Origin: Trueperaceae bacterium
GTDB lineage: Bacteria; Deinococcota; Deinococci; Deinococcales; Trueperaceae
Direction of reading: 5' to 3'
Assembly: GCA_013697735.1 (NCBI GenBank)
Contig: JACCWH010000167.1
Coordinates: 1 to 35,888 of the forward strand
DNA: 35,888 bases
Shown here: piece by piece, positions 1 to 35,888 of the stretch
How positions within the stretch are numbered: the stretch's first letter is position 1
How the letters are laid out: each line of letters begins with the position of its first letter
Program-made: the position numbers and the translations under genes
The notes under the pieces: model-generated
The model's database searches: none
Told to the model about the DNA's origin: nothing
The model's input: only the letters and a program-made list of their open reading frames with translations

Positions 1-38
<38 letters not shown>

Positions 39-66
39 GAGCGGCCCCCTTCGTCGTGGTCGGGCG

Positions 67-495
67 TCAGTCGACCTCGACCAGCGTCAGATCGAACGTC
101 AGCGGCTGCCCGGCGAGCGGGTGGTTGGCGTCGAGCGTGATGGCCTCGTCGCCAACGTCCGCGACGCGCACGGGGAGCTGCCGACCGTCCTCACCGCGGA
201 GCGAGAGCTCCATGCCGATTTCGGGTTCGAGTCCGTCGGGGAGTTGCTCCTTCGGGACCTGGAGGACGAGGTCGTCGCGACGGTCTCCGTACCCGTCGCC
301 GGGGCCGATCCTGACAGTCTTGCTGTCTCCCGGTCCCATGCCCGACACGGCTTCGTCGAAGCCGGGGATGACCTGGCCGGCGCCGACCGTGAACGAGAGT
401 GGATCGCGGCCCTCTGAGGTGTCGAACACCGTGCCGTCTTCGAGACGGCCGGTGTAGTGGACTTGGACGGTGTCGCCTTGCGTGGCAGTAGCCAT
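67..495 (-). CDS. FKBP-type peptidyl-prolyl cis-trans isomerase (SlyD-like)
   Basis: The product is 142 aa and should catalyse cis-trans isomerisation of Xaa-Pro bonds in the cytoplasm; there is no signal peptide. The N-terminal FKBP strand VQVHYTGRLEDGTVFDTS and the motif GQVIPGFDEAVSGM are typical. The middle and end (residues about 70-130, with GDGYGDRRDDLV and DANHPLAGQPLTFDL) match the SlyD arrangement, in which a chaperone flap is inserted into the FKBP fold. The His/Cys-rich metal-binding tail of E. coli SlyD is absent. The frame is open further upstream, but the ATG at 495 has a perfect SD (AAGGAGGT, complement of 501-508) 5 nt away, which fixes the start. It follows the GGT gene on the same strand after 35 nt. 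Confidence 0.93.
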   Translation of the reverse strand: MATATQGDTVQVHYTGRLEDGTVFDTSEGRDPLSFTVGAGQVIPGFDEAVSGMGPGDSKTVRIGPGDGYGDRRDDLVLQVPKEQLPDGLEPEIGMELSLRGEDGRQLPVRVADVGDEAITLDANHPLAGQPLTFDLTLVEVD

Positions 496-500
496 GGGCG

Positions 501-508
501 ACCTCCTT
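501..508 (-). promoter_or_regulatory. Strong Shine-Dalgarno of the FKBP gene
   Basis: On the minus strand this reads AAGGAGGT, fully complementary to the 16S anti-SD, 5 nt before the ATG at 495. It decides the start among several in-frame candidates. It stands out because most genes in this window lack an SD. Confidence 0.85.
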
Positions 509-530
509 CCCGGCGCGCGAACGCGCTCGG

Positions 531-2111
531 TCAGTACCCTACCGCCTGTCCGTCCTTGCGATGGTCGGATCCGGCCACGAAGCCGTCCTCGCCACGCCAG
601 ACGAGCTGCGCGCCGCCGAAGTTCGAGACGTCTCCCTCGGTGTGCACCACGTCGTGGCCGCGAGCGGCGAGCTCCTGGAGCACGTGCTCCGCGACGCCAG
701 GCTCGATCGCAACCGTACGACCACCGTCGACGCGCCACCGCGGCGCGTCGGAGGCGGCTTGCGGATCGAGCCCCCCGTCCACCGTGCGGAGCACCATCTG
801 GACGTGCCCTTGGGCCTGCATGAAGCCGCCCATCACGCCGAAGGCCGCGAGCGGCCTCCCCGCTTGCGTGAGGAATCCGGGGATGATCGTGTTGAACGGA
901 CGCTTGCCGCCGCCCACGCGGTTCGGATGACCGGGCTCGAGCACGAACCCGGAGCCGCGGTTCTGGAGCGCGATTCCCGTCCCGGGGACGACCACACCGG
1001 AGCCGAACCCGGCGTAGTTCGATTGGATGAAGCTGACCATCATGCCGCTCGCGTCACCGGTCGCGAGGTAGACGGTGCCGGCCGCGCGGGGCGTGCCGTG
1101 CCCCGGATCGCCCGCGCGCTTCGGATCGATGGTGGCCGCACGCGCCCCCAGGTAGTCGGGATCGAGGAGGTCGGAGGCGGCGACGTCGAGATGGTCGGGA
1201 TCACCGACGTAGCGCGCCGAATCGACGAGCGCGAGCTTCATCGCCTCGATCTGGAGATGGAGCGCGTCGGCGCCGTCGGGTTCGCACTCGGCCTGCGTCG
1301 TGTGGCGCAGTATCCCGAGGGCGATGAGTGCGGCGATCCCCTGACCGTTCGGCGGGATCTCGTGGAGTCGAACCTCGCCGTAGTCGACGGCGATGGGATC
1401 GACCCAGTCGGCACGGTGCGCACCCAGGTCACCGAGGGTGAGGAGCGCTCCGTGCGCTCGTGCGTCCGCGACCATCGCCTCGGCGAGCGGCCCACGGTAG
1501 AAATCGTCACCGCGCGAGGTGGCGATCATTCGCAGGGTGCGCGCCTGGTCTGCGAACCGCCACGTCTCGCCCGCAGCCGGGGCACGCCCGTCCGGGAGGA
1601 AGGCAGCCTGGAAGTCGGGGTACTCGGCGAAGCGTGCGGGGGCACGCGACCATGCTCTCGCCGTGATCGGCGAGACCGGGAAGCCGCCCTCGGCGTACTC
1701 GATGGCACGCTCGAACAGGGCCTCGAACGGGAGCGCCCCGAAGCGTTCCGAGAGCGCCACCCAAGCGGAGACGGCGCCGGGTACGGAGACGGCGTCCCAA
1801 CCGAGCGAGGGCATGGCGCTGAGGCCGGCGAAGCGCTCGGGCGTGAGGGCGGCGGGAGAACGCCCCGAGGCGTTGAGGCCGTGGAGCTGCGAGCCGTCCC
1901 AGAGGATCGCGAAGGCGTCGGAGCCGATACCGTTCGACGTCGGCTCGACCACCGTGAGGGTGATCGCGGTGGCGATGGCGGCGTCGACGGCGTTCCCGCC
2001 GCGGCGGAGGACGTCGAGGCCGGCCTGCGCGGCGAGGGGCTGCGAGGTGGCGACCACGTTGCGGGCGAGCACCGGCATCCGCCGAGCGCCCGGGGTCGGC
2101 GCGAACCTCAC
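531..2111 (-). CDS. Gamma-glutamyltransferase family protein
   Basis: The 526-aa product belongs to the Ntn-hydrolase gamma-glutamyltranspeptidase family, which cleaves gamma-glutamyl bonds (glutathione and related compounds) after autoprocessing. The N-terminal signature VVATSQPLAAQAGLDVLRRGGNAVDAA is typical. The processing site should be Thr346 in AAGTVYLATGDASGMMVSF, where the small subunit begins. The TVYL form (no His after the Thr) resembles YwrD-type bacterial GGT-like proteins more than E. coli Ggt. The conserved GSGVVVPGTGIALQNRG and GGKRPFNTIIPG segments follow. No signal peptide is seen, so a cytoplasmic or leaderless-secreted location is open. The GTG start at 2111 is chosen because it forms a GTGA overlap with the stop of the upstream membrane-protein gene; a downstream ATG at 2078 is the alternative. 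It is last in the MATE-led operon. Confidence 0.9.
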   Translation of the reverse strand: MRFAPTPGARRMPVLARNVVATSQPLAAQAGLDVLRRGGNAVDAAIATAITLTVVEPTSNGIGSDAFAILWDGSQLHGLNASGRSPAALTPERFAGLSAMPSLGWDAVSVPGAVSAWVALSERFGALPFEALFERAIEYAEGGFPVSPITARAWSRAPARFAEYPDFQAAFLPDGRAPAAGETWRFADQARTLRMIATSRGDDFYRGPLAEAMVADARAHGALLTLGDLGAHRADWVDPIAVDYGEVRLHEIPPNGQGIAALIALGILRHTTQAECEPDGADALHLQIEAMKLALVDSARYVGDPDHLDVAASDLLDPDYLGARAATIDPKRAGDPGHGTPRAAGTVYLATGDASGMMVSFIQSNYAGFGSGVVVPGTGIALQNRGSGFVLEPGHPNRVGGGKRPFNTIIPGFLTQAGRPLAAFGVMGGFMQAQGHVQMVLRTVDGGLDPQAASDAPRWRVDGGRTVAIEPGVAEHVLQELAARGHDVVHTEGDVSNFGGAQLVWRGEDGFVAGSDHRKDGQAVGY

Positions 2112-2593
2112 GAGCGCTCGCGACCCGCGTCGGCGATGGGGCGCGTGGCCGCCACGGCCGCGCGCCCCGCACCGATGAAGCCGAGGGCGTAGGCCGCAGC
2201 CAGGATCGTCATCACGAACAGGAGGTAGACGCTGCGCTGACCGGAGATGAGCATGAGGGCAGCAAACCACGCCGGAACCGACGCCAGTACGCCACCGAGG
2301 ACGGTGGACGACAATGCCGCCTGCTTGCCGCCGGAGCGCCTGGCGGCGGCCGAGAGGAGCCACGCCAGTGGCACGTGGAGCGCGGCCATCGCCACCAGCA
2401 CGAGTGCGAAGACGTCGTGGGGCGCGGGCCGCTGCGGCACGAACGCTGCCACGGTCGCTCCGAGCGCGAGCGCGACCGTGACCTGGGCTCCGAAGAGACC
2501 GAGGAACACGAACCGGAGCGCCTGCGTCGCGACGGCGAGACTCGGCTCGTCGGCCGCCAGGAAGGGCGCGAGCGGTCCCCGCGGCACGTTCAT
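2108..2593 (-). CDS. Four-helix membrane protein, function unknown
   Basis: The 161-aa product has four likely transmembrane helices at about residues 28-51, 60-82, 94-116 and 121-142, and a short basic C-terminus. I do not recognise a family and see no catalytic motif. It starts with ATG at 2593 without a clear SD. Its TGA stop overlaps the GTG start of the GGT gene (GTGA, 2108-2111), so the two are probably translationally coupled. It lies 49 nt downstream of the 43-aa membrane peptide in the same minus-strand run. Confidence 0.75.
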   Translation of the reverse strand: MNVPRGPLAPFLAADEPSLAVATQALRFVFLGLFGAQVTVALALGATVAAFVPQRPAPHDVFALVLVAMAALHVPLAWLLSAAARRSGGKQAALSSTVLGGVLASVPAWFAALMLISGQRSVYLLFVMTILAAAYALGFIGAGRAAVAATRPIADAGRERS

Positions 2594-2642
2594 GCGGTCG
2601 AGCCTGCGGTCGCTCGCGGCGCGCGCGACGACGTCACCGTGG

Positions 2643-2774
2643 TCAGTGGGCTTCGGCGTCGGGATCGTACGTGGTCTGGGTCACCCAGCGAGCGAGCCCG
2701 ATGAATGCCACGGAGAGGGCCAGCAGGCCGGCGAGCACGAGGGCGGCGTAGGTCAGGATCAGAACGAACGTCAC
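2643..2774 (-). CDS. 43-aa single-pass membrane peptide
   Basis: The short frame starts with GTG at 2774 and encodes one hydrophobic helix (residues about 3-27), then ARWVTQTTYDPDAEAH, a mixed, net acidic tail. A strong SD-like GAGGAGGAT lies 4-5 nt before the GTG (complement of 2779-2787), which is the main reason to believe it is translated. An ATG 5 nt upstream of the GTG hits a stop after two codons, so GTG is the only usable start. It begins 19 nt after the MATE stop. The function is unknown; it could assist the transporter or the following membrane protein. Confidence 0.65.
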   Translation of the reverse strand: MTFVLILTYAALVLAGLLALSVAFIGLARWVTQTTYDPDAEAH

Positions 2775-2793
2775 GGCATCCTCCTCGACGAGT

Positions 2794-4140
2794 CTATCCG
2801 GTCGGCATCGCTCGGACCAATCGGACGAAGCGCCCCGTGAGCCAGAGGGCGGCCACGCCGAGTCCGACGACGAGCCCGAGCCAGAGCCCGATCCCATCGA
2901 GGCCGGCGCCGAAGGCGAGGACCACACCGCTCCCGATGCCGAAGCACCAGTAGGAGACGAGCGCGATCAGCATCGGGACGCGGGTGTCCTTGAGCCCGCG
3001 TAACGCCCCGATGGCCGTCACCTGGAGTCCGTCGACGAGCTGGAAGACGGCTGCGATCCGCAAGAAGGCGATCGCGGCGGCGATCACGCCCGCATTCACC
3101 GGATCGCCGAGATCGAGGAAGAGACCGACCACGGCGCGAGGCACGGTCCAATAGAGGATGGCCGTAGCGATCATCACGCACATCGCGAACCCGATCCCGA
3201 CGAGGCCCGCTGCGCGTACGCCGAGCGCGTCGCCGCGGCCGGCGGCGGAGCCGACGCGCGCGGTGGTCGCGATGCCGAGACCGAGCGGGATCATGAACGT
3301 GAACGACGCGGCTTGCAAGGCGATCTGATGACCAGCGAGCGACGCCTGACCGAAGAGCCCCATCAGCAGCGCGGTGGCCGCGAAGAGGCCGATCTCGAAG
3401 CCGACCGTGAGGGCGATCGGCACCCCCAGCCGCACCAGCTCCCACAGCACGGCCGGCCGTACGCGTTCACGCGCGAAGATCCGCTCCTCGCGGTAGCTCC
3501 TGGCAATGAACGCGTAGAGTGCGAGCGCCATCGCGCTGTGGACGATCGCCGTGGCCACACCTGCGCCGGTCAGGCCGAGGTCGGGGAACCCCCAGCGGCC
3601 GAACACGAAAGCGCTGTTCGCGAGGACGTTGAGCCCGACGCCGGCGAAGGCGACCGCCATGATCGGCCGAGTGTGACCGCGCCCCTCGAGCGTGCCGCGG
3701 AGCGCCACGAAGAGCATGTAGCCGGGCACACCCCAGACGACGGCGCGGAGGTAGTCCGTCGCCGCAGCCGCGATGTCGGGATCCTGCCCCAGTAGCGGCA
3801 GGGCGGGACCGAGCGTCCAGAGTGCCACCATCACCGGGACGGCCAGCAGGAGCGCCAGCAGGACTCCGTGTCGGAGCGTACGGCCGGCCTCGTCGCGCTG
3901 CGAGCGGCCGACCGCCTGCGCGGTGAGGGGCGCCACCGCGAAGAGCACGCCCCCGACGCTCATCGACAGGCTGAACAGCACCACGGCGCCGATGGCGATG
4001 CCCGCGAGCGCCTCCGGACCGAGGCGTCCCACCATCAGGGTATCGACGAGGCTCATCCCGTTCTGCGCCATCTGGGCAAGGACGAGCGGGATTGCGATAC
4101 GAACGAGTACGGGGGCCTCACGACGGCAGGCGGCGAGCAC
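2794..4140 (-). CDS. MATE family efflux transporter
   Basis: The 448-aa, 12-helix membrane protein belongs to the MATE (NorM/DinF-type) cation- or proton-coupled drug/metabolite antiporter family. The first half carries IPLVLAQMAQNGMSLVDTLMVGRLGPEALAG, the usual first repeat of MATE proteins. The second half repeats it with RLGVPIALTVGFEIGLFAATALLMGLFG. The GTG at 4140 is the only sensible start, since the nearby ATG at 4147 is out of frame. It is divergent from the ankyrin-M23 gene with only 41 bp between. It heads a run with the 43-aa peptide, the 161-aa membrane protein and GGT. The substrate cannot be told from the sequence. Confidence 0.93.
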   Translation of the reverse strand: MLAACRREAPVLVRIAIPLVLAQMAQNGMSLVDTLMVGRLGPEALAGIAIGAVVLFSLSMSVGGVLFAVAPLTAQAVGRSQRDEAGRTLRHGVLLALLLAVPVMVALWTLGPALPLLGQDPDIAAAATDYLRAVVWGVPGYMLFVALRGTLEGRGHTRPIMAVAFAGVGLNVLANSAFVFGRWGFPDLGLTGAGVATAIVHSAMALALYAFIARSYREERIFARERVRPAVLWELVRLGVPIALTVGFEIGLFAATALLMGLFGQASLAGHQIALQAASFTFMIPLGLGIATTARVGSAAGRGDALGVRAAGLVGIGFAMCVMIATAILYWTVPRAVVGLFLDLGDPVNAGVIAAAIAFLRIAAVFQLVDGLQVTAIGALRGLKDTRVPMLIALVSYWCFGIGSGVVLAFGAGLDGIGLWLGLVVGLGVAALWLTGRFVRLVRAMPTG

Positions 4141-4170
4141 GGCGCATCGTACCGGCTGGGGCGGCTGAGG

Positions 4171-4176
4171 TAGCCT
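4171..4176 (+). promoter_or_regulatory. -10 element (TAGCCT), leaderless type
   Basis: TAGCCT ends 5 nt before the ATG at 4182, so transcription should begin at or within a base or two of the start codon. There is no properly spaced SD. It is one of several identical arrangements in this window. Confidence 0.55.
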
Positions 4177-4181
4177 GAGGC

Positions 4182-5285
4182 ATGATCAGAGTCCTCGCAG
4201 TCGCCGCGCTGGTGGTCGTGGCCGTCCTCGTGGCAGCGTGGCAGTTCGACCTGCTACGGAATCCGTTCGCGCCCACCGCGCGTGCGCCCGCCGTACCCGC
4301 ACTGCTCACCGCACTCACGACCGACGACGTCGACGGTACGCGCGCGGCGCTTGAAGGCGGCGCCGACGCTCGGCAGCTCGACGCCACCGGCCGCAGCGCG
4401 CTCATGGTCGCTGCCCAGCACGGTTCGGCGCCGGTCGTGGAGGCGATGCTCGCGTCGGGCACCGACCTCGATTGGCAGGCCGCCGACGGCACCACGGCGC
4501 TGATGATGGCGCTGCAGCACGGCCGCGAGTCGCTCATCCCCCTCCTCTTCCTGAACGCCGGGGCCGATCCCACGGTCGTCGACGCCGAGGGGCGCAGCGT
4601 GATGTGGTACGCGGACCAGAATTCGGTGGTCAGGAGTTCGGGCCTCTACGCGCGGCTTCGTGAAGTCGCGGGCAACCCGTTCGTGCGCGGGTGGCCGAGC
4701 GGGTACGTGGTCCCGGTCCCGGGGGCGACGATCAGTTCACGCGCCGCCCATTGGCCCAACGCGCCGCGCGCCTATCGAAACGGTATCCACGAGGGCTTCG
4801 ACTTCTACGATGGCGCCGTCTCCGGCGTCGCGGTGGAGTACGGCACGGCGATCGTGGCCGTGGCCGCCGGTCGGGTGACTCGGGTCGACCACGACTACGT
4901 CGAGCTGACGCTGGCCGAGTACGAGGACGTGATCGACGTCTCGCGCCGGGCGCTCGACACACCCCCCGAGGCGCTCGACAGACTCCGCGGCATGCAGGTC
5001 TGGGTCGAGCACGCCGGTGGCTTCGTCTCGCGCTACGCCCACCTGTCGGCGATCCCGTCCGACGTTTCCCTGGGGGGTCGCGTCGAGCAGGGGCAGGTCG
5101 TGGGATTCACGGGCAACTCGGGCACGCTCGAGGCGGCGCAGGGTACCGAAGACGACCCGCATCCGCACGTCGAGATCTGGCGCGACACCCTCTACCTCGG
5201 TCAGGGCCAAGACCCGCAGCAGATCTTCGAGATGGCCGGACAGGTATTCGGACGCTCGGCGCTGCCACCGCGCTGGGTGCCCTGA
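4182..5285 (+). CDS. Membrane-anchored ankyrin-repeat M23 metallopeptidase
   Basis: The 367-aa product combines three parts. Residues 5-23 form an N-terminal hydrophobic helix that is probably an uncleaved anchor. Residues about 38-150 carry ankyrin repeats (DATGRSALMVAAQHGSAPVV, DGTTALMMALQHGRESL). Residues about 195-345 form an M23 (LytM) peptidase domain. All expected zinc and active-site residues are present: HxxxD at H203/D207, the YAHLS histidine H287, and HxH at H327/H329, with the GFTGNSGT loop between. M23 enzymes cut peptide cross-links in peptidoglycan, so it should act outside the membrane. An insert of about 35 residues (TLAEYEDVIDVSRRALDT...) sits between the first metal motif and H287. 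The start has a -10 element just upstream and no good SD. Confidence 0.88.
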   Translation: MIRVLAVAALVVVAVLVAAWQFDLLRNPFAPTARAPAVPALLTALTTDDVDGTRAALEGGADARQLDATGRSALMVAAQHGSAPVVEAMLASGTDLDWQAADGTTALMMALQHGRESLIPLLFLNAGADPTVVDAEGRSVMWYADQNSVVRSSGLYARLREVAGNPFVRGWPSGYVVPVPGATISSRAAHWPNAPRAYRNGIHEGFDFYDGAVSGVAVEYGTAIVAVAAGRVTRVDHDYVELTLAEYEDVIDVSRRALDTPPEALDRLRGMQVWVEHAGGFVSRYAHLSAIPSDVSLGGRVEQGQVVGFTGNSGTLEAAQGTEDDPHPHVEIWRDTLYLGQGQDPQQIFEMAGQVFGRSALPPRWVP

Positions 5286-5387
5286 GCGGACGGGTGCCCT
5301 CTGCGCCCGGGTGCACTGAGCGGCCGTGGCGCCGCGCAATCGTGAGATCGCAACCGCCCTCGAGGTCTCCCGGGCGCTCGCTCGCAC

Positions 5388-6080
5388 TCACCAGGGGAGA
5401 TTGAAGCCGGCGTGGTTCGCTGTGGTGTAGTACGCGTCGATCTCGGCCGGGATCTCGGCGACGTCGTCGACGACCTTGAACAGGTGGAGGTCCTCCGCGC
5501 TCACCGTCCCGGACCGCACCAGCGTGCCCTGTAGCCACTGGACCAACCCGCGCCAGTACTCGACCCCCACGAGGAAGACCGGAAAGGGCGTGATCTTCTT
5601 CGTCTGGATCAGCGTCAGTGCTTCGAAGAGTTCGTCGACCGTACCGTACCCGCCCGGGAAGACCACGAACGCCGTCGAGTACTTCACCAGCATAACCTTG
5701 CGGATGAAGAAGTACTTGAAGCGCAGCTCATGCGTCTGGAACGAATTCGGGGCCTGCTCGTGCGGGAGATCGATGTTGAGCCCGACGCTCTTCCCCCCCG
5801 CATCGATCGCGCCCTTGTTGGCGGCCTCCATCACGCCGGGGCCACCGCCCGTGAGGACCGCGTATCCCGCCTTCGCGAGATCACCCGCGAGCGTTTCGGC
5901 TCGACCGTAGTAGACGTGCTCGGGAGCGAGTCGCGCCGATCCGAAGATCGTCACCGCCTTGCCGATCCTCGCCATCTCTTCGAACCCCTGCGCGAACTCG
6001 CCCAGGATGCGGAACATCCGCCACGAGTCGTGCGCCAGAGACTCGATCACGTACTGGCGGTCGTTCGTCTCGGAATCCAT
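5388..6080 (-). CDS. LOG family (TIGR00730-type Rossmann fold) protein
   Basis: The 230-aa cytosolic protein is related to cytokinin-activating nucleoside 5'-monophosphate phosphoribohydrolases. The nucleotide-binding GGGPGVMEAANKGA and the family signature PGGYGTVDELFE are intact, as is the conserved Arg-Lys segment FFIRKVMLVKYS. It belongs to the longer bacterial LOG group with an extra N-terminal helix region (residues 1-40). It lies 8 nt downstream of the HAD phosphatase and is the last gene of the MutS2-HAD-LOG run. No SD precedes the ATG at 6080. The likely reaction is release of ribose 5-phosphate from a nucleoside monophosphate; the bacterial physiological substrate is not settled. 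Confidence 0.9.
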   Translation of the reverse strand: MDSETNDRQYVIESLAHDSWRMFRILGEFAQGFEEMARIGKAVTIFGSARLAPEHVYYGRAETLAGDLAKAGYAVLTGGGPGVMEAANKGAIDAGGKSVGLNIDLPHEQAPNSFQTHELRFKYFFIRKVMLVKYSTAFVVFPGGYGTVDELFEALTLIQTKKITPFPVFLVGVEYWRGLVQWLQGTLVRSGTVSAEDLHLFKVVDDVAEIPAEIDAYYTTANHAGFNLPW

Positions 6081-6088
6081 GGCGGATG

Positions 6089-6753
6089 CTACCCCGTGAC
6101 TCCCTCAGCGTCGCCTCGGACCGCATCGAGCAACGGTTCGATGGCGTCGCACAGACGATCGGGCTTCGCCTCGCGCAGGCGCTCGGCGTCGTGCGTCCCC
6201 CAGGTGAGCGCGTAGGTCGAGAGGCGCGCGGCCTTCCCCGCCTCGACGTCGTGCACGGTGTCTCCCACCATCCACGTGCCGCGGGCGCGCAACGCGCCCA
6301 GCGCCCGGAGGATCACGTCGGGAGCGGGCTTGTGAGGGAATCCGTCGGTCCCCTGGACGTGGTCGAGGTGATCGGTCAAGCCCATCGCGGCCACGAATCG
6401 CTCGGCCATCGCGGTCCGCTTCGTGGTCGCGACCGCGAGCAGGTAGCCGCGACGCCGCAACACTTCGAGCACGCGCACGACGCCCGGGAAGGGGCGCGAG
6501 TGGTTGGTGAAATGGCGCGGGTAGTGCTCCCGATAGGCTGCGCAGAGCGCGGGGACCGCGTCGCTGCGGGCGAACTCGGCGAAGATCCCTTCGAGCGGGA
6601 GCCCGATCAGGTCCCGCAGCTCGCGCTGCGACGGCGCAGCGAGCCCGCACGTCGAGAACGCGTGCACGAAGCTCGCCAGGATGTCGGGGAGCGAATCGAC
6701 GAGCGTGCCGTCGAGATCGAAGACGATCGCCGGTCGCTCCTCTCGGCGGTCGC

Positions 6754-6757
<4 letters not shown>
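6089..6757 (-). CDS. HAD-superfamily hydrolase, phosphoglycolate phosphatase-like
   Basis: The 222-aa product has the complete HAD motif set: nucleophile motif FDLDGTLVDSLPD near residue 13, the Thr motif AVATTKRT, the Lys motif in GFPHKPAPDVI, and the acidic motif MVGDTVHDVEAGKAA. The helical cap between motifs I and II places it with Gph/PGMB-type phosphatases. The reaction is phosphate-ester hydrolysis, with 2-phosphoglycolate or another small sugar phosphate as likely substrate. The GTG start at 6757 overlaps the MutS2 stop (GTGA, 6754-6757), indicating coupling. A link to clearing phosphoglycolate from damaged DNA ends is tempting because MutS2 precedes it, but that is inference. Confidence 0.88.
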
Positions 6758-9084
<2,327 letters not shown>

Positions 9085-9093
9085 GGCGTGCCG

Positions 9094-9099
9094 ACTATA
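9094..9099 (-). promoter_or_regulatory. -10 element of mutS2 (TATAGT)
   Basis: The minus strand reads TATAGT, 9 nt before the ATG at 9084. The expected transcript start leaves a leader of only about 2-3 nt. No -35 match and no SD are seen. Confidence 0.55.
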
Positions 9100-9154
9100 C
9101 GCGCTCCACCCCTCGCGCGCGGCTCGCCGTCCGACGCGTCGGTCGCCGTCCGAG

Positions 9155-11347
9155 CTAACGGGCGCTCGCGTCCGCGGCCGACGCCACCGCGGCCGCATCG
9201 TCGTGCGCGCGCGCCTGCGCGGCTTGGATGGCGGTGAGCGCGATGGTGTAGACGATGTCGTCGACGGAGGCGCCGCGCGAGAGGTCGTTGACCGGTCGGC
9301 GGAGCCCCTGGAGCATCGGCCCCACCGCGATCACGTTCGCCGAGCGCTGGACCGCCTTGTAGGTCGTGTTGCCCGTGTTGAGGTCGGGGAACACGAGCAC
9401 CGTGGCGCGCCCGGCGACGGGGCTCTCGGGGGCCTTGCGTCGGGCGACGCTCTCGACCGTCGCAGCGTCGTACTGCAGCGGCCCGTCGATCACGAGGTCG
9501 GGGCGCCGCTCGCGCGCGATTCGCGTCGCTTCGCGAACCTTGTCGACGTCGGAGCCGACGCCGGAGGTGCCAGTCGAGAACGACAGCATGGCGACGCGCG
9601 GCGTCACGCCGAACGCCTCGGCCGAGGCCGCCGATTGCACGGCGATGTCGGCGAGCTCCTCCGCATCGGGATCGGGGTTGATGGCGCAATCGCCGAACAC
9701 CACGACCTGCTCGGGCAGGCACATGAAGAAGACCGACGAGATGAGCTTCGCTCCCTCGCGCGCCTTGATGAACTGGAGCGCCGGTCGCACCGTGTCGGCG
9801 GTCGTATGGACGGCCCCCGACACCAGACCATCGACCTCGCCCGCTTCGAGCATCATCGTCCCGAGCACCACCGTGCTCTGCAACGCCTCCCGCGCGATCG
9901 GCTCCGTCATGCCCTTCGCGCGTCGCAGCGCCACCATGCGCTCGACGTAGCGCTCACGACGTTCGACCGTCGGCTCGATCACCACCACGTCGTCGGGGAG
10001 CGTCACCCCCTGCGCCTCCGCCACGCGCGCCACCTCCTCTCGCCGTCCGAGGAGTACGCAGGTGGCGATCCCGCGGGCATGGCACTCGCTCGCCGCCTTC
10101 ACGGTCCGGGGCTCCTCCCCCTCGGGCAGCACGATGCGCGCATGGGAAGCCCGCGCCTCACGCACCAACCGGTGCATGAAGGCGGCGGGCGAGAGCCGAG
10201 GCTCCCGGTCCGTGGCGACGCGCCGCCTCAGGTACGCCACGTCGAGCTCGCTCGCGACGGCGTCCATCACGGTCTCGATGCGCTCGACGTCGTCGATCGG
10301 CACCTCGAGGTCGAGCCTCGCCGCGCGTGCGGAGGTCACGTAGGAGTCGGCGTCGACGCGAAGGAGTGGCAGCCCGGTCGCGAAGGCACGCTCGCAGAGC
10401 TTCAGGACTGCCGGCTCCGGCTCCAGACCGCCGGTCAGCACGATGCCAGCAAGGGGCACACCGGCGAGCGCAGCCATGCACGCTGCGAGGAGCACGTCGT
10501 CACGGTCCCCGGGCGTGACGATGAGTGCGTCCGGCCGGAGCCGGTGGGTCATGTTGCGCACCGTGCGCGCCACCATCGCCACGTCCACGACCCGGCGCGT
10601 CGCCATCTGGCCCGCGAAGAGCGGCGTGGCACCCAGCTGCCGCGCCACGTCGACCACGCGGAGCGAGACCATGGCCTGCTTCCACGGGACGGCGCCGACG
10701 AGCTCGAGGTCGCCGACGGCGAGCGCCGGTATCCGCTCGCGGAGCCGCTGCGCGTCGAGCTGCTCCTCCGGCAGCCGCATCTCACTGCGCGTGCCGCCCA
10801 CCACCTCGCCGATCGGTTCGTTGAGGCGGTTCACGATCACGCCCAGCACGCTCTCGTGGGCCACACCACCGTAGGGGCGCGCAGCGGCGGAGAGCCGCTC
10901 GGCGAAAGCTGCCACCCCACCCTTGCCGGGACTGCCCACGAACACGACCTCGGCGTCGAGCGCGCGCGCCATCTCGGCGTTCAGCGCCGCGAGTCCGGGG
11001 TGATGGGCCGTCGCCACCACACCCTCGACCACGACGACGTCGGCGTCGGCCGCCACGGATTGATGCGCCGCCACCACGCCCTCGAGGACGCGGCCGACGT
11101 CACCGGCGGCGAGGAGCGCATCGACCTCGGCGTACGGGCGTGGCTCCGGCGCGGCGAACCCGGTCGCGAGGCGCGCGAAGTGCGTGGAGCGCTCTGGCCC
11201 CTCTACGTCGCCGGGTTGCCGGATCGGCTTGACGAAGCGAACCCGCAGCCCTTCGCGATCGAGTGCCCGCACCAACCCCAGGCAGACGGACGTGAGACCG
11301 GCACCAGGTCCGACGCTCACGACGAAGAAGACGTGTGTCTGCGCCAT
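9155..11347 (-). CDS. pta: Phosphate acetyltransferase (long form)
   Basis: The 730-aa enzyme interconverts acetyl-CoA plus phosphate with acetyl phosphate in the cytoplasm. It is the long, three-domain form. The N-terminal DRTGG/BioD-like P-loop region has a degenerate loop, VSVGPGAGLTSVCLGLVRAL. The middle DRTGG domain covers about residues 215-330. The C-terminal PTA_PTB catalytic domain starts near residue 400 (ARIVLPEGEEPRTVKAASEC) and includes GDCAINPDPDAEELADIA and VFPDLNTGNTTYKAVQR. The ATG at 11347 is preferred because MAQTHVFFVVSVGPG begins the family N-terminus and a TACCAT -10 lies 5 nt before it. No acetate kinase gene is present in the window. Confidence 0.96.
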   Translation of the reverse strand: MAQTHVFFVVSVGPGAGLTSVCLGLVRALDREGLRVRFVKPIRQPGDVEGPERSTHFARLATGFAAPEPRPYAEVDALLAAGDVGRVLEGVVAAHQSVAADADVVVVEGVVATAHHPGLAALNAEMARALDAEVVFVGSPGKGGVAAFAERLSAAARPYGGVAHESVLGVIVNRLNEPIGEVVGGTRSEMRLPEEQLDAQRLRERIPALAVGDLELVGAVPWKQAMVSLRVVDVARQLGATPLFAGQMATRRVVDVAMVARTVRNMTHRLRPDALIVTPGDRDDVLLAACMAALAGVPLAGIVLTGGLEPEPAVLKLCERAFATGLPLLRVDADSYVTSARAARLDLEVPIDDVERIETVMDAVASELDVAYLRRRVATDREPRLSPAAFMHRLVREARASHARIVLPEGEEPRTVKAASECHARGIATCVLLGRREEVARVAEAQGVTLPDDVVVIEPTVERRERYVERMVALRRAKGMTEPIAREALQSTVVLGTMMLEAGEVDGLVSGAVHTTADTVRPALQFIKAREGAKLISSVFFMCLPEQVVVFGDCAINPDPDAEELADIAVQSAASAEAFGVTPRVAMLSFSTGTSGVGSDVDKVREATRIARERRPDLVIDGPLQYDAATVESVARRKAPESPVAGRATVLVFPDLNTGNTTYKAVQRSANVIAVGPMLQGLRRPVNDLSRGASVDDIVYTIALTAIQAAQARAHDDAAAVASAADASAR

Positions 11348-11352
11348 GGTGC

Positions 11353-11358
11353 ATGGTA
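11353..11358 (-). promoter_or_regulatory. -10 element of pta (TACCAT), leaderless type
   Basis: The minus strand reads TACCAT ending 5 nt before the ATG at 11347, with no SD. Spacing implies transcription starting at the start codon. Confidence 0.45.
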
Positions 11359-11451
11359 CGCGCACCCCACGCAGGTGCAACGTGATCCCGTGCCAATGTG
11401 CGAGGCGCTCCCCCGCCGGTGCCTCACGCGAGCCTCACGTAGCACACACCG

Positions 11452-11457
11452 TAGTAT
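11452..11457 (+). promoter_or_regulatory. -10 element (TAGTAT) for the RDD gene
   Basis: TAGTAT lies 76 nt before the ATG at 11534 and no recognisable -35 precedes it. This would give a leader of about 70 nt carrying the GGGAGG SD at 11524-11529. The rest of the 11348-11533 interval shows nothing else convincing. Confidence 0.35.
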
Positions 11458-11533
11458 GGGACACGAATTGCGGCCCCGAACGCACGAGCTCTCGCCCGGG
11501 CGTGGTCACACGGGACCGTCGATGGGAGGCACC

Positions 11534-12073
11534 ATGACCAGCATGATCCCCGAGTCCAACGGAGCCGACGAGTCCCGAGTGCAGAGCACGAGTCAGGCGG
11601 CCGCACCCTCGGTCCCGCTGACCTCGACGGACGACGCCGCGAAGGCCCCCGACACGCTGACGCGGTTCCTCGCCTTCCTGATCGACGGGATCGCCGTCGG
11701 CCTCGTCGGCCTCGTTCCGGTGATCGGCGGAATAGCCGGGATCGCCTACGTCCTCTTCCGAGACGGGCTCGACGTCGAGTACATGCGGCGACGCTCCCTC
11801 GGCAAGACACTCATGAAGCTCACCGTGGTGCGCGACGACGGCGCGCCCATGGACCTGATGACGTCGGCGCGCCGGAACTGGCCGCTCGCGTTCGGTTCGC
11901 TCACGCAGCTCCTCGTCTTCATCCCCATCCTCGGGTGGGCCTTGATCCCACTGGTGCTCATCGCGGGCGTCGTCTTCGTGATCATCGAGATCGTCAAGGT
12001 CACGACCGATCCCGACGGACGCCGCTGGGGTGACGGCTTGGCCAAGACCCGCGTGGTGGTCTCCGCCGACTGA
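11534..12073 (+). CDS. RDD family membrane protein
   Basis: The 179-aa product begins with about 40 residues rich in Ser/Thr/Ala. An RDD domain follows: LTRFLAFLIDGIAVGLVGLV supplies the Arg and first Asp in helix 1, then a short second helix, SLGKTLMKLTVVRDDGAPMD as the conserved cytosolic turn, and two more hydrophobic helices (about residues 118-160). RDD proteins are small membrane proteins, some acting as sodium-proton antiporters; the role here is unknown. The ATG at 11534 follows GGGAGG at 11524-11529; an ATG at 11522 in frame is an alternative adding four residues. The long open frame running into it from upstream is antisense to mutS2 and pta and is not coding. Confidence 0.85.
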   Translation: MTSMIPESNGADESRVQSTSQAAAPSVPLTSTDDAAKAPDTLTRFLAFLIDGIAVGLVGLVPVIGGIAGIAYVLFRDGLDVEYMRRRSLGKTLMKLTVVRDDGAPMDLMTSARRNWPLAFGSLTQLLVFIPILGWALIPLVLIAGVVFVIIEIVKVTTDPDGRRWGDGLAKTRVVVSAD

Positions 12074-12098
12074 CGGGGCCGAGGCTCGACCGACGCAG

Positions 12099-12104
12099 TA
12101 CGCT
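12099..12104 (+). promoter_or_regulatory. -10 element (TACGCT) for the MFS gene, leaderless type
   Basis: TACGCT ends 7 nt before the GTG start at 12112. No SD lies between them. Confidence 0.45.
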
Positions 12105-12111
12105 GTGAGCC

Positions 12112-13371
12112 GTGACGCGCAGCCCGGACCCCCCCGCCGCGAGCCACTGGCGCCGGGTGCTCGTCGTGCTCTTCGCCGCCCAGTTCCTCACCTCGGTGGG
12201 CTTCTCGACGATCTTCCCGTTCCTCCCCAACTACGTCGAGCATCTCGGCTCGTCGACGGGTCTGCCGATCCTCGTGCTCGTCACGGCGGTCTTCTCGGTG
12301 CAGGCGCTCGCGATGATGATCGCCTCACCCATCTGGGGCGGCCTCGCCGACCGCTTCGGTCGCAAGCGCATGGTCGAGCGCGCGATGTACACGGGCGCCG
12401 TCCTCATCCTGCTGATGGCGTTCGTCAGGTCCGCGGAGGAGCTCGTCGGGCTCCGGCTGGTCCAGGGACTCACGACCGGCGTGGTATCGGCGTCGACGTC
12501 GATGGTCGCCGCGGTCGCGCCACGTGAGCGCCTGGGGTACGCGATGGGCGTTATGCAGACGGCGCTGTGGAGCGGGGTCTCGATCGGCCCCGTGATCGGC
12601 GGGTTGCTCGAGTACTTCTTCGGCTACCGCCTCGCCTTCGTGATCACCGCCGTGCTCCTCCTCAGTGGCGGCGTGCTCGTCACCACACTCGTGCGAGAAG
12701 TGTTCGTGCCACCGAAGCGCGAGCGCGGAGGTGTGCGGGGGTTCGCCGACGGCCTCTCGCACGTGCTGCGGACGCCAGGCGTCGGCACGATCTTCGTGGT
12801 GCGGTTCCTCGCCTGGTCGGGCAGGACCATGATCGTGCCCTTCCTGCCGCTCTTCGTGGCCGCGCTCATGGCCGGTGCGCCCGCCGCCGGCCTCGTCACC
12901 GGCCTCGCCATCGGCGGATCGTCGTTCGCGGGGACCCTTACCTCCATCGCGCTGGGGCGGCTCGGTGACCGGATCGGACACCGTACGGTCCTGATCGGTG
13001 GGGCGCTCGCTACGGGTCTCCTCTACCTGCCGCTCTCGCTGGTGAGCGAGCCGTGGCACCTCATCGTCCTCTACACGCTCACCGGTGGCGCGATCGGCGG
13101 CGTCCTACCGGCCCTCTCGGCGATGCTCGGTCAGGCGACCGACCCGAAGGAGGCCGGCGCCGTGTACGGGCTCGACAACGCCGTCGGCGCAGGCGCCCGG
13201 GCCGTCTCCCCGATCATCGGCGGCGCGCTCGTTGCGCTCGTCGCTGCGCCCGGGCTGGCCCCTTCGGGGGGCGACTACCGCGTCGTCTTCCTCGCGGCGG
13301 CCGCCTTCTTCGCGCTCACCGTGCTGCTCGTGATCTGGCGCGTACCGCGACTCGGCTCACCAGCGCGGTAG
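12112..13371 (+). CDS. MFS transporter (DHA1-type)
   Basis: The 419-aa protein with 12 predicted helices belongs to the major facilitator superfamily drug:H+ antiporter group. The loop 2-3 signature GGLADRFGRKRMVERA and its echo in the second half (ALGRLGDRIGHRTVLIGG) are both present, and a motif-C-like GVSIGPVIGGLLEYFFGYRLAF lies in helix 5. The start is GTG, with a -10 element 7 nt upstream and no SD, fitting leaderless expression. Substrate unknown. The riboswitch 7 nt downstream of its stop belongs to the next gene, so thiamine control of this transporter is not implied. Confidence 0.9.
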   Translation: MTRSPDPPAASHWRRVLVVLFAAQFLTSVGFSTIFPFLPNYVEHLGSSTGLPILVLVTAVFSVQALAMMIASPIWGGLADRFGRKRMVERAMYTGAVLILLMAFVRSAEELVGLRLVQGLTTGVVSASTSMVAAVAPRERLGYAMGVMQTALWSGVSIGPVIGGLLEYFFGYRLAFVITAVLLLSGGVLVTTLVREVFVPPKRERGGVRGFADGLSHVLRTPGVGTIFVVRFLAWSGRTMIVPFLPLFVAALMAGAPAAGLVTGLAIGGSSFAGTLTSIALGRLGDRIGHRTVLIGGALATGLLYLPLSLVSEPWHLIVLYTLTGGAIGGVLPALSAMLGQATDPKEAGAVYGLDNAVGAGARAVSPIIGGALVALVAAPGLAPSGGDYRVVFLAAAAFFALTVLLVIWRVPRLGSPAR

Positions 13372-13374
13372 GAT
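13369..13374 (+). promoter_or_regulatory. -10 element (TAGGAT) of the thiB transcript
   Basis: TAGGAT overlaps the MFS stop codon and ends 4 nt before the riboswitch P1 helix. The implied transcript start is near 13380-13382, at the 5' edge of the aptamer. No -35 match is visible. Overlap with the TAG stop means chance is possible. Confidence 0.4.
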
Positions 13375-13378
13375 GACA

Positions 13379-13458
13379 GCGTCACCAGGGGTGCCCTTCG
13401 GGGCTGAGAGAGACCCTAGAACCTGATCCCGGTCATTCGGGCGGAGGAAGCGTGGCGC
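13379..13458 (+). promoter_or_regulatory. TPP (THI-box) riboswitch aptamer
   Basis: The conserved TPP-aptamer segments occur in order and with normal spacing: AGGGGTGCCCTTCGGGGCTGAGAG (about 13387-13410, the pyrimidine-sensing arm with CTGAGA), AGAACCTGATCC (13418-13429), and GCGGAGGAAGCG (13441-13452, diphosphate-sensing arm). The closing helix P1 pairs GCGTCAC (13379-13385) with GTGGCGC (13452-13458), allowing one G-U. When TPP binds, expression of the downstream thiamine-uptake gene should fall. It sits directly upstream of the ThiB-like gene and is the only copy found in the window. Confidence 0.95.
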
Positions 13459-13477
13459 ACGAGGAGACCTCCTCGTG
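13458..13477 (+). promoter_or_regulatory. Putative SD/start-sequestering hairpin (riboswitch expression platform)
   Basis: CACGAGGAG (13458-13466) and CTCCTCGTG (13469-13477) are perfect inverted repeats around two bases. The left arm contains the SD GAGGAG (13461-13466) and the right arm ends in the GTG start (13475-13477). Folding would hide both. GGAGG inside the aptamer (13443-13447) can pair with CCTCC (13468-13472), which overlaps the right arm, giving a possible TPP-free alternative that frees the SD. No U-tract follows, so control is more likely translational than by termination. Confidence 0.6.
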
Positions 13478-14614
13478 TCGGACCTTCCCCCCGATGCCCG
13501 CCCCCGTGACGGACAGGCGGTACCGATGCGCGACCACACCACCACCCCCTCGCCACAACGGCGGCTCGCCGCGCTACTCGTGCTCCTAGTGGCCGCGTGC
13601 GTGGGAAGCGCGACGGCGCAGGTCGTGACCGTGCTGACCCACGGCTCCTTCGCCGTCACGCGCGACGTCGTCAGGGGCTTCGAGCGAGCCACCGGCTACA
13701 CCGTTCGCTTCGTCGCCGGCGGCGACGCGGGTGCGACCCTCAACCGCGCCATCCTCACCCGTGCGAATCCCGTCGCGGACGTGCTCTTCGGCGTCGACGA
13801 GGGCCTCTTGCCGCGCGCGTCGGCGGCCGACCTCTTCGAGCCCTACGAGAGCCATCTGATCCACAGCGTCGACCCCGAGTACCGCCCCGAGGCATTCGAG
13901 GGGGTGGTCACACCGATCGATGCCGGCTTCGTGACCTTCAACCTCGACCGTGGCTGGTTCGACGAGCGCGACCTGGCACTGCCGTCGTCGCTCGCCGATC
14001 TCACCGAGCGCGCATACGAGGGGTTGACCGTAGTGAGCGACCCCGCGACGAGCAGTCCCGGACTCGCCTTCATGCTCGGCACCATCGGGTTGCTCGGCGA
14101 GGATCTCTGGCTCGACTACTGGGCGGCACTGCGCGACAACGGTCTCACCGTCCGCGACGGCTGGAGCGACGCGTACTACACGGCTTTCAGTCGCTACGGT
14201 GGTGACCGGCCGATCGTCCTCTCGTACGCCAGCAGCCCGGCGGCCGAGGTGATCTACGCCGAGGCGCCCACCACCCGAGCGCCGACGCTCAACCTGCGCT
14301 GCTTCGGCTGCAGCGTGCGTCAGATCGAGGCGGCGGGCGTCCTCCGTGGCGCCGCGAACCCGGAGGGGGCGCGCGCATTCATCGACTTCCTGCTCTCCGC
14401 GGAGTTCCAGGAAGACGTACCACTGCAGATGTTCGTCTACCCCGTTCGCGAGGGGACGCCCCTCCCAGAGGCGTTCGAGCGGCACGCGGAAGTCCCTCGC
14501 GGCGACGAGATAGCGCCGCTCCCAACCGATCTTTCGGCGGAGCGGATCGAGCGCTGGCTCACGCAGTGGACGGAGGTCGTGGTGCGCGGGCGCACCCCCG
14601 ACAGCGTCCGCTGA
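13475..14614 (+). CDS. thiB: Thiamine ABC transporter substrate-binding protein
   Basis: The 379-aa product should be the periplasmic/extracellular thiamine (or thiamine phosphate) receptor. A signal peptide is present (RRLAALLVLLVAACVGSATAQ, cleaved near the AQ). The mature protein begins VVTVLTHGSFAVTRDVVRGFERATGY, characteristic of ThiB/iron-type type-2 binding proteins. The region RQIEAAGVLRGAANPEGARAFIDFLLSAEFQ fits the thiamine subgroup. Placement right behind a TPP riboswitch supports the substrate. Two starts are possible: GTG 13475 (SD GAGGAG, spacing 8, inside the sequestering hairpin), preferred here, or ATG 13526, which gives a shorter n-region but a weaker SD. The permease and ATPase are not adjacent; they lie at 23110-25895. 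Confidence 0.9.
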   Translation: MSDLPPDARPRDGQAVPMRDHTTTPSPQRRLAALLVLLVAACVGSATAQVVTVLTHGSFAVTRDVVRGFERATGYTVRFVAGGDAGATLNRAILTRANPVADVLFGVDEGLLPRASAADLFEPYESHLIHSVDPEYRPEAFEGVVTPIDAGFVTFNLDRGWFDERDLALPSSLADLTERAYEGLTVVSDPATSSPGLAFMLGTIGLLGEDLWLDYWAALRDNGLTVRDGWSDAYYTAFSRYGGDRPIVLSYASSPAAEVIYAEAPTTRAPTLNLRCFGCSVRQIEAAGVLRGAANPEGARAFIDFLLSAEFQEDVPLQMFVYPVREGTPLPEAFERHAEVPRGDEIAPLPTDLSAERIERWLTQWTEVVVRGRTPDSVR

Positions 14615-14630
14615 CGATCGGCCACGCTCG

Positions 14631-17600
14631 CTACGCCCGTGCCGTCGAGGCCTCGGGCGTGGTCGCCAGGAAGTCGAAGGCGGCACGGACGTGGCGCGTC
14701 ACACCCCTCGGACCGATGTCGTAGAACGCCGCCCAAGCGGCCGCCGTATCACGCTCGTACGCCCCCTCGGCGCCAGGGTGGCGCGCGAGCCAGGCCTGCC
14801 GCACGGCGTGTCCGAGGATCACGTCGAGCACGACGTCACCTTCGACGCGCAGATCGCGCGACTCCTCGGCGAGCAGCGCCAGGGTCTCCAGCGCCTCCAC
14901 CACCAGGTGTCGATAGTCGTGCGATGGAATGCGGTGGAGGAGCTGCTCGACGCGCAGTGCGAAGTTCTTCTCGCCGGCCGTCGTCGCGGCGCGCAGTGGC
15001 GCCGAAGCGAGCCGATTGCGGCGGTCGAGCTTGTCGCCGATCACGAGCCCGTCGGCGTGGGCGAGGAGCCGCCAGACGCGGGCATAGAACCCGTTCGGGA
15101 CGCGCGTCAGCGCCCCCTCGCGCTGCCGCCACCGCCACCAGCCCCCGGCGGGCGCCGCTTCCTCGGCGGCCGGCAATACGGCCACGGCGCTCGCGGACGC
15201 GCTCCCGGCGCTGAGCTGGAGCGACTCGCGGCGACGCTGCGTGTCCTTCGCGGCGTCGAACGCGGAGAGCACGCCACGCAGGAGCGCCACGATCTCGGCC
15301 GGCGACCGCGCCATGAGCACCTCGTACCCCTCGTCGGGTGTCAGATCGTGGTCGTCGGCGAGCCGGAGTGCGAGGAGGCCGATCAAGTGCCCGACCCGGA
15401 GCGTGAGCACGCCCTTGAACACGTCGGGCGCACCACGCACGAGGCTCGATAGCGCCACGATCACCTCCTGGGTGATCATCCTGTCGCGCACGTCCTCGCG
15501 GCAGAAGCGGTCGATCTTCTCCAACAACTCGGCGTGCGGGAGGGGACGGCGGATGGTGGCGGCGTCCGCCCAGGCGCGGCCGATCACCACGGTCCGTTGG
15601 GCGACGAGGATGTCGGCGAGCGCATCGGCCAGGATCGGGTCGGTCTTCCCGAGCAAGCCGGCGGCTTGGCGGACCACCGCCCAGAGCCGCTCCTCCCCTG
15701 CCGCCGCGTAGACCTCCTCGAGGAGCCCTCGGACCGGGGCGTCGAAGGGCGCCACGTGACCGTCGAGTCCCGAGCGAGCGGAGAGCGCGCCGAGGAGCTC
15801 GACCTGTTCGAAGAGATCGTGGCTCCCTGCGAGACGCTCGCCGAGGACGCGAGGGTCTCGCTCGAGCTCGATCGCGAGCGCCTCCTCCGCACCGAGTGGA
15901 CTGTGCGACGCGCCACTCGCGAGCTTCCTCGACGCGGCGCGGGCGACCTGGAGCGGCACCTCCTCGTCGCGCCAGGCGCCGAGGTCGTCGATGCGTTCCT
16001 CGGCCGTCGCGGCCAGGAGCTGGAGCAACGGTCCCGTTCGGACCGGCACGCCGTCGACGTCACCCGAGCGGACCCGGGCGACGAAGGCGAGCAGCGCGTC
16101 GCGCCCGTGCCGGAGGTGGTCGCGCGTGAGCAGCAGCGTCACCGTCGGGCGCCCGAGGAGCCGCCAGTGCCGGTGGAGGTAGGCGATCTCCGAGCGAACG
16201 CGTTCCAGGAGGGTCGCCGGTTCGAGCGCCAGGTAGAACTCCTGCTGGTCGAAGAGTGCCGGCAAGAACACGTAGCGTTCGCCACCGAGCAGGTAGACGC
16301 GTGACGTCGCCAGACTCTGGAGCCGGCGCACGGGGCGGCCGCTCAGCCCGAGCACCTCGAGCCGGCCGACCTGCGAGAAGACCTGCGCGAGCTCGGCGGC
16401 GCGGCGGATCCGGACGCTCTCGAGGTCGCGCACGAGCTCGGTGGCCACGCCCAGGTCGGCGAGTTCGCGCGCGACCTCGACGTCCTCCGCCACGAGCGCG
16501 AGCTGCACCACCGGCCGCGAGCGGCCGCGTGCGGCGCGGTAGCGGCCGATGGGATCGAGATCGGCCGGGCGCAGCACCCGCGAGCGCAGCAGACGAGCGA
16601 CCAGCCACAGGCCTTGCGCCCACACCAGCGGGAGGTTCGCGTTGGGGATGCGAGCGCTGCTTCCGGGTCGCGAGCGCTCGCGCTCGAGATCGGCCGGGCG
16701 CACCATGTAGAGCTCGGGTAGGAGCCGACGCCCGTCGACGTCGATGGCGAGCGACTCGAGCCGAGCCAGGTGTTCGTCCGCCTCGGCGTTCTCGCCACGG
16801 AAGAGCGCATCGAGGGCGAGGTAGGCCTCGAAGAGCGGCCATTCGCTCTCGATGCCGGCGAAGCGTTCGAGCTCCTCGGGTTCGTAGTGGAGTCGCGTGG
16901 GGTCCTCGAACGCGCTCTGGTGCCCGTCGCGAAGGAAGCGCTTGAGCCCGTAGCGCCCGCGGAGCTTCGATGTGATCGCCGCGCGGGTCCGATCGACGAG
17001 CGCGGCGTCCTCGATCGCGAATGCGGGGAAGCCGATCACCGAGAGGAGCGCGGCATCGACCTCCTTGGAGGCCGATTCACGCGGCAGCATCGCGTCGAGC
17101 GTGATGCGCGCCCGCGCGATCTCATCCGGATCGACGTGGACCACGCTGGACTGGGCGCCACGGGGGCCGAAGAGGTTGAGCCCGTCGAGCGCCTCGAGCG
17201 CCGCCTTGGCCATGCCGACGGAGGAGGCGTTGAGCTCCGGGAGACCGTGGTTCGTCTTGTCGCCCCGCTCCCAGATGCCGTAGTCGGGTGTGCGGTAGGC
17301 GCGACCGACGTAGTAGACGAGGTTCTGCACGAAGCGGACCTCGGCGTCGCTCTGCACGATCGCGAGGCCCGACGCCGTCATCTGTGCCAGGGCGAGCAGG
17401 TAGACCGAGGTGGCATCGAGCTGGAGGTGCCCCCAGGCGTGGTCCTCGACCACGACGTCGCCCGTGGGGGTGTCGAATTTGGCGTGCAGCGCGTCGATCG
17501 GATCCTGCGACCCCTTGAACGCCTCGACCTTGTCGCTCTGGCGCATCATCGAACGGAGCAACGCGCGCATGAGACGGACCACGGCGTGCTCGAGCTCGAA

Positions 17601-17813
17601 GCCGCGGCCACGCGCGTCGTCGACCTTGCGGTAGGCGAGGGCGAGCGCCCACACGGCCAGGATCGCGTAGACGTTGTCGCGCACCCAGGCGTCGGTGTAA
17701 TCGCCATGGGTGTTCACGGCGGTTCCGGCCGGCAGCAGTCCACTGATCGGATGCTGCCGGGCGAGGATCACGTCGCGAGCTTCGAGGTACAGGCGTTCGA
17801 GATCGTCCGTCAT
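14631..17813 (-). CDS. Phosphorylase kinase alpha/beta subunit-like GH15-family protein
   Basis: This 1060-aa protein resembles the regulatory alpha/beta subunits of animal phosphorylase kinase along its whole length. Residues 1-430 form the GH15-like (alpha/alpha)6 barrel with DAWVRDNVYAILAVWALALAYRK, WGHLQLDATSVYLLALAQMT, GIWERGDKTNHGLPELNASS and ASKEVDAALLSVIGFPAFAI; from memory these are close to identical to the human subunits. Near residue 900 the C-terminal domain begins with GALTRVPNGFYARVWRLL and continues with HRIPSHDYRHLVVEALETLA, again matching the eukaryotic C-terminal region. No kinase (gamma) domain or calmodulin is present, so the role here is unknown; glucan binding or hydrolysis, or protein regulation, are options. 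The ATG overlaps the upstream ABC gene's stop (ATGA). It ends 16 nt from the convergent thiB stop. Confidence 0.88.
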   Translation of the reverse strand: MTDDLERLYLEARDVILARQHPISGLLPAGTAVNTHGDYTDAWVRDNVYAILAVWALALAYRKVDDARGRGFELEHAVVRLMRALLRSMMRQSDKVEAFKGSQDPIDALHAKFDTPTGDVVVEDHAWGHLQLDATSVYLLALAQMTASGLAIVQSDAEVRFVQNLVYYVGRAYRTPDYGIWERGDKTNHGLPELNASSVGMAKAALEALDGLNLFGPRGAQSSVVHVDPDEIARARITLDAMLPRESASKEVDAALLSVIGFPAFAIEDAALVDRTRAAITSKLRGRYGLKRFLRDGHQSAFEDPTRLHYEPEELERFAGIESEWPLFEAYLALDALFRGENAEADEHLARLESLAIDVDGRRLLPELYMVRPADLERERSRPGSSARIPNANLPLVWAQGLWLVARLLRSRVLRPADLDPIGRYRAARGRSRPVVQLALVAEDVEVARELADLGVATELVRDLESVRIRRAAELAQVFSQVGRLEVLGLSGRPVRRLQSLATSRVYLLGGERYVFLPALFDQQEFYLALEPATLLERVRSEIAYLHRHWRLLGRPTVTLLLTRDHLRHGRDALLAFVARVRSGDVDGVPVRTGPLLQLLAATAEERIDDLGAWRDEEVPLQVARAASRKLASGASHSPLGAEEALAIELERDPRVLGERLAGSHDLFEQVELLGALSARSGLDGHVAPFDAPVRGLLEEVYAAAGEERLWAVVRQAAGLLGKTDPILADALADILVAQRTVVIGRAWADAATIRRPLPHAELLEKIDRFCREDVRDRMITQEVIVALSSLVRGAPDVFKGVLTLRVGHLIGLLALRLADDHDLTPDEGYEVLMARSPAEIVALLRGVLSAFDAAKDTQRRRESLQLSAGSASASAVAVLPAAEEAAPAGGWWRWRQREGALTRVPNGFYARVWRLLAHADGLVIGDKLDRRNRLASAPLRAATTAGEKNFALRVEQLLHRIPSHDYRHLVVEALETLALLAEESRDLRVEGDVVLDVILGHAVRQAWLARHPGAEGAYERDTAAAWAAFYDIGPRGVTRHVRAAFDFLATTPEASTARA

Positions 17814-19675
17814 CGGAGCACACGGTAGCCTACGTCGCCCCCCACCTCCGCCTCCTCGGCGCCGGTGTCGCCCCAGAGTTCGGCCATCTCGACCGATTCG
17901 GCGACGACCTCCTCGAGCGTGCCGGCCGCGGCGATCCGACCCCCTGCCATCACGATCACCCGATCGGCTCGCTCGAGCGCCGCACGCCGATGTGACACCA
18001 CGAGACAGGTGACGATCCGCTCCCGACGACTCGCCCACAGGCCGTCCCAGAGGCGGCGCTCGGTGTCGACGTCGAGCGCGCTCGACAGGTCGTCGAACAC
18101 GAGCAGTTCGGCGTCGCGCATGAACATGCGGGCCGCGGCCGAACGCTGCACCTGGCCGCCGGAGAGACGCACCCCGCGGGAGCCGACCTCGGTGTCGAGC
18201 CCGCCGTGCAGCACGTCGATGTCGCGCTCCAAGACGGCGAGTCGGATCGCGGCGGCGAGCGCCGCATCGCCGCCGGGGCTCCCCATCGTCACGTTCTCAC
18301 GCAGGGTATCGGAGAAGAGCCGTGGGACCTGACTCGTGTAGGCGCTGCGCGGTGGTACGAACCAGGCCGCCGGGTCGTCGACGAGGACGTCGTTCCACCA
18401 GATCTCACCACCCTCGTGCGGGACGAGCCCCATGAGGGCGCGCACCAGCGTCGACTTCCCCGACCCGACACGGCCGGTGACCACCGTGAACGAACCTCGC
18501 TCGAGTTCGAAGGAGGCGTCGTCGAGCGCGAGCGACCCGTCGGCGTGGCGAGCGCGCAACGCTTGGACCCGTAGCCGCTCGAGCGGTTCGGCGCGAGGTC
18601 GCGCGTCCACGAATGGCGGCATCGCGGCGCGTAGCGACAGATCGACGTCGGCGACGACGACCTCGGGTCCCGCGTCACCGAGGAGGTCGCTCAGTCGGTC
18701 GAAGGCGACGCCCGTACGCTTGTGCTGCACCATCAAGGCGCCCATGAAGGAGATGGTGCTCGTGAGCCGCGGCAGGAAGGTGACGAAGAGTGCGAAGTCG
18801 CCGACGGTGAAGGTCCCCCGCCCCATCGCGCCAGCGCCGAGCAGCAGGATCACGCCGGTGGCGACGTGGACCATGTTGTCGTTCAGCGACTTGAAGAGCT
18901 CGGCCAACAGCGAGTCACGCAGCGCAGCGCGCCGCCGCGTCACGTTCAGGCGCTCGAACTCGGCCAGCACCGCCTCCTCGCGCCCCGCCCCCTGCACGGC
19001 CTGCACGGCGTTGAACGTCTCGCCCAAGAAATCCGTGACGCGACCGGTCGCCTCGCGCATCTCGCGCCGCACGCGCCGGATGTGAGGGCGCAGGAGGTTG
19101 GAGAAGACGAGCGTGAACCCGAGCGGCAGGCAGATGAGCGCCGTCATGAGCGGATCGACGCGGAACATCACGGCGAGCGCGATCACCGCGAAGAGCCCGA
19201 ATCCCCAGACGTCGACGAGGTGCTCGATGTACTCGCCGATGTCGTTCACGTCGTCCCGGAAACGGCTGATCGCCTCCGACGGCGAGTCCGGCAGTCGGCG
19301 CGATCCCGGTGCGGTGAGGAGGTAGCCGAGGAGGTTGCGCCGCATCATCGAGACGAGCTCCGCCCAATAGCTCGACCAGACCCAGACACCGAGCGCCAGC
19401 GCGCCGATGCGAGCCATGTCGACCGACAGCACCAGCGCCAGGAAGGTCCACGCGCTCGCCGTCGCCGCACCCTGGCCCGAGAGCGCGTCGAAGATGCCCT
19501 TCATGAACAGGCCCAGCAGCACGGGTGAACCGTGCACGACGATCCAGACCGAGACGTTGAGCGCCAGGAGGGCGGGGCGGTGGCGCGCGAGTTCGAACAC
19601 GAGGGCGAGCGGATTGCCGCCACGGTGCGCGCTCGCTCCCTGTGCACTCGGCGTGGGGGGTGACGACGTGGTCAT
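17810..19675 (-). CDS. ABC exporter half-transporter, subunit 2 (degenerate Walker B Glu)
   Basis: The 621-aa product has an N-terminal six-helix exporter domain (about residues 25-325) and a C-terminal ATPase. Walker A is GRVGSGKST (401-409), the signature is a canonical LSGGQ (504-508) and the switch His is H562. Walker B ends LLVFDDLSSALD, so the catalytic base position is Asp529 instead of Glu. That substitution usually marks one half of an asymmetric heterodimeric exporter. About 35 residues before the ATPase (VDLSLRAAMPPFVDARPR) form an atypical linker. The ATG at 19675 overlaps the stop of subunit 1 (ATGA), and its own stop overlaps the start of the phosphorylase-kinase-like gene (ATGA). 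Confidence 0.92.
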   Translation of the reverse strand: MTTSSPPTPSAQGASAHRGGNPLALVFELARHRPALLALNVSVWIVVHGSPVLLGLFMKGIFDALSGQGAATASAWTFLALVLSVDMARIGALALGVWVWSSYWAELVSMMRRNLLGYLLTAPGSRRLPDSPSEAISRFRDDVNDIGEYIEHLVDVWGFGLFAVIALAVMFRVDPLMTALICLPLGFTLVFSNLLRPHIRRVRREMREATGRVTDFLGETFNAVQAVQGAGREEAVLAEFERLNVTRRRAALRDSLLAELFKSLNDNMVHVATGVILLLGAGAMGRGTFTVGDFALFVTFLPRLTSTISFMGALMVQHKRTGVAFDRLSDLLGDAGPEVVVADVDLSLRAAMPPFVDARPRAEPLERLRVQALRARHADGSLALDDASFELERGSFTVVTGRVGSGKSTLVRALMGLVPHEGGEIWWNDVLVDDPAAWFVPPRSAYTSQVPRLFSDTLRENVTMGSPGGDAALAAAIRLAVLERDIDVLHGGLDTEVGSRGVRLSGGQVQRSAAARMFMRDAELLVFDDLSSALDVDTERRLWDGLWASRRERIVTCLVVSHRRAALERADRVIVMAGGRIAAAGTLEEVVAESVEMAELWGDTGAEEAEVGGDVGYRVLR

Positions 19676-21528
19676 GCGAGCTCCTTGAGATTCGTGTCGA
19701 GACCGCGCCCCGCAAGACCGCGCCCCGCCGCGCGCAGGCGCGCGTAGCGCGAGGACGGATCGGCGGCGAGGCGAGCGCGGCCGCCATGCTCGACCACCCG
19801 GCCGCGCTCGAGCACCATCACCTCGTCCGCGCGTTCGACCGTCTCCAATCGGTGGGCGATGATGATCGCGGTGCGTCCGTGCAGCAGGCGCTCCACGCAG
19901 CGCTCGAGGTGGCGTTCGGTGACGGGGTCGAGGCGCGACGAGGGTTCGTCGAGAATCACCAGCCCGGGGTCCTTGAGAAAGACTCGCGCAAGCGCGAGGA
20001 GCTGCGCCTCGCCCGCGGAGAGATTCCCTCCGCCGGCCCTGATATGCGTGTCGAGGCCGTCGGGGAGCGCGGCGAACCAATCACCGAGGCCGACGTCCTC
20101 GAGGACCTCGAGCAACCGCGCATCGTCGAGGGTGCCGTCGAAGAACGAGAGGTTCTGTCGCACGCTCGCCTGGAAGAGCTGCACGTCTTGCGTCACCATG
20201 CCGACACATGCGCGGAGGGCTCCGAGCTCGGCGTCCACCGTGGCGACGCCCGCGATCGAGACGACGCCCTCGCTCGGGTCGTAGAACCGGAAGAGCAGGC
20301 GCGTGAGCGTCGTCTTGCCGCTCCCGGTACGACCGAGCAGGCCGAGCACCCGTCCGGGGGCGAGGCGGAAGTCGACGCCGTCGAGGATGGGTGCAGCCTC
20401 GGGATCGGCGTCGGCGTAGCCGAAGCGCACGCCTTCGAAACGGACCTCGAGTGGTCCGCTCGGCAGCGCTCGACCGGCCACAGTAGCGAGCGTGCTCCGC
20501 GTCGCGAAGAGCTCGTCCACGCGGCCGATGCTGGCACCCGCGCGCTGCAGTTGCTGCATCTGCTGCGTGATCTGCTCGATCGGCGCCTGCAGCATGAGCA
20601 GGTACTGGAAGACCATGTACCCCGTACCGACCGTGATCGCGCCGATCGTGACGAGGTGGATGGAGGTCCCGAGCGTCACGAGGCTACCGAGCACGAAGAG
20701 GCCGTAGGTCGAGAGCCATACGATCGAGCGGCGCACCCAGGCGCGTCGCGTGTCGAAGAAGAACGTCCGGACCGGGCGCAGGAAACGATGCATGGCGTGG
20801 GCGCCGCCGCCGTTGGCGCGCACGTCCTCGATGCCGGCCAGGCGCTCCTCGATGAAGCCGAACAGCTTCGCATTCGCTTCGCGTTCGAGTTGCGTGGCAT
20901 GAACGGCCACCTCTCGCGTGCGCGCCAGGACGGCGATCTCGACGACGGTGAAGAGGGTGAGCGCCAGGCCGATGAAGACGTTCTCGATCCAGAGGACGGT
21001 GAGGATTCCGAGCAGGAGGAGGAGACCGCCGATCACGCGAACCGAGAATTGCGAGAAGAAGTCCGACAGCGCCGTCACGTCGCCGTCGATGCGCTCGATC
21101 ATTTCCCCCGCCGTACGGCTCTTGTGGAAGCCGAGGTCGAGCGCGAGGCAGTGGCGCGCCAGGTCCTGCCGCAAGAAGTTGGTCGCCGTCCACCCGACCG
21201 CCGCTCCGACGTAGGTCGCTCCCGCGCTCAGCACCTGCGTCGCGAGGGCTACCGCCAGGAACGCCAGGGCAAGGCCGATGAGTCCGCCAGTGGCCCACCA
21301 CACGGGATCGGCCACGAGGGCGGCGGCGGTGACGGCGTCGCCTCGCGCGCCGGCCGAGGCGGTATCGATGAAGCGGCGAAGGATCTGTGGCACGAGCAGC
21401 TGGAGGCCGATGCTCGTCAGGAGGAGCAGCGCCAGGGCGGTGGCGGCGCGCCACTGGGGAGCGAGGTAGCGCCGGAGCATCGCGCCGTAGCGCGTGGTGG
21501 AGGGCGGTGACGTTCGGTCGGGGGTCAT
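19672..21528 (-). CDS. ABC exporter half-transporter, subunit 1
   Basis: The 618-aa product is a transmembrane-ATPase fusion of the multidrug/lipid exporter type. The six-helix domain covers about residues 25-330. The ATPase has Walker A GRTGSGKTT (399-407), signature LSAGE (503-507; the usual GGQ is altered), Walker B LVILDEPSS with the catalytic Glu528 intact, and the switch His559. With subunit 2 (Asp at the base position, canonical signature) this makes a complementary asymmetric pair with one complete ATP site, as in BmrCD or TM287/288. The ATG at 21528 has a GAGGGA SD 5 nt upstream. It is the first structural gene behind the 21529-21868 leader. Confidence 0.93.
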   Translation of the reverse strand: MTPDRTSPPSTTRYGAMLRRYLAPQWRAATALALLLLTSIGLQLLVPQILRRFIDTASAGARGDAVTAAALVADPVWWATGGLIGLALAFLAVALATQVLSAGATYVGAAVGWTATNFLRQDLARHCLALDLGFHKSRTAGEMIERIDGDVTALSDFFSQFSVRVIGGLLLLLGILTVLWIENVFIGLALTLFTVVEIAVLARTREVAVHATQLEREANAKLFGFIEERLAGIEDVRANGGGAHAMHRFLRPVRTFFFDTRRAWVRRSIVWLSTYGLFVLGSLVTLGTSIHLVTIGAITVGTGYMVFQYLLMLQAPIEQITQQMQQLQRAGASIGRVDELFATRSTLATVAGRALPSGPLEVRFEGVRFGYADADPEAAPILDGVDFRLAPGRVLGLLGRTGSGKTTLTRLLFRFYDPSEGVVSIAGVATVDAELGALRACVGMVTQDVQLFQASVRQNLSFFDGTLDDARLLEVLEDVGLGDWFAALPDGLDTHIRAGGGNLSAGEAQLLALARVFLKDPGLVILDEPSSRLDPVTERHLERCVERLLHGRTAIIIAHRLETVERADEVMVLERGRVVEHGGRARLAADPSSRYARLRAAGRGLAGRGLDTNLKELA

Positions 21529-21626
21529 GGTCTTCCCTCGGGAGGCGCGCCGGGCGATGGCGCCCGGTGGGTCGATCGGGGGTCGGTGGCGGGGGCCCCG
21601 ATCGCGTCGCTACGTGCAAAGGCACG

Positions 21627-21662
21627 AAAAAACGACCGTGGGCCTCGGGGGGCCCACGGTCG
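21627..21662 (-). terminator. Intrinsic terminator / attenuator upstream of the ABC exporter
   Basis: On the minus strand, CGACCGTGGGCC (21662-21651) and GGCCCACGGTCG (21644-21633) form a perfect 12-bp helix with a 6-nt loop, followed at once by six T (21632-21627). It can only work for minus-strand transcription. It lies 24 nt after the stop of leader ORF2 and 99 nt before the ABC start, so it sits inside the operon leader rather than at a gene end. It could also stop read-through from the META-type gene upstream. Confidence 0.9.
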
Positions 21663-21686
21663 CGGTCGTCGTACTCGGCTCGGCGT

Positions 21687-21785
21687 CTAGCCGGCAGACC
21701 ACTCCCTGGGCACCGCGTTCGCGGGCGCGGCGGCGCCGCGCGCACGAAGCAGCATGGTGAGGTGGAGGGGGGCCCGCTCTATCAT
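21687..21785 (-). CDS. Leader peptide 2 (32 aa) of the ABC exporter operon
   Basis: ATG at 21785 opens a 32-codon frame beginning MIERAPLHLTMLLRARGAAA and ending REWSAG. Its first ten residues match leader peptide 1 except D to E. The ATG overlaps the stop of ORF1 (ATGA, 21782-21785), so ribosomes could reinitiate. The last codons (RNA of 21711-21697, GCCCAGGGAGUGGUC) can pair with the terminator's first arm (UGGGC plus GACC, 9 bp around an internal loop), a candidate antiterminator. A ribosome stalled early in the frame would leave that segment free, whereas one finishing the frame would cover it. Expression and function are inferred. Confidence 0.5.
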   Translation of the reverse strand: MIERAPLHLTMLLRARGAAAPANAVPREWSAG

Positions 21786-21833
21786 GTCGGAAACAGCTTG
21801 GTGAGGTGGAGGGGGGCCCGGTCTATCATGTCG
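21746..21833. repeat. Tandem 44-bp duplication encoding twin leader peptides
   Basis: Units 21746-21789 and 21790-21833 are adjacent direct repeats of 44 bp differing at only three positions. The longest shared block (35 bp, 21755-21789 and 21799-21833) has a single mismatch. On the minus strand each unit carries ATGATAGA(C/G)CGGGCCCCCC and therefore one leader-peptide start. The GGGCCC in each copy recurs in the terminator hairpin downstream. Confidence 0.95.
21782..21829 (-). CDS. Leader peptide 1 (15 aa) of the ABC exporter operon
   Basis: ATG at 21829 encodes MIDRAPLHLTKLFPT then TGA. It begins 10 nt after the -10 hexamer, so the mRNA has a leader of only about 2-4 nt and no SD; translation would be of the leaderless kind. 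Its stop overlaps the start of leader peptide 2. The RAPLHLT core conserved between the copies is the natural candidate for a ribosome-arrest sequence. Confidence 0.5.
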   Translation of the reverse strand: MIDRAPLHLTKLFPT

Positions 21834-21839
21834 AGCCGG

Positions 21840-21868
21840 AGTGTAGCGGGCGACACGTTCGTTGTCAA
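21840..21868 (-). promoter_or_regulatory. Consensus sigma-70-type promoter of the ABC exporter operon
   Basis: The minus strand reads TTGACA (21868-21863), 17 nt, then TACACT (21845-21840). A full -35 match at ideal spacing is rare in this window; the only other one precedes the aspS leader. The start point should be near 21832. It lies just downstream of the META-type gene's stop at 21888. Confidence 0.85.
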
Positions 21869-21887
21869 GCGACGCAACCGGGCTCCC

Positions 21888-23033
21888 TCAGGGACAGAGT
21901 TCGCCCGGTCCGACGATGCTCCGACCGCCGCGCCAGCAGCGCGTCGTGACGCTCACCGCCAGGACGTGCCACACGCCCTCGTCGTCGGGAGCGAGCACGA
22001 CGTCGGTCCGTACGCCGCGCACGCTGTCGTCGAGAAACCCGTCCTCGTCGATACGGATCAGCGTCGAGGTCGGCGCCTCGGCACGGTCGTCTCGTCGCTC
22101 GATGTCGACTCGGGGGGCGCCACGCGAGTCGATGAACGCCAGAGACACCCGGATCGGGTCGTGCACCCACCGCTCGCCCCCCGCTGCAGCGCGCCGGAGG
22201 AGCGCGTCGAATGCGCCGACCTCGGGGTCGTCGGGCCCCTGCGTCCAGGTGAGGCGGGCGTCCGTGGTCCGAGCCCCGAAGCGGAGCCGGAGCGTCTCAC
22301 CCGCGAAGCCGACACCATCTCCGTAGAACGTGACGCGAGTCGCCTCCGCGAGCGCCGCGAGCACGACCCGCTCCTGCTCCATGACGTCGTGGTCGCACAC
22401 CCTGCTGCCGATCTCGAGCGGACCGATGGCGACGTGCTCCTCGTCGAACGAGATCGGCCCCGAGAAGGCGTTGCACCCGGTGGTGCCCTCGATGTGGCTG
22501 CCCGCCGAACGAACCACGAACAGAACGTCGATGAGGGGGAGCGGGTCGCGCATGGCCGCGAGCGCACCGTAGCGCTCCAGGACCCACTCGGCGCCTCCGA
22601 GCGGGAGCTCCGCGAGCACGCGCAACAGCGTCCAGGACGCCGCCTCGATCGCCTCAGCGGCGTCGATCGTCTCGGCGTCGTCGGTGGTCACATCGCGTCC
22701 GGAGCGGTGCTCCACGAGCACGACCGTGGCAAACCCCATGCGATGCGCGAACCCCTCGATCGTCCCACCGAAGGGCGCCCAGTCCCCCTCCCCCGCCCGA
22801 CGCACCTCGAAGCACCGGCGCGGCACGACGTCGTCGCACGGCACGGTGCGTGGTCCGATCTCCAGCACGGCGACGCGCCGATCGAGCGCGCCGTCGACCG
22901 CGGGCTCGAGGGGCGACGGTTCGCCAGCCGACCACGCGACGCCCCCCCAGGCGGCGCCCGCCCAGAGCGCGAACAACGCCAGCAGCGTCGCGCGGCCGTT
23001 CGGCCGCCGTCCCGTCCCCCACTCGAGCGACAT
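21888..23033 (-). CDS. DUF4377/META-domain exported protein
   Basis: The 381-aa product has an N-terminal hydrophobic segment (residues about 15-35, ATLLALFALWAGAAWGGVAW) that should anchor or export it; no lipobox Cys is seen. Residues about 53-115 (VLEIGPRTVPCDDVVPRRCFEVR, then GTIEGFAHRMGFATVVLVE) resemble DUF4377. Residues about 175-235 resemble a META/HslJ domain (GTTGCNAFSGPISFDEEHVAI, then RVCDHDVMEQE). HslJ-type domains are tied to stress and antibiotic tolerance. The last 130 residues, ending in a Cys-containing TTRCWRGGRSIVGPGELC, are unrecognised. The ATG at 23033 has TAGACT 5 nt before it and no SD, so it is probably leaderless. It is divergent from thiP with 76 bp between. Confidence 0.7.
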   Translation of the reverse strand: MSLEWGTGRRPNGRATLLALFALWAGAAWGGVAWSAGEPSPLEPAVDGALDRRVAVLEIGPRTVPCDDVVPRRCFEVRRAGEGDWAPFGGTIEGFAHRMGFATVVLVEHRSGRDVTTDDAETIDAAEAIEAASWTLLRVLAELPLGGAEWVLERYGALAAMRDPLPLIDVLFVVRSAGSHIEGTTGCNAFSGPISFDEEHVAIGPLEIGSRVCDHDVMEQERVVLAALAEATRVTFYGDGVGFAGETLRLRFGARTTDARLTWTQGPDDPEVGAFDALLRRAAAGGERWVHDPIRVSLAFIDSRGAPRVDIERRDDRAEAPTSTLIRIDEDGFLDDSVRGVRTDVVLAPDDEGVWHVLAVSVTTRCWRGGRSIVGPGELCP

Positions 23034-23038
23034 GTGGG

Positions 23039-23044
23039 AGTCTA
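23039..23044 (-). promoter_or_regulatory. -10 element (TAGACT) of the META-type gene
   Basis: The minus strand reads TAGACT ending 5 nt before the ATG at 23033; no SD. The identical hexamer precedes thiP and thiQ. Confidence 0.6.
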
Positions 23045-23097
23045 CCGCGCACCCCCGTGGTGGCCAGCGCGAGGGCGGGAGGGGCCCCACACCGCCG

Positions 23098-23103
23098 TAG
23101 ACT
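23098..23103 (+). promoter_or_regulatory. -10 element (TAGACT) of thiP, leaderless type
   Basis: TAGACT ends 6 nt before the ATG at 23110; no SD and no THI box between 23034 and 23109. Confidence 0.6.
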
Positions 23104-23109
23104 GACCCG

Positions 23110-24708
23110 ATGCGCCGCCCCCTCCTCGCCCACGTCGCCGGAGCGGTGGTGGCCGGTGTACTCGCCCTCGGGATCGGTGTGCCGTGGTGGGCGTTGCTGC
23201 GCGAAGCGGGAGCCGGAGCGGGATGGGGTGTGCTGGTCGAGGAGCGGATCCTCGGCCGCCTGGCGTACACCGCGGGGCAAGCGTTCGCCTCGACGCTCCT
23301 CGCGGTACTCCTCGGCCTGCCGGCGGCGATCGCGTTCGGTACCGTTCGCGTCCCCGGCGCGCGGGTCTGGCGCGCGCTCTTCACCGTCCCGTTCGTGATG
23401 CCGAGTGTGGTGGCGGCGATCGCACTCCTGGCGTGGGTCGGCCCGAGGGGTCTCCTCCCGCTCGACCTCCGCGACACCATCTGGATCGTGCTGCTCGCGC
23501 ACGCGACCTACAACGTCGGCATCGTGGTGCGGGTGGTGGGGGGGTACCTCGAGGGACTCGCACCACGATTGCACGAGGCGGCGGCCGTACTGGGCGCGCA
23601 CGGGTGGGCGCGCCTGCTGCGCGTGACGCTCCCGGTGGCGGCGCCGGCGGTCCTGGCGGCCGCGACCCTCGTCTTCGTCTTCTGCTTCACCTCCTTCGGC
23701 GTGATCATGATCCTCGCGCCTGCTCCCGCCTTCGCGACGCTCGAGGTCGAGGTCTACCGCGCCGCCGCACGGCGGGTCGACCTCGTGGAGGCGGCGGCGC
23801 TCGCGACCCTGCAGCTCGTGGTGGTGATGTCGCTCGTCGTGCTCTACACCCGCTGGCAGCGCGGTCTCGCACATCGGGTGCAGCGGAGCGCGGCGCCCCC
23901 GCCCCCGCCGCGGGGTCGCGCATCGTGGGCCCTCGTGGGCGTCTCGGTGGCGCTGGCGGGCATCGCGACGCTGGCACCGCCCGCGGCGTTGGCGGTGCAG
24001 GCGTTCATCCCGCCCGGGGCCTCGGCGCCGACGCTCGCGGCCTTCGAGGGTGTGATGGGGCGCTCGAGCGTGATCGGGCTCACCGACGGCCAGAGCGCGC
24101 TGCGGAACTCACTCGCGATCGCGAGCGCGGCGACGGCCCTCGCGCTCCTCCTCGGCACGACCGCCGCGTACGCGATCGTGCGCGGCGGCTGGACCGCGCT
24201 CGACGCGCTCACGCTGCTCCCCCTGGCTACGAGCGCGGTGACGCTCGGGTTGGGCGTGCTCCTGTCGTACCCCGGCGTCGCCGCCGCACCGGCCGCCATC
24301 CCGGTCGCGCACGCGCTCCTCGCCTTCCCCTTCGTGGCGCGGGTGCTCGTGAGCGGTTGGCGAGGACTCGAAGGGAGCCTCGCGCCGGCGGCCGCGAGCC
24401 TCGGCGCGTCTCCCGCACGCACCCTCTGGCGCGTCGAGCTCCCGCTCCTCGCGCCGGCGATCCTGAGCGCGACGGGCTTCGCCCTGGCGATCTCGCTCGG
24501 GGAATTCGGCGCGACGCTGGTACTCCGACGCCCCGAGACGGCCACGCTCCCGATCGCGATCTTCGAGCGCCTCGGTCGCCCGGGCGCGGCACACTACGCC
24601 GAGGCGCTCGCACTCGCCTTCGTTCTCCTGGCGCTCACCGCGATGGTCGTGCTGCTCTTCGAGATCCTGGCGCGGCGGCGGGGTGGTGCCGTGGCCGGCG
24701 AACTCTAG
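23110..24708 (+). CDS. thiP: Thiamine ABC transporter permease
   Basis: The 532-aa inner-membrane protein carries two fused binding-protein-dependent permease domains with about 12 helices, the length and layout of ThiP/FbpB-type permeases. Each half has the ATPase-coupling EAA loop: EAAAVLGAHGWARLLRVTLP near residue 156 and AAASLGASPARTLWRVELPL near residue 428. Assignment to thiamine rather than iron rests on the downstream ATPase and thiamine pyrophosphokinase and on a thiamine-type binding protein elsewhere in the window. The ATG at 23110 has a TAGACT -10 just upstream and no SD. It is followed by thiQ after 23 bp that contain a second -10. Confidence 0.87.
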   Translation: MRRPLLAHVAGAVVAGVLALGIGVPWWALLREAGAGAGWGVLVEERILGRLAYTAGQAFASTLLAVLLGLPAAIAFGTVRVPGARVWRALFTVPFVMPSVVAAIALLAWVGPRGLLPLDLRDTIWIVLLAHATYNVGIVVRVVGGYLEGLAPRLHEAAAVLGAHGWARLLRVTLPVAAPAVLAAATLVFVFCFTSFGVIMILAPAPAFATLEVEVYRAAARRVDLVEAAALATLQLVVVMSLVVLYTRWQRGLAHRVQRSAAPPPPPRGRASWALVGVSVALAGIATLAPPAALAVQAFIPPGASAPTLAAFEGVMGRSSVIGLTDGQSALRNSLAIASAATALALLLGTTAAYAIVRGGWTALDALTLLPLATSAVTLGLGVLLSYPGVAAAPAAIPVAHALLAFPFVARVLVSGWRGLEGSLAPAAASLGASPARTLWRVELPLLAPAILSATGFALAISLGEFGATLVLRRPETATLPIAIFERLGRPGAAHYAEALALAFVLLALTAMVVLLFEILARRRGGAVAGEL

Positions 24709-24718
24709 TTGTCGCCGG

Positions 24719-24724
24719 TAGACT
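24719..24724 (+). promoter_or_regulatory. -10 element (TAGACT) of thiQ, leaderless type
   Basis: TAGACT ends 7 nt before the ATG at 24732 in the thiP-thiQ gap, suggesting thiQ also has its own leaderless transcript. Confidence 0.55.
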
Positions 24725-24731
24725 GCACGCG

Positions 24732-25895
24732 ATGCCGCCCTCCTCAGCCGACGCACCGGCGCCCAGCGGGCGCGGAGCGGCTCCCACGCTTCGGACCGTA
24801 GCGCTGCGCAAGCGCTATGGCGACGTCCGCGCCGTCGACGACGTCTCGCTCGCGGTCGACGCGGGGCGCGTCGTCGCCGTCGTGGGCCCCAGCGGCTGCG
24901 GCAAGAGCACGCTCCTGCGCTCGATCGCCGGGCTGGAGATCCCGGACGGCGGGACGGTCGAGGTCGACGGCCGCGACGTCACCCGACTGCCCGCGCACCG
25001 CCGCGACATCGGCATGGTCTTCCAAGACCACGCGCTCTTCCCGCATCTCGACGTGACGCGCAACGTCGGTTTCGGCCTCGTGGAGGCGAAGTGGGGGAAA
25101 GCGGACGCGGCGGGTCGCATTCGCGAACTGCTCGAAGCGTTCGGACTCGCCGACCTGTCGCGGCGGCGGGTGGACGCGCTCTCGGGTGGCGAGCGACAGC
25201 GTGTGGCACTCGCTCGGGCGCTCGCGCCGCGGCCGAGCGTCCTCTTGCTCGACGAGCCGCTCGCGAGTCTCGATCGCGCGCTGCGTGAACGGCTCGCTGC
25301 CGACCTGGCGCGCACCCTCCACGCCCCCGGGTTCGCGTCGGTCTTCGTGACGCACGATCAGGACGAAGCCCGCACGGTCGGTGACGACCTGATCGTGATG
25401 CGTGCGGGGCGTATCGCGCAGGCGGGGGCGGCGGACGCGGTCGTGGCGAGACCGACGGACGCCTGGGTGGCGCGCTTCCTCGGCCATCGCAACGTCTACC
25501 AGGGGGAGATCGCCCGCCGCCTCCCGGAGGGGGGCGGCGGCGCCGTGCTCCTGCGCGACGAGCTCGTGCGACTCACGAGCATCGGCGCCGCAGCAGCACC
25601 GGGGGGCGACGTCACCGCCGCCGTCGTCCGGCGGGTCGAGCATGGCCGCCACGGCGTCGGCGTGGAGGCTTGGCTCGTCGACGAGGGCGTCTCGGTCTGG
25701 TGGCGCGGCGCGCTGCGCGAACTCGGCGCGCTACCGTGCGTCGGCGACGACGTCGCGCTACACGTCCCTCGGGAGGCGTGGCTCGCGCTGGCGCCCGACG
25801 GCGGCGCGCCCGCCGAGGGCACGTCCGCGCCGAGCCCGCCGGAGGTGGATTCGTCATCGCGACGGCGCCGCGCCGAGCACGAGGGGCCGACGTGA
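24732..25895 (+). CDS. thiQ: Thiamine ABC transporter ATP-binding protein
   Basis: The 387-aa cytoplasmic ATPase should energise thiamine uptake with ThiP. Walker A is GPSGCGKST (52-60), Q-loop VFQDHALFPHLDV (about 96-108), signature LSGGERQRVALARAL (150-164), Walker B LLLDEPLASLD (171-181), and switch His in FVTHDQDEA (about 205). After the ATPase about 140 residues follow that could hold a TOBE-like regulatory domain (GRIAQAGAADAVVARPTDAWVARFLGHRNVYQGEI onward). It is much longer than E. coli ThiQ (about 230 aa) and more like CysA/PotA-type subunits, so another small substrate is not excluded. Its stop overlaps the next gene's GTG (GTGA, 25892-25895). Confidence 0.87.
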   Translation: MPPSSADAPAPSGRGAAPTLRTVALRKRYGDVRAVDDVSLAVDAGRVVAVVGPSGCGKSTLLRSIAGLEIPDGGTVEVDGRDVTRLPAHRRDIGMVFQDHALFPHLDVTRNVGFGLVEAKWGKADAAGRIRELLEAFGLADLSRRRVDALSGGERQRVALARALAPRPSVLLLDEPLASLDRALRERLAADLARTLHAPGFASVFVTHDQDEARTVGDDLIVMRAGRIAQAGAADAVVARPTDAWVARFLGHRNVYQGEIARRLPEGGGGAVLLRDELVRLTSIGAAAAPGGDVTAAVVRRVEHGRHGVGVEAWLVDEGVSVWWRGALRELGALPCVGDDVALHVPREAWLALAPDGGAPAEGTSAPSPPEVDSSSRRRRAEHEGPT

Positions 25896-26875
25896 TCGCC
25901 GTCGTCCTCGCTGCGGGCCGAGTCGTGGCCACCTCCGCACTTCGGCAGCGCGTCGCGCAGGCCGACGTGGTGGTCGCCGCCGACGGTGGTGCCCGCCACG
26001 CCCGCGTGCTCGGTCTCCGCCCCGACGTCGTGGTCGGCGACTTCGACTCGGTCGACCCCGGCACCCTCCGCCGACTCGAGGGCGTGGAGCTCCAGCATCA
26101 CCCGCGCGACAAGGACCGTCTCGACCTCGAAGTCGCACTCGACGAGGCGATCGCGCGTGGAGGGCGCACGCTGGTGCTGGTGGGCGTATTCGGCGGGCGG
26201 ATCGACCACCAGCTCGCCGCGCTGCGCATCGGCGAAGGGCGACACGCCGACGGGTACGAGGTCGAGTTGCACGGTGGCGACGCGGTCGCGCTGCCCGTGC
26301 GGGCGGGGCAGACACGCGCGCTCGATCTGCCCGCCGGCGTCACCTGCAGCGTCCTCGCGAGCCAGCCGGGCACGAGGCTGACGCTGTCGGGCCTCCGGTT
26401 CCCACTCGAGGGGGGGGCGATCGAGCCCGATGTGGGGCTCGGTATCTCGAACGAGTCGTCGGGCGGGGAGGTGCGAGTCACGGTCCATGCGGGCGGCGCC
26501 CTGCTCGTGGTGCCCGAGCTCCCTGACGTCGACGCCGCGGACGTGATCTGGGGGCCGCACGAGCCGCGCATCGACGCCGGACTGCGCGCACTCGATCCCG
26601 TGCTGGGCGACCTCGTGCGGCGCGTCGCCTACGACGAGGTCTTCTCGAGCGGCACGCTCGATCTGCGCACGCGCGAGCTGCTGGCGCTCGCCCACCTCGT
26701 CTCCCTCGGCGCGGATGGCGAACTGCGAACGCACCTCCACGGCGCCCTGCGCGCGGGCGCCACCCCCGAGGAGCTGCGGTCGCTGCTGGCGCACGCAGCG
26801 ATGTACGTCGGCTTCCCACGCGCGGTCGCCGCCGCGAAGGTGCTGCGCGACGTGCTCGGTGATGCGGGGGGGTAG
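25892..26875 (+). CDS. Thiamine pyrophosphokinase fused to a carboxymuconolactone-decarboxylase-like domain
   Basis: The 327-aa protein has two parts. Residues 1-210 are a thiamine pyrophosphokinase (thiamine + ATP to TPP + AMP): AADGGARHARVLG, VVGDFDSVDPGTLR (48-61), DKDRLDLEVALDEA (73-86), GVFGGRIDHQLAAL (98-111) and ISNES (185-189) are all family motifs. Residues about 222-325 match the carboxymuconolactone decarboxylase fold: GTLDLRTRELLALAHLVSLG, ELRTHLHGALRAGATPEELR and HAAMYVGFPRAVAAAKVLRD. This part lacks the CxxC of AhpD peroxidases. A single-domain enzyme would be about 210 aa. The GTG at 25892 overlaps the thiQ stop, so the kinase that traps imported thiamine is coupled to its importer. 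No frameshift or stop separates the domains. Confidence 0.88.
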   Translation: MIAVVLAAGRVVATSALRQRVAQADVVVAADGGARHARVLGLRPDVVVGDFDSVDPGTLRRLEGVELQHHPRDKDRLDLEVALDEAIARGGRTLVLVGVFGGRIDHQLAALRIGEGRHADGYEVELHGGDAVALPVRAGQTRALDLPAGVTCSVLASQPGTRLTLSGLRFPLEGGAIEPDVGLGISNESSGGEVRVTVHAGGALLVVPELPDVDAADVIWGPHEPRIDAGLRALDPVLGDLVRRVAYDEVFSSGTLDLRTRELLALAHLVSLGADGELRTHLHGALRAGATPEELRSLLAHAAMYVGFPRAVAAAKVLRDVLGDAGG

Positions 26876-26898
26876 GGAGGCGGCGAGCGGGGCGCAAC

Positions 26899-27825
26899 TC
26901 ACGTGAACCCCCAACCGAGCTCGTCGGTCGGGTCGATCAGGAGGATCGAGGTCGCCGTGACGTGCGCGCGGCCCGTGATGATCGGCCACACGCTGTCCCC
27001 TTCGGCCCGGTCGATCACGGCCTCGAAGCGGCTTCCGATCACACTCTCCTGGACCCACGTCCGCCCGGGCGTCAGCTTCCCGTCGGCGTACAGGCACGCG
27101 AGCGTTGCGCTGGTTCCCGTTCCGCACGGCGAGCGGTCGTAGGCGTCGCCGGGGCAGAGCACGAACGTACGCGCGTCGGCGGTGGGCGTCGGGCCGACGA
27201 ACTCGATGTGGTCGATCACCCCGCCGTCGTCGCCGGTGACGCCGCTACGCTCGAGCGCCGAGCGGATCGCGCTCGCTTCGGCCGTCAGCCGAGCGACGTT
27301 CGCGCGTTCGAGGTCGTCGCGCGCGCCGTGCACCAGGAAGAACCAGTTACCGCCCCAGGCGACGTCTCCGCGCACGCGCCCGAAGCCGGGGACGTCGACC
27401 TCCACGTCCGCGAGGTGGCGCCGGCTGGCGACGTTGCGCACCCCCACGCGTCCGTCGTGGTGGAGCTCCGCCTCGACGATGCCGACCGGCGTCTCGACGA
27501 GGTGCCGACCAGGGAGGGCGCGGCCGAGGTAGCGCAGCGTCTCCAGGAGGCCGATCGTGCCGTGCCCGCACATCCCGAGGGTGCCGACGTTGTTGAAGAA
27601 GATGACCGCGGCGAGCGCGCTCGGGTCGTCGGGCGCGAGCAGGAGGGCGCCGACCATCGCGTCGTGCCCGCGCGGCTCGCAGACCACGGCCGCTCGCCAG
27701 CGTTCATGGTCTCGTTCGAAACGTGTGCGGCGCTCCGCGAGCGACCCGATCCCGAGGTCGGGCCCCCCCTCGATCACGACGCGCGTCGGTTCGCCCCCCG
27801 TGTGGGAGTCGACCGTGCGGATCAC
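26899..27825 (-). CDS. 4-hydroxyproline 2-epimerase / proline racemase family
   Basis: The 308-aa cytosolic, cofactor-free epimerase has both catalytic thiols: Cys86 in [16 protein letters not shown] and Cys234 in [15 protein letters not shown]. The Cys/Cys pair fits true epimerases rather than the Thr-containing dehydratases of the family. The neighbouring FAD amino-acid dehydrogenase points to trans-4-hydroxy-L-proline to cis-4-hydroxy-D-proline rather than proline racemisation. The GTG start at 27825 overlaps the upstream dehydrogenase stop (GTGA). It ends 23 bp from the convergent kinase-fusion stop. Confidence 0.88.
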
Positions 27826-29105
27826 GCTCGTCCCCGGCCGGCGAAGCGCTCCGGGCGCAGGAGCGGCGAGGCGGCGCCCGCGACCTGCGACGTGCCGTCG
27901 AGCACCAGGTCAGCCACGATCGCTCCCGTCACGGGCCCGAGACTGAACCCCATCATGCCGTGGCCCGTCGCGACCACCACACCGTCCAGGCGTTCGAGGC
28001 GTCCGAGGTAGGGCATGCCGTCGGGCGAGACGGGCCGCGCCCCCGTCCATACGGGCAGGGTGGCCAGGTCGTCGGAACGGAATGCCGGCAGGTAGCGCTC
28101 CACGGAACGCGTGATGCCGCGCACGCGTGCGTGGTCGACCGGGCGGTCGACGTGGGTGATCTCCATCGTGCCCCCGAGGCGCACCCCCTCGGCGAGCGGC
28201 GTGACTGCGACGCGCGCCTCGGCGAGCAGCGCCGGCATCGCCGGTCGCTCCGGCGGGTCGACCGCGGTGACGCTGTACCCCCGGCCCGGTTGCATCGGTA
28301 GGCGCGCGCCGACGTCGCTGCCGAGCGCACTCGAGGCGACACCGGCGGCGATCACCACCGTCGACGCGGTGACGACCTCACCCTCGAGGCGCACACCGGA
28401 GACGCGTCCCGCAGAGCGCTCGAGGCCCGTGACGACGCGCCCCCAGCGGAACTCGACACCCGCCCCCACGAGATACGCCTGGAGCGCAACCATGAGCGAC
28501 CGCGGCGACGCGTGCGCGTCGTCGAGGTAGTGCACGCCGCCGGCTACGTCGAGCGTGAGGCCGGGCATGCGCGCGCGCACCCCGGCGGCGTCGAGCACCT
28601 CCGCTCGGAGGCCGAGCGTGCGCGCGCGCTCGGCGGTCACCTCCTCGTCTCGCAACGCCGCGAGCGACGCACAGAGGATCATCACGCCACGCTCTTCCAC
28701 GGGCGGAGCACCCGGGAGCCGCGCCGCCACCTCGAGATGGAGGGCGCGGCTCGCGAGGTGGAGGTCGCGCAGGACGGGACCGGCGAGCTCGACGTGGCGA
28801 GGCGTGGCCGAGCGCATGAACCGCCACCCCCAGCGCACCAGTTCGAGGTCGAGTCGGGGCTGCACGAAGAACGGACTGTCGCGTTGCGCCATCCAGCGCA
28901 GACCCTGACCCAGCACGCCTGGGGCGGCCAGCGGCACCACGTGGCTCGGCACGATGAGCCCGGCGTTCCCGAACGACGCGCCATCGCGCGTAGCTCCGCC
29001 GCGATCGATCACCGTGACGGCTGCGCCGCGGCGCACGAGCGCCTCCGCGGAGCAGAGGCCTATGATGCCGGCGCCGACCACGACGACACGCTGAGAGGAC
29101 GGCAC
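27822..29105 (-). CDS. FAD-dependent D-amino-acid (hydroxyproline) dehydrogenase
   Basis: The 427-aa DadA/glycine-oxidase-family flavoprotein opens with the dinucleotide-binding [21 protein letters not shown] (residues about 7-27) and an acidic-type end of strand 2 (VTVIDRGG). It continues with [22 protein letters not shown], typical of DadA-like enzymes. Near the C-terminus, [29 protein letters not shown] closes the FAD site. Paired with the epimerase it would oxidise cis-4-hydroxy-D-proline to a pyrroline carboxylate. The GTG start at 29105 is preferred because a GAGGA SD lies about 8 nt upstream and the fold starts right after it; an ATG a few codons upstream is out of frame. Confidence 0.87.
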
Positions 29106-29208
29106 CCCTTCATCCTCGCATTCGAAGCGGTCGGCGGCGCGGCGCCGGGGGCTCCGCAGGGGCATTCCCGCCACCTCGAGTGACCCGTCGTGGTCTGATG
29201 GCGGCATC

Positions 29209-30423
29209 ATGACGGACGGAGAACGGCCCTACGGGTTCGCGACCCGCGCCGTGCACGCGGGTCAGGTCACTGACCCGAGCACCGGCGCGCATGCCACCGC
29301 CATCCACCAGACCTCGACGTTCGTACTCGGTGACGTCGCGCGCGGCGCTCGCCTCTTCGCAGGTGACGAGGCCGGCTACGTCTACAGCCGCATCGGGAAT
29401 CCCACCGTGCGCGCCTTCGAGGAGAAGCTCGCCGCGCTCGAGGGTGCGGACGAGGCCGTCGCCTTCGCGAGCGGCATGGGAGCGATCGCCGCACTCTGCT
29501 TCAGCACGCTGCGCAGCGGCGACGAGATCCTCTTCCTCGGCCCGCTCTATGGCGGGACACGTGGGCTCTTCCACGACCTGCTGGGGCGCTTCGGGGTGCG
29601 CGCCCGGCGCGTCGACGACCACGAACTCGCCTCGGCGGTCTCGCCGAGCACGCGCATGATCTACGTGGAGACGCCGACCAATCCGACGCTCCAGATCCAC
29701 GACCTCCGGCTCGTGTCGGAGGTCGCGCGCACGCACGGTGTATTGAGCGTGGTCGACGGTACCTTTGCGACGCCGTACCTCACGCGGCCGCTCGAGCACG
29801 GCATCGACGTGGTGATCCACTCGGCGACGAAGTACCTCGGGGGCCATGGCGATGCACTCGGCGGAGTGGTGCTCGGGCGCAAGGAGCTGATGGACGAGAT
29901 CAGGCTCGAGGGACTGCGACACGCGGGTGCCGCGCTGTCGCCGACGGTCGCCTCGTTGCTGCTGCGTGGGGTTCGCACGCTCCACCTGCGCATGCGCGCG
30001 CACTGCGACAATGCGCGCGCGGTCGCCGATGCGTCGCTCGGCCACCCGGCCTTGCGCGCCGTCCACTACCCTGGTCACGCCCAGCATCCCGGTCACGCAG
30101 TGGCGTCACGCCAGATGAACGATTTCGGCGGCATGGTGACGCTCGAGTTCACGGGTGGGCGCGCGATGGCAGCCGCCTTCCTCGAATCGCTCACCCTCTT
30201 CGACCACGCCGTATCGCTCGGCGACGTGAGCTCCCTCGCCTGCCACCCTGCCTCGACCACGCATCAGCTGGTCGACGAGCCACTCCGGCTCGCCGACGGT
30301 GTGACGGAGGGTCTCGTGCGCTTGTCGGTCGGTGTCGAGGACGCGCACGACCTGGTGCGTGACGTGCTCCAGGCGCTCGCCGTCGCCGCGCGGAAGGTGG
30401 AACGCGCGCCCGCCGACCACTGA
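29209..30423 (+). CDS. Cys/Met metabolism PLP-dependent enzyme (methionine gamma-lyase-like)
   Basis: The 404-aa enzyme belongs to the gamma-family of PLP enzymes. The cofactor lysine is Lys208 in HSATKYLGGHGDALGG, the PLP-ring Asp is D183 in VVDGTFATPYL, and the phosphate-binding Tyr/Arg from the partner subunit are in YVYSRIGNPTVRAFEEKLA (Y59, R61). Overall it reads most like bacterial methionine gamma-lyases. However, the Cys that marks Pseudomonas methionine gamma-lyase (YGCT) is Gly116 here (LYGGTRGL), so cystathionine gamma-synthase/lyase or O-acetylhomoserine sulfhydrylase remain possible. The ATG at 29209 has no clear SD. It is divergent from the dehydrogenase with 103 bp between, in which I see no convincing promoter. 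Confidence 0.85.
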   Translation: MTDGERPYGFATRAVHAGQVTDPSTGAHATAIHQTSTFVLGDVARGARLFAGDEAGYVYSRIGNPTVRAFEEKLAALEGADEAVAFASGMGAIAALCFSTLRSGDEILFLGPLYGGTRGLFHDLLGRFGVRARRVDDHELASAVSPSTRMIYVETPTNPTLQIHDLRLVSEVARTHGVLSVVDGTFATPYLTRPLEHGIDVVIHSATKYLGGHGDALGGVVLGRKELMDEIRLEGLRHAGAALSPTVASLLLRGVRTLHLRMRAHCDNARAVADASLGHPALRAVHYPGHAQHPGHAVASRQMNDFGGMVTLEFTGGRAMAAAFLESLTLFDHAVSLGDVSSLACHPASTTHQLVDEPLRLADGVTEGLVRLSVGVEDAHDLVRDVLQALAVAARKVERAPADH

Positions 30424-30440
30424 GGGACCGACCGCGTCGT

Positions 30441-33400
30441 TCAGCGCCCCTGCGGAACGGCGGGCTCGAGCACGACGCTGGTGGCGGTGTCGGGCCGAAT
30501 CCGGACCTCCTCGACGAGGATCTCGGGCGTGGCGTCGACCCGTACGCGGTACGCGCCCGTAGGGACCGAGATCGCTTCGCCATCGAGGACACCGCGCGCG
30601 ATCACCGCTCCATCGACGTCGAGCACCTCGTACCCGACCTCACGCACGAGCGCCTCGAGCAGCACGCCCCGCAAGCCGTCACGGCTCGTGGCGTCGAACG
30701 CGCGGCCTCCGCCGAGTTCGGCCCACGCCGAGAACCTCGCAGCGGCAGCGGCACTATCGGCGGCGTCGAGATCGAAGGCGATGATCGAGAGTTGCACGTC
30801 GATACCGCGCTCCTTGAGGGCGCGGATCTCGGCTTCGGGGTCGCCACCACACGACTCCTCGCCGTCGGTGATGAGGATGACGGTCTTCGGACCCGACGCG
30901 AGCGCGAGGTCGTCGGCCACCATCGCGATCGACGCCGCTAGGGGCGTGCCGGAGAGGAGCTTCGCGTCGATCGACGCGATCGCGGTTCTCGCCACCGCGC
31001 GGTCGAGCGGCCCGAGGGGGAGCTCGAGTCGGGTGTCGCACGACGTCGGCAGCACGTGACCGTAGGCACGGAGCGCGAACGGGGTGCCCGGTTCGATCAC
31101 GGTCTCGACCAGCTCGGTGAGCACCTCGCGCGCTACCAGCAATCGCGACGCGCTCCCGTCCGGGAGCAATTTACCCATGCTCCCGGAGGCGTCGAAGATG
31201 ACCACGAGCGCCGGCGCTCCACCGTCGTCGGGTGCGCCTTCGGGGAGCCGACGAACGCTCAGCGAGCCCGGACCGGGGGGCGCGACGCTCGCGCTGCGGA
31301 GTGCCACGGCGACCGTCTTCGGTTGCCGAAGCAGGCAGGAGACGCGGGCGAAGCCGACCTCGAGGTCGCCGATCGTGCGCGAGTAGTCGTAGAAGCCTCC
31401 CACGGCCCAGCTCTGCATTCGGTCCTGGGTGTCGTCTGAGCCCGCCGTGCTCGTCTCGAAGGTGAAGACGCGCGGCCGCACCTCGTCGAGCCCGCGCCAG
31501 AGTTCCAAGGTGGCGTCGGGTGAGGCGCCGCTCTCCGCATCGGTGACGAAGAGGATCGCCTTCGTCCCCTCACGATCGGCGAGCTGCTCGATCGCGAACG
31601 CGAAGTTCGGCTCCGCCGCACTCGACGACGCGCTCCGGTCGTACGTCGTGAGCTCGGCGAGCAGCGTGGTCGGGTCGCCCGTCCACCGCTCCATGATGAA
31701 GGCCGGTCGGTCCTCGAACGCCAGCAGCTGGACCTGCTCGCGATCGCTCGATACGTCGCGCGCGAAGCCGACGACCGTCTGGTACGTCGCCTCGATGTAG
31801 GGTCCCATGCTGCCCGAGTTGTCCCACGCGAAGATCACGGAGCGCTGCGGCTCCCATGCGCGCAGGTAGTAGCGTCCCGGCTCGACGTAGGCCTCGATCG
31901 TGATGCGCTCGGCCGCGATCGTCGTGTCGGCGTCCACGGGGTCGCCCGCCTCGTCGACGAGCTCGTAGGCGTAGGCGATCACGGGGTCGCCGGCGAGCTC
32001 GAGCCGGAGGTGGTTGTCGGTCGTCGGGACGTCGATCCGGTACCACGCCTCGTACTCACCGACGAGCACGCGTCCGACGGCGTCGTCGCCCGACGTGAGG
32101 ACGCGGGCGGTGGCTCGCGAGGCGTGTGGCTCGGCTGCGACGTCGGCGCGCGGGCTCGGTGGCTGCCGCCACTCCAACGCGGCGTCGCGAGCATAGTGGC
32201 CCCACTCGCCGAGGATCGAGCGGTACTCGGGCCCCGCCGGGTGCTCGAACACCCGAACGGCGGCCGGGTACTCGATCGTCGCCCGCGGCTCGAACCCCGA
32301 CGCCGTGAAGCGGACGAAGCGCGCCCACGTCGGGTCGTCGAAACGCCAGGTCGGCTGCTCGTGTGGCCTCCACGTCCCGAGCGACGTGAAGGGCCCGAGC
32401 GCGTCGCCAGTGCTCACGGCGACCTCCACCGCGCCCATGCGCCGCTCCGCGTCGGACTCCGGATGCGTCACCCACTCGAGCGAATCGACGAGGGCGGCGC
32501 GATCGTGATGGAAGCCGAGCACGAATGTCGCCTCCTCCTGGCCCGGCTCGAGGCGCGTGGAGATGGGGCGGTTCCCCGGCTCGTCCGTCAGCGCGTAGAG
32601 GTGCACGTGGGGATCGGCGCGCGTGACGTACCCACCCACGGCGCGTCGCGCGATGTCCACACGCTCGCCCAGGGGTCGGGACGTCGGTTCTGCGATCACC
32701 TTGAACTGCCCGAGATACACGACGCCGCTCGGATCACCGTCTTGTCGAGAGAGCAGCTCCAGTCGGACGAACCTCGCCGGTACCCCCGCCGCGAACACGA
32801 ACGCCTGCTCGCTGGCGATGCTCCGCATCCGACCCTCGTGCGCCGGCGTGAAGACCCGTCCGTCGATCGACGTCGACACCCGGAAGTCGGCGAGCTTCCC
32901 GTCGACCGGGCCGGCACCCAGCGGGTGTAGGAGCACACCGAGCACGCGGGGGGCATCGGCCCCGGCGAGCCTGACGGTGGTGGACTCGCCCCGCTCGGTG
33001 TTGAAGCCGTCCCCCGGCGGGGTGAGGCCGTCGTAGAGGAGCAACTCGCGGCGAACGTCCGTGAGCGGCTCCGATCCGAACGCCATCCAGGCGACGTTGA
33101 GCCCGCCGAGCAGCGGCTCCGGCAGGGGCCAGATCTGGGCCGGATCGACCGCCGGCACGCCACAGACGGCGGCGAGTTCGATCACGGCGCTCACCACGCC
33201 GCCGTCGACGGAGCGCGCCCCCACGCTCACGTGGACGCTCAGGTCGTCGCGCGCGATCGGCATCACCGTGACGCGCGCACCGACGCTGCGCGACTCCCCC
33301 GCCGCGAGCGTCACACGCGTGTCGTCGAGTTCGACGATCCAGCCATGATCGCTCACGTGCGACTCGAGGTCGAGCGTCACCCCCTCGGCGCCCTCGTTGC

Positions 33401-35165
33401 GGAGGTCGACGCGGAGCGCAAGGCGCTGACCGAGGTGGTGGAAGGCCGCGACCTCCCCGACGTCGACCACGAGGTCGATGCCGACGGCCGGCGGCGCAGC
33501 GCGAGGCATCGGCGGGGGACCCGGGTCGAACGAGAGACCGAGCCGATACGATCCGGAGCCGGAGACTGAGACCACGTACGGTCCGCCCGGCTCGAGCGTC
33601 GCGGACGCAATACCGCTCTCGCGGTCGAGCGTCGCCGTGACGAGGGATCGGCCCTCGAGGTCGCGCAGCGCATCGAGTCGGACGCCGTCCCCCTCGAGCT
33701 CGATGGTGACGGCCGTCTCGACGGCGAAGGTGGGCGTCAGGAAGCGATCGTAGTCGCCGTGAGTCCCGACGGTGCCGCGCACCTCGAAGTCGGCCGGGAG
33801 CGGGCGCGCCTCGTGCACCACGTCGTTCGGCTCGAGGTCGTCGGGCAGGTCGAAGGGGTCGAGCACCTCGAGCAGGATCTGGTAGTACCCCTCGCTGAGC
33901 CCCTGCGGCCGCAGCGTCACCACGTGGTCTCCTGCCAGGAACCACCCCTGGTAGACGTACGGCACGCCGATCCCGGGCGTGCTGAAGCCCCGACGGACGT
34001 CCGCATCGATCGCGCCGTCGGGCGGCGGCGTGACGCTCAGGCGGAGGTACGCCTCCTCGCCCAGGTAGAAGCGGTAGACGTCGCGGTCACCCCGTTCGGC
34101 GAGGAGGCCGACCCACGGTTCGTTCGGGCGGATTCGGTGCGCACGGCTCCCGTCGTCGTTCGGCTCGCGTTCCATGATGCCCTCGGGTCGCGGCCCGGTC
34201 GGGACCGCGATCTCCATGTCGGCACCCGGGGGGGGAGGCGCGGGCGTCATGGCGGGCCCGTGCACCTCGGCGGCGGTCGGCGTTGCCGGCGCGTCGGAGC
34301 CAGCGCTCGTGGGGGGCGCCTCGGCCGGTCCGAGCGGCAACAGACGGAGCGCGTAGTCGGCGTCCGTACCATCCACCGAGAAGAAGTGGGTGCCGGGGAG
34401 GAGATGGAGGTTGCTGAGGCGGATGCCGCGGTCGCCCGGGTCGGCACGGCGATCTTGCTGCACGCGCCCCGCGGCGTCGTGATAGCGCAGCGTGGTGACC
34501 TCCGCGCCGACCACCTGGACGCGCCAGAGCTGCGGTTCTCCCGTCACCTCGACACGAAAGTAGTCCTGCTCTCGCCCCTCGAGTCGACCACGGACCGCGA
34601 GGTCGGGGCCGAGGGGGGTGGCCGAGGCGACGCCGTCGTTCGGTTCGCGCTCGAACCCCTCCCGCACGGTCGACACCTCCTCGAGCACGATGCGGTACGT
34701 GCCACCCACCGGCAATCGCCCCGTGAACCGCACGACGACGTCCTCGGCGGGAAGCACCAGGTCCGGCAGCTCGGCGCCCCCGTCGCCGCGACGACAGTGG
34801 TCGCCGGCCGCCGTCACCAGACAGAGGTCGAGGGTCTCGGTGCCAGACGTCGTCGCCCTGAGGGTGTAGCGGCGGTCGCCGGACGGTATGCGCACCTGGT
34901 ACGAGCGATCGTGTCGGTCCTCCGTGGCGACGCCCTCGACGCACGTGGCGGCGCCCCACGCCTGCGGCGCGCCTCGGCCACCGCTCCCGTCGTCGCGCGC
35001 GCAGGTCTGTGCGGACGCGACGCCGAGGAGGAGCAGCGTCACGAGAACGACGGCAGCTCGCCGCGACGACGCGACGCACGTGGCGGTCGACTGCGACCGG
35101 GGCGAGGGGGCGAGCGTCGGCACGCCGAGCAGTGCGCGCGCGCGGGGCGCAAGGTGGAGCTTCAT
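30441..35165 (-). CDS. Large secreted double-VWA protein with PPC-like and discoidin-like regions
   Basis: The 1574-aa product starts with a long n-region and a signal peptide (AAVVLVTLLLLGVASAQ, cleavage near residue 53), so it is exported. Residues about 60-560 hold several PPC-like beta domains, each introduced by an EPND motif (REPNDGVASATPLG, EREPNDDGSRAHRI, LEPNDVVHEARPLP). Residues about 690-990 contain two discoidin-like segments ending in FVRLELLSRQDG and FVRFTASGFEPRA. Two von Willebrand A domains follow. The first MIDAS is DNSGSMG near 1114 with FVTDAESG; the second is DASGSMG near 1323 with LSGTPLAAS and LITDGEESCGG, i.e. DxSxS, Thr and Asp present. No TonB, sortase or transmembrane tail is seen. 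It may bind other surface proteins or polymers through metal-dependent VWA sites; function unknown. Confidence 0.85.
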   Translation of the reverse strand: MKLHLAPRARALLGVPTLAPSPRSQSTATCVASSRRAAVVLVTLLLLGVASAQTCARDDGSGGRGAPQAWGAATCVEGVATEDRHDRSYQVRIPSGDRRYTLRATTSGTETLDLCLVTAAGDHCRRGDGGAELPDLVLPAEDVVVRFTGRLPVGGTYRIVLEEVSTVREGFEREPNDGVASATPLGPDLAVRGRLEGREQDYFRVEVTGEPQLWRVQVVGAEVTTLRYHDAAGRVQQDRRADPGDRGIRLSNLHLLPGTHFFSVDGTDADYALRLLPLGPAEAPPTSAGSDAPATPTAAEVHGPAMTPAPPPPGADMEIAVPTGPRPEGIMEREPNDDGSRAHRIRPNEPWVGLLAERGDRDVYRFYLGEEAYLRLSVTPPPDGAIDADVRRGFSTPGIGVPYVYQGWFLAGDHVVTLRPQGLSEGYYQILLEVLDPFDLPDDLEPNDVVHEARPLPADFEVRGTVGTHGDYDRFLTPTFAVETAVTIELEGDGVRLDALRDLEGRSLVTATLDRESGIASATLEPGGPYVVSVSGSGSYRLGLSFDPGPPPMPRAAPPAVGIDLVVDVGEVAAFHHLGQRLALRVDLRNEGAEGVTLDLESHVSDHGWIVELDDTRVTLAAGESRSVGARVTVMPIARDDLSVHVSVGARSVDGGVVSAVIELAAVCGVPAVDPAQIWPLPEPLLGGLNVAWMAFGSEPLTDVRRELLLYDGLTPPGDGFNTERGESTTVRLAGADAPRVLGVLLHPLGAGPVDGKLADFRVSTSIDGRVFTPAHEGRMRSIASEQAFVFAAGVPARFVRLELLSRQDGDPSGVVYLGQFKVIAEPTSRPLGERVDIARRAVGGYVTRADPHVHLYALTDEPGNRPISTRLEPGQEEATFVLGFHHDRAALVDSLEWVTHPESDAERRMGAVEVAVSTGDALGPFTSLGTWRPHEQPTWRFDDPTWARFVRFTASGFEPRATIEYPAAVRVFEHPAGPEYRSILGEWGHYARDAALEWRQPPSPRADVAAEPHASRATARVLTSGDDAVGRVLVGEYEAWYRIDVPTTDNHLRLELAGDPVIAYAYELVDEAGDPVDADTTIAAERITIEAYVEPGRYYLRAWEPQRSVIFAWDNSGSMGPYIEATYQTVVGFARDVSSDREQVQLLAFEDRPAFIMERWTGDPTTLLAELTTYDRSASSSAAEPNFAFAIEQLADREGTKAILFVTDAESGASPDATLELWRGLDEVRPRVFTFETSTAGSDDTQDRMQSWAVGGFYDYSRTIGDLEVGFARVSCLLRQPKTVAVALRSASVAPPGPGSLSVRRLPEGAPDDGGAPALVVIFDASGSMGKLLPDGSASRLLVAREVLTELVETVIEPGTPFALRAYGHVLPTSCDTRLELPLGPLDRAVARTAIASIDAKLLSGTPLAASIAMVADDLALASGPKTVILITDGEESCGGDPEAEIRALKERGIDVQLSIIAFDLDAADSAAAAARFSAWAELGGGRAFDATSRDGLRGVLLEALVREVGYEVLDVDGAVIARGVLDGEAISVPTGAYRVRVDATPEILVEEVRIRPDTATSVVLEPAVPQGR

Positions 35166-35172
35166 GGCGCTC

Positions 35173-35178
35173 ACGCTA
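35173..35178 (-). promoter_or_regulatory. -10 element (TAGCGT) of the VWA gene, leaderless type
   Basis: The minus strand reads TAGCGT ending 7 nt before the ATG at 35165. No SD. It supports this start over the open frame continuing upstream. Confidence 0.5.
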
Positions 35179-35278
35179 CGACATGGGTCCCCGGCGGGAG
35201 CAGAGGTATTCGGCATGTACGTCCACCCACCGTTCGTGGTGCACGCACCTCCCGCCGCGGCGCCGCTCCGGCTCCCGC

Positions 35279-35307
35279 TTGACACCCCCAGGGTGGCGCT
35301 GTACGCT
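35279..35307 (+). promoter_or_regulatory. Consensus sigma-70-type promoter of the aspS leader
   Basis: TTGACA (35279-35284), a 17-nt spacer and TACGCT (35302-35307). The expected transcript start is about 35314, the base before the leader-peptide ATG at 35315. Confidence 0.88.
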
Positions 35308-35314
35308 CCGGCGC

Positions 35315-35377
35315 ATGACGCTCCGCCCAGCGCCGCTCCAGGACGACAATCCCGACGTGCGACGGCCCGGGGCGTAG
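35315..35377 (+). CDS. aspS leader peptide (20 aa, Asp/Asn-rich core)
   Basis: ATG at 35315 encodes MTLRPAPLQDDNPDVRRPGA then TAG. It starts 7 nt after the -10 hexamer, so translation would be leaderless. The cluster GAC GAC AAT CCC GAC (35342-35356) asks for charged Asp-tRNA three times and Asn-tRNA once. Those are the two products that depend on the non-discriminating AspRS encoded downstream. A ribosome paused there would leave CGGCCCGGGG (35363-35372) at its leading edge, the antiterminator strand. One that terminates at 35377 would cover it. Confidence 0.7.
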   Translation: MTLRPAPLQDDNPDVRRPGA

Positions 35378-35413
35378 GCGTCGATCTCGATTGCGTGGAC
35401 CACCCCGAGGCCG
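35363..35413 (+). promoter_or_regulatory. Candidate antiterminator helix of the aspS leader
   Basis: CGGCCCGGGG (35363-35372) can pair with CCCCGAGGCCG (35403-35413) as ten G-C pairs with one bulged A (35408). The right side uses most of the terminator's first arm and part of its loop, so the two structures are mutually exclusive. A competing weak hairpin, CGACG (35360-35364) with CGTCG (35379-35383), could sequester the left side. Confidence 0.55.
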
Positions 35414-35429
35414 CCCCTCGGGGTGGTCC
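35397..35429 (+). terminator. Terminator-like hairpin (attenuator) upstream of aspS
   Basis: GGACCACCCCGAGG (35397-35410) and CCTCGGGGTGGTCC (35416-35429) form a perfect 14-bp helix with a 5-nt loop, starting 19 nt after the leader-peptide stop and ending 36 nt before the aspS start. The following TGTTCGTGG is only modestly T-rich, so termination may be inefficient or need a factor. It could alternatively act as a pause or processing structure. Confidence 0.7.
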
Positions 35430-35454
35430 TGTTCGTGGTCACGGCGTGCCATCC

Positions 35455-35461
35455 GAGGAGG
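35455..35461 (+). promoter_or_regulatory. Shine-Dalgarno of aspS
   Basis: GAGGAGG lies 4 nt before the ATG at 35466 and 10 nt before a second in-frame ATG at 35472. Either could be the start. Confidence 0.7.
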
Positions 35462-35465
35462 ACGA

Positions 35466-35888
35466 ATGACGATGACGAGGGACGATCCCGGCGCACGGAC
35501 GTTGGTGCGTGACCTCGCGGCGCACACGGGCGAACGCGTCGTGCTCCGGGGCTGGGTGCACCAGCGCCGCGACCTCGGCGGCATCGGCTTCCTCCACCTG
35601 CGCGACCGCAGCGGCATGATTCAGTGCGTATTCGAAGGGGCGGTGCTCCCCCTGCACGAGAGCGCCGTCGAGGTGGAGGGGACAGTCCGCGAGAACGACA
35701 GGGCCCCGGGCGGCATCGAAGTCCATGGCTCCCGCCTCGACGTGATCAATCTCGCGATCGCACCGCCACCGATCGAGATCGCCAAGGAGGGGCAGCAGGC
35801 GAACCCCGAGACGCTGCTCGAGTACCGGCACGTCTCCGTGCGGGGTCTGCGGAGTCAGGCGACGCTCAAGGTGCAGGCCGAACTCGTG
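35466..35888 (+). CDS. aspS: Aspartyl-tRNA synthetase, archaeal/non-discriminating type (partial, 3' end missing)
   Basis: The frame is open to the window edge; 141 codons are visible. It covers the N-terminal OB-fold anticodon-binding domain (RVVLRGWVHQRRDLGGIGFLHLRD, residues about 25-48) and the linker (NPETLLEYRHVSVRGLRSQATLKVQAELV, 113-141) leading to the class II catalytic core. From memory this matches the second, archaeal-type AspRS of deinococci, which aspartylates both tRNA-Asp and tRNA-Asn; the latter is then amidated by GatCAB to make Asn-tRNA. Asparaginyl-tRNA synthetase has a similar N-terminus and is the main alternative until the rest is seen. It has a good SD, unlike most genes here, and a 158-nt leader with an attenuator. 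Confidence 0.85.
   Translation, partial: MTMTRDDPGARTLVRDLAAHTGERVVLRGWVHQRRDLGGIGFLHLRDRSGMIQCVFEGAVLPLHESAVEVEGTVRENDRAPGGIEVHGSRLDVINLAIAPPPIEIAKEGQQANPETLLEYRHVSVRGLRSQATLKVQAELV

Follow-up and report, generated by a model that had tools for sequence, protein, structure and literature searches.

A predicted leaderless asparagine/aspartate leader upstream of aspS2 is conserved across Deinococcota and is very likely a ribosome-mediated attenuator

The aspS2 locus of a Trueperaceae bacterium

The window, by which we mean the whole 35,888-nucleotide stretch of Trueperaceae DNA that was analyzed, ends within the 5' part of aspS2 (35466..35888, plus strand), which encodes an archaeal-type, non-discriminating aspartate--tRNA(Asn) ligase (AspRS2). 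The gene begins at ATG 35466 and runs off the window, and its product is best matched by the NCBIfam models NF003483 and TIGR00458. Upstream on the same strand are a Shine-Dalgarno sequence, AGGAGG (35456..35461), and a promoter (35279..35307) consisting of TTGACA at 35279-35284, a 17-nt spacer and the -10 hexamer TACGCT at 35302-35307, both read from the sequence. At 35315, 7 nt past the -10 hexamer, is the ATG of a 20-codon ORF (35315..35377, plus strand) that encodes MTLRPAPLQDDNPDVRRPGA and ends at TAG 35375-35377. This ATG is itself the predicted 5' end of the transcript; in other words, the ORF is predicted to be leaderless. It contains a cluster of putative control codons at 35342..35356, GAC (35342), GAC (35345), AAT (35348), CCC (35351) and GAC (35354), specifying Asp-Asp-Asn-Pro-Asp.

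Between the ORF and aspS2 lies a perfect 14-bp hairpin (35397..35429; arms 35397-35410 and 35416-35429, loop CCGCC), the putative terminator, followed by a T-poor tail, TGTTCGTGG (35430..35438). Its 5' arm (strand 3) contains the partner of a second pairing that excludes the hairpin: the antiterminator 5' strand (strand 2), CGGCCCGGGG at 35363..35372, can pair with CCCCG(A)GGCCG at 35403-35413 through ten G-C pairs with one bulged A. A possible protector, strand 1 (35317..35328), appears in the MFE structure, where GACGCT (35317-35322) pairs with GGCGTC (35377-35382) and CGCCC (35324-35328) with GGGCG (35370-35374). An initial annotation had described the promoter, the ORF with its Asp/Asn codons, the hairpin, and aspS with its Shine-Dalgarno sequence, and had drawn the alternative pairing; all of these held on re-reading.

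Generic methods have little to say about this region. Sigma-70 and terminator scans of the window returned nothing at their thresholds, an Rfam cmscan of the region (E<=1) found no T-box and no other relevant RNA family, and plain folding gave the leader no unusual stability (z -1.65). The -10 hexamer matches only three of six consensus positions and the T-tract is weak (TGTTCGTG). The poor T-tract and the antiterminator's need for a bulged A are points against an attenuator in the window. Because the generic scans, Rfam and plain folding were all uninformative, the case rests on comparison with relatives.

Conservation of the leader across Deinococcota

AspRS2 was found across a sample of 111 genomes from the phylum, and 99 aspS2 upstream regions were read. 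The taxa include Thermus, Meiothermus, Calidithermus and Trueperaceae (names confirmed by a GTDB scan); the genus Deinococcus itself lies outside these 99 regions. The leader is present at 98 of the 99 loci, completely at 96 and at two others (L011 and L032) that are cut by contig ends yet still show the Asp/Asn cluster. In the 96 the order is always promoter, leaderless ATG, short ORF, GC hairpin and aspS2, a layout conserved over 28 genera. At one locus (L041) the hairpin falls under the search threshold, and a GC-rich inverted repeat is still visible there. In one genome (G025; L040/L160) the leader is missing and aspS2 follows immediately on another gene; a second (G004; L013) keeps the promoter, ORF and terminator with a single Asn codon. 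The aspS2 leader is a phylum-wide feature and no curiosity of Truepera.

A promoter of the form TTGAC-N17/18-TAnnnT lies immediately 5' of the leader in the 96 orthologous loci, with a spacer of 17 in 80 and of 18 in 15. The start codon sits 7-11 nt past the -10 hexamer (95 loci counted), although the transcription start site is unmapped. The leader ORF was picked by promoter score only. An in-frame [DN][DN] pair nevertheless occurs in 87 of the 96 complete leaders and never in the +1 or +2 frame, and Asp plus Asn account for 24.7% of in-frame leader codons (genus means), compared with 1.9% and 1.0% for the alternative frames. Control codons differ between relatives by synonymous GAC/GAT changes. 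Apart from the Asp/Asn residues, the leader peptides are unrelated between families: Trueperaceae leaders contain DDN and end in LGA, those of Thermus read MRPRLLNNG or MRLPQGNDA, those of Meiothermus MLRADDNL, and groups f3 and f5 have MRGLLNNDR and MKCFFNNSADDDN, respectively. Asn is present in 94/95 leaders and Asp in 72/95, making Asn rather than Asp the likely near-universal control residue.

Codon choice differs among lineages. In Trueperaceae the Asn codons of the cluster are AAT in 27 of 30 cases, whereas AspRS2 genes from these genera contain 29 AAT and 130 AAC codons; Thermus leaders use mainly AAC (AAC 30, AAT 12). The window offers a similar comparison, as none of the 12 Asn codons in the ORF at 30441-35165 is AAT, versus the AAT at 35348-35350 in the leader. 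We offer no tested explanation for this preference in Trueperaceae.

Competing helices and ribosome geometry

An antiterminator that excludes the hairpin was found in nearly all loci. In Trueperaceae its 5' strand (consensus CTCGGGG) forms the last codons of the ORF, and in Thermaceae it lies just past the stop. With a modeled ribosome footprint extending from -15 to +11 around the A site, the antiterminator strand, over 90 loci, is 2% masked when the first codon of the cluster occupies the A site, 22% with the last, and 98% when the ribosome is at the stop. These are computed values, and they agree with the annotation's claim that a ribosome held at the Asp/Asn codons would uncover the strand and one at the stop would mask it.

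Antiterminator and terminator show covariation. Cognate antiterminator-terminator pairs are more stable than between-genus swaps (-16.1 vs -14.0 kcal/mol), with none of 300 swaps as good over 26 genera; a control segment 5' of the -35 showed no such effect over all genera (99/300). Within the Trueperaceae alignment, the antiterminator helix has three pairs changed on both sides and is 86.9% paired, against 44-66% in slid registers, and the terminator helix is 89.1% paired with four such pairs, none of 500 shuffles matching its covariation score. Within single groups the signal is weaker and covariation modest: swaps were as good in 14/300 cases for Trueperaceae and 28/300 for the others, with 17-20/500 for shuffles, and the shuffle controls leave some relatedness in place. 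Most relatives also have a T-rich tail past the hairpin (mean 4 T in 8 nt, e.g. TTTTTTTG and TTTTTCTT), in contrast to the window; several Thermus loci have a weak T-tract, such as CAAAGCTT past the stem.

A third helix is suggested, as a possibility, by pairing of the first leader codons with the antiterminator strand and a conserved GCGTC after the stop. Shuffles equalled the cognate pairing in 12/500 cases in Trueperaceae and 16/500 in the others; examples are GACGCC:GGCGTC (L046), CGCGGC:GCCGCG (L031) and GCTACG:CGTAGC (L053). An RNA-polymerase pause site remains conceivable as the role of GCGTC; we set it aside in favor of pairing with the leader start without excluding it.

The conserved ORF, its codon cluster, the geometry, the helices and the association with aspS2 are thus shown. 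The initial annotation had named three observations that would refute an attenuator. Two of these, relatives without the ORF or its Asp/Asn cluster and an absence of covariation in either helix, were not met. The third, transcription starting past 35377, is not met by the sequence, in that the promoter at the 5' end of the ORF is conserved along with it; the true start is unmapped.

Specificity for aspS2

A promoter-ATG-GAYAAT pattern matched 37 sites in the 111 genomes, 31 of them at aspS2 as assigned by position, compared with 3 for the reversed control. A version with AAYAAY gave 28 aspS2 matches in the same genomes and a larger background elsewhere. Among the AspRS1, AsnRS and GatB upstream regions examined we found no comparable leader; a candidate at a gatB locus (L218) was rejected, as it starts on GTG, is antisense and has no terminator by eye. 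Five matches away from aspS2 were also inspected and set aside: four are ordinary or unrelated ORFs, and the fifth (L275, in G040) encodes the leader of leuS, MIHSGLDNSGSRQA, in which Asp-Asn is incidental.

AspRS2 as an enzyme of asparagine synthesis

PDB 1n9w and 3kfu, structures of the non-discriminating archaeal-type AspRS2, match the entire Thermus orthologue (L034; residues 1-422). The initial annotation had supposed that this enzyme feeds both Asp- and Asn-tRNA and that the Asp/Asn leader is a sensor matched to it. The type of gene was right. However, the window genome also encodes a bacterial AspRS1 (693.8 bits) and AsnRS (440.6 bits), together with GatB (466.4 bits), which rules out AspRS2 as its sole source of Asp- and Asn-tRNA. 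Given these other synthetases, the role of AspRS2 is best understood as catalyzing the first step of tRNA-dependent asparagine synthesis, with Asn-tRNA as the main signal. This shifts the emphasis of the initial interpretation, which otherwise largely holds.

Asparagine synthetase over the family cut-off is absent from 30 of 41 genomes, including that of the window, in which two asparagine-synthetase-like matches (171 and 169 bits) fall under the cut-off of 267 bits; a search at E <= 1e-40 gave no match in 27 of 41 relatives. GatB was found in 38 of the 41 genomes. In D. radiodurans and T. thermophilus, a second AspRS and GatCAB make asparagine on tRNA(Asn) (PMC4206432). Because AspRS1, AsnRS and GatB are present, asparagine synthetase is mostly absent and this precedent exists, AspRS2 is best regarded as a biosynthetic enzyme that starts tRNA-dependent asparagine synthesis.

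Discussion

We propose that aspS2 is, very likely, controlled by classical ribosome-mediated transcription attenuation, in which an apparently leaderless leader peptide responds to the supply of Asn-tRNA and, in most lineages, of Asp-tRNA as well. The start, the stalling, the termination and the response to asparagine are all inferred, and there are no expression data. Hypothetically, RNA polymerase begins at or beside the leader ATG, and a ribosome binds the 5' end of the transcript. When Asn- and Asp-tRNA are ample, the ribosome would reach the stop and hide the antiterminator strand, the terminator would fold, and aspS2 would not be transcribed. When charged tRNA is scarce, the ribosome would pause at the Asp/Asn codons and the strand some 9-26 nt downstream would remain free; it could then pair with the 5' arm of the terminator, allowing transcription of aspS2. 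AspRS2 makes Asp-tRNA(Asn), which GatCAB converts to Asn-tRNA(Asn).

It could be argued that the leader acts instead on translation or polarity, such that the ORF sets ribosome loading or Rho access and the hairpin is an element of mRNA structure rather than an intrinsic terminator. Support for this reading comes from T-tracts that are weak in the window and at several Thermus loci, and from the empty result of the strict terminator scan. However, the tail is T-rich in most relatives, the aspS Shine-Dalgarno sequence lies outside the hairpin and an exclusive antiterminator exists in nearly all loci, and we consider it very unlikely. A further possibility is that the peptide senses another cue, either as an arrest peptide or through the queuosine state of tRNA-Asp and tRNA-Asn, both of which are queuosine tRNAs. 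The prevalence of AAT among the cluster codons of Trueperaceae (27/30, vs 29:130 AAT:AAC in AspRS2 genes) would fit a queuosine signal, but Thermus leaders chiefly use AAC (30/42). Outside the Asp/Asn residues the peptide is unconserved between families and so offers no arrest motif, and this explanation too has very little to recommend it. Finally, the ORF might have no function and its run of codons might be coincidental, as the shortness of the leader and its unexceptional plain fold could suggest. Chance of this kind is all but excluded by conservation over 28 genera, the frame-specific enrichment of Asp/Asn codons and the fixed geometry.

The attenuator that we favor has clear counterparts. 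The attenuators of E. coli trp, his, leu and pheST and of Streptomyces trpS and leuS likewise have a leader ORF with cognate codons and an exclusive antiterminator and terminator between which ribosome position decides (pheST, trpS and leuS are cited as classical attenuators in PMC1262725). The aspS2 leader differs in its Asn/Asp codons, in its target, a non-discriminating AspRS acting as a biosynthetic enzyme, in having its ATG at the predicted 5' end, in its occurrence in Deinococcota and in its small size (~70-115 nt in most loci). Leaderless leaders are known from Actinobacteria, including the cysteine sORFs of M. smegmatis and ilvBNC of C. glutamicum, which has no ribosome binding site; as is predicted for the aspS2 leader, these place a short ORF with pathway codons and no Shine-Dalgarno sequence at the 5' end (PMC9031893; PMC10272879 reference list). 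They differ in amino acid and phylum; moreover, PMC9031893 summarizes the cysteine ORFs as affecting translation of downstream genes, whereas aspS2 has a terminator hairpin.

In Firmicutes and Chloroflexota, the AspRS2 gene is also under tRNA-charging control, by a T-box on aspS. The T-box reads uncharged tRNA directly, whereas no T-box was found at the Deinococcota aspS2 leaders scanned. Rfam RF00230 was detected in eight aspS2 loci outside the phylum (Paenibacillus, Clostridia), T-box-like GGTGGYACCACG motifs are visible in Chloroflexota loci, and RF00230 was not found at the three Deinococcota loci L034, L014 and L037. The T-boxes on aspS2 in Firmicutes indicate that charged-tRNA control of this gene is recurrent, and T-boxes and leader peptides are known to replace one another (PMC2965389). 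Downstream of its T-box, Paenibacillus profundus (L166) also has a short ORF that begins with MDDGDDDDDNNIFNSRNN and extends into the aspS2 start; it is possibly a second Asp/Asn sensor.

According to a 2010 survey, before its own Firmicutes cases no leader-peptide systems were known outside Proteobacteria and Actinobacteria (PMC2965389). To our knowledge, no attenuator for asparagine is known. Neither such an attenuator nor an aspS2 leader was described in the literature that we searched, consistent with the initial annotation, which knew of no prior description; prior mention is possible in a wide-ranging survey of attenuation (Lopatovskaya et al. 2010, Mol Biol 44:128) and in work on the leaderless mRNAs of Deinococcus deserti (de Groot et al. 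2014). Ribosome-mediated attenuation, also of aminoacyl-tRNA synthetase genes, and leaderless leaders are already known; what we did not find described is an Asn version on aspS2 that is very short and apparently leaderless.

Other putative leaderless leaders in Deinococcota

The leaderless layout was sought before other genes in only three genomes. Short, apparently leaderless ORFs that carry matching codons and are accompanied by a terminator were seen at L245, L248, L251 and L273 (Thermus G077), L246 (the window genome), L262 (G014) and L275 (G040). Such leaders include MRTYGRYFGFYYPAGGALRSA before DAHP synthase (with FGFYYP), MRFGLVLSLGLVLIVGPAGGRV before ilvB, MRRGILLDLGRAGPA before leuC (with CTA codons), MLALEKKLGRRGVG before homocitrate synthase (with KK), and MPVATNLLQLGGPRR and the L275 peptide given above before leuS. 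Leaderless attenuators thus apparently form a class in Deinococcota, of which the aspS2 leader is likely one of several members.

Two further elements were observed. In Thermus G077 a leaderless 11-codon ORF, MLGALPSSPRP, with a hairpin at its stop lies just 5' of mgtE, a magnesium transporter gene (L257); there is no obvious codon match, and its proline codons recall Mg2+-sensing leader peptides. On the minus strand of the window, at 21868-21632, a leaderless TTGACA-N17-TACACT promoter is followed by the tandem, similar ORFs MIDRAPLHLTKLFPT and MIERAPLHLTMLLRARGAAAPANAVPREWSAG, a strong terminator-like hairpin with a T-run, and an ABC transporter pair (21528-17810). Judged from sequence alone, this element may resemble an inducible leader-peptide attenuator.

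Implications for asparagine supply

A bolder reading, toward which we lean only slightly, is that the aspS2 leader is devoted to sensing tRNA-dependent asparagine synthesis and stands in for the T-box of other phyla. In this reading it would be part of a phylum-wide set of very short leaderless attenuators (also at DAHP synthase, ilvB, leuC, leuS and homocitrate synthase) in which ribosomes load at the 5' end and the outcome is settled within about 10-20 codons. The leaders of 8-9 codons at the extreme 5' end would rank among the smallest attenuators. The system is present in culturable Thermus and Meiothermus, so it is directly testable, and it offers a clean means of studying, at high temperature, the coupling between leaderless initiation and RNA polymerase.

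For the organisms themselves, the leader would put a synthetase gene under the kind of control known from amino-acid biosynthesis operons, in keeping with the role of AspRS2 as a first enzyme where asparagine synthetase is mostly missing. Because the sensor would read the final product, Asn-tRNA, it would report on AspRS2 and GatCAB together. That the arrangement is kept in nearly all relatives suggests that the cell can probably switch aspS2 on when Asn-charged tRNA runs short.
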